Shown here: positions 1-64,000 of the stretch, piece after piece
Position numbering within the stretch: the stretch's first letter is position 1
Layout of the letters: each line of letters begins with the position of its first letter
Notes under the pieces: generated by a model
Databases searched by the model: none
Seen by the model: only the letters and a program-made list of their open reading frames with translations
Told to the model about the DNA's origin: nothing
Origin: Candidatus Polarisedimenticolia bacterium
GTDB lineage: Bacteria; Acidobacteriota; Polarisedimenticolia; Gp22-AA2; AA152
Length of the DNA stretch: 64,000 bases
Direction of reading: 5' to 3'
Assembly (NCBI GenBank): GCA_036004685.1
Contig: DASYRE010000051.1
Location: forward strand, 1-64,000
Position numbers and translations under genes: made by a program

Positions 1-141
1 AGTCGTCCGCGACGCCTCGCCCGCTTGGCTCGAAGCGAGATCATCAACACGATCTTGACGGATAGGACTCATCGGAACTCCGAGATCATGCTGGAGAGAA
101 GAAAAACTCTCTCAAATCGCTATTTTTCCGCAGCCTGCTAA
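1..141 (+). CDS. 3' end of an unidentified gene entering from the left edge
   Basis: Frame 1 is open from the first base to a TAA at 139-141 and encodes about 46 residues, rich in Arg, Ser and Thr, ending in SNRYFSAAC. The family is not recognised. Its stop overlaps the ATG of the next gene by one base (TAATG), an arrangement typical of translational coupling and the main reason to believe both frames. The start lies outside the window. Base composition is less GC-rich than most of the window. Confidence 0.35.
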   Translation, partial: SRPRRLARLARSEIINTILTDRTHRNSEIMLERRKTLSNRYFSAAC

Positions 142-395
142 TGCCTCCGCCTATTAATAAGCAAGGCGAGGACTCCATCCTGATTAGGCTTGACAGAGGA
201 CGCTTTTACGGAACCTGGGTCAACCTCCTTGTCAAGGACTTTTTCCCAAAGACTGGGAGGTATTCAATCCGCGTCATATACAAGAGTTGGCTACGGAAAG
301 AATGGTTTGCCCCTGAATTACGGAATCTGCCTGCCGTTTGGGCAGACGAACCGGAGATCGCTTCTGCCCCCGTGTGGATTGAAGTAACTGATTAG
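141..395 (+). CDS. Small hypothetical protein, 84 aa, C-terminal-domain-like
   Basis: The ATG overlaps the upstream stop (TAATG) and has no ribosome binding site of its own, so translation probably depends on reinitiation. The protein has no signal peptide. The stretch from about residue 25 to the end (FYGTWVNLLVKDFF, GRYSIRVIYKSW, APVWIEVTD) reads like the last strands of an Ig-like or beta-sandwich domain in which a tyrosine-rich 'GRY-x-RV-x-Y' strand precedes a closing 'WIEV' strand. This may therefore be the tail of a once longer protein. No function can be assigned. Confidence 0.5.
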   Translation: MPPPINKQGEDSILIRLDRGRFYGTWVNLLVKDFFPKTGRYSIRVIYKSWLRKEWFAPELRNLPAVWADEPEIASAPVWIEVTD

Positions 396-493
396 ACGAC
401 CTCATCCCCGCCACGGCGGAACAAGAAGGGCCACATGAGTTCGGGGACAGGTCTCGGCGAGTTTATTAACTATGCGGGGGTCGGCGCAGTGAT

Positions 494-1693
494 TCAGAAA
501 AAGATTGGTCTACCCAGGAGGCCGGAGAGCTTGGGGCGGAACTGCTCGGTGTCGTAGAGGGTGGTGACGTCGACCTTGCGGGGGCCGCGGCCGGGATCGG
601 GCAGCGGGACGTGATTGTATCGGCCGTTCTGGATGCAGAGCATCTGTCCCGTCTTGCCCTGGGCGATGAGATCGACGGCCAGGGTGCCGAAGGTGTTGGC
701 CACCATCTTGTCCAGCGCGTCGGGCGGCCCGCTGCGCAGATCGTACGTGATGTCCTGGACCCGGGTCGGCAGCTTCGTCTCCCGGCTGATCGCCTCCGCC
801 AGCGCCTCCCCAACGTTGACTTTCTTCCGGTGGCCGTAGGCATCGGCGGGGCCGTACTCCTCCAGCTTCCCTCCCTGCCAGATCGCCCCCTCGGAGCACA
901 AGACGAGCGCCGTGCGGGAGTCGCCGTCGGCGTAATCCTTCTTCACCAGATCGCACAGCGCCTCCAGATCGAACGGGTGCTCGGGGATGGCGCAGCGGAC
1001 GTCGGAGATCGCCATGGCGGTCCCGAGCGACGTGAAGCCGGCGTCGCGCCCGAAGATCCGGAAGACCCCGACGAGGTCGTGCGAGCCGAGCGTCGTCCGG
1101 TGGCGGTTGATGAAGTCCTCCGCCCGCGTCAGGGCCGTCTTGAAGCCGATGGCGTATTCGCTTCCCTGGACGTCGTTGTCCATCGTCTTCGGGATCCCGA
1201 CCACCGGAAATCCGCGGGACTGCAGGCGGTAGGCGGAGCCCAGCGTGTCGTCCCCGCCGATCGCCACGAGACAGTCGATCTCGCACTCCTGCATATTTCG
1301 GATCACTTCGTCCACGGCGTCGAAGACCTCCTCCTTGCCATCGACCCGGGGCAGATCGTCCTTGCGCTGCTGCAGCCGCGGGGGAAGGTCCTTCAGCTTC
1401 ATCCGATCGGGACGGACGCGCGAGGAATGGAGGAAGGTGCCGCCGGTCAGGTCGATGTGCCGGACGATGGCGTCGGTCAGGGGCAGGAGATTGGTCGATT
1501 CGCCACCGGGGCCGGGATTCTCCATGTGGACCGCCCCGCGCCATCCCCTGAGGATCCCGGTGACGTTGGCGTCGCGGCTTCCGGCCCGGGTCCACCCGTG
1601 CCGGCCGGCCGCCCGGTAGACTGCCTGGATGGCGGCATTGAGCCCCGGCACGTCGCCGCCGCCCGTCAGGATCCCCAGGTGTTTGGGCCGCAT
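494..1693 (-). CDS. pfp: 6-phosphofructokinase, pyrophosphate-dependent type
   Basis: A 399-residue PfkA-family enzyme that phosphorylates fructose 6-phosphate in glycolysis. The ATG at 1693 follows GAAGGAG at good spacing; an upstream in-frame ATG at 1744 lacks this and is less likely. The N-terminus has the nucleotide/PPi loop LTGGGDVPGLNAAI. Residues 146-149 read GGDD and 168-174 read PKTMDND. In this family Asp after GGD and Lys in PKT-x-DND mark PPi-using enzymes, whereas ATP enzymes have GGDGS and PGT. The assignment to PPi is therefore from known residue rules, not assay. It is divergent from the glycogen phosphorylase gene at 1968. Confidence 0.9.
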   Translation of the reverse strand: MRPKHLGILTGGGDVPGLNAAIQAVYRAAGRHGWTRAGSRDANVTGILRGWRGAVHMENPGPGGESTNLLPLTDAIVRHIDLTGGTFLHSSRVRPDRMKLKDLPPRLQQRKDDLPRVDGKEEVFDAVDEVIRNMQECEIDCLVAIGGDDTLGSAYRLQSRGFPVVGIPKTMDNDVQGSEYAIGFKTALTRAEDFINRHRTTLGSHDLVGVFRIFGRDAGFTSLGTAMAISDVRCAIPEHPFDLEALCDLVKKDYADGDSRTALVLCSEGAIWQGGKLEEYGPADAYGHRKKVNVGEALAEAISRETKLPTRVQDITYDLRSGPPDALDKMVANTFGTLAVDLIAQGKTGQMLCIQNGRYNHVPLPDPGRGPRKVDVTTLYDTEQFRPKLSGLLGRPIFF

Positions 1694-1967
1694 CGTCTTC
1701 TCCTTCGGCAAGAAAACCGGACCGAACTGCTCCTCCATGGCCAACGGATCGGAAGCGCGATCCTTCGAGATCGAGACCCGACTCCCGATCCTGCGCTTAA
1801 GGGCGCGGAGCGATTCAGGGAGCCGCCGCTAGTCTACTACGAGCCCGGCCGTCCCGGCGCTCGCGCATCACCCCACTTCCGAAGGCAACAAGGGGGGTGG
1901 GCCGAATGAATCCCGGCCCAAAAAGAGATAGACTCTGGCGCTCTCGGTCGCCCGAAAGGAAAGCTGG

Positions 1968-4529
1968 ATGCGCCCCGTCAGGACTTTTCAAGTCCGCCCT
2001 CTCATCCCGGAGCCCTTGAAGCCTCTGGAAGAGATCGCCTACAACCTCCGCTGGTCGTGGGACCACGACACGATCGCCCTGTTCCGGCGGCTGGATCGCG
2101 ACCTCTGGGAGTCGAGCGGCCACAATCCCGTCTTGATGCTGAACACCATCTCCCAGGAGACGCTCCTGCAGGCCGCGGAGGATGAGGCGTTCCTCGTGCA
2201 GCTCGACCGCGTCTCTCGGGACCTGGAGAGCTACATGGCGATCCGCGGAGCGCTCCGGGAGAAGATCGGCCCCTCCCCGCGCCCGCTGGTCGCCTATTTC
2301 TCCATGGAGTTCGGCCTCACCGAGTGCCTGCCGATCTACTCGGGCGGCCTCGGCGTCCTGGCCGCCGACCACCTCAAGTCGTCGAGCGATCTCGCCCTGC
2401 CGCTCATCGGCGTCGGCCTTCTCTATCAGAAGGGCTATTTCCACCAACGGCTGAATCCCGACGGATGGCAGGAGGAGCATTACCCGACCAACGACTTCTC
2501 TACGCTTCCCGTGCGCCTCTTCAGAAACGACCAGGGGGAGCCCCTCCGGATTACGGTGGACCTCGCCGGCACGCCCGCGCAGGTCCAGTTCTGGCGGGCC
2601 CAGGTGGGGCGGGTCAAGCTGGTCCTGCTCGACACCAACATCCCCGAGAACCCGCAGGAGATCCAGGACGTCACCGACCAGCTCTACGGGGGCGACAGCG
2701 AGACGCGGATTCGGCAGGAGATTCTGCTGGGCGTCGGAGGCCGCCGGGTCCTGGAGGCGCTCTCCGAGCGGCCGCGCGTCTACCATCTCAACGAAGGGCA
2801 CTCCGCCTTCGTCTGTCTGGAGCGGGCCCGCATCCTGATGAAAGAAGCCGGCCTTTCCTTCCGCGAGGCCCGCGAGCTGATCGCCGCCACCACCGCCTTC
2901 ACCATCCATACTCCCGTGCCCGCCGGGATCGACGTGTTCCCCCAGGGCCTGATGGAAAGGTATTTCGGAGCCTACTGGCCCGAGCTGGGGCTGACGCGCG
3001 AGGAATTCCTCGATCTCGGCCGGGTCCACCCGGGGGACGCCAACGAAGGCTTCAACATGGCGGTCCTGGCGATCCGTTCCTCCGGCAAGGTCAACGCCGT
3101 GAGCCGGCTGCACGGCTACGTCTCCCGCGAAGTCTGGAAGGATCTCTGGCCGGGCATTCCGTCGTCCGAGATCCCAATCGCGCACGTGACCAACGGCGCT
3201 CACCCCCTCTCCTGGATTTCGGAGGAGATGCGCCGGCTCTACGACCGGCACCTCGGCTCGCGCTGGGCCCTGGAGGGGGGCGACACGCGCGACTGGCGGC
3301 GCGCCGAGCAGATTCCCGGCGAGGAGCTGTGGAGGGTCCACGAGCTGCGGCGCGAGCGGCTGGTCGCGTTCGTCCGGCAGCGTCTCGCGGAGCAGCTGCG
3401 CCGCCAGGGAGCCGGCCGGGGCGAGATCGCGGCCGCGGAGGAGATCCTCGATCCCGAGGTGCTGACGATCGGATTCGCCCGGCGCTTCGCCACCTACAAG
3501 CGGGGCACCCTGCTGCTGCACGATCTGGACCGCCTCGTGAAGATCCTCGACGCTCCCAACCGTCCCGTGCAGATCATCTATGCGGGGAAGGCCCACCCCC
3601 GGGACGACGCCGGCAAGGCCCTCATCCGCGACATCGTCCACGCGGCGCGGCGCCCGGAGTTCGCGCGGCGCATCGTGTTCCTGGAGGACTACGACTCGGT
3701 GGTGGCCCGCTACCTGGTGGAGGGTTGCGACGTCTGGCTCAACACGCCGCGCCGCCCGATGGAGGCGAGCGGCACGAGCGGCATGAAGGCGGCGCTCAAC
3801 GGCGCGCTGAACCTCAGCATCCGCGACGGCTGGTGGGACGAGGCCTATTCGCCGCGCACCGGCTGGGCGATCGGCCACGGCGACCAGGATCATCTCGATT
3901 CCCAGACCTTGAACAGCCAGGAGGCCGGGATGCTTTACACCCTCCTCGAGCAGGAGGTCGTGCCGCTCTTCTATACGAGGGGACCGGACGGCATCCCGCG
4001 CGAGTGGATCGCGTTGATGAAGAGCGCGCTGGGCGACCTCTGCCCCGTGTTCAACACGCATCGGATGGTCCGGCAATACGTTCAGGATGCCTACGCGCCC
4101 GCCGAAGCGCGGCGCCCGTTGCTCGAGGCCGACGGCTACCGCGGAGCCCGGGAGCTGGCCCAATGGCGGGAGCGGATGCTGGAGGCCTGGCCGGGCGTGA
4201 AGGTCTCGAAGATCGACGCCGATCTGCCGACTCAGATGAGCGTGGGCGACGGCTTCGAGGTGAAGGCCTGGGTCCAGCCCGGGCCCCTTTCCGCCGCCGA
4301 TCTCAACGTTCAGATCGTCCTGGGCCGCGTGGAGGAGAACCGGGAGATCATCCAGCCGCAGATCCTCCCCATGACCGCCGACGGGGCGGGGTCCCCCGAG
4401 GGGATCCTGTTCCGCGCCCAGATCCCGCTGCGCCGCAGCGGCAACCAGGGATTCACGATCCGCGTCCTGCCGCGCCACGAGCTTCTCCTCCACCCGCATC
4501 ACACCGGCCTCATCCTCTGGGCGAGCTAG
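1968..4529 (+). CDS. glgP: Alpha-glucan (glycogen/maltodextrin) phosphorylase
   Basis: An 853-residue GT35 phosphorylase of the short bacterial/archaeal type, releasing glucose 1-phosphate from alpha-1,4-glucans. The N-terminus ([16 protein letters not shown]) is the DUF3417 segment that starts this subfamily. The active-site stretch [17 protein letters not shown] contains the PLP lysine at residue 607. The [17 protein letters not shown] stretch near residue 125 is also typical. The start is preceded by GGAAAGCTGG. It probably feeds glucose phosphate toward the divergent phosphofructokinase, a compact glycogen-to-glycolysis pair. No truncation or frameshift is seen. Confidence 0.96.
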
Positions 4530-4559
4530 TGTCGCGTCCCGGAAATCCCGCTGTTTGAG

Positions 4560-4602
4560 GCGGGTTGACCCGCGGCGGGCTTCCAGCCGTCGGGTCCAAA
4601 CC
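4560..4602 (+). repeat. Dispersed palindromic repeat, copy 1
   Basis: This 43-base element opens with a hairpin (GCGGGT-TG-ACCCGC) followed by GGCGGGCTTCCAGCCGTCGG and GTCCAAACC. A second near-complete copy lies at 53811-53850, a half copy at 53771-53797 and a partial copy at about 57934-57955. Its intergenic position and hairpin suggest a REP-like element; no mobile gene is linked to it. Confidence 0.6.
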
Positions 4603-4742
4603 GGCCCCCGCTGCACACCCATTCCCCCACTTCTTCCCTGAACGAGACCTCGCGGTAACTCAAAAACCAGCGAATTCCGCCATTGCGCCGGGGGCCGCAA
4701 CGGTGGTAAAACAGTTTATCCGAGCGTATAAACTCAACTATC

Positions 4743-6959
4743 ATGTCGGCTGAAACTGTCGCGCCCGCGTTCGCCCCACCCCGGGAATCGATTTCCTGGC
4801 GATCCTCCGATCTGCTTCGGATCGCGCTTCTGGTCGCCCTCTACTTCGTCACCGCCAAGCTCGGGCTTCTGGCCGACGCGGTGAGCGGCTTCGCCACGAC
4901 CGTCTGGCCGCCCGCCGGGATTTCCCTCGCGGCGCTCTCGCTGTTCGGCATCCGGCTCTGGCCAGGGGTCGCCCTCGGGGCGTTCCTGGTGAATTTCACG
5001 GCCGGGGCCCCCTGGCTCGCGGCCTGCGGCATGGCGGCGGGAAACACTCTGGAGGCGGTCGTGGGAACCCAGCTCCTGCGCCGCTTCGGCCGGTTCGACG
5101 GGTCGCTGGATCGCCTCCCCGCGGTCGTCGGATTCGTGATCCTGGGGGCCGGCCTGAGCACGACGATCAGCGCCACGATGGGGGTCGCCAGCGGGTATCT
5201 GGGCGGCGTCATCCCGGCCGCCGCGGCCGGCAAGGCTTGGCTGACTTGGTGGCTGGGCGACGCGATGGGAGTCCTGATCCTGGCGCCGCTGTTCTTCTCG
5301 TTGGCCGAGAAGCCGCGGATTCTCCTTACCCCGGAGCGCCAGGTCGAGGCGGGACTGCTTCTCGCCTGCCTGACGGCAGCGAGCTTCCTCGTCTTCAGTC
5401 CCTGGTTCCGCCCCGCCCAGCCGAGCCTTCTGCAGCCCTACCTCGTCTTCCCCTTCCTGATCTGGGCCGCCCTTCGCTTCCTGCAGCATGGGACCGCCGT
5501 CGCCACGCTCCTCGTCACCGGAATCGCCATCGTGAGGACGGCGGCGGGCTACGGCCCTTTCGCGCGCGGCACCGTGAACGAGAGCCTCCTGGCGCTGCAG
5601 GCCTTCATGGGGACGGTGGCCGTGACGATGCTGTTCCTTGCCGCCGGGATGTGCGAGCGCCGCCGCTCCGACGTCCGAGCCAGGCTGAACTACTCGGTGG
5701 CGCGCGTCCTGGCGGACGCGCCGGCGCTCGAAGCGATGATCGCGGGGATGCTCCGGGCGATCTGTGAAGCCCTCGAGTGGGATTGCGGGAACTTCTGGCG
5801 AGTCGACTCGCGGACGGCCACGCTCCGGCACGCCGCCCAATGGTACCGGCCCGACAGCGGCCTGGAAGCCTTCGTCGAGGGGTCCGGGATGACTTTCAGC
5901 CCCGGTGTCGGGATGGCCGGCCGGGTCTGGAAGGAGGCCAGGCCGATCTGGGTCCCGAGCATCGCCCGGGAGAGGAACTTCCAGCGGGGGCCCCTGGCCC
6001 GCAAGCTGGGATTGAACTCGGCGATAGGCTTCCCGATCCTCCTGGGACAGGAGGTCCACGGAGTCCTGACCTTTCTCAGCCGCGCGCACCGCGAGCCGGA
6101 CGAGACCCTGCTCCAGACGATGGCGGCGACCGGCAGCCAGATCGGACAGTTCATCCAGCGCCGCCGGGCCGAGGAGGAGCTGCGTGAAGCCCATGCCGAG
6201 CTGGAAGCGCGGATCGCGCGGAGGACCGAGCAGCTCTCCGACATGAACCGGGCGCTCCAGGGCGAGATCGGCGAGCGCAAAGAGGCGGAGCAGTCTCTCC
6301 GCAAGCTGTCGACGCGGCTCCTGCGGATCCAGGACGAAGAGCGCCAGCGCCTGGCGCGGGAGCTGCACGACAGCACGGCGCAGAGCCTGGCGGCCCTGTC
6401 GATGAACCTCGCCGTGGCGAAGTCGTGCCGCACGCTCGACGAGCGGGCGCGCGCCGCCCTCGAGGAGAGCGAAGCGCTCGCCCAGCGCTGCCTGCGCGAG
6501 ATCCGATCGCTCTCCTACCTGCTGCACCCGCCGCTTCTGGAGGAGATCGGTCTGTCCGCGGCCCTGCGCTGGTGCGTCCAGGGATTCGCGCGGCGCAGCG
6601 GCATCGCCGTGGATCTCGAGCTGCCCCCCGACTTCGGACGGCTGCCCACCGAGGTGGAATACGCGTTGTTTCGCATCGTCCAGGAATGCCTGACCAACAT
6701 CCAGCGCCACTCGGGCAGCTCCAGCGCCCGCGTCCAGCTCGTCCGCCAGCCGAAGCGCATCGCTCTCGAGGTCCGCGATCAGGGCAAGGGGATTCCGCCC
6801 GGGATTCTCGACCGCCACGACGGCGTCGAGCTGCTGGGCGTGGGGCTGCTGGGAATGCGCGAGCGGGTCCGGCAGCTCGGAGGGCAGATCCGCATCGACT
6901 CGGGCAGCGGCGGATCGGCGGTCCAGGTGGAATTCGCGATCCAGCAGGAGGCTTCATGA
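4743..6959 (+). CDS. MASE1-GAF sensor histidine kinase (NarL-type partner)
   Basis: A 738-residue membrane kinase. Residues 20-300 form a multi-helix MASE1 sensor (motif TTVWPPAGISLA and WWLGDAMGVL). A GAF domain follows at about 330-480, then a coiled coil, a HisKA_3 dimerisation domain with phospho-acceptor His542 in ELHDSTAQSL, and an HATPase domain with GKGIPPG and GVGLLGMRERV. MASE1 is a predicted integral-membrane sensor of unknown ligand. The stop overlaps the start of the LuxR-type regulator by four bases (ATGA), so the two form a cognate pair. An AT-richer stretch just upstream (4700-4742) probably holds the promoter. Confidence 0.93.
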   Translation: MSAETVAPAFAPPRESISWRSSDLLRIALLVALYFVTAKLGLLADAVSGFATTVWPPAGISLAALSLFGIRLWPGVALGAFLVNFTAGAPWLAACGMAAGNTLEAVVGTQLLRRFGRFDGSLDRLPAVVGFVILGAGLSTTISATMGVASGYLGGVIPAAAAGKAWLTWWLGDAMGVLILAPLFFSLAEKPRILLTPERQVEAGLLLACLTAASFLVFSPWFRPAQPSLLQPYLVFPFLIWAALRFLQHGTAVATLLVTGIAIVRTAAGYGPFARGTVNESLLALQAFMGTVAVTMLFLAAGMCERRRSDVRARLNYSVARVLADAPALEAMIAGMLRAICEALEWDCGNFWRVDSRTATLRHAAQWYRPDSGLEAFVEGSGMTFSPGVGMAGRVWKEARPIWVPSIARERNFQRGPLARKLGLNSAIGFPILLGQEVHGVLTFLSRAHREPDETLLQTMAATGSQIGQFIQRRRAEEELREAHAELEARIARRTEQLSDMNRALQGEIGERKEAEQSLRKLSTRLLRIQDEERQRLARELHDSTAQSLAALSMNLAVAKSCRTLDERARAALEESEALAQRCLREIRSLSYLLHPPLLEEIGLSAALRWCVQGFARRSGIAVDLELPPDFGRLPTEVEYALFRIVQECLTNIQRHSGSSSARVQLVRQPKRIALEVRDQGKGIPPGILDRHDGVELLGVGLLGMRERVRQLGGQIRIDSGSGGSAVQVEFAIQQEAS

Positions 6960-7609
6960 AGACGGTCCGCATCCTGGTCGCCGACGACCACGAGATTGTC
7001 CGCCGGGGCGTCAAGGCTCTCCTGGAGGCTCGCTCGGGCTGGGAGGTCTGCGACGAGGCGGTCGATGGAAGAGAGGCGGTGGAGAAGACCGTCCGGTCGC
7101 GCCCCGACGTGGTGATCCTCGACATCGGCATGCCGGGGCTCAACGGGCTCGAAGCGGCGCGCCGGATCCGCAAGGAGGCGCCCGCAAGCCAGATCCTCAT
7201 CCTCACGATGCACGATTCGGAGCAGGTGGTCCAGGAGGTGCTCGCGGCGGGGGCGCGCGGCTACGTCTTGAAATCGGACGCCGGCCGGGACCTCGTCCAG
7301 GCGGTGGAGGCGCTCTCGAACCACAAGACCTTCTTCACCCCCAGCGTGACGGAGATGGTCCTGCAGACCTATCTCGGCGGCGGGACCGGGGCCGTGGAGC
7401 CCGGAGAAAGCGCCCTGCTGACGCCCCGGGAGCGCGAAGTCATCCAGCTGCTGGCCGAAGGGCGCAGCAACAAGGAGGTCGCCGACCTCCTGCGGATCAG
7501 CGTCCGGACCGCGGAGACGCACCGGACCAACATCATGCGCAAGCTCGACTGCCACTCGCTGAGCGATCTGACGCGCTACGCCATCCGCAACAACATTATC
7601 AATCCCTAG
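6956..7609 (+). CDS. LuxR/NarL-family response regulator
   Basis: A 217-residue two-domain regulator. The receiver domain (1-120) has acidic residues Asp10-Asp11, phospho-acceptor Asp56 in ILDIGMPG, a Thr in ILTMHD and Lys in VLKSDA. The C-terminal LuxR helix-turn-helix starts near residue 150 (LTPREREVIQLLAEGRSNKEVA). It begins inside the last codons of the MASE1-GAF kinase gene (four-base ATGA overlap) and should be phosphorylated by it. Target genes are not visible in the sequence. Confidence 0.96.
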   Translation: MKTVRILVADDHEIVRRGVKALLEARSGWEVCDEAVDGREAVEKTVRSRPDVVILDIGMPGLNGLEAARRIRKEAPASQILILTMHDSEQVVQEVLAAGARGYVLKSDAGRDLVQAVEALSNHKTFFTPSVTEMVLQTYLGGGTGAVEPGESALLTPREREVIQLLAEGRSNKEVADLLRISVRTAETHRTNIMRKLDCHSLSDLTRYAIRNNIINP

Positions 7610-7726
7610 ACACTACCTGCGATTTTTCCTACAGAGCATCCTTCCGGCGAATACCGGATTTCACGGATTGGCAGCGACTCCCGGAGCGATTTCAATAGCG
7701 CCCCTGTTTCACCTTGGGAGACGACG

Positions 7727-8173
7727 ATGACCATCCAATCCGATCGATCAAACGCCTACCTCCTCGTTCCGGTGCCGGAGGCCGCTCCCCTGCCTCCCTT
7801 CGTCCGCGATCTGCGAAGCAAGACGGAGGGGCGCGGCGAGCTGCGACTGGCGCTCGCGGTCCTCGAAGACGCCCTGGACTGCCTGGAGCGGCACAAGGAC
7901 TCGCGGGAGTTTCTGGCTCGCCTTTTCCGGTGGGAAGCCCTGCAGTGGGTCGAGAGCCGGGATCGATTGCCGGTCTTCTCGTTCGAGAACGTCTGCTTCC
8001 TTCTCGATATCGACCCCGAAAAGACGCGGCGCAGCGTGGAGCGCTGGCTCCGCCGCCGGCCGGACGGCTTTTCCTTGATTGCCCGCAGCCGATTCAGCCG
8101 ATCTCATGCCCCGGCGCGCCCGCCGCGCCAAGGCCTGACCGTGTCGTGGATGCGCCAGTCCCAGAGCGCCTGA
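7727..8173 (+). CDS. Conserved-looking hypothetical protein, 148 aa
   Basis: A soluble protein starting at ATG behind TTGGGAGACGACG. It has a helical core (residues 35-85: RGELRLALAVLEDALDCLE, EALQWVESRD) and a block SFENVCFLLDIDPEKTRRSVERW that looks like a small helical DNA-binding or recognition segment: FSFENVC-x-LLD-x-DPE-x-x-RR. I recall similar uncharacterised proteins in soil and deltaproteobacterial-type genomes, but no function is known to me. It is not obviously coupled to its neighbours. Confidence 0.65.
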   Translation: MTIQSDRSNAYLLVPVPEAAPLPPFVRDLRSKTEGRGELRLALAVLEDALDCLERHKDSREFLARLFRWEALQWVESRDRLPVFSFENVCFLLDIDPEKTRRSVERWLRRRPDGFSLIARSRFSRSHAPARPPRQGLTVSWMRQSQSA

Positions 8174-8198
8174 AACGCCTGTCGGAGCGCGCGGGGAG

Positions 8199-8924
8199 CT
8201 ACTCCTTTTCCGCCACGACGTCGCAGGTGATGCGGATCGGATTCTTCGCCTTGATCGTCCCGCCCACCGCCGAGAGCCGCTTGATCCCATAGGCGGTGTG
8301 GAAGATCACGAAATCGGCGTGGGCCTGGAGGCGGTTGCCGCTCACCCTCACCTGGGCCGGTATCTCCACCCGGTTGGTCACGCCGTGAAGCGTCAGCTCG
8401 CCGGTGATCCGGTATCGCTGGCTCTTCGCGCCGCCCCCCTCCGCGACGATCCGCGTGCTCTTGAACGCGATCTGCGGATACTTTCCCGTCTCCAAAGCCT
8501 CTTCCCGGACTGCTTGATTGACCTTGGCGCGGTCCTTCTCATCGAACTCCTTGCCCGTTTCGGCGGCCGTGCCCGCCTCGATCGTCAGCCGGAGCGACGA
8601 CTTTTCGTCGCCGGGCGCCAGCTCGACTTCGCCCGTCAAGCCCCCCAGGGCAATGGCATGGTCGTGCCCGAGCTTCGAGAACATCCCGCCCGACGCGACC
8701 GCGGCGACCATCCGGCTGTTTGCGGCGATGACCTTGTAGCGTCCGGCGGGGGCCGCGCTTCCGGCGGGATTCTGCCGGGCTCCCGAGGAGGGATTGGAAG
8801 CCTGCACTACGCCGGCCCCGTTATCGTGGCGGAATTCACTCTTCTCGGAAACAGGGGGCCCGCAGGCCCCCGACAGGATGGCCGCCGTCAAGACGGCAAG
8901 CCGGATCGACAGGGAGATTCTCAT
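8199..8924 (-). CDS. YceI-family lipoprotein
   Basis: A 241-residue exported protein. The N-terminal signal ends in a lipobox (LSGAC, Cys21), followed by a low-complexity linker to about residue 60 and a YceI lipocalin-like barrel (GRYKVIAANSRMV, LGHDHAI, GELTLHGVTNRVEIP). YceI barrels bind isoprenoid or other amphiphilic ligands in the periplasm; the ligand here is unknown. A sigma-54-type element sits 50 bases upstream of the ATG at 8974-8988, so the gene is probably an inducible stress/envelope gene. Confidence 0.9.
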   Translation of the reverse strand: MRISLSIRLAVLTAAILSGACGPPVSEKSEFRHDNGAGVVQASNPSSGARQNPAGSAAPAGRYKVIAANSRMVAAVASGGMFSKLGHDHAIALGGLTGEVELAPGDEKSSLRLTIEAGTAAETGKEFDEKDRAKVNQAVREEALETGKYPQIAFKSTRIVAEGGGAKSQRYRITGELTLHGVTNRVEIPAQVRVSGNRLQAHADFVIFHTAYGIKRLSAVGGTIKAKNPIRITCDVVAEKE

Positions 8925-8973
8925 TTTTGCCTCCTATCGGGCCTTCTCGGCTCCCCGATGCTTTCTCTTTCTT

Positions 8974-8988
8974 ACAAGGGGCATGCCA
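8974..8988 (-). promoter_or_regulatory. Sigma-54-type -24/-12 element before the YceI gene
   Basis: The minus strand reads TGGCAT-GCCCC-TTGT, with GG and TG at the required spacing; only the last base of the -12 GC is changed. It is 50 bases upstream of the YceI start. The rest of the gap 8925-9251 holds a second, divergent element at 9153 and no convincing gene. Confidence 0.6.
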
Positions 8989-9152
8989 GAATCGGGGACC
9001 GGAGCGTGGGGAATTTACAAAAAGCAGCCCCATCCCCGGCGCTTCCCGTCGCGACGGAGGCTCGTGGACGGCGCGGAAGCAGGTCGCAGCAGGGCATTTG
9101 AGCCGCGCAAGGGCCGAAGCATCGGGCGGACGATGGCCGCCGGAGACTCGGC

Positions 9153-9167
9153 TGGCCCGCGATTTGC
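9153..9167 (+). promoter_or_regulatory. Sigma-54-type element before the stand-alone receiver gene
   Basis: The plus strand reads TGGCCC-GCGAT-TTGC followed by T. The invariant GG and GC dinucleotides are correctly spaced. It lies about 85 bases upstream of the receiver ATG at 9252. The -12 half (GCGATTTGC) is identical to that of the site at 13381. Confidence 0.55.
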
Positions 9168-9251
9168 TCCGAGCTTGAGGTGATCGATGTTTTCTGACGG
9201 GCGGTAGCGCTCGGAAGAGAAGAGGAACATGGCCGGAAAGAGAAAAGGAAC

Positions 9252-9593
9252 ATGACGATCCTGATTGCCGATCAGGACAAGCGATTTCGGACCGTCGTCA
9301 AGAGGCTTCTTCAGATGGGCGGGAACGTCGAGAGAGTGTGGGAGGCGTCCGACGGCGAGGAGGCGGTCAAGCTGGCGCGGGAGCTCGAGCCCGATCTCGT
9401 GCTCATGGAGATCTCGCTTCCCAAGCTCAACGGCCTGGAAGCCACCGAAATGATCAAAAAGGTGTTTCCCAGCGCCCAGGTCATCATCTTCACGCCTCAC
9501 GCCAACCAGGAATACCGGAACGCCGCGCTCCGCAGCGGCGCCAATGCCGTCTTCCCGAAGTCCGCCAGCTGGACGGGGGTCGAAGTCCACTGA
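9252..9593 (+). CDS. Stand-alone receiver-domain protein with Glu at the phosphorylation site
   Basis: A 113-residue single receiver domain of the CheY/NarL fold. The beta-strand that normally carries the phospho-acceptor Asp reads LVLMEISLPKLNG, so position 53 is Glu. The acidic pocket is also altered (Ile-Ala-Asp7-Gln8-Asp9 in place of Asp-Asp). The switch Thr81 and conserved Lys103 (FPKSA) are kept. Asp-to-Glu substitutions often mimic the phosphorylated state, so this may be a constitutively active or phosphorylation-independent adaptor. No output domain is present. A sigma-54-like promoter precedes it. Confidence 0.88.
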   Translation: MTILIADQDKRFRTVVKRLLQMGGNVERVWEASDGEEAVKLARELEPDLVLMEISLPKLNGLEATEMIKKVFPSAQVIIFTPHANQEYRNAALRSGANAVFPKSASWTGVEVH

Positions 9594-9599
9594 TCCGCT

Positions 9600-12071
9600 T
9601 CATCGTATCCGCCCGTTCCGGGTGATCTTTCCCTCCACGAACTTCGCTACCGGGCGGGGGCGATCCGGCTCCCGCTGATCCGCGATCCGCGGCGCCAAGT
9701 CGCCCGGCTCCTTCTCCGGCGCCGGAGCCCGCGCCAGATACTGGTCGATGTGGTCCTCCACCTCCTGCGGGAACTGCGGGACCGGCCCGGCGATGCCGTC
9801 CCGGTAGATCCGGAGCATGATCTCCTTGAAGATGGGCAGCGCCGTGCGCCCGCCCGTCTCCTTTTCCCCCAGCTCGCGGTTGTCGTCGAAGCCCACGCGG
9901 ACGGCGACCGTGATTCCCTTCCGGCCGAAAGTGGATCCGACGATCATCGCGTCGCGGAAATCGCTCGACGTGCCGGTCTTGGCCATGACCGGGATGGGAA
10001 AGTCGGCCGCGCTCAGGTTGTGCGCCGTTCCATCGGGCAGGCGCACGACTCCGCGGAGCCCTTCCTGGATCTGGCGCAGATCCTCGGCCTCGACTCCCAC
10101 CGAGGCTATCGGCCGCGCCGTCCGGGGGGCCTGGTAGAGGAGGCCGCAGGAGTTGTCGGTCACCTGGTCGACGATGTGCGGCTCCGCCAGGATCCCGGAG
10201 GCCATCGCGCGGTAGGCCCCGGCCAGCTCCAGGAGGCGGACCTCGGACGCGCCCAGCGCCGTGCTGATGTAGGGTTGAAGCTCGGTTCGGATCCCGAGCT
10301 GCCGCGCCGTCTTCAGGACGCTCTCCATGCCGATCTGGCGCGCCAGCCAGATGGCCACCGTGTTGCGGGATTCCGCCAGAGCCTGGCGGGCCGGTATCCG
10401 CCCCTTGAACTTCTTGTCGTAATTGGCGATCCACTTCACGCCGCGGTCCCGGCCCATATTGATCTTGATCGGCTTGTCGGGGACCTTGCTGTCGAGATCC
10501 AGGCCCTCGTGGAAGGCGGCCAGATAGACCAGGGGCTTCATCGCCGAGCCCGGCTGGCGGAGCGACCCGGTGACCCGGTTGTAATCGGAATAGGCGGTCG
10601 GGTGATCCTGATAGACCTGCCGCCCGCCGGCTTCGGCGAGGATCGCCGCATCCGAGTTGCGCAGGACGACGACCGAGCCCTGGATCACGCCTTTCGCCCG
10701 CGGGTGCCGCTTCTCGTAGAGGGCGAGCCCGCTCTCCAGGGCGTCGTTCACGATCGTTTGCGCGCGCTGGTCCACGGTGCTGCGCACCGCGATCCGGCCT
10801 TCGAACAGATCCTCGATCCCGAACCGGTCCTTGCCGTGCCGCTTCAGCTCGTCGAAGACGCTTTCGATGGCGGCGGGGGCGTACGTCTTCACGCCGCTGC
10901 GCGAGGCGAGCCCGATGGGCTCCGCCCGCCAGCGCTTGGCCGCCTCGGGGGTGATGGCGCCGTTGCGCGCCATGAGAGCGAGGATCTCGTTGCGGCGCCC
11001 CAGGGACCGCGGATCGCCGGGAGCCGGGGCATAGTCGCGGGGGCATTTGCAGATCCCCGCGAGCGAGGCCGCGATCGCGCCGTCTTCCGAGGTGAAGGCC
11101 GAGAGGGGCTTGCCGAAGTAGTATTCCGCACCGGCGGCGAAGCCGTACCGGCCGTGGCCCAGATAGATGAAGCTGGCGTACCGGGCGAAGATCTCCCGCT
11201 TGGCGATCTCCTGCGAGCCGTATCGCCGGCGCATCTCTTCTTCCAGCCAGAGCGAGAGGCGGACCTCTTCCACCTTGCGCAAGAGCTTGTTCACGGCGGG
11301 CACGCCGATCACGGCCGCGACGACCCCCGGCGCGATCCCGCCGCGGATCAGGTCGCTGCCATTCTCGCGGCTGGTCAGATCCTGCAGGAAATAGCCGCGC
11401 ACCAGCTGCTGCGTGAGCGTCGAGCCTCCCTGAGGAAAGACCAGGCGGAACCCCTTCCCGCTCCGCAGCGCCCCGAGGGATCGGACCGCCGTCTTCTCGA
11501 CGACGCGAGGCCAGGCGGCGAAGTCCACCCCGGGGTGGGTGAAGAAGTTCTTGTCCTCCGCCGAGAGGATCGCCTCCCGGAGGATGAGGGGCACCTGATC
11601 GTAGGTGACGACGCGCCGGTATTCCTTGGCCAGCTGGATCAGCGTCTTGCCGCGAGCGTCGAACACCTCGCCGATGGTGGGCGCCTCGAATCGAATGAAC
11701 GATTTGATGTCGGGAAGGTCGCTCCGGTCGAAATAGACGTGATAGACGAGGGCGATCAGCGCCACGAGAAAGCCGGCGGCGAGCGCCGCCGCGGCGCGGC
11801 CCAGGAGACCGCCCGGGCGCCGCGCTTCCAAGGCAGTCCGGCGGGCGCCCGCCGGCGAGTCCGGGCGGATATCGCGGCGCGGCAGGACGGGGGCCGGCAT
11901 CGGCGCGGCCCGGCCGCGCGGCCGGACGAGCGGCAATCCCGCTTCACTCCAAGCCCTCCGGACCAGCGGGCGCCGGATCCGGGGAGCGGGGTCCCGTCCC
12001 AGACACTCCTGGATCATCGCCCCAGGCCATTGCCAAGCCCAGGCGACCCATCGATAGGTTCTCGTATTCAT
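9600..12071 (-). CDS. Class A penicillin-binding protein (PBP1-type)
   Basis: An 823-residue bifunctional peptidoglycan synthase. A basic cytoplasmic tail of about 95 residues precedes one membrane segment (97-114). The GT51 glycosyltransferase has catalytic Glu172 in ILSAEDKNFFTHPGVDF and the GGSTLTQQLVR motif at 215. The transpeptidase has SxxK at Ser509-Lys512, SRN at 568-570 and KTGTS at 698-702, all intact. No ribosome binding site is obvious at the chosen ATG, so the true start may be an internal Met (58). The 3' end lies six bases from the convergent receiver gene. Confidence 0.93.
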   Translation of the reverse strand: MNTRTYRWVAWAWQWPGAMIQECLGRDPAPRIRRPLVRRAWSEAGLPLVRPRGRAAPMPAPVLPRRDIRPDSPAGARRTALEARRPGGLLGRAAAALAAGFLVALIALVYHVYFDRSDLPDIKSFIRFEAPTIGEVFDARGKTLIQLAKEYRRVVTYDQVPLILREAILSAEDKNFFTHPGVDFAAWPRVVEKTAVRSLGALRSGKGFRLVFPQGGSTLTQQLVRGYFLQDLTSRENGSDLIRGGIAPGVVAAVIGVPAVNKLLRKVEEVRLSLWLEEEMRRRYGSQEIAKREIFARYASFIYLGHGRYGFAAGAEYYFGKPLSAFTSEDGAIAASLAGICKCPRDYAPAPGDPRSLGRRNEILALMARNGAITPEAAKRWRAEPIGLASRSGVKTYAPAAIESVFDELKRHGKDRFGIEDLFEGRIAVRSTVDQRAQTIVNDALESGLALYEKRHPRAKGVIQGSVVVLRNSDAAILAEAGGRQVYQDHPTAYSDYNRVTGSLRQPGSAMKPLVYLAAFHEGLDLDSKVPDKPIKINMGRDRGVKWIANYDKKFKGRIPARQALAESRNTVAIWLARQIGMESVLKTARQLGIRTELQPYISTALGASEVRLLELAGAYRAMASGILAEPHIVDQVTDNSCGLLYQAPRTARPIASVGVEAEDLRQIQEGLRGVVRLPDGTAHNLSAADFPIPVMAKTGTSSDFRDAMIVGSTFGRKGITVAVRVGFDDNRELGEKETGGRTALPIFKEIMLRIYRDGIAGPVPQFPQEVEDHIDQYLARAPAPEKEPGDLAPRIADQREPDRPRPVAKFVEGKITRNGRIR

Positions 12072-12104
12072 CGCGGTTGGCTCATTCTATCTCTAAACGG
12101 CAGA

Positions 12105-12127
12105 GGCCCGGGAAACATTCCCGGGCC
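12105..12127 (-). terminator. Strong hairpin downstream of the beta-barrel gene
   Basis: A perfect 10-bp stem (GGCCCGGGAA / TTCCCGGGCC) with a three-base loop. It lies between the end of the beta-barrel gene and the start of the PBP gene, both on the minus strand. No T-run follows, so it may be a terminator with poor U-tract or an RNA-stabilising hairpin. Confidence 0.5.
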
Positions 12128-12307
12128 CCCTATCGAATCGCCCCAGCCGGTTCCTTGCCGGAGCGTTTGTGCGGAGTCCGTTGCGTCGCAGCGCCGTCAA
12201 ACGAACGGCCACGGTTTGGAACTCCCGAAAGCTCAACCGGTCAGACGCAAGGCGGGGACTTTGTTGCGCTCCCGGCTCCCCGCCGGGCCGGTGGACTGCC
12301 TTGAGGG

Positions 12308-12844
12308 CTACTTGCCCCAGCGAAATACCGCGCCGGCGTGCCAGTCGATTCCCCCGAAGTCGATGTTGTCGTCGAACGAGCCGAAGGAGATCGGGGTCTC
12401 AAGCTGACGCCACAACGCCTCGGCGAAGAAGCGGGTGTTGTCCTTCCCGATGTCGACGCCTACCTCGCCATAGATTCCGGTGTCGTTGTCTATGTTACCG
12501 ACATCGCTGTTGAGAAAGTAATAGCTGACACCGCCCCCGACGTAGGGGTTCACAAACTTGTCGGAGAGGAGGTTGAACTTTATGCCTCCGTCGACCGGAA
12601 TCGCGCGGACGTCGGTATCGGGAATGGTGTTTCCCCGCGCGTGGAAATCGGGAAAGTAGGTGCCGTGGAATTCCAGCTCGACCCAGGGCGCGAAGTTGAA
12701 CCCTACGCGCGCCCCGGCTCCCCAACTGTTGGCCGCGTCCTCGGCGCCCCAATAGGCGCCATAGACTCCGAAGCTTCCGGCCCACGTCGGTGCGGAAAAG
12801 AGGGCCAATGTCGCCAGAACCATCAAGCACTTCTTCCAGGTCAT
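12308..12844 (-). CDS. Small outer-membrane beta-barrel protein
   Basis: A 178-residue exported protein. The signal peptide (MTWKKCLMVLATLALFSAPTWA) ends at an AxA-type site near residue 22. The mature part alternates amphipathic strands with turns (GSFGVYGAYWG, VGFNFAPWVELEFHGTYF, FVNPYVGGGVSYYFL, NTRFFAEALWRQL) and ends in an aromatic C-terminal strand (AGAVFRWGK), as in eight-strand OmpA/OprF-like barrels. The start follows GAGGAGATAAAGC. A sigma-54-like site lies 290 bases upstream at 13134, giving a long leader. Confidence 0.85.
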   Translation of the reverse strand: MTWKKCLMVLATLALFSAPTWAGSFGVYGAYWGAEDAANSWGAGARVGFNFAPWVELEFHGTYFPDFHARGNTIPDTDVRAIPVDGGIKFNLLSDKFVNPYVGGGVSYYFLNSDVGNIDNDTGIYGEVGVDIGKDNTRFFAEALWRQLETPISFGSFDDNIDFGGIDWHAGAVFRWGK

Positions 12845-13133
12845 GCTTTATCTCCTCTGTGATGAAACATGCTGCCCAACTGTGTGAGAAGGAGCCGAGT
12901 CCCTCTTCACGCGAAGCCTGCCCAGAACCCTCGGTCGAAGTCGGTCACCGGCGTCGGCGCTCCCGGCTTCCACTGCGGGCGGAACAGGGTAAAACCGCCT
13001 CTCGGCTCTCCCGAAAGATCGCGCGGGCGCCCGAAGGGACAAACGAGCGATACGCTTCCAAGTCTTCATGAACCATCTCTCCCGTCGTGCCTCCTCGTGT
13101 TTCCGAGCAGGCCGTGTGCCCGGCCGTCTTCCT

Positions 13134-13148
13134 ACAAAGGGCGTGCCA
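13134..13148 (-). promoter_or_regulatory. Sigma-54-type element upstream of the beta-barrel gene
   Basis: The minus strand reads TGGCAC-GCCCT-TTGT followed by A. The -24 half is the exact consensus; the -12 half has GT for GC. It points toward the beta-barrel gene (start 12844) with a possible short frame between. Confidence 0.5.
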
Positions 13149-13380
13149 AGGCCCCCTCGCTCGACGGTCCAGCGGCGGTCCCGATCGGCAACAAGGTGAG
13201 GGCTCGACGTTTTCAGCTTCGCCCCTCCGGAAAAACCTTAGGGTCCTCCTGTTGGGAGGCCAGGCCGCCGATGGGAAAATGGCATCAACGTCGGGACCGA
13301 ATGTACAAAGTACACGGCCTGAGACCCCGCTCCGGCGGCGGAGCCCGGGCGCCACTCATTCGTCACTTGAAGCTCCACTC

Positions 13381-13395
13381 TGGCTTGCGATTTGC
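13381..13395 (+). promoter_or_regulatory. Sigma-54-type element before the YqjD-like operon
   Basis: The plus strand reads TGGCTT-GCGAT-TTGC followed by A, with both invariant dinucleotides correctly spaced. It is 100 bases before the ATG at 13495. Confidence 0.5.
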
Positions 13396-13494
13396 AGAGA
13401 CTCTGCTTGGCGCACGGATTCCGGCCGTGCTGTCAGGAGAAATCGGACTCCGGCAGGACCCTACACGCAGGACCTTATGAAACAGGAGGCTTCG

Positions 13495-13728
13495 ATGGAA
13501 CCACGGACCACAACGAGCACGCGAATGGGCGATTTCGCCAGCGATACCATCCGGGATGTGAAGGACGAAGCGGCCCGGCTCAAGGACGAAGCGGTGAAGC
13601 TCAAGGAGAAGTACGTCGACGACACCTGGGACAAGACCCGCCAGTACGTCAGCGACAATCCCGCCAAGACGATCCTGATCGCCGCGGCGGTCGGTCTCGT
13701 CCTCGGCACGTTCATGAGGCGGCGCTAG
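13495..13728 (+). CDS. YqjD/ElaB-like (DUF883) membrane-anchored stress protein
   Basis: A 77-residue protein. The ATG at 13495 follows AGGAGG at six bases. The N-terminal two thirds are a charged amphipathic helix (DVKDEAARLKDEAVKLKEKY), followed by one C-terminal membrane helix with a glycine-rich core and a basic tail (KTILIAAAVGLVLGTFMRRR). This is the layout of the E. coli YqjD/ElaB family, inner-membrane proteins that bind ribosomes in stationary phase. The stop overlaps the GTG of the next gene (TAGTG). Confidence 0.85.
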   Translation: MEPRTTTSTRMGDFASDTIRDVKDEAARLKDEAVKLKEKYVDDTWDKTRQYVSDNPAKTILIAAAVGLVLGTFMRRR

Positions 13729-14111
13729 TGAATACCGTCCGGGAAGTGACGCCTCCTCCGTTCCGGACCGTGACGCCCGACAAGCCGGCGCTTGAGGCCG
13801 AGGTCACTCTAACGGACGTCGCCGGCGAGGCCGTCGGAGCGCTTCACGCCTTCATGGAGTACGTGAACAGCTTCCTCAAGCTTCAAGGCTTTCGGCTGGA
13901 AGGAGAGCTCAGGTCGGTCCTGGTCCGTGTCGGCATGTACGTGATTGCCGGAATCGCGGCCCTGTCGGGCTTCATCCTTCTTTCAGCCGGTCTGGTCGAC
14001 TGGCTTTCGATCCTCACGAGCTCCCGGGCGGCGGGCTTCGCGATCGTCGGCGCGGGCTATCTGATCGTGGCGGCCATCGTCGCCATGGTGGCCCGCAGCC
14101 GCGCGTCCTGA
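13728..14111 (+). CDS. YqjE-like (DUF1469, phage holin superfamily 3.6) membrane protein
   Basis: A 127-residue protein starting at a GTG that shares its first base with the previous stop. Two membrane helices (VGMYVIAGIAALSGFILLSAG and AAGFAIVGAGYLIVAAIVAMVA) flank a short loop, after an amphipathic N-terminal helix (VGALHAFMEYVNSFLKLQGF). This is the YqjE arrangement, and the gene holds the same place as yqjE after yqjD in enterobacteria. The 'holin' label is only by family; there is no phage context. Confidence 0.85.
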   Translation: MNTVREVTPPPFRTVTPDKPALEAEVTLTDVAGEAVGALHAFMEYVNSFLKLQGFRLEGELRSVLVRVGMYVIAGIAALSGFILLSAGLVDWLSILTSSRAAGFAIVGAGYLIVAAIVAMVARSRAS

Positions 14112-14123
14112 AGGAGACACCTC

Positions 14124-14471
14124 ATGAAAACCCCACCGCATCGGCTTTCCACGGAAGAGCGGGAGATCGAGCTCGAGCGGGAGGTGGAGAGAAGGCGGGA
14201 ACTGCTGATCGAGAAGTTTCGCTCGCTCGGCACCTCGGTGAAGACGACGTTCGATCCCTTCAGCTCGGTGCGGCGCCACCCCGTCGGCGGCTTTGCCGCG
14301 GGCGTCGCGGCCGGCGTCCTTCTCAGCAGCGCCTCATCGGCGCTCAAGCTGGGCCGGAACCGGGACAAGCCCGAGCCGTCACGCTCCCCCATCGCTGCGG
14401 TGGTGGGAAGCCTCCTTCCGGCGATCGGGCCGCTTGTCCTGCGATTCTTCCGGCGAAGAGCCGAGCGCTGA
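14124..14471 (+). CDS. Third gene of the YqjD-E operon, YqjK-position protein
   Basis: A 115-residue protein behind GAAGGAGACACCTC. It has a charged N-terminal helix (residues 8-30, EEREIELEREVERRRELL), a central segment HPVGGFAAGVAAGVLLSSAS with one glycine/alanine-rich membrane helix, and a second hydrophobic stretch AAVVGSLLPAIGPLVLRFF before a basic tail. It starts 12 bases after the previous gene and is followed by a strong terminator, so it closes the operon. Its exact family is not recognised. Confidence 0.75.
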   Translation: MKTPPHRLSTEEREIELEREVERRRELLIEKFRSLGTSVKTTFDPFSSVRRHPVGGFAAGVAAGVLLSSASSALKLGRNRDKPEPSRSPIAAVVGSLLPAIGPLVLRFFRRRAER

Positions 14472-14493
14472 CCCTTTCTGAAACATCAAGCAT

Positions 14494-14525
14494 GGGCCTT
14501 TCCCGGGGGGAAGGCCCTTTTTTTT
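14494..14525 (+). terminator. Rho-independent terminator of the YqjD-like operon
   Basis: The stem GGGCCTT/AAGGCCC (extended by inner C-G pairs) is followed by eight T residues, a classical intrinsic terminator 23 bases after the operon's last stop codon. Confidence 0.92.
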
Positions 14526-14557
14526 GCTTCCAGCGTGCCCGCGCCCCCGACCTCTCG

Positions 14558-15265
14558 TCAGGAGGGCAGCGCCGTGACGATGAAGCGCTTGGGGGACGGG
14601 CCCATGTAGTAGAAGGGGTAGCAGGTGACCAGGGTGAGCCGCGGCGAAAGCCGGCTCGACAGGACCTGGGAGTCCTTGGGACCGACGATCGAGATGTCTC
14701 CGACGCGATAGTTGATCGTCCCATGAAGCGTCGTCAGGACAATCCGCTGGCCCGGCTTGATGTCGCGCAACGAGCGGAAAAAGCCGTCCCGGTGGCCCGC
14801 GATTCCGACGTTGCCCAGCTCTCCCGGAAACGCGGTCCCCGGGATGTGCCCGGCCCCGCGATTGAGCGTCCATCCATCCGTTCCCTCGAACACCATGACC
14901 GAAAGACCGAGGTCGGGAACCTGCAACCGGGCGATCGCCTTCGACGTATCGGGGAAGGAGCGAAAAGCACGGATGCGCTCGCGCGACCAACCGGACTTGT
15001 CGGGAACGGGGTCGTCGTCCGGCGAGGGGGGGAGGAGCCTGCGATCCGCAAAAAGCGCCAAGGGCTCCGCCTGAGCCGGGGAGGGGTGGTCCGCGGCGGG
15101 GCCCTTTTCGCTGAGCAATCTATCGAACTCTGCCGTCGCGGCCGCTTGGGAGAGTCGTCCATGAAGGAGGATGGCTCCGTAAAACCCCACCCCAAGCAGG
15201 CCCGCGACCAGAAAACCCTTTTCAAGTCCGCGCAGCGGTAATCTGCGCTTTTCGCTCATGGACAT
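14558..15265 (-). CDS. Class D-like sortase
   Basis: A 235-residue membrane-anchored transpeptidase. One N-terminal helix (residues 17-35) precedes an extracytoplasmic sortase barrel. Catalytic residues are present: His158 in GIAGHRDGFF, Cys215 in TLVTCYPF, and Arg227 in PKRF. The order and motifs fit class D (or E) enzymes. It lies 32 bases downstream of the LPXTG protein gene on the same strand, its obvious substrate. Sortases are uncommon in diderm bacteria. The start may be the ATG at 15265 or 15259. Confidence 0.92.
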   Translation of the reverse strand: MSMSEKRRLPLRGLEKGFLVAGLLGVGFYGAILLHGRLSQAAATAEFDRLLSEKGPAADHPSPAQAEPLALFADRRLLPPSPDDDPVPDKSGWSRERIRAFRSFPDTSKAIARLQVPDLGLSVMVFEGTDGWTLNRGAGHIPGTAFPGELGNVGIAGHRDGFFRSLRDIKPGQRIVLTTLHGTINYRVGDISIVGPKDSQVLSSRLSPRLTLVTCYPFYYMGPSPKRFIVTALPS

Positions 15266-15297
15266 TCCGGACGGAACGCTTCGCTAACGGGTCCGTG

Positions 15298-15897
15298 TCA
15301 GTGCGCAATCTTGCGTGCCGCCCGAATCGCCAGGGAGAAGCCGATCAGCAGGAGACCGGCGAAGCCGATCAGCGGAGCGGGGCTTCCCGTCTTCGGCAGC
15401 GTGCCGTTCGCGCTGGTGTCGTTGGTGTTCGCCGTCCCGGTGTCGGACTGGTAGGTCGTGGTCGTGGTCGCGCCCGAGGTGCCGGTCGTGCCCGTGGTGT
15501 CGTTGTAGTTGCTCGTGCCGCTGTAATTGCTGCCCGAGGTCGTCGTGGTTCCCGTCGCCGAGCTGCCCGAGGAGCCGTACGACGTGCCGCTCGGATTCTC
15601 GGCGGCGGTGGTCACGGTCACTTCGGTGGCGGTGCGGCTCATGCCCGTGCCGGTGCCCCGGATGCTCACCTGGTCCCCGACTTTCAGATCGGCGAGATTG
15701 AGGTGCTGGCCGCCCGACATGAACATCGTCGTCGTATTGGTCGTAACCGTATATCTGTCCGTTCCGCTCTCCACCACGAAGCTGTTCCCGGTCGCGTCTA
15801 CCGAGACGACCTTCCCGGTGATCATCGTGCTCTCCTGCGCCAGGACAGCCGTCAGCGCGAGAACCAGCATCGCAGCTGCCAGCAAGCTCTTTCTCAT
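15298..15897 (-). CDS. LPXTG-anchored cell-surface or periplasmic protein
   Basis: A 199-residue exported protein. The ATG at 15897 follows AAGGAGGAGAATTC. A signal peptide (about 20 residues, ending VLAQ) leads into a small beta domain (24-97: ITGKVVSVDATGNSFVVES, ADLKVGDQVSIRG), similar to OB/DUF5666-type folds. A Thr/Ser/Gly-rich linker (100-160) follows. The C-terminus is a complete sorting signal: LPKTG at 167-171, a hydrophobic helix and a basic tail (RAARKIAH). It should be processed by the adjacent sortase. The anchor target in a diderm envelope is unknown. Confidence 0.92.
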   Translation of the reverse strand: MRKSLLAAAMLVLALTAVLAQESTMITGKVVSVDATGNSFVVESGTDRYTVTTNTTTMFMSGGQHLNLADLKVGDQVSIRGTGTGMSRTATEVTVTTAAENPSGTSYGSSGSSATGTTTTSGSNYSGTSNYNDTTGTTGTSGATTTTTYQSDTGTANTNDTSANGTLPKTGSPAPLIGFAGLLLIGFSLAIRAARKIAH

Positions 15898-15959
15898 GAA
15901 TTCTCCTCCTTCGTGAAATGTTCGCCAGGTGCCCGGTGTTGAGCACATTTCAGACACCA

Positions 15960-15974
15960 GCACGATCCGTGCCG
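15960..15974 (-). promoter_or_regulatory. Possible sigma-54-type element before the LPXTG/sortase pair
   Basis: The minus strand reads CGGCAC-GGATC-GTGC followed by T, with GG and GC correctly spaced and one mismatch in each flank. It is 63 bases upstream of the ATG, the same distance range as the other sites. It is weaker than most of them. The rest of 15898-16097 shows no gene. Confidence 0.4.
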
Positions 15975-16097
15975 GACCCTCGCGAAATCGAGCCGGGCTT
16001 GAATCCCTTGAAAAATTGGGTCTTTCGCACGCCGATCGCGCGCGGGAGGCCGGCCGGGAGACGGCCTGCTGTAATTTTTGCACGCCGAAACTACACG

Positions 16098-19000
16098 CTA
16101 TCGGCGCCGGGAGCCCCGGGCGGGGAAGAGGGCGGGGTCGCTCGTCCGTTGGGAGAGGCGGCCGGTCACCGCGCGGACTTGGTGGATCCCCCCGTCCTGC
16201 AACAGAGGAATCCGATCGGGATCGACGGGGACGCCGTCGAGCGTCGCTTCGACGATGGCGTGGTATTCAGGATCGGAATTTTTCACGTCGATCTCATAAC
16301 ACGCGCTCCCGGCGCGCCACCGGATGGAATAGCCGTTCCAGGATCCGGGGAACGAAGGCCGCAGCGCGAAGGTGGAGCCCTGAAGCCGCAGGCCGAGAAT
16401 CTCCTCCAGGCCGAACCGGTAGAGCCATCCGGCGGAGCCGGTGTACCAGGTCCACCCTCCTTGCCCCGCCATCTGCGGATGGAGGTGGATATCGGCCGCC
16501 ACGACGTAGGGCTCCACTTTGTAGCGCGCCACCTCGGCCTCGGAGCGCGCGCGGTTGATCGGATTCATGGCGTGGAACAGCTCCGCCGCCTCCCGGCGGA
16601 GTCCCAGGCGGCCCATCGCCATCGCCGCCCAGATCGCGGCGTGCGTGTAATGACCGCCATTCTCCCGGGCGCCCGGAACGTACCCTTTGATGTATCCCGG
16701 CTCCAGCGACGAGCGGTCGAAGGGCGGCGCCAGCAACGCCAGGAGCCCCTGGTCCCGGCGCAGCAGGCGCGCCTGGACCGAGTCGATCGCTTGGGCGGCG
16801 CGCTCCGGTTTCGCCGCGCCCGACAGCACGGCCCAGGATTGGGCGACGGAGTCGATCCGGCACTCCTCGCTTTCGGCGGAGCCGATCACCGTCCCGTCGT
16901 CGCTGACGGCGCGCCGGTACCACTCCCCGTCCCAGGCTGATTCGAGGCTTTTCGCCAGCCGCTCCGCTTCGTGGCGGTAGCGCGCGGCGGCCACGTCATC
17001 GCCGCGCGCTCGGACGATCGGCTCGAAGGCGCGGAGCACGTCGATGAGGAACCAGCCGAGCCACACGCTCTCCCCCCGGCCCCCCGCGCCGAGCCCGCTC
17101 ATGGCGTCGTTCCAATCGCCCGAGCCGATCAGGGGGAGGCCGTGCTCGCCGAAGGCGAACCCGCGCTCGAGGGCACGCGTGCAGTGCTCGTAGACGCTCG
17201 CCGAGCGAGCCGAGACCTCTGGCAGGCTATACGATTCGCGGCGCGCAGGCTCAAGCGCCGGCGCGCTGAGGTAGGCGGTCTCTTGATCGAGAAGCTCCCG
17301 ATCGCCCGTCGCCCGCACGTACTGCGCCACCGCGTAAGGGAGCCACAGGAAATCGTCCGAGCACCGGGTCCGGACGCCGCGGCCCGTCTCCGGATCCCAC
17401 CAGTGCTGCACGTCGCCTTCGAGGAATTGGCGGGACGCGGCCCGGAGGAGGTGCTCGCGGCACAAGTCGGGACGGGTCGCCAGAAGCGCGAGCGCATCCT
17501 GGATCTGGTCGCGGTAGCCGAAGGCGCCTCCCGGCTGGTAGTAGCCCGTGCGAGCCCAGAGTCGGCAGCTCAGGACCTGGTAGAGCAGCCACCGGTTCAT
17601 GATGAAGTCGAAGGAGCGATCGCCCGTTTGCACCTGCAGGGCGCCGAGGATCGCCTCCCAGCGATCCCGGACTTCGGCCTCGGCCTGGCGCGCCGCCGCG
17701 ACGCTGCCGTGCCGCTCCCGCAGCTCGGCGGCATGGCGCGCGTCCCGTCCTTCCCCCAGGAGCACGACGACCGTCCCCGCCTCCCCGGGCGCAAGCGACA
17801 CGATCGCCTGAAGCGCGGCGCAGGGATCGTGCCCCGCGCCGAAGCGTCCGGCGAGCTGGCGGCGACCAAGCGCCGCCGGCCGGGCGGGGCTGCCGTTGCG
17901 GCCGATGAACTCGAGACGATCGGCGGTCGCGGAAAAGGGCTTCTCGGAGATCGAGACGAACGCGACCCGCCCGGGGACGTCCCGGTTGAAGGGATTCCGC
18001 GCGAAGATGACGTGATGATCCAAGTCCGGCTCCGTGACGACGTGGAGATGCTCTCCCCGGCGCGGCGGACCCAGGGCCCATTCGTTGTAGGCGAAGAGGC
18101 TGAGCCGGCGGCGGGTGGGCGAGGCGTTCTCGAGCGTGAGGACGGAGAACTTCACCGGGTCCTCCGGATGGACGAAGATCCGCAGCTCCTGGGAAATCCC
18201 GTGCGCCGCGCAGGCGAACCGGCTGATTCCCGCGCCGTGACGGACCACCCACCGGCGGCGCGGCGCGCCGCCGGGAACGGCGGTCCAGATCTCGCCCGAG
18301 TCCTCGTCGCGCAGGTAGATCGTCTCGGAAGTCGGATCGGTGACCGGGTCGTTCGCGAAAGGCGTCAGCCGGTTCTCGCGGCTGTTTCCGGCCCACGTCC
18401 AGGACGAGCCCGACGCCGTCACCATGGTGCCGAAGGCCGGGTTGGCCATGACGTTGGCCCAGGGCAGGGGCGTCTGGCGGTCCGGCTCCAGGACGATGGC
18501 GTACTCCTTCCCGCCGTCGGCGAAGCCGCCCAGGCCGTGGCCGAATTCGAGGGGCGGCGCCTCGATCGGAGGAGTCGCGTCGCGCGAGGCAATCGCCGAG
18601 GGGAAGCGCGGCACAAACGGAGGAGGCCAGCGCGGCTCGGGCCGCGGCGCGTCGAGCTGCTCCGCGAGCTCGCCTCGCTCGCCATGGAGAATGGTCCCGG
18701 CGACGGCGGAGAGCAGGGCTTGCTCGTCCTCCGACAGGACGTCGCCGCGCAACAGGAACACTCCACCCGGGCGTTCCTTCCAGCCGGCCCAGGGACCGCT
18801 TTCGACCGCCGTCTCGAGCTGCTTTTGCACCTCGTCCCGGTAGCCGACCGGATGCTCGTTCACGATCGCCACGTCCGCGATCAACCCTTTGAGCCGCCAG
18901 AACTCCTGCGCCCGCAGGATCTGCCGCACCAGCTCCAGGTCGTTTTCCTCCGTCACCCGGACCAGCAGGAGAGGGAAATCGCCCGAGATGCCGAAGCGCC

Positions 19001-22000
19001 ACAAGGCGGACTGGCCCAGGACGTTGCCCGCGCGGACGTGCGGCTCGGCGCCGAGCGAGGGGTCGGTGAACAGCGTCGCGGAGGCGAGTCGCAGGAAGAG
19101 CTGCGCCTCTTCCGCGCTGATCCCCAGGTGGGTGCACTCGATCTGGCACTGGCTCCGGGCCAGGGTGAACGCGCGGGCCGCGATCGCGAAGTCGTGATAT
19201 TTGGCGCACAGCGCCGCGGCGGCCTCGCGGCTGGCGGCGACGCCGGTCGTGAAGGCCATGCGGGCCCGGCCGGCGGGCGGAATCCGGACACGGAGCCTGA
19301 GGCTGGCCATCCTGTCCATCACCGAGGCGCTCCGTCCTCTTAGCGGCCGCCCGTCGAGGGCGATCGGATCGTCGGGCTCGCGCCCGCGGCCGAGGAACCT
19401 CGCCCGATCGGTCTCCCACTGGACTTCCGCTTCCCCCGGCGCTTCGGCGCCGAGCACGTGCAGCGCCCAGGCTTCGGGCTCGGACGCCTCCCGCCGTCGC
19501 CGGCGGAACAGGAGCGCCGAGCTCGCGGGGAGGCAGGCCGCCTCCATGAACAGCTTCCCGAACGCCGGATGGGCCAGATCCTCCTCGAAGGAGGCGAGCG
19601 CCAGCTCCACGTAGCTCGTCGCCTCGATCTCGAGCGCCTCCTGGGTGTGATTGATCAGCGTGAGCCGGCGCACCTCGACGTCGTCTTCGGGAGACACGGC
19701 GACCTCCAGCCGCGTCTCGACCTCCCCGTCGATCCGGCGGAAGTCGGCCTTGTCCAGGAGGAACCTCACCTGGTATTCGTCCGCCTCGCGCCGCGTCGGC
19801 TGGTAGGCGGCCGACCAGACGAGGCCGCTCGTCTGATCCCGCAGATAGAGGTACTGGCTCCCCAGGTCTCTCGTCCGGTCCTCCCGCCAGCGGGTGACGG
19901 GACAGCCCCCGCACATCGACGCTCCTCCCCCCGCGTTCGTCAACACCACGGTGTAGCGGCCGTTCGACAGGAAATGCGCCTGAGGATGAGCCGTGTGCGG
20001 AGTCCGGTACCGGCGGACCGGAGCAGGGGCCGCCGAAAAATCGAACGACGGCCTCGCCGCGGGGGTCTGTCTCGAGATCGGCGCGTCCCGCGAGGGGCGC
20101 TCCTGGAGGAGGAGGTCCGTCACCCGGATCCTCGGATCGGCGTGAAACCGCTCCCGCATCGCGTCGCCGCACAGGAAGTTGTCCAAGGCGATCAGGGACA
20201 TCCCCTGATGGTGCGCCAGGAACGACTTGAGGACGACGCCGGGCTTGCGAATCCTGGTCCGGGCGCGGGGCCCCGTCTCCGCGCCGTCCCGGGGGGTGTA
20301 GTCGATCGCCTCGTAGAAGCCGTAACGCCCCTCCAGCCCCTCCGCGAGCAGACGCCGGATGTTGAGCAGCGCCGCGTCGGCGTCCACCAGCAGGGCGAGG
20401 AGGGTCGAATAGGGCGAGATCACGAGATCGTCCGCCAGGCCGCGCTTCAGGCCCACCGCGGGGATCCCGGAAGCCTTGTACTGATAATGGCCGCGCCGGT
20501 CGACGAGGTTGAACGCCGACTCGGAAATCCCCCACGGGACGCCGCGGCTCCGCGCATAGGACTTCTGCAGCCGCACCGCGTTCCGGCTGCTTCGATCGAG
20601 GAGCGTGCCGGGATAGCTCTTCATCAAGAGCAGCGGCATCAGGTATTCGAACATCGAGCCGCTCCAGGAGACCAGCGTCGGGGCCCCTCGGGCGCTGACC
20701 AGCCCGCGCCCCAGCTGGAACCAATGGCTCTGGGGCACTTCTCCTTTGGCGATGGCGATGAAGCTCGCGAGACGGGCCTCCGAGGCGAGCAGATCGTAGA
20801 AGGAGGGATCGTTGCGTCCCGCGCCGCCGTCGGCGAGACGGTGGCCGATGGCGAAGAGCCGGCGCTCCGGATCGTAGAGGAACCGGAAGTCCATCCCTTC
20901 GAACATCGCCAGGGCCTTGTCCGCCAGAGCGTCCAGGCGGCGCGCCAGGGTCGCGTCGGGATCGCCGGCGCCCGCGGCGCGCAGCTCCGCCGCGAGCCGG
21001 CTCGCCCACAAGAGCGCTTCCTGCGCCTGGGGCGCGCCGTTCACCCGCTCCTCGAAAGCCGCGATCTCTTCCAGGAGTCGCCGGCTCTTTTCCGGAGCCA
21101 GGAGGTCGGGCGGCCCGACCGCCGCCGGATCGGAGCCCGGAGCCGGAGCCCCTTCGCTCAGCGCCTCCCGCAGGGGAGCGGCCAGAAACCGGTTGCCGGG
21201 GGCCGAGACCGAGAACGCGTCGACCGCGTCGCGCAGAAGGGCGAGGGTGTCGGCCGCCCCCTCTCGCCCGGAGCGGGAATCGACCGGGGCGCGGGCGATC
21301 TCCCGCAATCCTTGAGCCAGCGTGATCAGGCACCCCGCCAGGTTGCCGCTGTCGACGGTCGAGACGTAGCGCGGCATCAGGGGGGCCAGGCTGCGCGTGT
21401 CGTACCAGTTCAGCCAATGTCCCTGGAAACGCTCGAGGCGCTCCAGGGTGGCGAGCGTCCGCTCGATCCGCTCGGCGAGCTCCCGCGCCGTCAGGAAGCC
21501 GAGATCGCGAGCCGCGAGCGCCGACAGAAGTCCCAGTCCGATGTTGGTCGGCGACGTGCGATGCACCGGCTGCTCCACTGCCCCTTCCTGGAAGTTGTCG
21601 GGAGGAAGGTCGTGATCCTCCGCCGACGCGAGCGTCTCGAAGTATCCCCACGTCCTCCGGGCGAGGCGCCGCAGCAGGCGGAGATCCTCCGGCCCGAGGT
21701 CCGGCCGCCGCACCCTCGCGGGCCGGCTGAGCGCGTAGGCGACGAAGGGAGCCGCCAGCCAAAGGAGGAGGAAAGGCAGCGCCACCGGCAGCGCCGACGG
21801 GCGGAAAGCCGCCAGTCCCGCCGCCAGTCCCGCCGCGAGCAGCGGGCTGGCCGCCATCTCGGTCAGGAACCGGGACCAGCCGTAGTCGCGCACCACGCGG
21901 GCCATTCCCGCCATCGTCACCCATTCCAACAGGCGCTTCTGGGTGAACAGCAGGCGCACCAGCGCGATGCCGGCGGCATGCACCATCCGGTAGGCGTGAT

Positions 22001-24650
22001 ACAGGAGAAACGTCACGGTCACGAGAAGCTGGGCGACCGCGACGGCGAGCGCCTCGCCGCTCAGCTTCAGGAACGCCAGCGGCGGTTGGACCGCCGGGCC
22101 GCGCAGCAGATGGAGCAAGGGCGGGAGCATCGGGAAGGCCATCACCCCCAGGACCGCGGCCGTCCAGGCGAGCGGGCTCCCCGGAAGCACGGCCCATCCC
22201 GCCGCCAGGAACAGCGCCAGCGCCGCGGGCGTGAGGCTGCGGCGCAGATTGTCGAGGATCTTCCAGCGGCTGATGATCGGCAGGCGATTGCGCACCAGGC
22301 GGCCGCGCGCCGGGATCCAAGGAAGCAGCCACAGGAGAATCTGCCAGTCTCCGCGGACCCAGCGGTGCTGGCGCTGCGCGTGGGACACCACGCTCGCCGG
22401 ATAGTCGTCCACCACTTCCACGTCGGTGACCAGCGCGGTGCGGGCGTACAGGCCTTCGAGAAGATCGTGCGACAGGATGACGTTGTCGGGGACCTTTCCG
22501 CCCAGCGCGGCCGCGAAGGCCCGGACGTCGTAAAGCCCCTTGCCGGTGAAGATCCCTTCGCCGAACAGGTCCTGGTAGGTGTCGGACACGGCGGTCGTGT
22601 AAGGATCGACCCCGAGGTTGCTCGCGTGGATGCGCGAGAAGAGCGATCCCGCCACGCTCGACATCGTGACGCTCACCCGCGGCTGGAGGATCGCGTAGCC
22701 TTGCGTCACCCGCCCCAGCGGGCGGTCGAAGACGGCGTGGTGCAGCGGGTGGAGGATGATGCCGATCAGCTGCCGGGCCGCGTCGCGCGGCAGGATCGTG
22801 TCGCTGTCCAGCGTGATGCAGTAGCGGACGCCGGGCAGCACGGAGAGGTCCCCCGCCTGCACGACGTAGCTCGTGTCGCGGTCTCCCCGCAGGAGCCGGT
22901 TGAACTCCTCGATCTTCCCGCGCTTCCGCTCCCAGCCCATCCAGCACCCTTCCTTCGGATTCCAGCGGCGCTCCCGGTGGAAGAGAAAGAAGCGGCCCCC
23001 TCCTGCGTCCCCGGCGCGGGCGTTCAGCTCCTCGATCCCCTGCCGCGCGGCGCGCAGCAGATCTTCGTCCCCCGGCATCGTGGCCGCGGGCGCGTCGGCG
23101 AAATCGCTGAGGATCGCGAAGTGGATGCGCGGATCCTGGTTTCCGAGCGCCTGGATTTCGACGTGGTCGAGCAGCTCGCGGACGCCGCTCAAACGGGTGA
23201 TCAGCGTCGGCACGATGACCATCGTCCGACCCTCCTCCGGCACGGCCCCTTTCAGCTCGAGGCGCGGAAGCCGGCGGGGAGGCGCGATCGACGCCGCGAG
23301 CCAGTGCATCACCCCCGTCGCGAGCTCGGCGGCCGGCAGGAGCGCCAGCAGCAGGACCCACTCGTCGTATTCGTCTCCGGGCGCGAGCGCCATCGCGCCC
23401 GCCACCCCGAGGGCGGTGAGCAGGCCGATCCCCCCGAGGTAGAAGAGCGCCGCGTGGCGGAAGAAGAACCGCCGTCCCCGCTGGCGCAGCCCCGGCCGGT
23501 GATTCAGCTCTCGCTCGAGCTCGCTCCGTCCCTTGCCGATCAGGTAGTAGCCGATGTGATGGGTGCGGTAGTCGCCCGGATCCCGCCGGGCCGCCTGCCC
23601 GGCGCACTCGACAACGCGACGCGCCGCGCTTCTCTGCGATTCTCCCGTCGGCTCCGCCAGATCCTCGATCGCCTTGCGGTAGCGATCGCGCCCGGCGAAG
23701 TCCATCCTTCCGTACACTCCCCCCGGATCGCGCCGGAGGATCTGCTCGACCAGGCTGACCTCCTCGAAGAACTCGTTCCAGTCGAGCGTCGAGCACAGCC
23801 TCAGCGTGGTGATCGAATTCGCGGTCGACGCCAGCTCGCGGGCCTGCTCCTGGTGCTCGGAGCGCATCACGTCTTCGGGGGTCCGGTTGGTCGCGGCGAG
23901 ACGGTCCTCCAGCCTCGAGCGCAGCGGCGCGGCCTCCGATCCGTACTCGCGCAGCCTCTGCAGCAGCCGGACGACGAAGGCCGTGCCCGGCTCGTCGGGA
24001 AGCTCGAGGGCCGCTCCGGGCGCGCCGATCTCGGGCTCCCCCAGGAAGCGGTCGGCCTCGGCTCGCGCCTGGCGCTTCTCCAGGATTCCTTCGGCCAGAC
24101 CGCGCAGGTTCTCGACCAGCGCCGCTTTGATCATGATGGGCCAGGCCCATAGCTCGCCGATGCTCAGGGGCGCGACCTCCTGGTAGGAAGACACGAAGCC
24201 GACGAGCCTCTGCCGATCGAGGCGGGCGTCGCTGTGCCGAATCAGGTCGAGCGCCATGGCGTAGACCCGCGCTCCGCCGGGCGCCCCGGGAGACGCCAGC
24301 TTGGGGAGGTCGAGGTAGTAGCGGCGCGGCAGGCTGCGCCGGACGTCGAGGACTTCGGTTCCGATGATGTGGAAGTTATCGAGCAGCCATTCGGCGGCGG
24401 GAACGAGGGGCTCGGAGCTCTTCGCGTCGCGGGCCAGCAAGCGATAGGCGCGCTGGAGCAGCGCGAGGTTCTCGTCCAGCCTGCGGAAGAACCGGCCGGC
24501 GCCTTCCCGAGCGCTGGCCGACGGGATGAAGCGCGTGGCGAGGATCCGGGCGCGCGCCTCCAAATCGGCCAAGCCCAGGATGGTGTCGCCCTCTTCGGCG
24601 GGGCCGGCGTAGGTTCCGGCTACTTCGTCCCGGCGGGTTGTCGGGTTCAT
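16098..24650 (-). CDS. ndvB: Cyclic beta-1,2-glucan synthase (NdvB/ChvB type)
   Basis: A giant 2850-residue membrane enzyme; 2800-2900 is normal for the family. The ATG at 24650 follows GAGGA. After about 400 soluble residues come membrane helices around a GT84 domain with DSD at 615-617 ([12 protein letters not shown]) and [11 protein letters not shown], which polymerises UDP-glucose. The C-terminal half carries two GH94-like phosphorylase modules ([33 protein letters not shown] with probable acid Asp2515) that set chain length. The product is a periplasmic cyclic glucan for osmoadaptation. The gene stands alone and is intact. Large open frames on its opposite strand are codon-bias shadows. 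Confidence 0.95.
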
Positions 24651-24786
24651 CGGGTTCGTTCCTCGTCGATGGGTCGGGCAGGCGGTTCCCGCCGCGCAAC
24701 TCCCGGCGGGACCCAGCCGTTCGCGCATGCCGGTGGGTAGTTTTTTCAGAGGGTTGCAAAGTTTTCAATCCGCCGGTCCGACGGCT

Positions 24787-25008
24787 TCAGGCCGCCCCCG
24801 CGAGAGGACTGCGCCGCAGGGAACGGATCAGCAGCAGGATCCTCGGATCGCCGGCCCCGGGATTGCCCCGCTCGAGACGGCGATCGGGCGACCGTTCCAC
24901 CGCGTGGATGGCGCATTCGAAGCAGTCGAATTGATGAGGCGGCTCGTTCCCGAGCCTCGTCTCGACGCCTTTCACGACTCGCTTGCCGCACAGCTCGCAG
25001 ATTGGCAT
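24787..25008 (-). CDS. Short CELCG zinc-binding-like protein, truncated paralogue
   Basis: A 73-residue protein starting at an ATG behind GGGAGGACGCTC. Its first 43 residues (CELCG, then FDCFECAIHA) match the N-terminal half of the 77-residue protein at 53247-53480. It lacks that protein's second cysteine cluster and instead ends in a basic tail. Four cysteines (CxxC and CxxC-like pairs) could bind one metal ion. A near-perfect sigma-54 element lies 78 bases upstream. The function is unknown; metal storage or redox sensing is a guess. Confidence 0.75.
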   Translation of the reverse strand: MPICELCGKRVVKGVETRLGNEPPHQFDCFECAIHAVERSPDRRLERGNPGAGDPRILLLIRSLRRSPLAGAA

Positions 25009-25085
25009 GAGCGTCCTCCCGCTCGCGTCTACCGTCCCGCGTCCATCCGGTGCGGACGGGGACGAGCGCGACGGGGGGTTTGGCA

Positions 25086-25100
25086 GCAAGCCCCATGCCA
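25086..25100 (-). promoter_or_regulatory. Sigma-54 promoter element before the short CELCG gene
   Basis: The minus strand reads TGGCAT-GGGGC-TTGC followed by T, an excellent match to the -24/-12 consensus, 78 bases upstream of the ATG at 25008. Confidence 0.72.
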
Positions 25101-25190
25101 TTCGAGCCGGGAAGCGCGCGGCGCTCTTGGCAGGCGCCGGGGGGGCGTGATAGAGTAACACTCTCAAACGTCGAGAGTAGGCGGCTTTTC

Positions 25191-26375
25191 ATGTCGTCAG
25201 AAGAGCGAGAGTCCGTGTCGCAGCCCCGTTCCGGCTCCGCCGCGCTCGGCGCGGAGGAATCGGCCGTCGCCTCGACCCTGGGCACGGTCCTCTACCATCG
25301 CGACCTGCGCCGCCATTCGATGTGGTGGGCCAACGGCCTTCAGGACCTCCTCGGCTGCTCCGCGCCCGACGCCGCGGCCGCCGGCGAATGGTGGGCCTCC
25401 CGGATCCATCCCAAAGATCGAAAAGGCTATCACGTGGCCCTCGCCCGGGCCCTCGAAAGCGGTGCGCCGCTGGGTCTGGAGTACCGCGTGCGAAGCGCGG
25501 AGGGAGGCTGGGTCGAGGTCCGGGACGAGGCGGTCCTGGTCCGCGAGCGGTCGGGGGAGCCGGCGCTGATGCTGGGCGCGATTCACGATCTCAGCCGCCT
25601 GAAGAACTGGCAGAAGGCTTCCGAGGTCATGGACGAGTTCCTGGCGCGGGCGTTCCACGACATCCGCACCCCGATCAGCTCGATCCTGATCTGGTTGCGC
25701 GTCTTCCAGAGCAGCGAGGACGCGGAGAAGAAAGCGCGGGCCCTGGGGGCCATCGAGAACAGCGCGACCACCCTCGCCGAGCTGGTCGACGAGCTTTTCG
25801 ATCTGTCGCTGATGATCACCGGAAAGCTGCGCCTGCAGCTGCAGCCGGTCCAGCTGGCTCCCTTAATCGACACCGCTCTAGGTGTCGCGGCCCGGCTCGC
25901 TTCCCCGAAGGGGATCCGCCTGGAAAAGAAGCTTGACCCGCGGGCGGGGCTCGTCAACGGCGACCCGGGCCGGATCGAGCAGCTCGTCCGCGGCCTGGTG
26001 GCGAGCGCCATCTCGCTGTCGCCCGAGCGCGGCACGGTCGAGGTCGTGCAGGACCATGATCCTCCCCACGCCCGCCTCACGGTGCGCTACGAGGCGCCCG
26101 CGAGCGGGGGGGGCGACGAGGCCGATCTCTTCGAGTGGCGGATCGCCTCCAAACGCCGCGGAGGAGTCAATCTCGCGTCGGCGTACCATCTCGCCCTTCT
26201 CCACGGCGGGTCGATCAGCGCCCAGATCGATGACGCGACCAGAAAAAGCCGGTTCATCGTCCTGATTCCGCTGCTGGCCGAAGAAGCGCAGCCTGCCCCG
26301 CCCGAAGGACCGCGGAAGAACGACTCTCCCCGGAAGGAGACCCCATCCTCTCCTCCGGAATTCTCCAACCGCTGA
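25191..26375 (+). CDS. PAS histidine kinase with degenerate ATP-binding domain
   Basis: A 394-residue soluble protein. A PAS domain (about 30-135, WWANGLQDLLGCS, WASRIHPKDR) precedes a HisKA domain with His156 in ARAFHDIRTPISSI. The ATPase domain that follows is eroded: the N-box Asn is Ser272 (GLVASAISLSP), the DxGxG box is replaced by APASGGGDEAD, and the GxG lid reads RRGGVNLASAYHLALLHGG. It may dimerise and receive or remove phosphate without autophosphorylating. It is followed 177 bases later by the NtrC-type regulator, a likely partner. The ATG at 25191 is chosen because upstream sequence is not coding-like. Confidence 0.85.
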   Translation: MSSEERESVSQPRSGSAALGAEESAVASTLGTVLYHRDLRRHSMWWANGLQDLLGCSAPDAAAAGEWWASRIHPKDRKGYHVALARALESGAPLGLEYRVRSAEGGWVEVRDEAVLVRERSGEPALMLGAIHDLSRLKNWQKASEVMDEFLARAFHDIRTPISSILIWLRVFQSSEDAEKKARALGAIENSATTLAELVDELFDLSLMITGKLRLQLQPVQLAPLIDTALGVAARLASPKGIRLEKKLDPRAGLVNGDPGRIEQLVRGLVASAISLSPERGTVEVVQDHDPPHARLTVRYEAPASGGGDEADLFEWRIASKRRGGVNLASAYHLALLHGGSISAQIDDATRKSRFIVLIPLLAEEAQPAPPEGPRKNDSPRKETPSSPPEFSNR

Positions 26376-26441
26376 CCGGGGCCGGGCCGCTTCCCCGGGA
26401 TTCCGCGCCGATCCAGCCGTTCCGCCGCTTCCGCCCGGATT

Positions 26442-26471
26442 TTGATATTCGCGAGGCGCTTGTACTATAGT
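26442..26471 (+). promoter_or_regulatory. Probable sigma-70 promoter of the NtrC-type regulator
   Basis: TTGATA at 26442-26447 and TATAGT at 26466-26471 are separated by 18 bases, about 80 bases before the ATG. The stretch is AT-rich against a GC-rich background. The regulator thus appears to be expressed by housekeeping polymerase. Confidence 0.6.
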
Positions 26472-26552
26472 TTTCGGCCCGACGGTCAGACGGAAGCCGG
26501 CGTCCGCCGGGCGTGATGGCCCCCATCGCGCGCGGGAGGGTCCGCAGATCCA

Positions 26553-27884
26553 ATGCTCGACGTGCTGGTGGTCGACGACGATCCCAACTTCCTGAGCGGC
26601 CTCACCGAGATGGTGAGCAAGGAAGGCTTCGCCACGACGACGGCCGGGTCGCTCCAGGAGGCGCGGCAGAAGCTCAAGGAGTCGACCCCCGACATGGTCC
26701 TGCTGGACGTCGACCTCCCCGACGGCAGCGGCATGGAGCTCCTCAAGGAGATCGGCGCCAACCCCCTCACCAACGTCGTGATCATCACGGGGCACGCCAC
26801 CATCGACGCCGCGGTGGAGGCGATGCAGATGGGCGCCTCCAATTACCTCACCAAGCCGATCGATTTCGCGCGCGTCAAGGCGCTGCTCGTCGGCGTCGCG
26901 CAGACCCGGGAGCTGAAGCAGCAGATCGGCAACCTCCGGAAGGAGCTCCGGCAGCTCGGAAAATTCGGCCCGCTGATCGGCGTCTCCGCGGCGATGCAGA
27001 ACGTCTACGACATGGTCTCGAAGGTCGCGCCGACCGAGGCGACGGTGATGCTGCTGGGCGAGACGGGCACCGGCAAGGAGCTGGTGGCCGAGACCGTGCA
27101 CGATCTGAGCCGGCGCCGGAAGCAGGCGTTCCTGGCGATCAACTGCGGCGCGGTCTCCCCTTCCCTCATCGGTAGCGAGCTGTTCGGCCACGAGAAAGGA
27201 AGCTTCACCGGCGCCGAGCGGCAGCAGCGGGGCTACTTCGAGCAGGCCAACGGCGGAACCCTGTTCCTGGACGAGATCACGGAGATGCCGCTCGACCTCC
27301 AGGTCGACTTGCTGCGGGTCCTGGAGACGGGAAGCTTCCGGCGCGTGGGCGGGCAGCAGCTGATCACCGTCGACGTCCGGGTGATCGCCGCCACCAACGT
27401 CGATCCTGCGAACGCCACCTTCAAGCAGAAGCTCCGGGAGGATCTCCTCTACCGTCTCAACGTGTTTCCCATCCTCCTCCCGCCCCTGCGCGAGCGGCTC
27501 GATGACGTGGAGCTGCTGGCGGAGCATTTCCTCGCCTCTCTCAACCGGGACGCGGGCACGTCGAAGCGCTTCACGGGGGTGGCGGTGGAGCGGCTCCGGG
27601 CCCACCCCTGGCCGGGGAACGTCCGCGAGCTGAAGAACATCATCCAGCGCGCTTTCATCATGGCCGAGAACGACATCGGCCTCGACTCCCTCGTCCTGGG
27701 AGTGACGGAAGTCTCGGGCTCGAGCTTGAACATGAAGGTCGGCACCTCCCTGGCCGAGGCCGAGCGGCGCCTGATCCTCGCGACCCTCGAGCATTGCGCG
27801 GGCGACAAGAAAGCCTCGGCCGCCATCCTCGGGATCAGCCTCAAGACGCTCTACAACCGGCTCAGCGAGTACAAGCCGCAATAA
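26553..27884 (+). CDS. NtrC-family sigma-54-dependent response regulator
   Basis: A 443-residue activator. The receiver domain has Asp52 (LLDVDLPDGSG) and Lys in LTKPID. The AAA+ domain has Walker A GETGTGKE (169-176), the sigma-54 contact loop GSFTGA (216-221, Ser for the usual Ala), Walker B GGTLFLDE and the arginine-rich sensor regions. A Fis-type helix-turn-helix ends the protein (KASAAILGISLKTLYNRL). It activates sigma-54 promoters on phosphorylation. It is the only such activator in the window and the natural candidate for the sigma-54-type sites found here. The PAS kinase upstream is the probable partner. Confidence 0.96.
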   Translation: MLDVLVVDDDPNFLSGLTEMVSKEGFATTTAGSLQEARQKLKESTPDMVLLDVDLPDGSGMELLKEIGANPLTNVVIITGHATIDAAVEAMQMGASNYLTKPIDFARVKALLVGVAQTRELKQQIGNLRKELRQLGKFGPLIGVSAAMQNVYDMVSKVAPTEATVMLLGETGTGKELVAETVHDLSRRRKQAFLAINCGAVSPSLIGSELFGHEKGSFTGAERQQRGYFEQANGGTLFLDEITEMPLDLQVDLLRVLETGSFRRVGGQQLITVDVRVIAATNVDPANATFKQKLREDLLYRLNVFPILLPPLRERLDDVELLAEHFLASLNRDAGTSKRFTGVAVERLRAHPWPGNVRELKNIIQRAFIMAENDIGLDSLVLGVTEVSGSSLNMKVGTSLAEAERRLILATLEHCAGDKKASAAILGISLKTLYNRLSEYKPQ

Positions 27885-28252
27885 TCTCGCTGCCCAAGCC
27901 GCCCCCCCGGCTCCTAACCCTCCACGGCGAAGGTCCACCTTTTCATCGGACTTCTCCGCTCGGCGCGCGGGCTCCCGGAGCCCGGCCGGCGAGGCGGCGG
28001 CCACACGACCCGCCGGGGTTGCCGCGAAGAGCGTCGGAATCCGAAGGACCTTTCGATCGATTCGACCTTTGCGGCTGGCACATTTGTTGCTGTTTTTGCC
28101 AGCCGTTGCTGAGAACCACCATCAGGATGTCCCGGCGGTAAGGCCTTTATCCAACGAACCGATCGGTGCCCGGGGCGCCGCGACAGCGGGGAGACCTTCA
28201 AAGGGGAGCGCGCCCGCGCCGGCCAAAGAGCAGGAAGGACGGAGGTAGGAGC
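27885..28252. other. 368-base intergenic region before the HAD gene
   Basis: No gene is seen. It contains the sigma-54-type element at 28076-28090, enclosed by an 8-bp inverted repeat (GGCTGGCA at 28073-28080, TGCCAGCC at 28097-28104). The stretch 28070-28100 is T-rich. The HAD ribosome site (GGAGGTAGGAGC) ends the region. Confidence 0.6.
28076..28090 (+). promoter_or_regulatory. Sigma-54 promoter element before the HAD phosphatase gene
   Basis: TGGCAC-ATTTG-TTGC followed by TG matches the consensus exactly in both halves. It lies 163 bases before the ATG, further than the other sites. The flanking inverted repeat could form a hairpin or operator over the promoter. Confidence 0.7.
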
Positions 28253-28984
28253 ATGTCATCCAAGGGGATACGAGCGGTCATTTTCGACATCGACGGGACG
28301 CTTGTCGATTCCGTCGATCTGCACGCCCGATCGTGGAAGGAGATCTTCGCGGCCTACGGAAAGCAGGTCCCTTTTGAAGAAGCGCGTCGCCAAATCGGCA
28401 AAGGAGCGGATCAGCTGATGCCGGTCTTTTTCAGTGCCGAGGAGATCCGCCGGTTCGGCGAGGAGATGGAGGAGGCGCGCGGACGCCTGTTCCGGAGCCG
28501 CTACCTGCCGCTCGTCCGGCCCTTTCCGAAGACCCGCGAGCTCTTCCAGCGCCTCAAGGACGACGGGGTGCGGATTGCTCTGGCTTCCTCGGCGTCCCGT
28601 GAGGACCTGGACGAGTACACCCGGTTGGCGAGAATCCAGGACCTGGTCGACGAGCAGATCACCGCCGACGACGTCAGCCAGTCGAAGCCGCACCCGGAGG
28701 TCTTCGAGGTGGCCCTGGAGGCGCTCGGGAACCCCGACCCGGCGAACGTGACGGTCGTGGGAGACACCCCCTACGACGTCCAGGCGGCCCGGAAGGCGGG
28801 GCTGGACACCGTCGGCGTTCTCTCTGGGGGGTTCTCCGAGGACGATCTGCGCGGCGCGGGGGCGGTCGCGATCTACCGCGACATCGAGGATCTCCTGGCT
28901 CATTACGAGGAGTCGCCTCTCGGCGCACGGGCGGACGAGGTGTTCCTCGGCCGGCTGGCCCAGCATTCTCACTCAAGACTCTGA
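28253..28984 (+). CDS. HAD-superfamily phosphatase (phosphoglycolate phosphatase/beta-PGM-like)
   Basis: A 243-residue hydrolase. Motif I is DIDGTLVDS with nucleophile and acid Asp; motif II is LASSAS; Lys lies in SKPHPEVF; motif IV is VGDTPYDVQAA. The helical cap (residues 20-85) is of the C1 type seen in Gph and beta-phosphoglucomutase, and the substrate cannot be fixed from sequence. The start follows GGAGGTAGGAGC. The 3' end overlaps that of the convergent hybrid kinase gene by 12 bases. An exact-consensus sigma-54 element lies upstream. Confidence 0.9.
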   Translation: MSSKGIRAVIFDIDGTLVDSVDLHARSWKEIFAAYGKQVPFEEARRQIGKGADQLMPVFFSAEEIRRFGEEMEEARGRLFRSRYLPLVRPFPKTRELFQRLKDDGVRIALASSASREDLDEYTRLARIQDLVDEQITADDVSQSKPHPEVFEVALEALGNPDPANVTVVGDTPYDVQAARKAGLDTVGVLSGGFSEDDLRGAGAVAIYRDIEDLLAHYEESPLGARADEVFLGRLAQHSHSRL

Positions 28985-31900
28985 GCGGCCCCGGCTCACC
29001 AATTCCCGCAGCCGCTCGGGCTGGACCGGCTTGGTCAGATGCAGGTCGAAACCCGCCGCTTCGGCGCGGCGCCGGTCCTCTTCCTGCCCGTAGCCGGTCA
29101 CGGCGACCAGCAAGGCCCCGTCGAGCCGGCCGTTCTTCTTGAGCCGGCGCGCGATCTCGTAGCCGTCCATCCCCGGGAGTCCGATGTCCAGGAGAATGAC
29201 GTCGGGGCGGAACGCGCCGGCGGCTTCCAGCGCCCCCGGACCGTCGTAGGCGGTGCGGACCTCGTGGCCGTCGAGGGAAAGCATCATGCTGATGCTCTCA
29301 GCGGCGTCCTCGTTGTCGTCGACGATCAGGATCCGCCGGCTGGTCGCCGGGATGCTTCTCGGCTTCGCCGCGGCCGGCTTGGTCTGCGGCCGCGTTTCCT
29401 CCGCCCGCGGCAGGGTGACGACGAACTCGCTCCCCAGCCCCGGCCCGGCGCTGAACGCCTCCAGCGTTCCCCCGTGCATCTCCACCAGCCGGCGGGCCAG
29501 GGTCAGTCCGATCCCCAGCCCCCCCGCCGCGCGGTCCAGCGAGTGATCGCCCTGGGAGAAGAGCTCGAAAATCGTCTCCAGGACCTCCGGGGTCATGCCG
29601 ATGCCGGTGTCCCGGACGCGCACCAGGACCTTCTTCTCCGTGTCGAGCCGCTCGACGACGAGCCCGATCTTCCCGCCTTCCGGCGTGTACTTGGCGGCGT
29701 TGTCGAGGAGGTTCGTCAAGACCTGGGAGAGGCGGTCGAGATCGGCCTCGACGACGATCTCCCCCTCGGGCGTCTCGATCGACAGGCTCTGCCTCCGCGT
29801 CTCCATCAGCGGCCGCACCGATTCCACCGCCCGCGTCACGACGACCGCGAGATCGGTCGGTTCGCGCCGGATCCTCACCTTTTCCGTCGTGATCCGGGCG
29901 ACGTCGAGCAGCTCGTCTACCAGCCGGGCGAGGTGGGAGACCTGGCGATCGATCACGGCGCGGGCCCACTCGAGCCTCGACTCGGGCGGGCCCATCAGCC
30001 GCAGGATCTCCGTCGCGTTGAGCACCGCCGCGAGCGGGTTGCGCAGCTCGTGCGCCAGCATGGCGAGGAACCGGTCCTTGCGCTGATCGGACTGCTTCAG
30101 CTTCTCCTCGATCTCGCGGCGGCTCGTGATGTCGGTGGAGACGGAGCAGATGGCGTAGGGATTCCCCGCCGCGTCCACCAGGGGGAACTTGCTGGTCAGC
30201 CAGTAGCCGGGCTTCGCGTCGGACGAATCGGAAGGCGAAACCTCTTCGAGCTGCAGGGGACTCTTCGCCTTTTGGACGCGCCGATCCTCCGCGCTCGCGC
30301 CCTCGGCCTCTCCGGGAGGCAGGAGATCGTGATCGCTCTTCCCGAGCACCTCCTGCCCGGGCGCCCGCTGGGCCCAGAGCGAGGCGGCGGTGCGGTTCAG
30401 GAAAAGGTAGCGGCCCTCGACGTCCTTGATCGAGACGGCGAGCGGCGCGTTGTCGAGGATCGAGCGCAGGCGCTCCTCGCTCTGCCGCAGCGCCTCCTCG
30501 GCGCGCTTCCGCTCCGTGATGTCCCGCAGATAGGCGGTGAACAGAGGCCGGCTCTGGCGGTGGACCACCGTGACCGTCAGCTCAACGGGAAACTCGGCGC
30601 CGTCCCGGCGCATGGCGGTCATCTGGACTCGCTTGCCCAGCATCCGCGCCTCGGCGGAGGTCAGGTAGCGCATCAGGCCGGCGCGGTACGCGGCGCGATG
30701 CCGCTCCGGAATCATGATTTCCGCCAGGTTCTTTCCAAGGACCTCGGCGCGCCGGTAGCCGAAGGTCGCCTCCGCCGCCGGGTTGAATTCGCAGATCAGC
30801 CCTTCCTCGTCCATGCTCACGATGCAATCGAGGGCCGAATTGAGCATGGCGCGCAGCCGCGCCTCCCCCTCCCGCAGCGCGCTCTCCGTCCGCTTCCGCC
30901 CGATGTACTGTCCCAGCTCGTTGCCGATGCTGACGAAGGAGCGGACCACCTCGTCATCCGGCTGCCGGATCTCGCGGCTGAAGAACTCGACGACCGCCAG
31001 GACCTCGCCGTCGAGCACGATCGGGAACGCGAAGGCGCCATGCAGGCCGTCGCGCGCGGCCATCCCGGCCCGCGGGAAGTTGGGATCCCGCGTCACGTCC
31101 GCGATCCACGCGGGGCAGCCGCTGGCCCACACCCTTCCCGGCAGGCCGACGCCCTCCTCGAACAGCAGCTCGCGGCTGCGGGCCGCGAACGCCGGAGTGT
31201 GGACCTCCGGCTGGTTCCATATCTGGAGGAACACCAGTCGCCGGGCGGCCGGATCGACGCGCCAGAAGATCCCGAGGTCCCAATCGAGCGTGGAGCAGAT
31301 CGCTTCGAGGACGGGCAGCGCGGTCTCGTCGAGCGACTTGGCGTGCGCGATCGCCTGGGAGACTCGGTATTCCGCCGAGCGCCGGGCGATCGCGATCCTC
31401 CGCTCGGAGATCGCGGCGCTCAGGATGAGCGTCGTCACCGTCACGACGCTGAGGAAGATCTGGACGAGCATCAGGCTCTCGTCGACCGTCTTCCCGAGGA
31501 AAGGCCCCCTGCCCTCCAGCGCGCTGCCGATGGCGATGATCGAAGCCACCAGGGTCGCCGTCGTCGTGCCGAGCTGCCCGAAACGAACCGCCGCCCAGAT
31601 CAGCAGCGGAAAGACGATGTACACCAGGGGGTAATGGGTCCGAAACTCTGAGAAGGGGAAACGGAACGCGAAGTGGCAGACGGTGATCAACCCGGCCAGG
31701 AGGACCAGGCTCTCGGCGATCCTCCGGAAGCGCCATTCCGGCCTCATGAGGGTCTTGAACCAGCTGAGCACCACCGGCGCGACGACGAGATCCCCCATCG
31801 CGTCCCCCAGCCACCAGGTCTTCCAGATCGACCCGTAGAGGCTCCACGGCTGCAGCCCGGCGGCGCAGAGAGTGGTCGTCCCGATCAGCGCGCTGACGGT

Positions 31901-32275
31901 GGTGCTCACTCCTGCCGCCAGGACGACGAGGCCGAAGATGTCCCGCAAGTGCTCCAGCCGCGGATCGAATCGCCCGACGCGCTCCAGGAGCCAGGCCCCG
32001 GTCAGGGCCTCGAGCATGTTCCCCGTGGCGATCGCCGCCGCCACGACGACCGGCTCGTGGCTCGTGGCGTTCGCCACGAAGGCGCCGAGCCAGACGGCCG
32101 GCCAGATCCGGCGGCCGAAGAGGATGCAGGCGGCGAGCGCGATCCCGCTGGGAGGCCAGACCGCGGTGACCTGCTCCGCGACCCCGGCCATCGTGAAGCC
32201 CAGCTTCGCGGCGAACAGGTAGGAGGTGCCGATTGCGGCAAGGAGCGGGATGTACGTCCGGTCGCGCAGGCTCAT
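28973..32275 (-). CDS. MASE1-GAF-PAS-PAS hybrid sensor histidine kinase
   Basis: An 1100-residue hybrid kinase. Residues 1-300 form a MASE1 membrane sensor (VTAVWPPSGIALAACILFG, WWLGDAMGDLVVAP), closely resembling the kinase at 4743. A GAF domain (about 320-465) and two PAS domains (about 480-600 and 605-730) follow. HisKA has His742 (AHELRNPLAAV), the ATPase has DTGIGMTPEV and GGLGIGLTLA, and the C-terminal receiver has Asp1030 (LLDIGLPGMDG). No output regulator is adjacent, so signalling probably passes by phosphorelay to an unlinked protein. Confidence 0.93.
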   Translation of the reverse strand: MSLRDRTYIPLLAAIGTSYLFAAKLGFTMAGVAEQVTAVWPPSGIALAACILFGRRIWPAVWLGAFVANATSHEPVVVAAAIATGNMLEALTGAWLLERVGRFDPRLEHLRDIFGLVVLAAGVSTTVSALIGTTTLCAAGLQPWSLYGSIWKTWWLGDAMGDLVVAPVVLSWFKTLMRPEWRFRRIAESLVLLAGLITVCHFAFRFPFSEFRTHYPLVYIVFPLLIWAAVRFGQLGTTTATLVASIIAIGSALEGRGPFLGKTVDESLMLVQIFLSVVTVTTLILSAAISERRIAIARRSAEYRVSQAIAHAKSLDETALPVLEAICSTLDWDLGIFWRVDPAARRLVFLQIWNQPEVHTPAFAARSRELLFEEGVGLPGRVWASGCPAWIADVTRDPNFPRAGMAARDGLHGAFAFPIVLDGEVLAVVEFFSREIRQPDDEVVRSFVSIGNELGQYIGRKRTESALREGEARLRAMLNSALDCIVSMDEEGLICEFNPAAEATFGYRRAEVLGKNLAEIMIPERHRAAYRAGLMRYLTSAEARMLGKRVQMTAMRRDGAEFPVELTVTVVHRQSRPLFTAYLRDITERKRAEEALRQSEERLRSILDNAPLAVSIKDVEGRYLFLNRTAASLWAQRAPGQEVLGKSDHDLLPPGEAEGASAEDRRVQKAKSPLQLEEVSPSDSSDAKPGYWLTSKFPLVDAAGNPYAICSVSTDITSRREIEEKLKQSDQRKDRFLAMLAHELRNPLAAVLNATEILRLMGPPESRLEWARAVIDRQVSHLARLVDELLDVARITTEKVRIRREPTDLAVVVTRAVESVRPLMETRRQSLSIETPEGEIVVEADLDRLSQVLTNLLDNAAKYTPEGGKIGLVVERLDTEKKVLVRVRDTGIGMTPEVLETIFELFSQGDHSLDRAAGGLGIGLTLARRLVEMHGGTLEAFSAGPGLGSEFVVTLPRAEETRPQTKPAAAKPRSIPATSRRILIVDDNEDAAESISMMLSLDGHEVRTAYDGPGALEAAGAFRPDVILLDIGLPGMDGYEIARRLKKNGRLDGALLVAVTGYGQEEDRRRAEAAGFDLHLTKPVQPERLRELVSRGRSES

Positions 32276-32313
32276 GCCGGGTCCCGGAGGAAGGTTCGCG
32301 GCGAAGCCAGGGC

Positions 32314-32332
32314 GGCCGGCCGGGGGCCGGCC
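32314..32332 (-). terminator. GC-rich hairpin downstream of the ligD gene
   Basis: GGCCGGCC-GGG-GGCCGGCC can form an 8-bp stem. It is 59 bases beyond the ligD stop on the same strand and before the hybrid kinase start. There is no T-run, so terminator function is uncertain. Confidence 0.4.
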
Positions 32333-32390
32333 TCCGTGGCCCTTGGCGAGATCTTATCAGGATCCCGGAAACCGAGGCGCCTCGCAGCGC

Positions 32391-35060
32391 TCAGAGACCG
32401 CGCCGCGCGGCGGCGGTGATCGCGCCGCGGGAGGCTTCGTAGTCCTTCCAGGGGTCGGTGCGGATCTTCCGCAGCCGGCCGGGGAGGTTCCGGAGGGTGA
32501 AGGAGTCGGAGCGCAGCGCCGGAGTCAGCTCCTCCCATCGCACCGGCGCCGACACGGGAGCCCCGGGGCGCGCGCGCGTCGAATAGGCGGCGATCGCCGA
32601 GGCGCCGCGGACGTTGCGCAGGTAGTCGAGGAATATCTTCCCCGCCCGTTTCGCCTTCGACATCGTGGCGGTGAAGCGCGCCGGCTGCTCGCGCACCACG
32701 GCCTCGGCGAGGGCCCGCGAGAACTCGTGGACTTCGTCCCAATCGTTGCGGCCGCGAAGCGGGACGACGATGTGCAGCCCCTTCCCCCCGGTCGTCTTCG
32801 GGAAGCTCGCGAGCCCGCGGTCGGACAGGCGCCGCCGGACCAGACGGGCGGCGTCGAGAACGGCGTCCCAGTCGACTCCCGGGCCGGGATCGAGATCGAA
32901 GGTGATCCGATCGGGGTTCTCGAGCCGATCGGCCCTCGACCCCCAGGTGTGGAACTCGAGAACGCCACGCTGGACCAGGCCGATCAAGCCCTCCAGCGTA
33001 TCGATCACCAGGTAGGCTCCCCGCCCCTTCTTTTCCTGGATCATCACGCGGCGGACGGCGGCAGGCAGCGTCTCCCCCGCCGCATGCTTCTGGTAGAAGC
33101 ATGGCTTGAGGGTCCCTTCCGGACACCGCACCAGCGTCAGGGGCCTCCCCGTCACGTGAGGCAGCACGTGGCCGGCGATCGCTTCATAGTATTCCGCCAG
33201 CTCCTGCTTGCTGATCCCCGCATCGGGATAGAGGACCTTTTCCGGGTGAGTCAGCGTCACACCCGCGACCTCGACTCGCGCGCCGCCGGCGGTCGCGGCC
33301 CGCCCGGCCCTCGACGCGCCCGAGATCTTCATCTTCGCGGCGCGGCTCGCCGCCGGGCTCGCGGCTCTCTCTTTCGCCGAAGCGTTCGCCGCCCGGCCCG
33401 CGGAGGGTTCCGTTCGTTTCTCGGATGCCGGAATCGCCGAGACGGGGAGGGCCCGCTCCCGGACGATCTCCTCCGTCTTCTTGTCCTCGCGCAGCCCCTG
33501 GAACGACGGCTGGCGGAGGAGGCCGTCCTTCGTCCACTCGGAGAACTTCACTTCGGCCGCCAGGACCGGCTTCACCCAGTGGACGCCGCGCGCCCGGCTC
33601 CCGCGCGGCGGGCGCGCGAACGGCGGCTCCTTCCGCTCCAGCCGCGCCAGCCGACTCTGGAGATCCCGGAGGACCGCACCGGTGAAGCCCGTGCCGACCC
33701 GGCCGCAATAGACGAGGCGCCCCCCGGAGTCGTGAACCCCGAGCAGGAGCGCGCCGATTCCCTCACGGGAGCCCTCCGGCTCCGTGAAGCCGCCGATGAT
33801 GAACTCCTGCCTCTGGAAGCACTTGATCTTCAGCCAGTCCCGCCCGCGTCCCGGCCGGTAGGCAGAGTCCTGGCGTTTGCTGACGATTCCCTCGAGGCCG
33901 CGGCGGCAGGCTTCCGCGAAGAACTCCGGTCCCCGGCCGACCACGTGATCGCTGTAACCGATTCTCTCGGATTCCGCGCCGGCGGCCTCGAGGAGCTGCC
34001 GCAGAGCCTGCTTCCGCGCCGCGAGCGGCAAGGGGGCCAGCGCGCGGCCGTCGAGATGCATCAGGTCGAACGCGAAGTAGCTGACGCCGCCGGCGTCCTC
34101 CCCGGCGAAGGAATTCTGCAGGGCCTGAAAGCTGGTCCGGCCCTCCGGCGTGACCTTGACGATCTCGCCGTCCAGCAGCGCCTCCTCCACCGGAAGCGCC
34201 GCCGCGGACGCCGCCAGGGTCCGGAGGCGGCCGCTCCAATCGTGGCCGCGGCGCGTCAGGAATTCCGCGCGGCCGTCCCGGATCCGGCAGATCGCGCGGT
34301 ATCCGTCGAACTTGATCTCGTGAAGCCACTCGTCGCCTGCCGGGGCCTCTTCCACCGGCGTCGCCAGCTCCACGGCCACCGCGCGTGGGAGCTTCTGCTT
34401 CGGCGCCTCCGGGGGAGGCGCAATCTTCCGGCCGCCGCCCTTCGGCTTCCCCGCTTTGCGGCCGGCCTGGGCGCGCGCGCTTCGGGCGGCCTGGGGGGAC
34501 ATCTCCTCCACCGTGCGGCCGCTGAGCACGCTCTCCGGCCTCTCCTGGAGAAGCGCGTCGCCGGAGCCGGGCTTCGCCTCGGCGTCTCTTTCCTTGATGA
34601 GCAGCCAGTTCTTGCCGTCTTCTCCCGCTTTCCCTCCCATCCGGACGAGGTTGAAGCCGCCGCGCAGCTTCTCGCCTTCCAGGGTGAACTTCATCCGTCC
34701 TTTCCGGTAGTCGGCCGCAGGGTCGCCTTTCGGCCGCCAGCGGCCGCGATCCCACAGGATCACGCTGCCGGCGCCGTACTCCCCTTTGGGGATGGTGCCC
34801 TCGAATTTCCCGTATGCGAGGGGGTGATCCTCGACGTGCACCGCCAGGCGCTTTTCGGACGGATCGAGGCTCGGGCCCTTCGGGACCGCCCAGCTTTTCA
34901 GAGTGTGCTCGAGCTGCAGGCGGAGGTCGTAATGCAGGCGCGAGGCGGCGTGCTTGTGGATGACGTAGAGGTTGCCCTGCTTGCGCCCCGCCGAGCCTTT
35001 CGGCTCCGGAGTGCGATCGAAGTGGCGCTTGGTCCGATACGGGCGGAGACCCATTCTCAC
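32391..35060 (-). CDS. ligD: ATP-dependent DNA ligase D (PE-LIG-POL)
   Basis: An 889-residue non-homologous end-joining enzyme. The N-terminal 3'-phosphoesterase (1-185) has the VIHKHAASRLHYDLRL and HVEDHP motifs. A basic linker leads to the ligase (about 225-530) with adenylated Lys250 in EIKFDGYR and DGEIV. After a low-complexity Ala/Lys/Arg linker (about 550-605) comes the primase-like polymerase (HPEKVLYPDAG, FDLDPGPG). The PE-LIG-POL order differs from the mycobacterial POL-PE-LIG order. The start overlaps the ku stop by four bases. All catalytic motifs appear intact. Confidence 0.97.
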   Translation of the reverse strand: MRMGLRPYRTKRHFDRTPEPKGSAGRKQGNLYVIHKHAASRLHYDLRLQLEHTLKSWAVPKGPSLDPSEKRLAVHVEDHPLAYGKFEGTIPKGEYGAGSVILWDRGRWRPKGDPAADYRKGRMKFTLEGEKLRGGFNLVRMGGKAGEDGKNWLLIKERDAEAKPGSGDALLQERPESVLSGRTVEEMSPQAARSARAQAGRKAGKPKGGGRKIAPPPEAPKQKLPRAVAVELATPVEEAPAGDEWLHEIKFDGYRAICRIRDGRAEFLTRRGHDWSGRLRTLAASAAALPVEEALLDGEIVKVTPEGRTSFQALQNSFAGEDAGGVSYFAFDLMHLDGRALAPLPLAARKQALRQLLEAAGAESERIGYSDHVVGRGPEFFAEACRRGLEGIVSKRQDSAYRPGRGRDWLKIKCFQRQEFIIGGFTEPEGSREGIGALLLGVHDSGGRLVYCGRVGTGFTGAVLRDLQSRLARLERKEPPFARPPRGSRARGVHWVKPVLAAEVKFSEWTKDGLLRQPSFQGLREDKKTEEIVRERALPVSAIPASEKRTEPSAGRAANASAKERAASPAASRAAKMKISGASRAGRAATAGGARVEVAGVTLTHPEKVLYPDAGISKQELAEYYEAIAGHVLPHVTGRPLTLVRCPEGTLKPCFYQKHAAGETLPAAVRRVMIQEKKGRGAYLVIDTLEGLIGLVQRGVLEFHTWGSRADRLENPDRITFDLDPGPGVDWDAVLDAARLVRRRLSDRGLASFPKTTGGKGLHIVVPLRGRNDWDEVHEFSRALAEAVVREQPARFTATMSKAKRAGKIFLDYLRNVRGASAIAAYSTRARPGAPVSAPVRWEELTPALRSDSFTLRNLPGRLRKIRTDPWKDYEASRGAITAAARRGL

Positions 35061-35920
35061 GCGCTCCTGGAGCGCCGGGCTTTCGCCGGGGTCCGTCCCG
35101 CGCCGCGTGATCGCTGGCTCCTTGCCTGCGTCTTCTCGATGCTCTTCTTGAGCAGCGGCATCAGGTCGACCACTTCGGCCATGCGCGGCTTCTTTTCGTG
35201 GGGCTCTTCGATCTCCTCGGTCTTGCCTGATTTCACCTTCCGGCGCACCAAGGCCAGGATGTCGTCGTGGTAGTCGTCCCGATACTCCTCCGGGCGCCAG
35301 GACGACGCCATGCTCTCGACGATCTGCTCCGCCATGGCGATCTCCTTGGGGGTGACGCCCAGCTTCTTGAGATCGCCGGCGGGCGCCTCGATCGCGCCCG
35401 GCTCGCGGAGCTCGTGCGGGTAGCGGAGGATCTCCAGGGTCAGGACCGCGTCACGGACGAAGAGCGCCGCGAGGCGCTGGCGCGTGCGGATCACCACCTT
35501 GGCCAAGCCGACCTTGGCGCTCCGGCGGAGCGTCTCGCGCAACAGCGCGTAGGCCTTGCTGTTCTTCTTGGCGGGTTCCAGATAATAGGGTTTCTCGAAG
35601 TAGACGGGCTCGATCTCCGCCGCGTCCACGAATGCGAAGATGTCGATCGACTGCGACGCTTTCGGGTTCGCCCCCTTGATCTCCCGATCGGTGAGGACGA
35701 CGTGCTGCCCTTCCTTGTATTCGTATCCCCGGACGACCTGATCCCACGGGACCTCTTTCCCGGTGGCCTTGCTGACGCGCTCGTAGCCGACGGGAGAGAG
35801 GTCCCGGCGATCGACGTAGCTGAACTTCAGCTCTTCTTTCGACTCTTCCGCGGGCTGGAGGCTCACGGGGATCGTGACTAGCCCGAAGTTGATGCTTCCG
35901 GTCCAGATGGCTCGCGCCAT
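35057..35920 (-). CDS. ku: Ku protein for non-homologous end joining
   Basis: A 287-residue bacterial Ku homodimer subunit (RAIWTGSINFGLVTIPVSL at the start; PVYFEKPYYLEP; AKVVIRTRQRLAAL). It binds double-strand DNA ends and recruits LigD. The Ku core runs to about residue 255 and a basic Lys/Arg tail follows (SQRSRGAGRTPAKARR), which in other species aids DNA binding. The gene is first in a two-gene operon with ligD, four-base overlap. The upstream gap contains a TATCAC tandem repeat that may be part of the promoter. Confidence 0.97.
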   Translation of the reverse strand: MARAIWTGSINFGLVTIPVSLQPAEESKEELKFSYVDRRDLSPVGYERVSKATGKEVPWDQVVRGYEYKEGQHVVLTDREIKGANPKASQSIDIFAFVDAAEIEPVYFEKPYYLEPAKKNSKAYALLRETLRRSAKVGLAKVVIRTRQRLAALFVRDAVLTLEILRYPHELREPGAIEAPAGDLKKLGVTPKEIAMAEQIVESMASSWRPEEYRDDYHDDILALVRRKVKSGKTEEIEEPHEKKPRMAEVVDLMPLLKKSIEKTQARSQRSRGAGRTPAKARRSRSA

Positions 35921-35969
35921 GGCGGACTCCGCATCATCGTCAATATCACAGTCAATTTCACTCGATCAT

Positions 35970-35987
35970 TATCACTATCACTATCAC
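35970..35987. repeat. Three TATCAC tandem units upstream of ku
   Basis: Three perfect TATCAC hexamers lie 50-67 bases upstream of the ku start in an AT-rich stretch (35935-35990) containing further imperfect units (CAATATCAC, TTTCACTC). This could be an operator cluster or simply slippage-prone promoter DNA. Confidence 0.6.
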
Positions 35988-36000
35988 TCGTCCCCCCATG

Positions 36001-36039
36001 ACGGCGGGTTCTTCCGGCCCGATGCCGGCGCCCCGCCGT
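36001..36039 (-). terminator. Terminator-like hairpin after the BON gene
   Basis: The arms ACGGCGGG (36001-36008) and CCCGCCGT (36032-36039) form an 8-bp stem around a loop with its own nested GCCGGC pairing. It lies 20 bases beyond the BON stop on the minus strand. Confidence 0.5.
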
Positions 36040-36058
36040 GATGAGGGCGAACCATCCG

Positions 36059-36601
36059 TTAGCTCGACGAGATCGAGAGGTTCGCCTGCACGTCGCGCAC
36101 TCCCTCGGTCTGCTTCGCGAGGTTGATCGCCTTCTCCTTCTCCGCCTCGCTGCGCACCTTGCCGGTCAGGAACACGACGCCTTCGCGCGTGTCGACGTCG
36201 ATCTGGAGCCCCTTCACGTCGGGATCCTCGAGCAGCCGGCTCTTCACCTTCAGCGTGATCCCGGCATCGTCGATGTGCTCGCCGAGGCTGCGCTCCGGGC
36301 TCGGAGCGTTCCCTTCCGCGGCGGCGGTCTTCACGGAAATCATGTCGACGACGCTGGTCACACCCTTGGTGTCGCGGGCGATTTCGAGCGCGCGGTTCTT
36401 GGCCTCCTGGCTGTCGATGTTCCCCGTGAGCGTCACGACGCCGTTCTGGGTGGCGACATCGATCTGATACGCCTTGACGTTGTCATCGGTGGCCATCTTC
36501 GCCTTGATCTTGGTCGTGACTCCCGCGTCCGACGTGCAGGCGACCGCGACGAAGATCAACGCGACCAGAGCGATCAGGGGAAAAGATCTGCGTGCTTGCA
36601 T
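36059..36601 (-). CDS. Two-BON-domain lipoprotein (OsmY-like)
   Basis: A 180-residue exported lipoprotein: lipobox VAVAC with Cys22. Two BON domains follow (about 28-90: KAKMATDDNVKAYQIDVATQ, TLTGNIDSQEAK; and about 112-178: VKSRLLEDPDVKGLQIDV, LTGKVRSEAEKEKA). BON domains contact phospholipid; OsmY and DolP are the known relatives, both stress or envelope-integrity proteins. The ATG at 36601 follows GAGGAGAAAACG. A sigma-54-like element is 58 bases upstream and is back to back with the site serving the lmo0937-type gene. Confidence 0.9.
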   Translation of the reverse strand: MQARRSFPLIALVALIFVAVACTSDAGVTTKIKAKMATDDNVKAYQIDVATQNGVVTLTGNIDSQEAKNRALEIARDTKGVTSVVDMISVKTAAAEGNAPSPERSLGEHIDDAGITLKVKSRLLEDPDVKGLQIDVDTREGVVFLTGKVRSEAEKEKAINLAKQTEGVRDVQANLSISSS

Positions 36602-36658
36602 CGTTTTCTCCTCAAAGAATGCCGGAGCAACCGGCGTTGCGATCGGGATCCTGGGAGA

Positions 36659-36673
36659 GCAAGAAGTGTGCCG
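36659..36673 (-). promoter_or_regulatory. Sigma-54-type element before the BON gene
   Basis: The minus strand reads CGGCAC-ACTTC-TTGC followed by T; only the first T of the consensus differs. It is 58 bases from the BON start and 22 bases from the oppositely oriented element at 36695. Confidence 0.62.
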
Positions 36674-36694
36674 CGATCGCTCCCGCCGATCCCC

Positions 36695-36709
36695 TGGCAC
36701 GACCCTTGC
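36695..36709 (+). promoter_or_regulatory. Sigma-54 promoter element before the lmo0937-type/CBS genes
   Basis: TGGCAC-GACCC-TTGC followed by TG is an exact match to the textbook -24/-12 promoter. It is 78 bases upstream of the ATG at 36787. Confidence 0.8.
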
Positions 36710-36786
36710 TGAATAGCCCCTCGAACCAGGACGTGAGGTGTCACGGGTGAGATAAACAGGGACGAACGGACTTCAAGGAGGCGCAC

Positions 36787-36939
36787 ATGTTGTGGACAAT
36801 CTTCGTGGTTCTTTTGGTTCTCTGGCTGATCGGCGTGGTTTCCTCCTACACCATGGGAGGGTTCATCCACCTTCTCCTGCTCATCGCGCTGGCCGTGGTG
36901 CTCATCCAGCTGATTCAGGGAAGGAGGCCCGCGATCTAG
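36787..36939 (+). CDS. lmo0937-family (DUF5670) small membrane protein, 50 aa
   Basis: A tiny protein with two membrane helices (LWTIFVVLLVLWLIGVVSS and FIHLLLLIALAVVLIQLI) joined by YTMGG, ending in GRRPAI. This is the pattern of the lmo0937/DUF5670 family, short stress-associated membrane proteins of unknown mechanism. The start is set by AAGGAGG six bases upstream. An exact sigma-54 element precedes it. The CBS gene follows after 31 bases and is probably cotranscribed. Confidence 0.88.
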   Translation: MLWTIFVVLLVLWLIGVVSSYTMGGFIHLLLLIALAVVLIQLIQGRRPAI

Positions 36940-36970
36940 CTTCACGATACGTCGCCCTGGGAGAAGCGCC

Positions 36971-37435
36971 ATGAACATCATGAACCTGAAGAAAAAGATC
37001 GCGTGTGCGGAGATCATGACCCCCGATCCGGTCCGGTGCCTTCCCTCCGACACGGCGTATTGGGCGGCCTATCTGATGAAGACGAAAGACATCGGTCCCA
37101 TCCCGGTCGTGCAGACCGAGGAAGACAACCTGCTGATCGGGATCGTGACCGATCGGGATCTCGCGCTGAAGGTCGTTGGCGAGGCGCGCGACCCGAGGAG
37201 TACGAGGATTGCCGACGTGATGACCCGCGATCCCGTCACGTGCCGGCGCGCCGATACCGTCGAGGAAGCCCTTCGTGCGATGTCGCACAATCACGTACGG
37301 CGGATTCCTGTCGTCGACCGCCGAGACCGCCTCATCGGCATGATCGCTCAAGCGGACGTGGCGACGAGGCTTGCAGAGCCCGCCAAGACCGCGGGGCTGG
37401 TGCGGGAGATCTCGAAATCGAAGGAGGCGGCCTGA
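36971..37435 (+). CDS. Two-CBS-domain protein
   Basis: A 154-residue soluble protein made only of a CBS pair (Bateman module): CAEIMTPDPVRCLPSDT with IGIVTDRDLAL, and IADVMTRDPVTCRRADT with LIGMIAQADVA. CBS pairs bind adenine nucleotides or S-adenosyl ligands and act as energy or stress sensors. Without an effector domain it must act on a partner in trans. It lies downstream of the lmo0937-type gene, likely in the same sigma-54-driven transcript. Confidence 0.92.
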   Translation: MNIMNLKKKIACAEIMTPDPVRCLPSDTAYWAAYLMKTKDIGPIPVVQTEEDNLLIGIVTDRDLALKVVGEARDPRSTRIADVMTRDPVTCRRADTVEEALRAMSHNHVRRIPVVDRRDRLIGMIAQADVATRLAEPAKTAGLVREISKSKEAA

Positions 37436-37713
37436 AATGCAGACCGCCTCCTTCCTTCTGCCTCACCTCCCGGCGGCCGGCGGAAGTCTCTGCGATCTGC
37501 AACTTCTTCTTGTAAGGGTTACAAAATGGCCCCCCTGGCGGGACCGGCACGACAAGCTTGGCGAGCCTCCGACGCGATTTTTTGGGCCGGCCGAAGCCGA
37601 CTCGACGCTTGGCTTCCGAGCCTGACGGCGACGAGGAAGCCAGGGACGCCGATGAGCCGGCGAGGATGAGCGAACGAGCTGCTGAAAACAAAACGACGAA
37701 AGGAGTTGACTCG

Positions 37714-38388
37714 ATGTCAGGTGTGAAGCGATCGAATGGGTTGGCCGTCACCATGGCCTCGGCCTTGCTCGCGATACTGGTTGGCTGCGCAACGACGGGG
37801 ACGAGCACGACGACCCGAACGACGAAGCGCGACAAGACGGCGAAGGGCGCGGCCATCGGCGCCGCCGCGGGCGCGGCGATCGGCATCCTGCGCGGCGAGC
37901 GCGAAGCCGACGAGATCCTTGCCCACACGGCGGCCGGCGCGGCCATCGGCGCCGGCGTGGGAGCTTACATGGACGCCCAGGAGGAGAAGCTCGGACACAT
38001 CCCGGGCACGACCGTCGAGCGCGTTTCCGACGACGTCCTGTTGATCCACTTCGACTCCGACATTCTTTTCCCGATCGACTCCGCCCAGCTGGCGCCCGGC
38101 GCCCGGGACAGCCTCGACGAGATGGCCAGCGTCCTGAACGAGTATCCCAAGTCGGCCGTCGTCATCCAGGGATACACCGACTCGACCGGCACCGAGGAGC
38201 ACAACCAGAGTCTTTCGGAGCGCCGCGCGCAGGCGGTGAAGAATTACCTCGTGCTGCGCGGCGTGGACGAGGAGCGCATGACGGCGCTCGGCTTCGGCGA
38301 ATCCGCTCCGATCGCCAGCAACTCTTCGGAGAGCGGCAGGCAGAGAAACCGGCGCGTCGACATTCTGGTGAAGGCAAAGGCCCGATAA
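37714..38388 (+). CDS. OmpA-family lipoprotein with glycine-zipper segment
   Basis: A 224-residue outer-membrane lipoprotein. Lipobox LVGC with Cys25; glycine-zipper region (about 45-90, AAIGAAAGAAIGI and AAIGAGVGAYM); C-terminal OmpA/Pal peptidoglycan-binding domain (about 110-222, IHFDSDILFPIDSAQL, VQIQG-like YTDSTGTEEHNQSLSERRAQAV, GRQRNRRVDI). It links outer membrane to peptidoglycan. The ATG follows AAAGGAGTTGACTCG. Unlike its neighbours, no sigma-54-type site was found in the 278-base gap upstream (37436-37713), which holds no gene. Confidence 0.92.
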   Translation: MSGVKRSNGLAVTMASALLAILVGCATTGTSTTTRTTKRDKTAKGAAIGAAAGAAIGILRGEREADEILAHTAAGAAIGAGVGAYMDAQEEKLGHIPGTTVERVSDDVLLIHFDSDILFPIDSAQLAPGARDSLDEMASVLNEYPKSAVVIQGYTDSTGTEEHNQSLSERRAQAVKNYLVLRGVDEERMTALGFGESAPIASNSSESGRQRNRRVDILVKAKAR

Positions 38389-38408
38389 TCGCTCCACCCA
38401 CCGGAGGA

Positions 38409-38432
38409 CAAGCCCTTCTGCCCGAGGGCTTG
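38409..38432 (+). terminator. Hairpin after the OmpA-like gene
   Basis: CAAGCCCT / AGGGCTTG forms an 8-bp stem 20 bases beyond the stop, followed by AATAAAA. A second GC-rich stem (CCCCGCC/GGCGGGG) lies at 38454-38482. Confidence 0.55.
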
Positions 38433-38531
38433 AATAAAAACCAACGCCACGCTCCCCGCCGGGACGCCTCGGGACGGCGGGGCGCTGAACGGATCCGAGA
38501 CCAGCCACACTCACTCGTCTAGGAGACGACC

Positions 38532-38726
38532 ATGACCGAGCCGAACAACGACCCCGATCGTTCGAATCGCGACCCGAATCAGAATCGCAGAGAAGACCCC
38601 TCCGGCGGCGACCAGGGCCGCCGGCCCTCGAACCCTCCGGGCGGCCAGGATCAACGGCAGGGCCCCGGGCGCGGCCAGGGTAACCAGGATCGCGATCGGG
38701 ACCGGGACAAGGATCGCCGCAGCTAG
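38532..38726 (+). CDS. Small disordered hydrophilic protein, 64 aa
   Basis: The protein is composed almost wholly of Asp, Arg, Asn, Gln, Gly and Pro (NNDPDRSNRDPNQNRRED; ending DRDRDRDKDRRS). It has no hydrophobic core and must be disordered, like hydrophilin-type stress proteins. The start follows CTAGGAGACGACC. The composition is unlike a GC-rich shadow frame. Its function is unknown; a role in desiccation or osmotic stress is an inference from composition and neighbours. Confidence 0.6.
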   Translation: MTEPNNDPDRSNRDPNQNRREDPSGGDQGRRPSNPPGGQDQRQGPGRGQGNQDRDRDRDKDRRS

Positions 38727-38921
38727 AGTGGCGCGTCTCCGAAATTACCTTAGCTTCGGGACCGTCGAGGCTGCCCGGATCGCAAGGCACGCCGGAGCAC
38801 CGCGGGTCCAACGCGAGACGGGATGGATTGACGCCCGGCGGCTTGAATCCGCCGTGGGTCGGCCCGCCTCCTGGAACAGGATTTCGGAGACGCGACACGA
38901 TACGCGGGAAAGGAGGGCGTG

Positions 38922-39236
38922 ATGCCCCAGAAAAGCAAATCGGGATCCACCCGCAGCCGATCCGGATCGAGCCGCAGCGGCAGCTCCGGATCGAGCCGCA
39001 AGCGAGGCGGGAAGAAGCGCTACGGCGATCTCGCTTCGCAGAAGGTCGAGAGAGCGATGCACGAGTACAAGCGAGGCCAGCTGAAGTCGGGGCGCTCGGG
39101 CAAGAGAGTCAAGAGCCGCGACCAGGCTATCGCCATCGGTCTCTCCGAAGCCCGGCGCAAGGGCGGGAAAGTTCCCTCCCGGAGCCGCAGCCGATCGTCG
39201 CGCAGCGGAAGCCGCAGCCACCATCGCGCCGCCTGA
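38922..39236 (+). CDS. DUF6496-like basic Ser/Arg-rich protein
   Basis: A 104-residue basic protein behind AAAGGAGG. SR-rich tails (residues 5-28 and 85-104, repeats of SGSSRSG and SRSRS) flank a conserved-looking core, KRYGDLASQKVERAMHEYKRGQLKSG and KSRDQAIAIGLSEARRKG. The core resembles small DUF6496-type proteins that accompany stress genes. Nucleic-acid binding is plausible from charge. A GTG at 38919 could also serve as the start. Confidence 0.75.
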   Translation: MPQKSKSGSTRSRSGSSRSGSSGSSRKRGGKKRYGDLASQKVERAMHEYKRGQLKSGRSGKRVKSRDQAIAIGLSEARRKGGKVPSRSRSRSSRSGSRSHHRAA

Positions 39237-39251
39237 TTCTCCAACCCTCCC

Positions 39252-39282
39252 CCCGGGCGGAGCCATTCCACTCCCGCCCGGG
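39252..39282. terminator. Bidirectional terminator hairpin
   Basis: CCCGGGCGG (39252-39260) pairs perfectly with CCGCCCGGG (39274-39282). It sits in the 60-base gap between two convergent genes and can serve both. Confidence 0.65.
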
Positions 39283-39296
39283 TGATTCCTTCCATC

Positions 39297-39686
39297 CTAC
39301 CGGGACGATCGCGAAGCGACTTGCGCCGGAAGCGCCGCGGCCTGCATCAGGCCGAAGATCAGGAACGCCGCGCCGAGGACGAGATGCACGACGTTGTCGG
39401 GCCCGAGTCCGCCGGCGCGCGCCTGGAGGAGGCGCGCCACCACCTGGGGGGCGGCGAATCCCAGGATTCCCAGGAGCAAATAGATCGCGCCGAACGTCAG
39501 GCAGAAGGCCCGCGCCGCGCTGAAGCTCCCAGCGAATCCGACCGCCACCGCGATGAGGCCGCCGGGCAGGTGAACCGCGTTGTGAATCGGCGTGAGGTGC
39601 ATGCCGAGAAGGTCCGGTCGGGCGAACCCGGCAATCCCCACCAGGATCAGGACGATTCCGGAGATCTTGTACCAGGTTCTTGCGAT
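39297..39686 (-). CDS. DUF4383-like four-helix membrane protein, probable ATC or ATT start
   Basis: About 129 residues, with four membrane helices (WYKISGIVLILVGIAGF, AVHLPGGLIAVAVGFAG, FCLTFGAIYLLLGILGF, VVHLVLGAAFLIFGLMQAA) and the HNAVH and DNVVH motifs of DUF4383. The N-terminus fits the family at ARTWYKI, and a perfect AAGGAGG lies just upstream, but no ATG, GTG or TTG occurs there: the codon at the correct spacing is ATC (39686) or ATT (39689). The in-frame extension further upstream is not coding-like. A sigma-54 element is 97 bases upstream. Confidence 0.8.
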   Translation of the reverse strand: MARTWYKISGIVLILVGIAGFARPDLLGMHLTPIHNAVHLPGGLIAVAVGFAGSFSAARAFCLTFGAIYLLLGILGFAAPQVVARLLQARAGGLGPDNVVHLVLGAAFLIFGLMQAAALPAQVASRSSR

Positions 39687-40014
39687 AATTCCTCCTTGCT
39701 TGCGTTCTGGAAAGGAAGGGCGGCGAGCCGTCGAAGGAGCTTCTCTGGCTCGGCTCCATCGAGCCGGCATCCCAGAAAGCCAGCAAGGACTGTGCCACCG
39801 GCGTGCCTGAAAATCGAAGCGTGACGCTTTGAAAACGATCGAGTCTGTCCCTTTTGGCTTGTTTCGAGGTGAAATTCGGGGCATTACTGACATAGAATTG
39901 GGAAGGATCAGCCGGGAACCGGTTCGCTGGAATAAGCGCCAGGCAGGCTGTTCGCGGGACTTGCCAAGGAGACCGCCATGAATCCACTCGACTCGGAGGC
40001 TCCCGACCGGCGAC
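39687..40014. other. 328-base divergent intergenic region
   Basis: It separates the DUF4383 gene from the hybrid kinase at 40015. It holds the minus-strand sigma-54 element at 39783. Near the kinase, an ATG at 39978 with AAGGAG opens a 17-codon frame that ends at 40031, overlapping the kinase start; it may act as a leader peptide. The stretch 39830-39900 is AT-rich and probably carries the kinase promoter. Confidence 0.5.
39783..39797 (-). promoter_or_regulatory. Sigma-54 promoter element before the DUF4383 gene
   Basis: The minus strand reads TGGCAC-AGTCC-TTGC followed by T, an exact consensus match 97 bases before the presumed start at 39686. Confidence 0.75.
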
Positions 40015-43000
40015 ATGACTCCTCCCCGTAAAGGCAAGAACTTGCGTCATCCTGGCGAGGAGCCGGTGCCAGCGGCCGGTGGCTCGCCGGCAACTCCCAA
40101 TCCCGCCCCCGAAGCGATCCAAAGAAAAGCCGATCAGATCGTCCTCGACGGTCATTCCCCCGGCGGCGTCCTGATCGACGGCGACCTGAACGTCGTGCAG
40201 TTCTGCGGCCTTACCGGCCCCTATCTGGAGCAGCCGCCCGGGCCGACGACTTTTAATCTGCTGCGCCTGGCGCGCGGGCGCCTCGCTTCCGAGCTGCGCG
40301 ATCTCGTACGCCGCGCGAAAAAGACCGGCGCGGCGCAGCGCCGGGTGGGCGCGCGACTCGAAGACGACCTCGGCGCTCGCGCCATCGATCTCGACGTGGT
40401 GCCGATGCGGGCCGCGGGCGCGACGGGAATGTGGTTCCTGGTTCTTTTCGGGCCCGATTCGCCCGCCGCGAAGCGTGACGAATCTCCGCCCTCCCCCGAT
40501 CCCGGCGACGAGCGCGTGTTCGCGGCCTCCCGGGACATGAACCTGAAGCTCGACAAGACGGAACGGGAGATGCATGCGGCCCAGGAGAAGCTGCAGGGGA
40601 CCGATGAAGAGCTTTCGAGGCGCAACGAAGAGCAGCAGAGGCGCAACGAAGAGCTTCAACGGGTGATCGTCGAGCGGGAGCGGATCGAGCGGGACCTGCG
40701 GGCCAGCGAGGAGCGCCACCGCCTGATCGCCGAGATGACCTCGCACTTCACCGCCTCGAGCCGGGTGAACCGCGACGGGACGATTACCGTCGAGAGCATC
40801 ACCGAAGGATTCACCGCGCTGACCGGGTACGCGCTGGAGGAGATCAAAGGACCGAGCGGCTGGCTGGCGCTCGTCCATCCCGACGACCACGCGGAAGTCC
40901 GCGAGCGGCTCCGGCGCGTCCTGTCGAACGAGCCCCAGACGAACGAGTTCCGGATTCTCACGAAGCATTGCGAGATCCGCTGGATCCGCCATCTGGCGCA
41001 TCCGATCTGGGACTCGGGCGAATCGCGGGTGGTCCGCCTCTACAGCGCGGCGGAGGACATCACTGCGCGCCGGCGCGAGGAAGAGACGAAGACGTTGCTC
41101 GCGGCGGTCGTCGAATCGACGGAGGACGCCATCCTCAGCAAGACGCTCGACGGGACGATCCTGAGCTGGAACGCAGCGGCCGAGCGCATGTACGGTTACC
41201 GGGCCAAAGAGGTGCTCGGGAAATCGGTCGCCCTGCTGCTTCCCTCAGCGCGGGCCCACGAGTTCTCGGACGTCCTTGCCCAAATCCGGGAAGGCAAGCA
41301 GATCCGGCGGCTCGAGACGGTGCGCGTCCGCAAGGACGGCCGCGCCATCGAGGTCTCCCTCAGCATCGCGCCGCTGCGAAGCTCCACCGGCCAGATCCTC
41401 GGCGCGTCGGTGATCGCGCGCGACATCAGCGAGCGCAAAAGGGTCGAGCGGGCCCTGCGGCTGAGCGAGGAGCGGTTCCGCCAGCTGGCGGGAAACCTCG
41501 ATTCCGTCTTCTGGATAACCGAGCGGTCCCCTTTCCGGATGCTCTACGTGAGCCCCGCCTACCGCGAGATCTGGGGACGGCCGCTGCGCAGCCTCTACGA
41601 GGAGCCCATGAGCTACCTGGAGGCGATCCACCCGGAGGATCGCGACAAGGTGATCGCCGCCCTGGAACGCCAAAACCAGGGCGAGGCGACCGTCCTGGAG
41701 TATCGCGTCCTGCGGCCCGACGGCTCGATGCGATGGGTGCTGAGCCGCGAGTTCCCGATTCCGGGCCCGGCGGGGGAGATCCGGCGCGTGGCGGGCCTGG
41801 CGCTCGACATCACCGATCGCCGGCATGCCGAAGAAGCTCTCCGCGAAGCCGACCGCCGCAAGGACGAATTCCTGGGGGTCCTGGCCCACGAGCTGCGCAA
41901 CCCTCTTTCGGTGATCTCCGGGGCGAGCCAGGTCCTGGACCGGATCGGCGAGGGCGATCCGCAGGCCGCGAAGATGCGCGGCATGATCGCCCACCAGTCC
42001 GCCGTCCTGGCGCGCATGGTCGACGACCTTCTGAACGTCTCCCGCCTGTCCCGCGGGAGCATCGCCCTGAAGAAGGAGTCCCTCGACTTGGCGGCGGTGA
42101 TCGACGCCGTCGTCGCCGGCACGCGGGCGCTCCTGAAGGAGCGCGGCCACGAGCTGAGTGTCGATATCCCCGCGCCGATCCGGCTCGAGGCGGACCCGGT
42201 GCGCCTCGAGCAGATCCTGGTGAACCTCCTGACGAATGCCGCGAAGTACACGCAGCCCGGAGGGCGCATCTGGCTGAGGGCGACGACGGAGCCGGCCTGG
42301 GGAAAGCCCGAACGGGTCGTCCTGAGCGTCCGCGACACCGGCATCGGGATTTCTCCCGAGATGCTGCCTCGGGTCTTCGACGTGTTCACGCAGGTCGATA
42401 CAGCCATCGGCCGCGCGCAGGGGGGACTGGGAATCGGGTTGTATCTGGTCCAGAAGCTCGCGGAGTCCCACGGCGGAGAGGTGTCGGCGCACAGCGAGGG
42501 GACGGGCCGGGGAAGCGAGTTCACCGTGCGCCTGCCGATTGGCGCCCCGCGGCCCGCCGCATCGCTGCCGCCCGGCGAGGTCCGCGGAGGGCGGCGCGAA
42601 GAGGCCGGGGCTTGGATCGTGCCGGAGGCTCCCGGAAAGGCGCCGGCGCCCTTGCGACGCGTGCGGGTCCTCGTCGTGGACGACGTCGTCGACCTGGCCG
42701 AGAGCACCATCATGCTTCTCGGCGTCCTGGGTTACGAAGCCCACATGGTCCACGACGGCCGCTCCGCCATCGAGGCGGCGCGCCGGATCCGTCCGGACGT
42801 CCTGATCCTCGACATCGGGATGCCTTCGATGAACGGCTACGAGGTGGCCGAGCGGCTGCGCAGCGAGCAGGACTTGAAAGGAATGCTGATGGTGGCCATG
42901 ACCGGGTACGCGACCGAGGAGCATCGCCAGCGCGCGCGCGCCGCCGGCTTCGATCACCACCTCGTCAAGCCGGTGACCGCCGAAAGGCTCCAGGCGGTGT

Positions 43001-43035
43001 TGCAAAGCGCCAGCATTCTGCGCGGCCCCGGGTGA
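40015..43035 (+). CDS. Multi-PAS hybrid histidine kinase with CheB/CheR-derived N-terminus
   Basis: A 1006-residue soluble hybrid kinase. Residues 35-160 (KADQIVLDGHSPGGVLIDGD, GLTGPYLEQPPG, FNLLRLARG) match the PAS-like segment that follows CheR in CheB-CheR-PAS fusion proteins, but the methylesterase and methyltransferase are absent. A coiled coil (180-235) and three PAS domains (about 240-350, 360-480, 485-610) follow. HisKA has His625 (AHELRNPLSVI), the ATPase DTGIGISPEM, and the receiver Asp933 (ILDIGMPSMNG). The ATG at 40015 has only a distant GGAGG and may be coupled to an upstream 17-codon frame. Confidence 0.92.
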   Translation: MTPPRKGKNLRHPGEEPVPAAGGSPATPNPAPEAIQRKADQIVLDGHSPGGVLIDGDLNVVQFCGLTGPYLEQPPGPTTFNLLRLARGRLASELRDLVRRAKKTGAAQRRVGARLEDDLGARAIDLDVVPMRAAGATGMWFLVLFGPDSPAAKRDESPPSPDPGDERVFAASRDMNLKLDKTEREMHAAQEKLQGTDEELSRRNEEQQRRNEELQRVIVERERIERDLRASEERHRLIAEMTSHFTASSRVNRDGTITVESITEGFTALTGYALEEIKGPSGWLALVHPDDHAEVRERLRRVLSNEPQTNEFRILTKHCEIRWIRHLAHPIWDSGESRVVRLYSAAEDITARRREEETKTLLAAVVESTEDAILSKTLDGTILSWNAAAERMYGYRAKEVLGKSVALLLPSARAHEFSDVLAQIREGKQIRRLETVRVRKDGRAIEVSLSIAPLRSSTGQILGASVIARDISERKRVERALRLSEERFRQLAGNLDSVFWITERSPFRMLYVSPAYREIWGRPLRSLYEEPMSYLEAIHPEDRDKVIAALERQNQGEATVLEYRVLRPDGSMRWVLSREFPIPGPAGEIRRVAGLALDITDRRHAEEALREADRRKDEFLGVLAHELRNPLSVISGASQVLDRIGEGDPQAAKMRGMIAHQSAVLARMVDDLLNVSRLSRGSIALKKESLDLAAVIDAVVAGTRALLKERGHELSVDIPAPIRLEADPVRLEQILVNLLTNAAKYTQPGGRIWLRATTEPAWGKPERVVLSVRDTGIGISPEMLPRVFDVFTQVDTAIGRAQGGLGIGLYLVQKLAESHGGEVSAHSEGTGRGSEFTVRLPIGAPRPAASLPPGEVRGGRREEAGAWIVPEAPGKAPAPLRRVRVLVVDDVVDLAESTIMLLGVLGYEAHMVHDGRSAIEAARRIRPDVLILDIGMPSMNGYEVAERLRSEQDLKGMLMVAMTGYATEEHRQRARAAGFDHHLVKPVTAERLQAVLQSASILRGPG

Positions 43036-43078
43036 CCTGAGAGACGCGCGCCGCCGACTGCCTCGGCAGCCCCCCGCC

Positions 43079-43999
43079 CTAGGCCCTGGCCCCGGGGGGC
43101 CCCTCCTCCTTCGCCTCCACCTCCTTGGCCGACTCCTTTTCTTTCTCCTTCTCCTTCCCCCTGGCCGACACCGACCAGTCGGTTTCGAAGACCTGCTTCA
43201 AGGCGCGCGTGATCCCGGGGTTGCCGATGATCAACCCCACTTCCCGCCGCTTGTCGAGGTCCTGCTTCCGCAGGCTCTGGCTCCCCACGAAGGCCCGGGT
43301 CCCGTCGCGCACGATCGCCCGCACGTGCAGCCGCAATCCCTTGAGCGGATGGACTTCGATCTCCCCGCTGGCCGCGCGCATGCCACCGAGGACGCGGACC
43401 TGAACCCCCTTCCGCGCCCTCTCCTCCAGCAGGCTGATGATCACGGGATCCTGGATCCGCGCGTCGTAGATCGCCAGGTCGCGGCGGGCTTCCCGGATGA
43501 ACCTCTCGAGCACGATCCGCGCCCCGTCGGGACTGATCACCAGGTTGGACTTCGCCGAGGGCGTGTAGGTCTGCCGCGTGCAGTCGGCTTCGAACAGCCG
43601 GAGGGCTTCCTGGACACTCTTCCGATCCTTCGTGGCGATGCCGAAGCTGCGGCAGCGCTTGATGTCGTTCTTCGTGAAGTTGAATCCGAGCAGGTGAAGC
43701 GTGTCGTCGACCACCATGAACTTGCTGTGATAGCGGAGAAGATCGTCCAGGGTCCGGGCGACCATGACGCCCGAGGCGAGCAGCCGCTCCTCCAGCTTCC
43801 GCAGGCCCTCCGCCCGGTCTCCCTTGGCGTGTGCGATGAGCGCGCGGACGCGCACGCCGCGGTGCACGGAGGCCGCCAGCGCCCGCTCGATCGCCTTGCG
43901 ATCGAACCGGAAGATGCAGACGTCGATCGAGACGCGCGCGCTCCTGATGATCTGGACGATCGGGACGACGCCGGCCTCCGGCTGAACGATCAGCTTCAC
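43079..43999 (-). CDS. Phospholipase D-like (HKD) protein
   Basis: A 306-residue protein with two PLD half-domains. The first HKD motif is complete (His91, Lys93, Asp98: YHSKFMVVDD). The second reads HVRAIVRDG (His225, Arg227, Asp232), with Arg in place of Lys. A Lys/Glu-rich tail (about 283-300) follows. PLD family members hydrolyse or transfer phosphodiesters (phospholipids, DNA). No signal peptide is evident. It is the last gene of the minus-strand phosphotransfer cluster, 15 bases after the DUF4956 gene. Confidence 0.88.
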   Translation of the reverse strand: MKLIVQPEAGVVPIVQIIRSARVSIDVCIFRFDRKAIERALAASVHRGVRVRALIAHAKGDRAEGLRKLEERLLASGVMVARTLDDLLRYHSKFMVVDDTLHLLGFNFTKNDIKRCRSFGIATKDRKSVQEALRLFEADCTRQTYTPSAKSNLVISPDGARIVLERFIREARRDLAIYDARIQDPVIISLLEERARKGVQVRVLGGMRAASGEIEVHPLKGLRLHVRAIVRDGTRAFVGSQSLRKQDLDKRREVGLIIGNPGITRALKQVFETDWSVSARGKEKEKEKESAKEVEAKEEGPPGARA

Positions 44000-44014
44000 T
44001 CTGGTCCCCCCGGG

Positions 44015-44800
44015 CTACTTGTTCTTGGCCTTCGACTTCTCTTTCCACTCCACGCCGCCCTTCCCTTCCGGGACCAGCGACATCAAGGCGTTTGAGACGC
44101 GATCGGTTTGCACTTCGATCGGCGCCGTGACGAAGTAGGAGACCTCCTCCTCCGACGACCCGCGCAGCTCGAAGTCGGTCTTGAACCGGCGCAGGATCGC
44201 CTCCATCTTGGGCCGCAGCTCCGCGCTCTTCTCCCCGAACTTCACCGCCAGCTCGAAGCTCCGCGTCTGCAGCTCGAAGCTTTCGATCACCCAGAGCGTG
44301 ACGGTCAGGAACAGGGTCCCGAAGCCGCCCAGCACCAGGAGGCCGCAGCCCGCGGCGAGTCCGACCGCCAGGGCGCCGAGCATCACCACGGCATCCTTGG
44401 GATCGTCGATCTTGGAGCGATACCGGATCAGGCTGGCGACGCCGACGATGCCGAACGCCCGCGCCAGGCTCGCGCCGACCACCAGCATGATGACGGCGCC
44501 GACGATCGCCAGGACGATCTGCGTCTGGATCACGGCCGGATGGCGCGGGGGCGTCCCTCGCCGGCGCGGCCGCAGCGCCAGCAGCGTTCCGAGAATGGCG
44601 GCGATCGGCAGGCGGATGGCTGCGGATTTCAGCTCCTCCTTGACCCCGCCCGGCGTGTTCTCGGCCCCGCCCAGAAAGCCGAAATTCTCCGGTGAGGAGT
44701 CCCGGTCCGGCTGGTCCCCGGCGGCGAGGACGCCGAAGGCGATCGCCAGGAGGAGGCAGAAGACCGCCGCCCCCCGCGCCGCTCGAAGCGGCCGTCTCAC
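44015..44800 (-). CDS. DUF4956 membrane protein
   Basis: A 261-residue protein with an N-terminal signal-like helix, two or three further helices (IRLPIAAILGTLLAL, IVLAIVGAVIMLVVGASLARAFGIVG, GALAVGLAAGCGLLVLGGFGTLFL) and the family hallmark SLARAFGIVGVASLIRYRSKIDDPKDA. The soluble C-terminus (about 170-250) is predicted ferredoxin-like. DUF4956 genes commonly sit beside VTC-type polyphosphate polymerase or CotH kinase genes; here the neighbour is a different kinase-fold protein. The start overlaps the stop of that gene by four bases. Confidence 0.9.
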   Translation of the reverse strand: MRRPLRAARGAAVFCLLLAIAFGVLAAGDQPDRDSSPENFGFLGGAENTPGGVKEELKSAAIRLPIAAILGTLLALRPRRRGTPPRHPAVIQTQIVLAIVGAVIMLVVGASLARAFGIVGVASLIRYRSKIDDPKDAVVMLGALAVGLAAGCGLLVLGGFGTLFLTVTLWVIESFELQTRSFELAVKFGEKSAELRPKMEAILRRFKTDFELRGSSEEEVSYFVTAPIEVQTDRVSNALMSLVPEGKGGVEWKEKSKAKNK

Positions 44801-45798
44801 GAGCTCCGCCCTTCCCCGAGCGCCAGCCCTTCCTGGATCTTCGAGCGAATCTTCCGGACGTAGCGCGCCCGGATGGGCGGGGGATAGCCGGCGGCGCGGA
44901 ACGCGTCGTCGAGCTGGGAGGCGCTCAGGCGATCGAGAAGGCGGCAGGCCCAGACGACGTCGGCGACCTCGAAGTCCTTCACCAGCAGGCGGTGCCGCGC
45001 CTTGTACGCGAAATCGACGCGCCCGTCCCGTACGCCCCGGATCAGCCTCTCGCTTTCGAAGTCATCCACGTTGTTCCGCGTCCCGATGGGCCATTTCGTC
45101 CTCCCGAGCGATCCGCCGACGTCCTGGACGACGTACCGCCGCGCCGGGAACCCGCCCGATTTCTTCTTCACCTTGTAGATCCGGGTGTTGCTCTTCGTGA
45201 AGTCCCAGTTGTTCAGGACCAGGTTCGCGACGACGAGCCCCCGGAAGGGGCGGGTGTCTTCGAAAGGATTGTCCGTCCAGGACCATTCGCCGATCACCTT
45301 GTGGTCCGAGGAGAGCCGGAAGCGCCCCGGCGGCGGCTTCTCCATCCCCCGGCCGCTCACGTTCCACTCCGGCACGAAGTAGGTGGCGGGCTGATGATAG
45401 CCGATCGCCCACAGGATCCGGGAGACGACGACGTCCGACTGGGCCTCCTCGCCCACTTTCACGGCCCATTCTTTACCCTGGGCATCGACCACGTCGTAGC
45501 CGCTGCTGTGGCCTGTCTTGTCGAGTCCGATCACGCGGTAGGTCGCGCCGGACCGGGGAGCAAGGTCCGGTCCTCCCGGGCCGAAGTAGAGGTCCCGCGC
45601 CCGGATGTCGGCGGGCTCCTGCCAGAGCTCCGCCAGCCGCTTTCCTCCTTCGGCGGGGCGCGGCGCCGCGTCGCGCCGGCCTCCGGCGCCGACGTAGACC
45701 ACCAGCAGGACCGGAAGCGCCGCCGACAGGAACGCGCGCCGGGCCGCCGCCGGCCGGCTCATCGTCCGCGCGGAGAATCGCGAGAAGCGCGGCATCAT
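44797..45798 (-). CDS. Predicted exported or membrane-anchored kinase-fold protein
   Basis: About 333 residues. A basic N-terminus and one hydrophobic helix (residues 22-37, AFLSAALPVLLVVYVG) suggest export. The rest resembles the HipA/PI-kinase fold: Lys114 in WAVKVGEEAQSDVVVSRILW as possible ATP-binding lysine, a catalytic-loop-like LVLNNWDFTKSNTRIY (Asn197, Asp199), and VQDVGGSLG (Asp226) as metal-binding site. The substrate is unknown. GGAG six bases before 45798 selects this ATG over that at 45804. It lies 37 bases after the metallophosphoesterase gene and overlaps DUF4956. Confidence 0.75.
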   Translation of the reverse strand: MMPRFSRFSARTMSRPAAARRAFLSAALPVLLVVYVGAGGRRDAAPRPAEGGKRLAELWQEPADIRARDLYFGPGGPDLAPRSGATYRVIGLDKTGHSSGYDVVDAQGKEWAVKVGEEAQSDVVVSRILWAIGYHQPATYFVPEWNVSGRGMEKPPPGRFRLSSDHKVIGEWSWTDNPFEDTRPFRGLVVANLVLNNWDFTKSNTRIYKVKKKSGGFPARRYVVQDVGGSLGRTKWPIGTRNNVDDFESERLIRGVRDGRVDFAYKARHRLLVKDFEVADVVWACRLLDRLSASQLDDAFRAAGYPPPIRARYVRKIRSKIQEGLALGEGRSS

Positions 45799-45835
45799 CG
45801 TCATCTCCGGAACCTGGCCGCTTCTCCCGGCGCCG

Positions 45836-47389
45836 TCAAGGTCCCGCCGCCAGAGGCGCCGGGCCGCGCATCCAGGCGCGCGCCGCATCGCATCCCCGCA
45901 GCCACTCCCGCGTCTGGTTGTCTTTCGAATCCTTCGCTTCCGCTTCCGGGGTTCGATAGATGACCCCGCAGTCGATCGTCCTGCCCGAGGCGGCCAGCGT
46001 CTGGAAGAACAGATCGTCCCCGGCGATCTCGACGATCATGAGCGAGTTGTCGGCATCGTAGCCGAAGGCGGTGAAGTCGTGCGGGCGGAGATCGCCGCGG
46101 CGCACCTTGGCCGAGGCCCCGGCGACGAAGTAGTGGATCCCCCTCTGGGGCTTCGGGCGCTCGTAGAAGTGCTCGTGACCGTTGAAGACGACGTTGACCT
46201 TGTTGTTCACGAGCGGCTCTTCGAGCAGCGCCCGGATCCCCACCGATTCCTTCGCGTGGTAGCCCGAGGAATAGAGGGGATGGTGGAAGAAGCAGATGCG
46301 CCAGCCGTTCTCGCCCGAGAACTCCTTCTCCATCCAGGCGAGCTGCTCCGGATCGCTCGGCTGGTTGCTGTTCAAGGAGACGAATTTCATGTTCCCTTCC
46401 TTGAACGAGTAATAGGGGTGGCCTCCCATGCTGAACGGCTTGAAATCAGCCTGGCCCGCGAGATCGTGGTTCCCGAGCGTGGCGTGGAACTGGATCCGGG
46501 CGTCGAGGAACCTTTTGTAAGGCGTCGTGAACTGCCGGTTGTAGTCGGCTGCCGACTCCAGCCCCGCGTAGAGGTTGTCGCCCAGCATCAGGATGAACTT
46601 GAAGTGGTGGCCCATCGAGTAGAAGCTCCAGAGCATGTCCGCGACCTTCCGCTGGTTCGCGTCGCCCGTGCCGGTGTCGCCGAGGACCGCGAAGCGCACG
46701 GAGCGGAGCCTCTCGGGCATGGCGAAATAAGCGAAGGTCCTGGGGGCGGAGGCGGGAGCGGCCGTCGTCGGCGGGGACTTCGCCGGCGGTTCCGGGAAGG
46801 CGCCCGGGAGGTAGTCGAGCACGACGCCCGCCTCCTTGTCCGCGAGCACCAGCGTCCGGCCGGCGAAGCGGTACTCGAGCTGATCCGGGACGGCCGGGAG
46901 GTCTTCGAGAAGGACCCCGGGGACGGAAGGAATCGACAGTCGGCGGTTCAGCGCGATCTGGGAGGGCGTCGTCTTGTAGATCGAGGGATCGTTCTGCTCC
47001 TCCATCCCGTCGCGGATCGCCCCCGAGGCGGGCCCGCTGAATGCCGCCGCGAGCTGCTTCTTGATGTAATCGCTACCGGGGACGGTGAAGAGATCGCCCA
47101 GCTTCGCCCGGGCACGCATGGACCTGATGCTGACGGCGAGCAGTCCGCGCCGCCGCTCCACCGCCTTCGCCTGCTCCTCAGGGGTCTTGCCCGCGGGGTA
47201 CTTCTTCTCCGCCTCCTGGCGCAGCGGGCCGGTCGCCTCCACGTACCTCTGGAGGCCCGCCTGGAACTCCGCCGCGGCCGGATGGACTTCAGCCGGAGGG
47301 GGCGGCGCCTTGGTCGGGCAGCCGTGCCCGAACTGCACGAAGATCAGAAGCGAAAATGCCAGCGTCCGTGCTTCTCGACCGTATCTCAT
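45836..47389 (-). CDS. Calcineurin-like metallophosphoesterase, exported
   Basis: A 517-residue protein. A short hydrophobic N-terminus (residues 9-20) suggests secretion, and about 200 residues of Pro/Ala-rich and helical sequence precede the catalytic domain. All dinuclear-metal motifs are present: GDTGTGD (237-243), GDN (270-272), GNHD (306-309), HH (369-370) and GHEHFYER (404-411). The purple-acid-phosphatase-like arrangement suggests a phosphomonoesterase or nucleotide/phosphodiester hydrolase. It lies 45 bases after the SixA-like gene, same strand. Confidence 0.9.
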   Translation of the reverse strand: MRYGREARTLAFSLLIFVQFGHGCPTKAPPPPAEVHPAAAEFQAGLQRYVEATGPLRQEAEKKYPAGKTPEEQAKAVERRRGLLAVSIRSMRARAKLGDLFTVPGSDYIKKQLAAAFSGPASGAIRDGMEEQNDPSIYKTTPSQIALNRRLSIPSVPGVLLEDLPAVPDQLEYRFAGRTLVLADKEAGVVLDYLPGAFPEPPAKSPPTTAAPASAPRTFAYFAMPERLRSVRFAVLGDTGTGDANQRKVADMLWSFYSMGHHFKFILMLGDNLYAGLESAADYNRQFTTPYKRFLDARIQFHATLGNHDLAGQADFKPFSMGGHPYYSFKEGNMKFVSLNSNQPSDPEQLAWMEKEFSGENGWRICFFHHPLYSSGYHAKESVGIRALLEEPLVNNKVNVVFNGHEHFYERPKPQRGIHYFVAGASAKVRRGDLRPHDFTAFGYDADNSLMIVEIAGDDLFFQTLAASGRTIDCGVIYRTPEAEAKDSKDNQTREWLRGCDAARAWMRGPAPLAAGP

Positions 47390-47434
47390 GGAACCATCCC
47401 GAAGCTTTTCCTCGCATCGCGGGAAAGGCTTTCT

Positions 47435-47947
47435 CTAGGGCTTTCGTGAGCCGAGCATGCGGAGCATGCGCGGCGTGGCTTGGAACAGGAGCCGGCCTCC
47501 TCCCGGGGCCGGACTGTCCGGCAACTCGATGCAGCACAATCCCCCCTTCTTCCACTTCATCATGACGGCGGGGGCGCCGCTGAGCAGGAGGCCGGCGAAC
47601 TTCGAGAGATCCGGCTCGTGGCCCACGAGGACGATTTCGTCCCGGCCGTTCTTGTTCTTCAGGGATCGGATGATGCGGAACGGATCCCGTCCCGGCGCGA
47701 GCGCCTGCTCGACGCGGACCTTGGCCTTCGGTTTCATCGCGGCAGCGACGATATCGGCCGTCTGCTTGGCGCGGACCAAGGGGCTGGAATGAATCACCTT
47801 CGGCTCGATCCCGAGCTTGCGCAGCCCTCCCGCCGCGGCGCGCATGCGCAGCCGCCCGCGCCGCGTCAGCGGCCGGGCATCGTCGTCCGGAAAGCGGTGC
47901 GGATCCCGGGCGCAGGCGATGGCGTGGCGGAGGAGGTAGAGTTTCAT
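47435..47947 (-). CDS. sixA: SixA-type histidine phosphatase
   Basis: A 170-residue histidine-phosphatase-superfamily protein: phospho-accepting His in LYLLRHAIA, Arg in SSPLVRAKQTADIV, and the second catalytic His in VLVGHEPDLSKF. SixA enzymes remove phosphate from phosphohistidine proteins; members next to polyphosphate or CHAD genes are common, so the real target may be different. The start overlaps the stop of the second thymidylate-kinase-like gene by four bases (ATGA), proving cotranslation. Confidence 0.9.
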   Translation of the reverse strand: MKLYLLRHAIACARDPHRFPDDDARPLTRRGRLRMRAAAGGLRKLGIEPKVIHSSPLVRAKQTADIVAAAMKPKAKVRVEQALAPGRDPFRIIRSLKNKNGRDEIVLVGHEPDLSKFAGLLLSGAPAVMMKWKKGGLCCIELPDSPAPGGGRLLFQATPRMLRMLGSRKP

Positions 47948-48792
47948 GGAAGTTCTCCTTCAGGGCTTCCGTCGGCCGCTTGGCGGTCCGGAGGGGGTGT
48001 TCCCCTCCCCGCTTTTCTCATCGCCGGTTCCGGCTCGAAGAGCAAGGGGCGCAGGGCCGCGAGGCTCTCCGTCAGCGTGGTCACCCTTCTCCTCTCCAGC
48101 AGCGACTGCACGCGCCGGCGGATCCTCGCCTGAATCTCCGCCTCGCTCCGGGTGGCGTCGACCGTCACGAAGCCGAATTCCCGGGACATCCGGTTGTACT
48201 CGCGGATGAGCCGCCATTGATATTTGCGGAACGACTCGAAGAGATCCATGCCTAGGTGCAGGTCCATCCCCGCCTCCCAGTAATCGATTCCGCGAGCCCG
48301 CAGGACCCGGGGGAGCAGGGTGTCGACGTCGATCTTGAGGTAAAGGACGAGCTCGGGGACGAGCGCGAAGCCGAAGACGTTCCGGATCCAGGCCGGATCC
48401 GCCCCGCGCACCACGCTGCGGGCGAAAGCGGTGTACATGTACCGGTCGGCCAGGACGACGAATCCCGAGCGCAGCGCCGGGATGATGATCTTCTCCATCC
48501 GGTCGGCGAAATCGGTCGCGTACAGCAGGCTGAAGGTGAGCTGGTTCAGCCGGTGTCCGGCCTTGGCGGCGCCGATCGTCTCGGACATCAGCTCCGAGCG
48601 CGTCCACCCCGTCTCGATCACGCCGTAGCCCTGGACTTCGAGCCACTCCTTCAGCAGGCTCACCTGGACGGAGCGTCCGACCCCGTCGGTTCCCTCGATC
48701 GTGATCAGCGTGCCGTTGAGATTCGCCAGATCGAGGTACGGCAGGCCGTAGCCGAACTGGGGCCGGCTGGATGGATTTCCGCTCATGCCCAC
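47944..48792 (-). CDS. Thymidylate-kinase-like protein with altered P-loop
   Basis: A 282-residue Tmk-fold protein. The P-loop reads EGTDGVGRSVQ: Arg40 replaces the invariant Lys and Val replaces Thr. Other Tmk features remain (ATDFADRMEKII, VLADRYMYTAFAR, LVLYLKIDVDTLL). It is about 30% longer than usual at the C-terminus. Lys-to-Arg in a Walker A motif generally weakens catalysis, so the protein may bind but not phosphorylate nucleotides, or use another phosphate donor. It is preceded by the intact paralogue, which it overlaps by ten bases. Confidence 0.88.
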   Translation of the reverse strand: MGMSGNPSSRPQFGYGLPYLDLANLNGTLITIEGTDGVGRSVQVSLLKEWLEVQGYGVIETGWTRSELMSETIGAAKAGHRLNQLTFSLLYATDFADRMEKIIIPALRSGFVVLADRYMYTAFARSVVRGADPAWIRNVFGFALVPELVLYLKIDVDTLLPRVLRARGIDYWEAGMDLHLGMDLFESFRKYQWRLIREYNRMSREFGFVTVDATRSEAEIQARIRRRVQSLLERRRVTTLTESLAALRPLLFEPEPAMRKAGRGTPPPDRQAADGSPEGELP

Positions 48793-49475
48793 GCCTCCCT
48801 CTCCTCGCCCAGCGACAGCAGCCGGTTCACGTGCAGTCTCACCCGCTGCTGCTGGCTGTCGATGCTCCGGGTTCCGTCGACGACTTGGAACCGGTACTGC
48901 GGCGCCATGCGATCGTATTCCTTCAGGACTCTTCCCTGGAAGAGGCGAAAGCTCTCGACCGGATTCTCGCTCAGCCCGAGGTCCATCCCGGCCTCATAGA
49001 ACTTGATCTTGTCCCGGCTCCCGAGGATCCTCTCCACCGCCACGTCGAGAGGAACGCGGAAATAGAGGATGAGATCGGGCTCCACGGCGAAGGAGTACAG
49101 GTCACGCACCCATTGCGGATGAACGCCGCGCGCCAAGTCGCGAGCGAGCGCCGTGTAGACGTAACGGTCGGCGAGAACGGTCATTCCCGCTTTTAGATAG
49201 GGGGTGATGTGGTACGTCAGGCGGTCGGCGAAGTCGGTGGCGTGCAACAGGCTGAAGGTGCTCGGCGTCAGGAGGTTCTTCTTCTTGCCTCGCTTGGTCG
49301 CCTGCCGGACGAGGCTGGAGGAGTTCCATTCGGTGAAGGAGACCTCGACGCCGAGCGACAGGAGCCACTTCTGCAGGAGCTGGATCTGAGTGCTCTTTCC
49401 GGACCCGTCGATCCCCTCCACCACGATGAGCCTGCCGCGGGGAGCCTCGCGCCTTTGTGCCCGAACCCGCACCAT
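48783..49475 (-). CDS. Thymidylate-kinase-like protein, intact P-loop
   Basis: A 230-residue P-loop kinase with GIDGSGKSTQ (21-30) intact, plus ATDFADRLTYHI, VLADRYVYTALARDLARG and ILYFRVPLDVA. The DR-Y loop differs from housekeeping Tmk (usually DRY-x-x-SSxAYQ), so this may be a specialised paralogue rather than the essential dTMP kinase. Similar tandem kinases occur near polyphosphate genes in some genomes as I recall. It is the first of seven minus-strand genes. Confidence 0.85.
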   Translation of the reverse strand: MVRVRAQRREAPRGRLIVVEGIDGSGKSTQIQLLQKWLLSLGVEVSFTEWNSSSLVRQATKRGKKKNLLTPSTFSLLHATDFADRLTYHITPYLKAGMTVLADRYVYTALARDLARGVHPQWVRDLYSFAVEPDLILYFRVPLDVAVERILGSRDKIKFYEAGMDLGLSENPVESFRLFQGRVLKEYDRMAPQYRFQVVDGTRSIDSQQQRVRLHVNRLLSLGEEREAWA

Positions 49476-49908
49476 GATCGGCCCCTTTTCGAAAATGCAA
49501 CGTCCGCTTCGGGATCACCGAACGACTTTCATCATGCAAGCGCTGCGCCGTTCATCCTCCCGGAGACCCAGAGCGATTCCCCGCCCGCGCGCCCCTCGCA
49601 AACCGTGCCCCGGCAATTCCCTGGCAATTTCTTGGCGCCCTCCCGCCCAGCCCGCGCCACGTCACGGGCAGCTTCGGCGCCTGCGATTTGTAGAAAATAC
49701 AGCGCCTTCGGGCGTCCGGAAAGGCCCTGGATCGCGGGAAAAGGGTGCCCAAGGCGCTGGAGCGGGCCCGCTCAGCCCTTTCAGCGAGTGGCATGCCCCT
49801 TGCGAAATACGCCGACGTTGGCCTCGCTCGAACGCATCGATCGGAGGCCATGGGGAGCAAGCGCCCAGGCACCCGGGGTTTCAGCAGCCCGGGAGAAGGA
49901 GAAATCCG
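49476..49908. other. 433-base divergent intergenic region
   Basis: It lies between the phosphotransfer cluster (minus) and the CsbD gene (plus). The CsbD side has the sigma-54 element at 49789. No gene was recognised. Reverse-strand promoter signals for the seven-gene cluster are not obvious; the AT-richer piece 49690-49710 is one candidate. Confidence 0.5.
49789..49803 (+). promoter_or_regulatory. Sigma-54 promoter element before the CsbD gene
   Basis: TGGCAT-GCCCC-TTGC followed by G matches the consensus at both ends, about 106 bases upstream of the ATG at 49909. Its first eleven bases are identical to the element before YceI. Confidence 0.72.
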
Positions 49909-50124
49909 ATGAACAGCGACATTCTCGAGGGCAAGTGGACGCAGCTCCGGGGCAAGGTGAAGGAATGGTGGGGAAAGCTCACCGACGACGATCTCGACAA
50001 GATCGCGGGCAAGCGAGACCGGCTTCTCGGCTACCTGCAGACTCGATATGGGTACGCGAAAGATCGGGCCGAGGATGAGCTGGATCGCCGCCTGAGCAAC
50101 TACACATCCGATTCGGATGCGTAG
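49909..50124 (+). CDS. CsbD-family stress protein
   Basis: A 71-residue hydrophilic protein with the CsbD core (ILEGKWTQLRGKVKEWWGKLTDDDLDKIAGKRDRL shortened here to its ends: ILEGKWTQ ... IAGKRDRLLG). CsbD proteins are SigB- or RpoS-induced in other bacteria; their mechanism is unknown. The ATG follows AGAAGGAGAAATCCG. A sigma-54 element precedes it. The AI-2E transporter starts six bases after the stop, so the two are probably cotranscribed. Confidence 0.93.
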   Translation: MNSDILEGKWTQLRGKVKEWWGKLTDDDLDKIAGKRDRLLGYLQTRYGYAKDRAEDELDRRLSNYTSDSDA

Positions 50125-50130
50125 AACGAC

Positions 50131-51369
50131 ATGGGGTCGAAAGCCGACGTTTGGCGTCGGCTAGTCCCGCAAGGAGAGCGACAAGCGTCTTCCGGTGAAG
50201 AGCCAGGCTCTCTGACCGAGGCGCGAGACACTCTTCAGACGGATACGGGGACCGGCGCTTCTCCCGGCCAGGAGAAAGCGACCGGTCCCCTGAGACCCCG
50301 GCTCCGGTGGCCCCTCACGCTGCTGACAATCCTCCTGCTGGTCTTCACGCTCCAAACTGCCAAGGCCTTCCTGATTCCCCTCGTCCTCGGAACCTTCATC
50401 TCCTACACCCTCGAGCCGGTGGTGCGTCTCCTCGTGCGGCTGCGGATCCCCCGGTCGCTCGCGGTGACCGTTTTGATGCTGGGTCTCCTGGTCCTCGGCG
50501 GCGTCACCGTCTACAACCTGCGCGATGAGGCGATGCAGGCCGTCGACGTCCTTCCCGAGGCGGCTCGCAGGCTGCGCCTCGTCCTGAGAGCGCAGACCGG
50601 AATCAGTCCCATCGAGAAAGTCCAAGAGGCCGCGACCCAGATCGAGAAGGCGGCGACCGAAACCACCGCCGCCGAGCCGCCGCCGCAGGGAGTGATGCGG
50701 GTCCAGGTCGAGCAGCCCCCGTTCCGCGCCGCCGACCATCTCCTTTGGGGCGGCACGCAGATGCTCGGTCTGACCCTCCAGGCCGTGATCGTCTTCTTCT
50801 TCGTCTTCTTCCTCCTGCTCTCGGGAGACCTGTTCCGGCGGAAAATGGTGAAGATCGTGGGACCGGCCTTGTCGAAGAAGAAGATGAGCCTTCTCATCCT
50901 CGAGGACATCGACCGCCAGATCACCCGGTATCTGCTCGTCACGTTCTTCAAGAGCGCGACCGTGGGGCTGGCGACCTGGGGCGCCCTGACGTGGCTCGGC
51001 GTCCAGCAGGCCGCTTTCTGGGGCCTGATCGCGGCCGTCTTCAACACCATCCCCTACTTCGGACCCCTCGCCGTGAACGTGGCGGTGGGCATCGTCGCCT
51101 TCCTGCAATTCGGGACGCTGTCGATGACGGCGGCCGTCGCGGGGGTCGTCCTGCTGATTGCGACGCTGGAAGGGTGGCTGCTGGCGCCCTGGCTGACGGG
51201 GTTGGCGGTGCGGATGAATCAGGTGGCCGTGTTCATCGGCCTGTTCTTTTGGTCCTGGATCTGGGGAGTCGCGGGGATGCTACTGGCCGTGCCGATGATG
51301 ACGGCCATGAAGGCGGTGTGCGACCGGGTTGACGCGCTTCATCCCATCGGCGAGCTGCTGGGCGAATGA
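50131..51369 (+). CDS. AI-2E/PerM-family (UPF0118) transporter
   Basis: A 412-residue membrane protein. After a 55-residue charged tail come the paired helices typical of the family (LTLLTILLLVFTLQTAKAF; SLAVTVLMLGLLVLGG), a large extracytoplasmic loop (about 140-205), and the C-terminal block with FNTIPYFGPLAVNVAVG and the last helices. Members export autoinducer-2 or move ions; the substrate here is unknown. It is immediately downstream of csbD. Its last 137 bases overlap the 3' end of the convergent hybrid kinase frame. Confidence 0.9.
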   Translation: MGSKADVWRRLVPQGERQASSGEEPGSLTEARDTLQTDTGTGASPGQEKATGPLRPRLRWPLTLLTILLLVFTLQTAKAFLIPLVLGTFISYTLEPVVRLLVRLRIPRSLAVTVLMLGLLVLGGVTVYNLRDEAMQAVDVLPEAARRLRLVLRAQTGISPIEKVQEAATQIEKAATETTAAEPPPQGVMRVQVEQPPFRAADHLLWGGTQMLGLTLQAVIVFFFVFFLLLSGDLFRRKMVKIVGPALSKKKMSLLILEDIDRQITRYLLVTFFKSATVGLATWGALTWLGVQQAAFWGLIAAVFNTIPYFGPLAVNVAVGIVAFLQFGTLSMTAAVAGVVLLIATLEGWLLAPWLTGLAVRMNQVAVFIGLFFWSWIWGVAGMLLAVPMMTAMKAVCDRVDALHPIGELLGE

Positions 51370-53056
51370 TCGTCGGGCCTTCGGAACGGGAATCGCCCGC
51401 GGTTGCGTTCGACGCCGCGAGCCGGCGGCGTCGGTGGACCCGCGGCGCCTTCGGAGCCGGGACCGATGGCGGAGAGGAGGCGGACTGCTTGACGGAGGCG
51501 AGGATCCGCGTCAGGACTGCCGGATCGGCGGGCTTGACCAGGTGGTGGTCGAAACCCGCCTCCTGCGCGAGGCGGACGTCCTTTTCCTCGCCCCACCCCG
51601 TCAGGGCGATCAAGACGATGTCCTTCCCCCAGGGCTGGCGGCGGATCTCTCGGGCCGCGTCGTAGCCGCTCATCTTGGGCAGGCCGATGTCGAGGAGAAC
51701 GACGTCGGGGCGGTACTCCTCCGCCGCGGCGATCGCCGCCAGGCCATCGTGAGTCGTGCGCACGTCGTTGCCGAGGTTCCCCAGGAGCAGCCCCAGGCTG
51801 GTGGCGCAGTCCGGGATGTCGTCCACGACCAGGATGCGCAGGGAGGACTCGGGAAGGACCGCCCGCTCCTCGCCCAGGGCCGCCTTCTGTCGTATCTCCA
51901 CCGGCTGGGTGGCGACCGGGAGGTGGACGACGAACTCGCTCCCCTTCCCTTCCCCCTCGCTGTGGACGTCGATCGTTCCACCGTGCAGGTCGACCAGCCT
52001 CCGCACCAGGGTCAGGCCGATTCCCAGCCCGCCCCGGGAGCGGTTCAGGGAACGGTCCACCTGGGTGAACATCTCGAAGATGTGGGGCATCATCGCGGCA
52101 GGGATGCCGATCCCGTTGTCCCGCACCTTGACGACCGCGTCGTTTCCTTCCCGATCGGCGGTCAGCCAAATCCTTCCGCCCCTCTCCGTGTACTTGGCGG
52201 CATTGCCGAGCAGGTTCGAGATCACCTGCGCCAGCCGGGTGAGGTCGCCGTCCAGGAAGATCGGGCGCGACGCGGCGGTCACGATGAATTCATGCCCGCA
52301 GGCGTCGATGACCGGCCGGCTCGTCTCGACCGCCTCCTCGATCACTTCGGCCAGCTCGACCCGCTCCCGGCGCAGCTCCAGCTTGTCCCCGCTGATGCGC
52401 GCCACGTCGAGCAGGTCCTCGATGAGCCGGGCCATCTGCTGGACTTGCCGGTCGATGACGCCCAGGGCCCATTGCAGCTCCGGAATCAGCCCGCCCTTGA
52501 GATGGAGCACCTGGACGGCGTTGCGGATCGGCGCGAGCGGGTTCCGCAGCTCGTGCGCCAGGGTGGCCAGGAACTCGTTCTTGGCGCGATCCGCCTTCTT
52601 CAGCTTCTCTTCGGCTTGCTTCAGCTCGCTCACGTCCACCAGAACGTTGACGGCGCCGAGAAGCGTGCCCGAGTCGTCCCGGAACGGATAGGCATGGGCG
52701 AGAGCGGTGAACCGCTTTCCGTCGGGCCGCTCGATGACGATTTCCTCGCCCAGGAATTCGCGATTGTTCTGCAAGGCGAGCGCCATCCAGCATTGATCGT
52801 GAGTGATCGGATCGCCATCGCTGGAAAAAAGCCGGAACGAGCCGCAGAAGCGGCTTTGGGGATCTCCGAGCTTCGGAGTGTGTCCCCACAGGTCGGCCGC
52901 GTGCTGGTTGAAATAAGTGATGAGGCCGTCAGGATCGCAGGTGTAGGCTGCCGCGGGGAGGTTGTCCAGCAGGCGCTGAAACTGATCTCCCCCCCGGGCA
53001 TGCAATGCATCGATTTGTCTTCTCGCGAGCCCTTCCTCGTTTTGCTCTTTTGTCAT
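51233..53056 (-). CDS. PAS hybrid histidine kinase
   Basis: A 607-residue soluble kinase. One PAS domain (about 25-150: LDNLPAAAYTCDPDGLITYFN), HisKA with His168 (AHELRNPLAPI), ATPase with DNGIGIPAAM and GGLGIGLTLV, and a receiver with Asp456 (LLDIGLPKMSG). The ATG at 53056 is chosen for the GAGGAGC upstream. About 80 residues after the receiver are a Ser/Pro/Arg-rich tail that overlaps the transporter gene and looks like read-through rather than domain. It is a close paralogue of the kinase at the right edge of the window. Confidence 0.9.
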   Translation of the reverse strand: MTKEQNEEGLARRQIDALHARGGDQFQRLLDNLPAAAYTCDPDGLITYFNQHAADLWGHTPKLGDPQSRFCGSFRLFSSDGDPITHDQCWMALALQNNREFLGEEIVIERPDGKRFTALAHAYPFRDDSGTLLGAVNVLVDVSELKQAEEKLKKADRAKNEFLATLAHELRNPLAPIRNAVQVLHLKGGLIPELQWALGVIDRQVQQMARLIEDLLDVARISGDKLELRRERVELAEVIEEAVETSRPVIDACGHEFIVTAASRPIFLDGDLTRLAQVISNLLGNAAKYTERGGRIWLTADREGNDAVVKVRDNGIGIPAAMMPHIFEMFTQVDRSLNRSRGGLGIGLTLVRRLVDLHGGTIDVHSEGEGKGSEFVVHLPVATQPVEIRQKAALGEERAVLPESSLRILVVDDIPDCATSLGLLLGNLGNDVRTTHDGLAAIAAAEEYRPDVVLLDIGLPKMSGYDAAREIRRQPWGKDIVLIALTGWGEEKDVRLAQEAGFDHHLVKPADPAVLTRILASVKQSASSPPSVPAPKAPRVHRRRRLAASNATAGDSRSEGPTIIRPAARRWDEARQPGRTPPSWPSSSARPVASPRLPRSRTKRTGR

Positions 53057-53203
53057 TTCTTCGCTCCTCGCCGTTGCCGTGAAGCAATAATGAAAATGTA
53101 ATTTCTTCAAATTACCAAGGTCGTCCCCCACGCGCAGACACCATTCCCCGCTCCGGAGTCTTGCGGGACCGGAGCACGACGAGGCCTTCTTCTCCGCTTT
53201 GGG

Positions 53204-53241
53204 TCGGCCGGCTCACTCCGCTCGGAATTGAAGCCGGCCGA
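53204..53241 (-). terminator. Hairpin after the CELCG protein gene
   Basis: TCGGCCGGCT (53204-53213) pairs perfectly with AGCCGGCCGA (53232-53241), six bases beyond the stop of the 77-residue gene on the minus strand. No T-run follows. Confidence 0.6.
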
Positions 53242-53246
53242 GCCGC

Positions 53247-53480
53247 TTACGCGTGATCCACCGCCGCGGTCACTCCCGCCTCACGGGCGCAATGGGCGCA
53301 GCAGAAGAAGACTCCATCGGACTCGATGCCGTGCCCGATGATCTTGCATCCGCAGTGATCGCAGACAGGGGCAAGCATTTGAATGGCGCACTCGAAGCTG
53401 TCGAAAACGTGGCGATCGTTGGCGACCACCACCTCGAAAGCACGCTCGTAATTGTTGCCGCAAAGCTCGCACTTGGCCAT
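53247..53480 (-). CDS. Cysteine-rich zinc-binding-like protein (CELCG family), full length
   Basis: A 77-residue protein with two cysteine clusters: CELCG plus FDSFECAI, then CDHCGCKIIGHG plus FFCCAHCAREAG. The pattern (nine cysteines, several CxxC) is that of small prokaryotic metallothionein-like or zinc-ribbon proteins. The start follows GAGGAGCCCC. A sigma-54-like site is 86 bases upstream within a duplicated segment. A truncated paralogue lies at 24787-25008. Metal binding is inferred; the role is unknown. Confidence 0.85.
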   Translation of the reverse strand: MAKCELCGNNYERAFEVVVANDRHVFDSFECAIQMLAPVCDHCGCKIIGHGIESDGVFFCCAHCAREAGVTAAVDHA

Positions 53481-53522
53481 GGGGCTCCTCTCTTCTCGAA
53501 CGCCGGCGGCCCAAGCTTGAAG

Positions 53523-53745
53523 CTCGTCGGCCGCGCTCCTTGACAGGCAGGCGCCTTGCGACCAAGCAAAAGGGAGGCCACCGGTTCCCTTTTCCAACCG
53601 GCGCCGCGAGTTTCGCCGCGGCCTCGACCGGACCTCCTCCAGCGCCGGCGAAAGGAACCTCGAGACTCGTCGGCCGCGCGCCTTGGATGGGGCAGGCCCT
53701 CTCGGACCAGACAAAAGGGAGGCTACAAGTTGGCTTCCCGGCTGG
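53523..53745. repeat. Two diverged direct copies, period about 145 bases
   Basis: Copy 1 begins at 53523 and copy 2 at 53666; both start CTCGTCGGCCGCGC and include CAAAAGGGAGGC about 42-45 bases later. The copies are diverged in between. Copy 1 carries the intact minus-strand sigma-54-like site for the CELCG gene; copy 2 has a decayed version (TAGCCT-CCCTT-TTGT). The whole gap 53481-53870 holds no gene, only these copies and the palindromic repeat that follows. Confidence 0.6.
53566..53580 (-). promoter_or_regulatory. Sigma-54-type element before the full-length CELCG gene
   Basis: The minus strand reads TGGCCT-CCCTT-TTGC followed by T, with invariant GG and GC at correct spacing and a T-rich spacer end typical of this promoter class. 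It is 86 bases upstream of the ATG. Confidence 0.6.
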
Positions 53746-53770
53746 CGAGCGTCGGGCCTCGAAATCCTCT

Positions 53771-53850
53771 GCGGGTTCCAGCCATCGGATCCAAACCTCT
53801 TCTGAATTGCGCGGGTTGACCCGCGGCGGGCTCCACCCGTCGGGTCCAAT
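53771..53850 (+). repeat. Dispersed palindromic repeat, half copy plus full copy
   Basis: The full copy at 53811-53850 (GCGGGTTGACCCGCGGCGGG then CTCCACCCGTCGGGTCCAAT) matches the element at 4560-4602. A half copy lacking the hairpin centre is at 53771-53797 (GCGGGTTCCAGCCATCGGAT then CCAAACC). Confidence 0.6.
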
Positions 53851-53870
53851 CCGCTCCGAATTCGGCGCGT

Positions 53871-54740
53871 TCACTCAGAGGGCGGCCCGGCGTCTCGTCT
53901 GGAAAACGAGATGGCGCGATATCGGTGCTCCGAGTCGATCCGGAGCAGCACGTCAGGGACGATCTTCTCGTAGCACAGGCGCGTGAACGGCAGATAGTGA
54001 CGCACCAGCGCGCGGACCTCCGCCTCGCGCAGCCCCGAACCGGTCCGGCCGATCAGCTCCTTCTCCTGGTCGAGCCTCCAGCGCTCGTGCAGGCGGTCGG
54101 CATCGGGACGGAGCATCACGAAGAGATCGATCCTCTTCCAGATCGGCAGGTAGGGCGGGAGGTGGGCGAGGACCGCCTGATAGTCCTCCGGCGTGGCGCG
54201 CGGCAGGCGGGGAAGCGGCGCGCGGCGGCAGATCTCCAGGAGCTCCGGCGCCGTGACGCGGGGCATTCCGAGGCACCATCCTTCGAAGAGCACGAGATCC
54301 TGCCGGCCGCGGACCGTGACGGCGCGGGAAGCGATCTCCCCCGCTCCATCGTGGGCCCCCTTGTCGAAGACGGGAAGGTCGACAGCCTCCCCGCGCTTCA
54401 GCCGGACGAGATGGCCGTCGAGCAATGACGTGCGGTGCGTGCCGGGCATGCCGCGCGGCAGGGCGTAGAAGGGATTCCCGGGGAATTCCGCGGCGAGCTG
54501 CCGCCGCTCGTCAAGGCTTCGATAGAAATCATCGAGGGAGAAGGTCGCGACGCGGAGCCCTTCGCCGGTGAAGAGCGCCACGAGGTAGCGTGACAGGGTG
54601 GTCTTGCCGGTCCCCTGGCCGCCCTGCAAGCCGATGACGACGGTCGCGCCGTTCTTTCTCGCCCGGCGGATCCTCGAGGCGAGCGGATCGAGACAGCTTT
54701 TCCGCTCTCCGGCCGAATAGGGAACCCGATCAGCCGCCAT
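53871..54740 (-). CDS. D-glycerate 3-kinase-like P-loop kinase
   Basis: A 289-residue soluble kinase. Walker A is GGQGTGKTTLSR (Lys46), followed by FSLDDFYRSLDERRQLAAEF, RGMPGTH, PVFDKGAHDGAGE and LVLFEGWCLGMP. This order matches the GLYK/YggC family that phosphorylates glycerate in photorespiration or glycerate catabolism; related members act on other small substrates. It overlaps the upstream DUF5946 gene by 11 bases, so they are cotranscribed. Confidence 0.85.
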   Translation of the reverse strand: MAADRVPYSAGERKSCLDPLASRIRRARKNGATVVIGLQGGQGTGKTTLSRYLVALFTGEGLRVATFSLDDFYRSLDERRQLAAEFPGNPFYALPRGMPGTHRTSLLDGHLVRLKRGEAVDLPVFDKGAHDGAGEIASRAVTVRGRQDLVLFEGWCLGMPRVTAPELLEICRRAPLPRLPRATPEDYQAVLAHLPPYLPIWKRIDLFVMLRPDADRLHERWRLDQEKELIGRTGSGLREAEVRALVRHYLPFTRLCYEKIVPDVLLRIDSEHRYRAISFSRRDAGPPSE

Positions 54741-55215
54741 GCAAGGCCGACCTGACCCAGCCCCGGACCGTCGCGTGCAGCCCGGCGTGCGCTTCCCAGA
54801 CCGACCGGGCCCAGCGCTCCACCGCCCGATGGTGCTCCGCCGGCCCGGGCGCCGCGGTCACGTCGGCGATCGTCAGCGCGCCGCGAAACTCGGGAAGGGG
54901 AGGCTTTTCGAGATGCGGGTGGCGCTCCACCCACCGCCGGATCGCTTCGCTCGGAACGGCTTGGCTGCCGCCCTGCTCGAGCGACCAGCAGAGATGCGCC
55001 AGATGGGCCGCCAGCGACTTGAAGGAGACGCAATACCGCTCCGGGTGCTGCGCCGCGTAGGCGTCCACGAACAGCCGGTGGACGCCGAAGTAGGTGGCAT
55101 TGCCGAAGTGCAGCGCCAGAATCTCGTCCATCGTCGCCTGGCATCCTTCGGTCCCACCCGCCGCGACGAGGCCGCAGCCTTCGCAGCGGCGATCCGATCT
55201 TTCCGGCGAATCCAT
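54730..55215 (-). CDS. DUF5946-family protein
   Basis: A 161-residue soluble protein. An N-terminal CEGCGLV cysteine pair and the core FGNATYFGVHRLFVDAYAAQHPERYC, then SLAAHLAHLCWSLEQG, are typical of DUF5946. The biochemical role is unknown. The stop lies inside the start of the glycerate-kinase-like gene (11-base overlap), an unusual partner. Confidence 0.82.
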   Translation of the reverse strand: MDSPERSDRRCEGCGLVAAGGTEGCQATMDEILALHFGNATYFGVHRLFVDAYAAQHPERYCVSFKSLAAHLAHLCWSLEQGGSQAVPSEAIRRWVERHPHLEKPPLPEFRGALTIADVTAAPGPAEHHRAVERWARSVWEAHAGLHATVRGWVRSALHGG

Positions 55216-55347
55216 CGCCGCATCCCACCCCTTTCTGCGTGGCTGCAGAGCTTCGCGGGGCTCCGCGTGGAGCGAGCCCCGGCGGCGGCGCGTCTCGAGG
55301 GCTCCGACCCGATTTCCGCCGGCCGGCGCGGCAACCCTAACGGCCTT

Positions 55348-55750
55348 TCAGGACTCCAGGGCCTGGCCGAACCCCAGAACGTAGCCTTCGCGATCGCGGA
55401 CGGCGAACTCCTCCATCCGATAGGCCGGCTGGATGACCGGTCCGTAGACGACGTCGGCGCCTCTGCCCCCGCAGCTCCGCGTGAAGCTCCGGCGCGTCAC
55501 GAACCCGGAAGAAGGCGTCCCAGGTTCCACCCTGCTTCTCGTTCGGACTGATGCGCTCCGGAGTGGCGACGAGCCGCAGCATGACTGCCAGCCCGTCCCG
55601 GCTCAGGATCGCGAACTCGGGGGGAGACCCGGCGACGGGCTCGCGGCGAAACCCGAGGACGCGCTCGTAATGGGAGGCCGCCTTCTCGACGTCGGCGACC
55701 GGAAAGTAAGGGGCGCTTCGGAGCAGCTGGCGCGCGGGCTCAGGCGGCAC
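55348..55750 (-). pseudogene. VOC/glyoxalase-family gene broken by a one-base insertion
   Basis: The frame from a GTG near 55750 encodes the first two thirds of a VOC domain (YFPVADVEKAASHYERVLGF, FAILSRDGLAVMLRL, WDAFFRVRDAPELHAEL). At a run of five C bases (55466-55470) the frame shifts, and the remainder (GADVVYGPVIQPAYRMEEFAVRD) continues in another frame to 55348. Removal of one base from the run restores a full-length VOC protein of about 130 residues. It is either a true pseudogene, phase-variable, or a sequencing error in the homopolymer. Confidence 0.82.
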
Positions 55751-55782
55751 GGAACACCTCGAGGAGAATGGGGGGCGCCGAC

Positions 55783-56181
55783 TCAGCCTGGACGGTGCCC
55801 GTTGAAGAACCCCGAAGACATGAAATGCGTCAGGACCGCGGCAAAGGAGAATCCGACGATCAGGAGGATCCATCTCCAGCGGGCCCGGGAGGCGCGAAAG
55901 CCGGAGACCTGGATGAAGACGTCGGCCACGTACACGGCGGAATAGGCGACGTTGGCCAGGACGGAGAGCAGGAACAGCCCCAGGATCCCATCGAGCGTGA
56001 GCGACGAACGGGAGGCCGGCCAAGCGGCGAAGAAATGCCCCGCGACGATGATCGCCAGGAGCAGGTTGTAGAAGAGGCGCCGCAGCTCCCAATAGCGCAG
56101 CGCGTCAGTGGCGAACTCGCGAATCTCCCCAAGTCCCTGCAACGTGGGCGGCGATGCGCCCTGAGCCCCTTCCCCGCTCAT
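55783..56181 (-). CDS. Hypothetical membrane protein, 132 aa
   Basis: The ATG at 56181 follows GGGAGGGG. A soluble N-terminus (about 35 residues) leads into three membrane helices (LFYNLLLAIIVAGHFFAAW, LDGILGLFLLSVLANVAYSAVYV, WRWILLIVGFSFAAVLTHFM). It has no recognised family. It sits between two VOC-family genes on the same strand, one broken. Confidence 0.72.
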   Translation of the reverse strand: MSGEGAQGASPPTLQGLGEIREFATDALRYWELRRLFYNLLLAIIVAGHFFAAWPASRSSLTLDGILGLFLLSVLANVAYSAVYVADVFIQVSGFRASRARWRWILLIVGFSFAAVLTHFMSSGFFNGHRPG

Positions 56182-56296
56182 GACCCCTCCCGCCTCCCAC
56201 GCCCGATGGGACCCGGCCGACCCTGCGCCCGATCTTTCCGCCCGATCGTCAAGCGACGTCCTTCCGGATGGATCGCGGATTCGTGGAGCGTCCGCG

Positions 56297-56716
56297 TCAA
56301 GATGCGTCGCTCCAATGTGCCCCCGGTTGATAGGTCCCAAAGTACCACACGTGCCCTTCCGGATCGGCGGCCATGTAGCCTCGGGAGCCGTACTCCTCAT
56401 CGCGCAGCTCGCGCAGGATCCGCGCCCCGGCTGCCTGCGCTTCGCGATAATGGGAATCGGGATCGGTGACGCGGACGGAAAGGGCCTGCGACACGCCGGG
56501 CAGGCTCCGGGGGCCGACGCGCCCCGTCTCCGGCTTCGGAGAAGAGACCATAATGACCGCCGCTCCGAGGCTGAGCTCCGAGTGCTCGATCCTTCCGTTG
56601 GCGCCCGGCACGACCAGCCGGCGCGTGAAGCCGAAGGCCCGGCAGAGCCAATCGATCGCCGCCGCGGCGTCGTCATACGTCAAGCTGGGATAGACGTCTC
56701 CGACCATGCGTTCCAT
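56297..56716 (-). CDS. VOC-family (glyoxalase/PhnB-like) protein
   Basis: A 139-residue single-domain protein with two beta-alpha-beta-beta-beta halves: VYPSLTYDDAAAAIDWLCRAFGF, then IEHSELSLGAAVIMVSS, SHYREAQAAGARILREL, and the closing YMAADPEGHVWYFGTY. A metal-binding Glu and His are plausible (HSELSLG, GHVWYFG). The ATG at 56716 follows GGAGGAGGTGCTC. The substrate is unknown; such proteins often act in detoxification or resistance. Confidence 0.87.
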   Translation of the reverse strand: MERMVGDVYPSLTYDDAAAAIDWLCRAFGFTRRLVVPGANGRIEHSELSLGAAVIMVSSPKPETGRVGPRSLPGVSQALSVRVTDPDSHYREAQAAGARILRELRDEEYGSRGYMAADPEGHVWYFGTYQPGAHWSDAS

Positions 56717-56876
56717 GAGCACCTCCTCCGGCATGAGCCGCCGGCGCCGTGCCAGGATGCGCGACGGCGCGCGGGGCCCGATTGGATACCCTGACGAGCG
56801 CGCGGCCGCTTCAACCGGCCCCTTTGGGGCCGCTGCGGGGCGTCGCGGGCGCGGACGGGAACCGGACCACCGATCT

Positions 56877-57307
56877 TCAGCAGAACGGCCTGCCAATGGG
56901 GACGATCCCCCCTTCCATGACGCCGAGCGGCAGGTCGGCGAGGCACGAAATCACCACGCCGCCGGCCACCCAGAAAGCCGACTTCGCCCAAAGCGTCTCG
57001 CGGGCCACCCCCAGCGGATTGCGGGTTATGAAGACGCGCAGAATCATCCATTCGACGATCCGGACCGGGACGTAGATCGCGACATAGGTCAGGGGCGCGT
57101 TGCGGGTGGCGTTGTTCATCGACCGGGCGGCCAGGAAGATGAACAGGCCCAGGACGATGCCGAGCCCGAGGCGGCCAGCCCCAGGCCGACGGCGCGGCGA
57201 AATGGAGCCGGCCGTCCGGGATCCAGCAGGCGCACGCCGGCGTAGCACCACCCCACGTAGGCGATCGCCTTGACCGCCAGGTAGATTGCAAAGCCGAGAA
57301 TCTCCAC
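56877..57307 (-). pseudogene. Membrane protein gene with a one-base frameshift
   Basis: The start (57307) encodes MEILGFAIYLAVKAIAYVGW and a soluble loop to about 57185, after which the frame changes and the protein continues as LGLGIVLGLFIFLAARSMNN, VPVRIVEWMILRVFI, FWVAGGVVISCLADLPLGV to 56877. One lost base near 57165-57185 explains it. The rebuilt protein would be about 143 residues with four membrane helices. No family is recognised. It is the second frameshift in two kilobases. Confidence 0.75.
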
Positions 57308-57330
57308 GAGACTTCAAGATCCTCTCGCGT

Positions 57331-57687
57331 CTATCTCATGAATTTCACGGTGGCCCAGAGCAACAGACAGATCAGGATGCAGGCCGCCGCCAGATACCGG
57401 AATTTGCGAAGCAGATAGGCGGCCTTGTCATCGGCGGGCATCCAGGGGGGCGCCCAGAAGAGCCAGATCGAGAAGCAGCGGTTCAGCGCCAGCCAGCCGG
57501 CGAAGCTCATGCTGCCCTCGGGGGACCAGAAGACTCCGTGCGGACCCCCGTCCTTCCTCCAGGCGTCGGGATGGCGCTCGTACTGGCGCTGGACCAGCTC
57601 GTCGAACGTGGCGAACGTCGACAGGAGGGCGACGACGAGCATCACCGCCGCGGCCAGAAAGATGATTGCCATCAAGCTGGATAGCAT
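57331..57687 (-). CDS. Hypothetical membrane protein, 118 aa
   Basis: Two membrane helices (residues 3-25, LSSLMAIIFLAAAVMLVVALL; and about 92-115, YLAAACILICLLLWATVKF) enclose a soluble loop rich in Trp and Pro (HPDAWRKDGGPHGVFWSPEG; WLFWAPPWMPADD). No family is recognised. Its 3' end lies 23 bases before the broken membrane protein gene, same strand, so both may have formed one operon. Confidence 0.68.
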   Translation of the reverse strand: MLSSLMAIIFLAAAVMLVVALLSTFATFDELVQRQYERHPDAWRKDGGPHGVFWSPEGSMSFAGWLALNRCFSIWLFWAPPWMPADDKAAYLLRKFRYLAAACILICLLLWATVKFMR

Positions 57688-58012
57688 GCTCCTCGTCCGC
57701 TGATGCCGGGTCTGCGAATCGGCGGGCCTTGATGAGAAGCAGTATTTTGCCCGGTCACGGGCTTCCGTTCAACCGCAAACCACCGGGGGACGCCGGATCG
57801 GCTGTCTCAGGAACGAGAGCGATCCGCCGCTCCGGTTCCCCCGCGGGTCGTCTCTCTAGCAGATCCAGGCGCCGCCCGGGATCGCGAACATGGCGGCGAT
57901 CGCCGGAACGTCGGCGAAGTAGGCGAGACCGAACGGGCTTCCACCCATCGGCATCGATCGGCTCCCCCAGCGCGAAGCCTTGCCCGGCGCGGATGACGGT
58001 TCGCGTCGAGGA
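57688..58012. other. 325-base region without a convincing gene
   Basis: No intact gene is seen. A partial copy of the dispersed repeat (about 57934-57955) lies here. A short minus-strand frame ending near 57859 (YFADVPAIAAMFAIPGGAW) has a protein-like look but neither start site nor family. Confidence 0.4.
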
Positions 58013-58324
58013 TCAGTCCTTCCGATCGGTGTTCTGCAGCGCGACGATGCGCCAGCCCTCGTCGCCGTGCTCGAGGACCATCGTCACCCGGCCGCCGGCG
58101 GCCTCATCGACCCTGTTTCCTTCCCCGTTCCGCTCCCGTTCCCAGGCGCACAGCACGACGGCGATTGCCGGCGTCATCCGCTTCACCGATTCGACCACCA
58201 GCGAGACGCGATCCTCTTCCGGCGATTGGCCGGCCTCGGCGGGCAGGGCTTCTCGGATGCGCTCGCGGCCCGAGAGTCGCCGGCCGTCCCCCGTGACTCC
58301 ACGCGATAGCTCCCTTCCGGCCAT
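58013..58324 (-). pseudogene. SnoaL/DUF4440-like gene, N-terminus missing
   Basis: The frame encodes the second half of a SnoaL-like fold: LSGRERIREAL, SLVVESVKRMTPAIAVVLCAWE, VTMVLEHGDEGWRIVALQNT. About 40-60 residues expected at the N-terminus are absent. The upstream sequence is instead the tail of the exported-protein remnant, in another frame. It looks like a deletion junction joining two genes. An ATG at 58324 exists but has poor initiation context. Confidence 0.65.
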
Positions 58325-59071
58325 CCTTGAAGCGGGACGGCGTAGGCGAGCGTCTCGTTCCTCACGTGCTCATGGACGATGGGGCGGCCGACGGATCAGG
58401 GTCCCGCGCCCGTCTCCATCACGAACCGGTATTCGACGCTTAGATCGGGCTTTTTCCCGCGATGGAGCGCATCGGACCTGGTAGGCGAAGGTCAGCGTCT
58501 CTTGCGGCCGAAACGCGGGGACGGGCTCCGGCGTCAGCGCGATGGATCCGTTCTGCAAGGGAGGCTTTTCCGCGTCCGCGGGAAGGCGCGCCACGACGAT
58601 GGAGCTGAGCGTCAGGGCCTTTCCGAAGTCAGGGACGGCGATCGTCTGCGAATGCCGGTTCCCCAGGTGAGCCCGGGGCTCGAAGAAAAGCAAATCGACC
58701 TGATAAGTCCCGGGATCGATGTCGAATTCACCCTGGAGGACCGATCCGGCGCGGGCGGCCGGCGGCTCGAGCGGGTCGCGGCGGATCGTTTGGGACGATT
58801 GCTTCACGATGCCGCCGGTCGCCGGGTCCCGGGCCGTCAGGGACAGCCGGACCGCGGAGGTATCGATGACGAGCGCATCCTCACGAGCCTCCTGCCGCAC
58901 GGAAAGAGTCAGCTGGACGCGGGTCTTCCCGGTCTCGGACTTGTAGAAATCATAACGGTGGCGAAACGGAACCTGAGCCGTGAAGAATGCGTCCTGAGCG
59001 TCTCCTCTCGGGAAGTAGAGAAGGAGCGCCGGAAGAAAGGTCGCACAGATCCGCCAGAATCGTCGCGGCAA
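58298..59071 (-). pseudogene. Exported protein gene with several frameshifts near its end
   Basis: The first 190 codons are sound: a signal peptide (ICATFLPALLLYFPRGDAQ) and strands of an Ig-like fold (HRYDFYKSETGKTRVQLTLSV, GEFDIDPGTYQVDLLFF, LTLSSIVVARL). From about 58495 the reading switches frame repeatedly (SVEYRFVMETG; then TLIRRP; then NETLAYAVPLQGWPEGSYRVE) over about 200 bases, with at least three shifts needed. The pattern recalls secreted proteins of the GWxTD type in soil bacteria, but I am not sure. Confidence 0.65.
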
Positions 59072-59110
59072 GGGGACGGTCCTTCCGCGGGAAGAGCCGG
59101 TGACTGCCGC

Positions 59111-59593
59111 TCAGCGGCCGGCTTTGTACCAGGCCTCCATCATGTCGCGTCCCGCTTCGACCTCCTCGGCGCGCAAGGTCTTGTCGAGAACCTCCACGTA
59201 GACCGTGCCTTCCTCCGGATACTCGCAGACTTCGTACGACACGCGGTTCCCGGTCGCCAGATACTCCATCGGCTCGTTCCCTGGGTTGACGAACGTATGG
59301 GCGACGGGATCTCCGGCGGGATAGAGGATGAAATCCCCCGCCTTGACCGGGACGTCGCGCTCGCCGTGCCGGAGAGCGCCGCTCCCCTTAAGGATCAGGT
59401 ACATCTCTTCCTGGTGATGATGGCGGTGCAGGCGCGTAGCCTGCTTGCCGGGAGCGAGACGGTAAAGCCGTAATCCGGAGTGGACTGATCCGAGGCGGCG
59501 CGCGGGATCCTGGATCTCGACCGCGATGCGCTCGCCCGCCGACCAGGGTGTCCAGGGAAGGTCCGACACGTTCACGATTCTTGGGTCGCTCAT
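59111..59593 (-). CDS. Cupin-domain protein
   Basis: A 160-residue protein; ATG at 59593 after AAGGTGCCTACG. The cupin barrel has motif 1 (RLHRHHHQEEMYLILKGSG: three His and Glu as metal ligands) and motif 2 (FILYPAGDPVAHTFVNPGNEP: His). A C-terminal helix follows. Single-domain cupins of this type act as isomerases, dioxygenases or sensors; no substrate can be named. Confidence 0.9.
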   Translation of the reverse strand: MSDPRIVNVSDLPWTPWSAGERIAVEIQDPARRLGSVHSGLRLYRLAPGKQATRLHRHHHQEEMYLILKGSGALRHGERDVPVKAGDFILYPAGDPVAHTFVNPGNEPMEYLATGNRVSYEVCEYPEEGTVYVEVLDKTLRAEEVEAGRDMMEAWYKAGR

Positions 59594-59644
59594 CGTAGGC
59601 ACCTTGCAACCTTGGCTCTCATGCGCTGCTCCTTCGCGATTCCT

Positions 59645-60043
59645 CTAGCTTCCTTCCCGCAAGACGTGTCCGAGCGCCCGGGCCAGAGCGGCCGGCTCTC
59701 GTACGCTGACCATGAGCGTTCTCAGGTGGACCGGGAATCCCATGACATAGGCCCGCTGGCGGGGGTTCAGCTCGAGGCTCACGATCCCTTGCCCCGAGCC
59801 GTTCACCAGCCATCGTCCGGCGAAACCGTGGACGCCGCGGCTGATCGGCCTGGCGTCGAGCTTGGAGACCGATACGATCGCCGAGCGGGGAAAGCGCGCT
59901 CGGAACGCCCAGCCCATCCGCACGCGAACCTCTCCCCCCTCCACCTCCAGGGTCGAGCGCGAGGGAGGCAGGAGAACGATCTTCGACAACACCCGATACC
60001 ACGGATCGAACCGGATCGGAAAAGTCAGCGGCATCGCGGACAT
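59645..60043 (-). CDS. Hypothetical PH-like-domain protein, 132 aa
   Basis: A soluble protein; the ATG at 60043 follows AGGAGGAAAAGACC. Strands such as STLEVEGGEVRVRMGWAFRARFP, IVSVSKLDARP and GIVSLELNPRQR resemble a PH-like barrel seen in uncharacterised bacterial proteins, ending in a helix (AALARALGHVL). Its function is unknown. It lies between the cupin and alpha/beta-hydrolase genes on the same strand. Confidence 0.75.
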   Translation of the reverse strand: MSAMPLTFPIRFDPWYRVLSKIVLLPPSRSTLEVEGGEVRVRMGWAFRARFPRSAIVSVSKLDARPISRGVHGFAGRWLVNGSGQGIVSLELNPRQRAYVMGFPVHLRTLMVSVREPAALARALGHVLREGS

Positions 60044-60206
60044 GGTCTTTTCCTCCTGAGGCTCTGTGCCCGATGGCGCCGCAAGCTCGCGATGATCGGG
60101 GCTCGCGCCTCGCCGGCGAAGCTCGCGTTTCCCATCAGCGTTCGAGAACTCCGGATGCAACTTCAACCGAACCCTGTTCTCGTGCCGATTGCGCTCGGGA
60201 ATCCTT

Positions 60207-61442
60207 CTAGCTTCCCGGAGCCTGGTGAAGATGCTCGAGCTTCGCACGGATGTATTCTCCATCCTCCGGGATGAGAACGAGGGAGCGGCGATAACTTTGG
60301 CCGGCTTCCTCTGCTTTCCCCGACGCGGCGTAGGCATCCGCCAGGCTGTCGAAGGCCCGGAACGACTGCGGGAACATTTCGGCATTGAGGCGGAAGATGG
60401 CGATGGCTTCGTCGTTTCTCTTCTTATCCAGAAGGTCCTGGCCCAAATGGTCCAGCTCCGGCTCGCGAAAGTTGTAGCGCGCCGGCGTGTCCCTCCGAAG
60501 CGCGCGATACCGATCCACGGCGGCCTCGATCCCGTCGCGCTTGATGGCGGCGGAGATCTCGGGAGCGATCGACGGGAGCGGCCGGCGCAGCTGGAACCCC
60601 GCCTGCTCGTTCAGGAAGGTCACGATGTCGGCGAAGAAACCGGGGTTGACGGTGGCATGTGTCACCCCCTCGCCATGCTCCCCATGGATCTTGACGAGCC
60701 GCTTCGGAGAGCGCGCCAGATCGTATAGTTTCTGTCCGTTCTCCGCCAGAGGAATGCGCCGGTCGTCGACGCTGTGAATCACCAGGACGGGCATCTTCAC
60801 AAGCCCAATCTTTTTGTCCGATTCGAACCGGGCCCTCAGCAGCAGGCGCATCGGCAGAAAGGGAAACATTTTCTGCCCGATGGCGATCGCCGAAGAGAAT
60901 CCGGACCCCACGATCAACCCGCCGGCGTCCACGTGACTCGCGAGGTCGATGGCGACGGCGGACCCGAGCGACGCGCCGAATAGGACTATGTTCTTGGCCG
61001 GAGCGTGCTTCTCCTTTCGCAGGTAGTCGTAGGCGGCGCGGGCCTCCCATTCGATCACTTCCTCGCTCGGCTCGCCGGGCGAGCCCGCGTAGCCCGGGTA
61101 CTCGGGCGCCATGACGTTGAAGCCCATCGAGCGGAACTGGTCGTACGCGTTGGCGCTCAGCGAGACGTTGTCGCCGGTCCCATGGAAGAAGAGCAGCCAA
61201 AGATTGCCCGCGTCCGCCGGCAGGCTCGGGACGAGCCAGGCAAAAACCTTCGTGCCGCCGAGCTCGGCGAACTCGACGCGCTGCTCGTTCAGGACGAGAC
61301 TCGGCCAGGGCGGGACGTAAGGCAGACGGCGATTGAAGGCGATCCGGGTCTCATTGGCTCTCAGCCAGACACACGCCCCGACGTAGCCTATGACGAGGAT
61401 GACGGCAAGGCTCATCAAGATCCGCTTCAGCCACTTCCGCAT
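60207..61442 (-). CDS. Membrane-anchored alpha/beta hydrolase with C-terminal TPR-like region
   Basis: A 411-residue protein. One N-terminal membrane helix (ILMSLAVILVIGYVGACVWL) leads into an alpha/beta-hydrolase: oxyanion region FFHGTGDN, nucleophile elbow FGASLGSAVA, acid in VIHSVDDRRIP, and His in GEGVTHATVNP. The fold is of the BEM46/YqiA-like group. Residues 310-411 are helical, with a TPR-like repeat (NDEAIAIFRLNAEMFPQS, FDSLADAYAASGKAEEA). Substrate unknown; esterase or thioesterase is likely. The start ATG follows AGGGACG. Confidence 0.87.
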   Translation of the reverse strand: MRKWLKRILMSLAVILVIGYVGACVWLRANETRIAFNRRLPYVPPWPSLVLNEQRVEFAELGGTKVFAWLVPSLPADAGNLWLLFFHGTGDNVSLSANAYDQFRSMGFNVMAPEYPGYAGSPGEPSEEVIEWEARAAYDYLRKEKHAPAKNIVLFGASLGSAVAIDLASHVDAGGLIVGSGFSSAIAIGQKMFPFLPMRLLLRARFESDKKIGLVKMPVLVIHSVDDRRIPLAENGQKLYDLARSPKRLVKIHGEHGEGVTHATVNPGFFADIVTFLNEQAGFQLRRPLPSIAPEISAAIKRDGIEAAVDRYRALRRDTPARYNFREPELDHLGQDLLDKKRNDEAIAIFRLNAEMFPQSFRAFDSLADAYAASGKAEEAGQSYRRSLVLIPEDGEYIRAKLEHLHQAPGS

Positions 61443-61473
61443 CGTCCCTGTCTCGATGCCAGTAACTTGTCCT

Positions 61474-61791
61474 TCAGTGAGGCGTCCTTGAAATCGCCAT
61501 CTTGAGGGCGCCAAGCGCTGCCCCGCCCCCGACCCCCGCGAGCACGTGATCGAAGGCCGCTCCCGCCACGATGCCGATCCCGATTCCGACCGCCACCCAA
61601 TGGAGAGCCAGACCTCGCGTCGCCGGATGGTTCCTGCCGGCGACCAGGAGCACGCAGCCCGCCAACAGCACACCGCTGACTCCGGCCAGCTCTCCCTTGT
61701 GGCGGAGATCGTCGGCGACCGTGAGGAAGCCGATCGCCGCGCCGAGGATGAGCACGATCCCGGCGACCGCGGTCCATCGCGAGCCCGCCAC
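61474..61791 (-). CDS. Small membrane protein, probable GTG start
   Basis: About 105 residues with four hydrophobic segments (VAGIVLILGAAIGFLTV, GVSGVLLAGCVLLVAG, LHWVAVGIGIGIVAGAAF, GVGGGAALGALKMAI). A GTG at 61791 one base after the GNAT stop, with GGGGGAAAGGG upstream, is the likely start; upstream codons overlap the GNAT gene. No family is recognised. Confidence 0.65.
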   Translation of the reverse strand: MAGSRWTAVAGIVLILGAAIGFLTVADDLRHKGELAGVSGVLLAGCVLLVAGRNHPATRGLALHWVAVGIGIGIVAGAAFDHVLAGVGGGAALGALKMAISRTPH

Positions 61792-61792
61792 G

Positions 61793-62335
61793 TCAGCCCT
61801 TTCCCCCCTCTTCGCCGGGTCCCTCGACGACGTAAGCATACAGCCGCTGGTCGATCACGCAGCCGTCTTTGATGGCGCTGCGCCTCAAGCGGGCCTCGCA
61901 CACGTAGCCGGCCTTCTCCAGGACGCGAAAGGAAGCAGCGTTCCATTCGTACGGCACGGCAAACACCCGCGTCAAGCCGTGCTCCCGGATCGCCAAGGCC
62001 GTGACCGCCGCGAGCGCCTCGGTCATGATGCCGCGCCCCCAGAGCGGCTCCGCCAGCCAGTAGCCGATCTCGGCCGAGACGCGCTCCACGTCGCCATGAA
62101 GCCTGAAGCCGATCCCGCCGACCGCCGCTTCGTCCACAACGATGGCGAACACCGTCTCCGGATCGGCCGCCAGCGCCCGCCCGATGAACGCCCGAGCGTC
62201 CGCCAGCCGGTAGGGGTGAGGGAAAGCGTCGCGCAAATTGATCCATACACGCCGGTTGTCGGCGTGAGCGGCGAGCGACTCCGCGTCGCTTTCACGCCAG
62301 GAGCGAACCCGGCATTTCTCGAGATTCAGCTCCAC
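61793..62335 (-). CDS. GNAT-family N-acetyltransferase (RimJ/RimL type)
   Basis: About 180 residues from a GTG at 62335 preceded by AGGAGG at longer spacing. The RimJ/RimL pattern is clear: LRSW-like VRSWRESDAESLAAHADNRRVW at the start, AVGGIGFRLHGD, the acetyl-CoA loop EPLWGRGIMTEAL, and WNAASFRVLEKAGYVCEARLR. Likely substrates are N-terminal amines of proteins or small molecules. An ATG start further upstream (62410) is less likely since that extension is not conserved-looking. Confidence 0.87.
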   Translation of the reverse strand: MELNLEKCRVRSWRESDAESLAAHADNRRVWINLRDAFPHPYRLADARAFIGRALAADPETVFAIVVDEAAVGGIGFRLHGDVERVSAEIGYWLAEPLWGRGIMTEALAAVTALAIREHGLTRVFAVPYEWNAASFRVLEKAGYVCEARLRRSAIKDGCVIDQRLYAYVVEGPGEEGGKG

Positions 62336-62411
62336 GGTGGCTCTATGTCCTCCTGACTTTTCGCCGAGCGTCGAAGCGCGCCAGGCGCGCCGGATTGCTC
62401 GCGTGACCAAT

Positions 62412-62672
62412 TCAGCGGCGCTTCGCGGGCTTGGAAAGCCCTCGGGCGCCCGCGCGACGCTTCGACGGCTTCCGCGCCCGAGGCGGCGTCTTGGCTCTCC
62501 GCGGCTTGCTGGCGCCTCGCTTCACCTTCTTCCCGGCCATGGGACGGACGCGCTCAGGCAGCTCGGCCCCTCCCGTTTCACGATTCCACTCCTCGTAGGT
62601 CTGAGGTGAGATCTCGCCCTTGACCAGCAACTCCGCGAACTTCCTCCGCTGCGCCTTGCTCTTGAATGGCAT
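62412..62672 (-). CDS. Small basic protein (MPFKSKAQRRKF type)
   Basis: An 86-residue protein. The N-terminus (MPFKSKAQRRKFAELLVKGE, then ISPQTYEEWNRETG and LPERV) is a recurrent small module also seen in phage-related and soil genomes, of unknown role. The last 35 residues are a Lys/Arg/Ala/Pro-rich tail (KPSKRRAGARG), suggesting nucleic-acid binding. The gap 62673-62936 upstream holds no gene. Confidence 0.72.
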   Translation of the reverse strand: MPFKSKAQRRKFAELLVKGEISPQTYEEWNRETGGAELPERVRPMAGKKVKRGASKPRRAKTPPRARKPSKRRAGARGLSKPAKRR

Positions 62673-62936
62673 GGGTGATCTTGCCCGCTCAAAGCGATAC
62701 GTGCTGGGACGCGGAATGTCCGCATCGACAAATCAGATTGTCAGTCATTTCCCTTCCTCTCCGCCATTGTTTGCTGCCAAGAGGTCCTCTCCACGCGACG
62801 CGACGACGCTCGAATATAGATCTTCCGAGGCCTCCTCAACCAGCGGCGAGCCTGAGGCCCGGCCCGAATGTGGCTCGTGACGGAGGCGGACAGTCGCTCC
62901 CGTGTCTTCTGGATGGCCGGCGAGATCGGATTCGAT

Positions 62937-64000
62937 TCAATGGTCCGGAGGCCGGGGGGGCAAGGAGACCAGGAGCTTCGCGAGGACGCTGGGGTTCACG
63001 GGCTTGACGAGGTGGTGATCGAAGCCGGCCTCGAGAGTCCGCTTCTTGTCGGTCTCCTGGCCCCAGCCGGTCACCGCCATGAGAACGATGTCCTTCCCCC
63101 AAGGCTGTTGGCGGATGTGCCGCGCCACGTCGTAGCCGTTCGTCTTCGGCATGCCGATGTCCAGCAGCGCCACGGCGGGGCGGAACTGGTCGGCAGCTTC
63201 CAGGGCTTGCAGCCCGTCGTAGGCCGAACGGGTCTCGTAGCCCATGATCTCCAGCATCATGCTCAGGCTGGCGGCCGCATCCTTGTTGTCGTCCGCCACC
63301 AGAATGCGGCACCGCTTCGCGCCGGCGGGTCTCGGGGGATCTTCCCTCGGAGGCCTCTCATCGGACGTCTTCTCATCGGCCTTCGACGGTTGCCGGGTCC
63401 TCGTCTCAGCGATTGGCAGCCTGACGATGAATTCACTCCCCTTGCCCGGACCGTCGCTGCGGGCCTCGATGCGCCCTCCGTGCATCTCCAACAATCTCTT
63501 GACCAGCATCAAGCCGATCCCCAGCCCGCCGTGGGCGCGCTCCAGCGACCGATCCACTTGCGTGAACGGCTCGAAGATGTGCGGCAGCATCTCCTCTGGA
63601 ATGCCGATGCCGGTGTCGCGCACCGAGATCACCGCTTCCGCTCCCTGGCGCTCGGCGGCCAGCGAAATGCGGCTTCCGCGCTCGGAGAACTTGGCGGCGT
63701 TGCTCAACAGGTTCGAGAACACCTGCGCCAAGCGCATCAGATCGGCGTCCAGGACGATGGGCTCGCGCGCCGGCGCGAAGTCGAGCTGCTGGCCCGACCG
63801 ATCGATCACCGCCTGGCTCGTTTCCACCGCAGCCCGCAAGGCCTTCGCCAGCTCCACGCGCTCCTTCCGCAGACCGAGCCGGTTCCTGGTGATGCGCGAC
63901 ACGTCCATCAGGTCGTCGATCAGCCGCGCCATCTGCTGCATCTGACGATCGATGACGTCCCGCGCCCACTGCACTTCCGGCGTCCGCGGCCCCTTGAGGC
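62937..64000 (-). CDS. Hybrid histidine kinase, 5' part outside the window
   Basis: At least 354 residues. The visible part begins in the HisKA second helix (QWARDVIDRQMQQMARLIDDLMDVSRI), then an ATPase domain (NLLSNAAKFSERG, DTGIGIPEEMLPHIFEPF, GGLGIGLMLVKRLLEMHGG), a linker, and a complete receiver (LVADDNKDAA, ALLDIGMPKTNG, AVTGWGQE, HHLVKPVNP). It closely resembles the kinase at 51233-53056. The catalytic His is beyond the window edge. Confidence 0.93.
   Translation of the reverse strand, partial: LKGPRTPEVQWARDVIDRQMQQMARLIDDLMDVSRITRNRLGLRKERVELAKALRAAVETSQAVIDRSGQQLDFAPAREPIVLDADLMRLAQVFSNLLSNAAKFSERGSRISLAAERQGAEAVISVRDTGIGIPEEMLPHIFEPFTQVDRSLERAHGGLGIGLMLVKRLLEMHGGRIEARSDGPGKGSEFIVRLPIAETRTRQPSKADEKTSDERPPREDPPRPAGAKRCRILVADDNKDAAASLSMMLEIMGYETRSAYDGLQALEAADQFRPAVALLDIGMPKTNGYDVARHIRQQPWGKDIVLMAVTGWGQETDKKRTLEAGFDHHLVKPVNPSVLAKLLVSLPPRPPDH

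Follow-up and report, generated by a model that had tools for sequence, protein, structure and literature searches.

Gene organization at the locus

The stretch of DNA analysed here, the window, comprises 64,000 nucleotides from a Candidatus Polarisedimenticolia bacterium (contig DASYRE010000051.1), a member of the Acidobacteriota. Its minus strand holds at 44797..45798 a conserved open reading frame with homologues, which encodes a predicted exported kinase-like protein of 333 aa, designated KIN hereafter. The frame starts with ATG at 45798 and ends with TGA at 44797, so the coordinates of the original prediction are correct; an alternative in-frame ATG at 45888 would give 363 aa but would run into the upstream gene. 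KIN belongs to a co-directional operon in the order calcineurin-like phosphatase, KIN, DUF4956 and PLD-family protein, with 37 nt between the first two genes and 15 nt between the last two. The phosphatase (45836..47389, minus strand; PF00149, E 5e-13) carries a lipoprotein signal with the lipobox GHGC, and the PLD-family protein (43079..43999, minus strand; PF13091, E 2e-28) is without a signal peptide. The DUF4956 membrane protein (44015..44800, minus strand) matches PF16316 with 40.5 bits against a cut-off of 30.6 and lies directly downstream of KIN, its GTG start and the TGA stop of KIN forming a 4-nt GTGA overlap, so that the pairing of KIN with DUF4956 proposed originally is real.

Upstream of phosphatase-KIN-DUF4956, and joined to them by overlaps or small gaps, are a SixA-like histidine phosphatase (47435..47947, minus strand; PF00300), which is separated by 45 nt, and two overlapping thymidylate-kinase-family genes (47944-48792 and 48783-49475, minus strand; PF02223). 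The SixA-like gene and both thymidylate-kinase-family genes are probably part of the KIN operon. SixA was rejected as a member of the system, since it had no match in KIN neighbourhoods and is not conserved with KIN. The first thymidylate-kinase paralogue (47944-48792) has a Walker A motif in which Arg replaces Lys (GTDGVGRS), and at L041:1949-3243 a thymidylate-kinase pair likewise adjoins a KIN-family gene. Elsewhere in the window, LigD (polymerase-ligase) and Ku, the bacterial end-joining pair, adjoin each other at 32391-35920, and a 2876-aa protein encoded at 16098-24728 combines GH94 with glucoamylase-like domains, which are also seen in cyclic glucan synthases.

Distribution and conserved residues of the KIN family

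A single-sequence search found KIN homologues in 35 of the 297 Acidobacteriota genomes, and a broad profile that takes in divergent branches found family members in 74 of 294; genes in the genomes of relatives were called by codon bias. Sampling in depth covered the Acidobacteriota. Beyond this phylum, no homologue was found in the plasmid collection or in viral contigs, and a single-protein scan of a genome-contig collection with KIN gave one relative. The window's own genome encodes a paralogue of 50% identity (G000:C36:93536-94459; L002, L034), which has no adjoining DUF4956, calcineurin-type phosphatase or PLD gene. A search of full-text literature, outside of which most subscription journals lie, turned up DUF4956 in three papers and the KIN family in none.

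The alignments contained 31 homologues at first and then 66 sequences including divergent branches, with identity down to 16%. Only six columns of the latter are fully invariant, namely G73, K114, G133, D199, D226 and G228. The original prediction had picked out Lys114, Asp199 and Asp226 in the motifs WAVKVGEEAQ, NNWDFTKSN (which also holds Asn204) and VQDVGGSLG (which also holds Gly228). All three motifs are present in KIN and, because the three named residues are three of the six invariant columns, the motifs are not due to chance. On the minus strand, the candidate ATP lysine Lys114 is encoded at 45457..45459, the candidate catalytic Asp199 of NNWD at 45202..45204 and the candidate DFG-type Asp226 of DVG at 45121..45123, all three invariant in 66/66, whereas the candidate metal-binding Asn204 (D+5; 45187..45189) is Asn in 59/66 and Gln in 7/66. 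Glu occupies position 118 in 65/66 and position 122 in 65/66. The conserved residues follow the kinase order K-E-(D-x4-N)-(D-x-G), and the signature of the kinase superfamily, that is, Lys, helix-C Glu, Asp with Asn five residues later and Asp before Gly, is present in the family. Divergent branches read H-x-D-x-K-x-x-N, and one long branch has a literal D-F-G. A longer divergent branch (L202:5757-8021 and similar), whose open frames are mostly 500-650 aa, is widespread across the phylum and carries N-H-x-D-A-K-x-x-N and D-F-G-S; the one member scanned had no Pfam family over the cut-off.

The KIN of the window departs from its relatives at two places: it has Asp122, against Glu in all 65 others, and Thr201 (D+2), against Lys in 56/66. 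These unusual residues favour the explanation that KIN is a pseudokinase, or a kinase-fold enzyme with other chemistry such as AMP transfer, that works with DUF4956 in a scaffolding or sensing role, and there are precedents in SelO and SidJ, kinase-fold families whose chemistry has changed. However, the catalytic Lys and both Asp, which pseudokinases rarely keep, are invariant in the 66 divergent sequences, and phosphatases adjoin KIN as described below, so this explanation is considered very unlikely.

N-terminus and export

Exported kinases are few in bacteria, and ATP is normally absent from the periplasm and from the outside of the cytoplasm generally. The N-terminus of KIN had been taken for a membrane helix that would place the rest of the protein outside the cytoplasm. 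The hydrophobic segment at about residues 18-40 is signal-peptide-like over about residues 18-38 (45685..45747, minus strand; hydropathy peak at residue 22), and a hydropathy heuristic gives a signal-like N-terminus in 63/66 members. In these N-termini basic residues precede a strongly hydrophobic stretch, behind which an A-x-A-like site lies in most cases, and nine have a lipobox-like motif. To judge from these sequence features, a cleaved signal is more likely than a membrane helix; across the family the segment reads as a signal peptide or lipoprotein signal and not as an anchor.

Predicted fold

KIN of the window matched no entry of Pfam or NCBIfam and had no useful match among PDB sequences, no member of the family passed any Pfam cut-off, and no significant match was obtained to solved structures or to the sequence of any kinase family. 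In particular, CotH (PF08757) had no match in 31 family members, PI3/PI4 kinase (PF00454) had none in the family, and Fam20C had none among Pfam families and PDB chains. HipA_C (PF07804) matched two relatives weakly (E 0.24 and 0.16, the latter 12 bits against a cut-off of 30.5). Among 177,635 PDB sequences compared with the broad KIN profile, actin-fragmin kinase (1cja, E 0.16) came first, matched in the Lys/Glu region. Profile alignments with HipA place Lys, the catalytic Asp and a G-(T/A)-x-P-K loop in register, and that with CotH places the catalytic Asp in register, with weak scores in both cases. When each profile-profile score was compared with 60 column shuffles, the score of the broad KIN profile against HipA was reached by 0/60 and that of the narrow profile by 9/60; against CotH, the narrow profile's score was reached by 2/60 and the broad profile's by 1/60, the reversed control being also higher in the last comparison.

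Two AlphaFold models of KIN were compared with known structures. The first, made from 2 sequences (pLDDT 40), was uninformative: its Foldseek list consisted of unrelated proteins with no preference for kinases, and it therefore serves as a control indicating that kinases are not the default Foldseek answer. The second model, made from 3 sequences, is of low confidence (mean pLDDT 47.8, pTM 0.53), but its secondary structure follows the kinase order of Lys strand, helix C, two strands, helix E and catalytic loop, and 50/50 of the Foldseek matches listed are kinase-like folds, the best with E 0.085. In VIA-align the second model matched LepB best (Z 6.8, middling by the tool's scale), followed by CtkA (5.9), HipA (5.3), PI3Ks (about 4-4.5), MavQ (4.2) and Fam20A (3.7).

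Convergence on a kinase-like Lys and Asp in an exported enzyme of some other fold would be consistent with the lack of a significant sequence or structure match and with the low model confidence. Against this, the residue order, the D+5 spacing of Asn, the flanking Glu, the predicted secondary structure and the Foldseek list all agree, and such convergence appears highly improbable. A kinase-like fold of KIN is likely on the low-confidence model and the conserved residues, supported although not proven. The original likening to HipA or PI-kinase finds support in the residue order and, at low model confidence, in the predicted fold, with HipA and PI3K both among the structural matches, but does not extend to membership of either family by sequence.

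Phosphatases and other neighbours of KIN

Five partners, namely calcineurin-type phosphatase, dual-specificity phosphatase, PLD-family protein, DUF4956 and PPK1, were scored within 4 kb at 54 KIN loci, kinship among the loci entering through trees only. A calcineurin-type phosphatase adjoins KIN at 13/54 loci and an exported dual-specificity phosphatase at 9/54, the latter never together with the calcineurin type; most of the dual-specificity phosphatases near KIN combine a signal peptide with an intact H-C-x5-R. A close homologue of the PLD-family protein is found at 15/54 loci, DUF4956 at 9/54 and PPK1 at 4/54. Since 24/54 loci are without any of the five, the association of KIN with its partners is recurrent and not universal. 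On the KIN tree there are 8 label changes for the calcineurin type and 7 for the dual-specificity type, which indicates that the phosphatase pairing arose or re-formed more than once. Furthermore, of 20 DUF4956 loci with no close KIN, three contain phosphatases of these two types; at two of the three a divergent KIN is present, and at the remaining one KIN lies about 10 kb away.

Other features of these neighbourhoods are as follows. The N-terminal about 200 aa of the window's phosphatase (45836-47389) exist as a separate export-like protein in L062, L185, L073, L192 and L195, and the stand-alone copy in L062 had no Pfam match. In addition, an ABC transporter of about 615 aa (ABC_membrane and ABC_tran) lies near KIN, forming a cluster found at 13 loci; loci with the transporter include L057, L059, L062, L065, L067, L073, L185, L187 and L189.

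DUF4956, CotH and polyphosphate

The 294 Acidobacteriota genomes contain 52 DUF4956 genes, whose partners were counted within 6 kb. CotH is near 21 of these genes (13 of them also with VTC) and the KIN family near 15 (3 of them also with PPK1); 5/52 have VTC alone, and CotH, KIN, VTC and PPK1 are all absent from 11/52. CotH and KIN share a DUF4956 locus in 0/52 cases (P = 6.7e-5 under independent placement, shared ancestry ignored), and this mutual exclusion bears out the suggestion that KIN occupies the place of CotH beside DUF4956. In the DUF4956 tree one supported clade (99/96) comprises 14 KIN-linked and 9 unlinked members and no CotH-linked one, and the DUF4956 of the window belongs to it; the clade argues that the pairing of KIN with DUF4956 is old and is not the result of repeated random insertion. 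Six DUF4956 loci without either kinase were sampled with Pfam and showed no common alternative partner. The window's own genome has a CotH gene elsewhere.

The pairing with DUF4956 is one part of a wider context which includes exported phosphatases and polyphosphate polymerases. In the sampled Acidobacteriota, VTC genes are beside DUF4956 in 18/19 cases, and full-length PPK1 adjoins the KIN family at four loci, two of which have PPK1, KIN and DUF4956 in succession (L054:5348-9365 and L058:5320-9311) in genomes with a second PPK1 elsewhere; a fifth locus has PPK1-DUF4956 with a divergent KIN relative. In Gram-positives, too, CotH and DUF4956 occur together with a polyphosphate polymerase, as accessory genes next to pel (PMC7112168). 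The PLD-family protein of the window's operon (43079-43999) gives a weak colinear match over its whole length to the catalytic half of PPK1 (E 2e-5, relatives up to 7e-11), and a cardiolipin synthase has no such end-to-end alignment. As a minimal polyphosphate kinase this protein was rejected, its PLD motifs being kept and its PLDc_2 Pfam match being far stronger, but it remains a lead.

These linkages favour an alternative centred on polyphosphate, in which cytoplasmic VTC or PPK1 makes the polymer, DUF4956 helps to move it outward, and CotH or KIN uses it as donor or handles it, with the PLD-family enzyme as possibly the polymerase in the window's operon. This would supply a donor outside the cytoplasm. 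On the other hand, linkage to PPK1 is seen only in a single bacterial family (f30), no PPK1 or VTC was found in the window's own genome, which has PPK2, the motifs of the PLD-family protein are those of an ordinary PLD, and no kinase of the fold of KIN is, to our knowledge, a user of polyphosphate. This alternative is accordingly judged unlikely. A bolder form, that DUF4956 modules are devices of polyphosphate-driven extracytoplasmic phosphorylation in which DUF4956 lets the chain through the membrane, interchangeable CotH and KIN enzymes spend it on extracellular targets and the secreted phosphatase is the off-switch, is considered slightly less likely still. As a donor, nevertheless, polyphosphate is a candidate, because ATP is normally lacking outside and DUF4956 is linked to VTC and PPK1.

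Proposed function of KIN

Taken together, the conservation, predicted fold, export-like N-terminus and gene context are best explained by an exported phosphotransferase that acts with a membrane partner and with a phosphatase undoing its effect, and KIN is probably such a kinase-fold enzyme paired with a phosphatase. The donor is the weakest element of this reading, ATP being normally absent outside the cytoplasm. KIN would be made with a signal peptide and would fold outside the inner membrane, where Lys114 with the Glu118-122 pair, Asp199 with Asn204, and Asp226 would bind the phosphate donor and metal. It may then move phosphate to a protein, a glycan or lipid being less likely as substrate, in the periplasm or on the surface, and the adjoining exported phosphatase may reverse this modification. 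For DUF4956 we infer the role of membrane partner, be it anchor, regulator or donor conduit, and in DUF4956 modules KIN would replace CotH, a kinase unrelated to it by sequence.

These findings suggest that phosphorylation and dephosphorylation take place outside the cytoplasm in the bacteria concerned. The KIN family has an intact kinase signature and yet matches no family model or PDB sequence searched. Moreover, that exported phosphatases of two unrelated kinds recur beside it would speak for reversible phosphorylation outside the cytoplasm in a large phylum of soil bacteria. The exclusion of CotH and the linkage to VTC and PPK1 give DUF4956 a testable role and make polyphosphate a testable donor candidate.

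Comparison with known systems

CotH (PF08757) is an exported kinase-fold protein, as KIN is predicted to be, and is encoded beside DUF4956 and a polyphosphate polymerase, in the same genomic slot as KIN; this location is a feature of context and not proof of kinship. The KIN family differs from it in having no Pfam CotH match, in sharing no DUF4956 locus with it and in being linked to another DUF4956 clade. HipA and CtkA (PF07804) are the second-ranked fold group for the low-confidence KIN model in VIA-align, although KIN is below every cut-off for them and HipA is cytoplasmic, whereas the KIN family is export-like. Fold matches of the KIN model also include PI3K/PI4K and actin-fragmin kinase, the last being the best PDB sequence match of the broad KIN profile, but KIN is without a Pfam PI-kinase match and without a lipid-kinase context. 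Finally, Fam20C and Fam20A, which are animal proteins with no sequence match to KIN, would share with it the principle of a secreted kinase fold, and Fam20 structures are among the matches of the KIN model.
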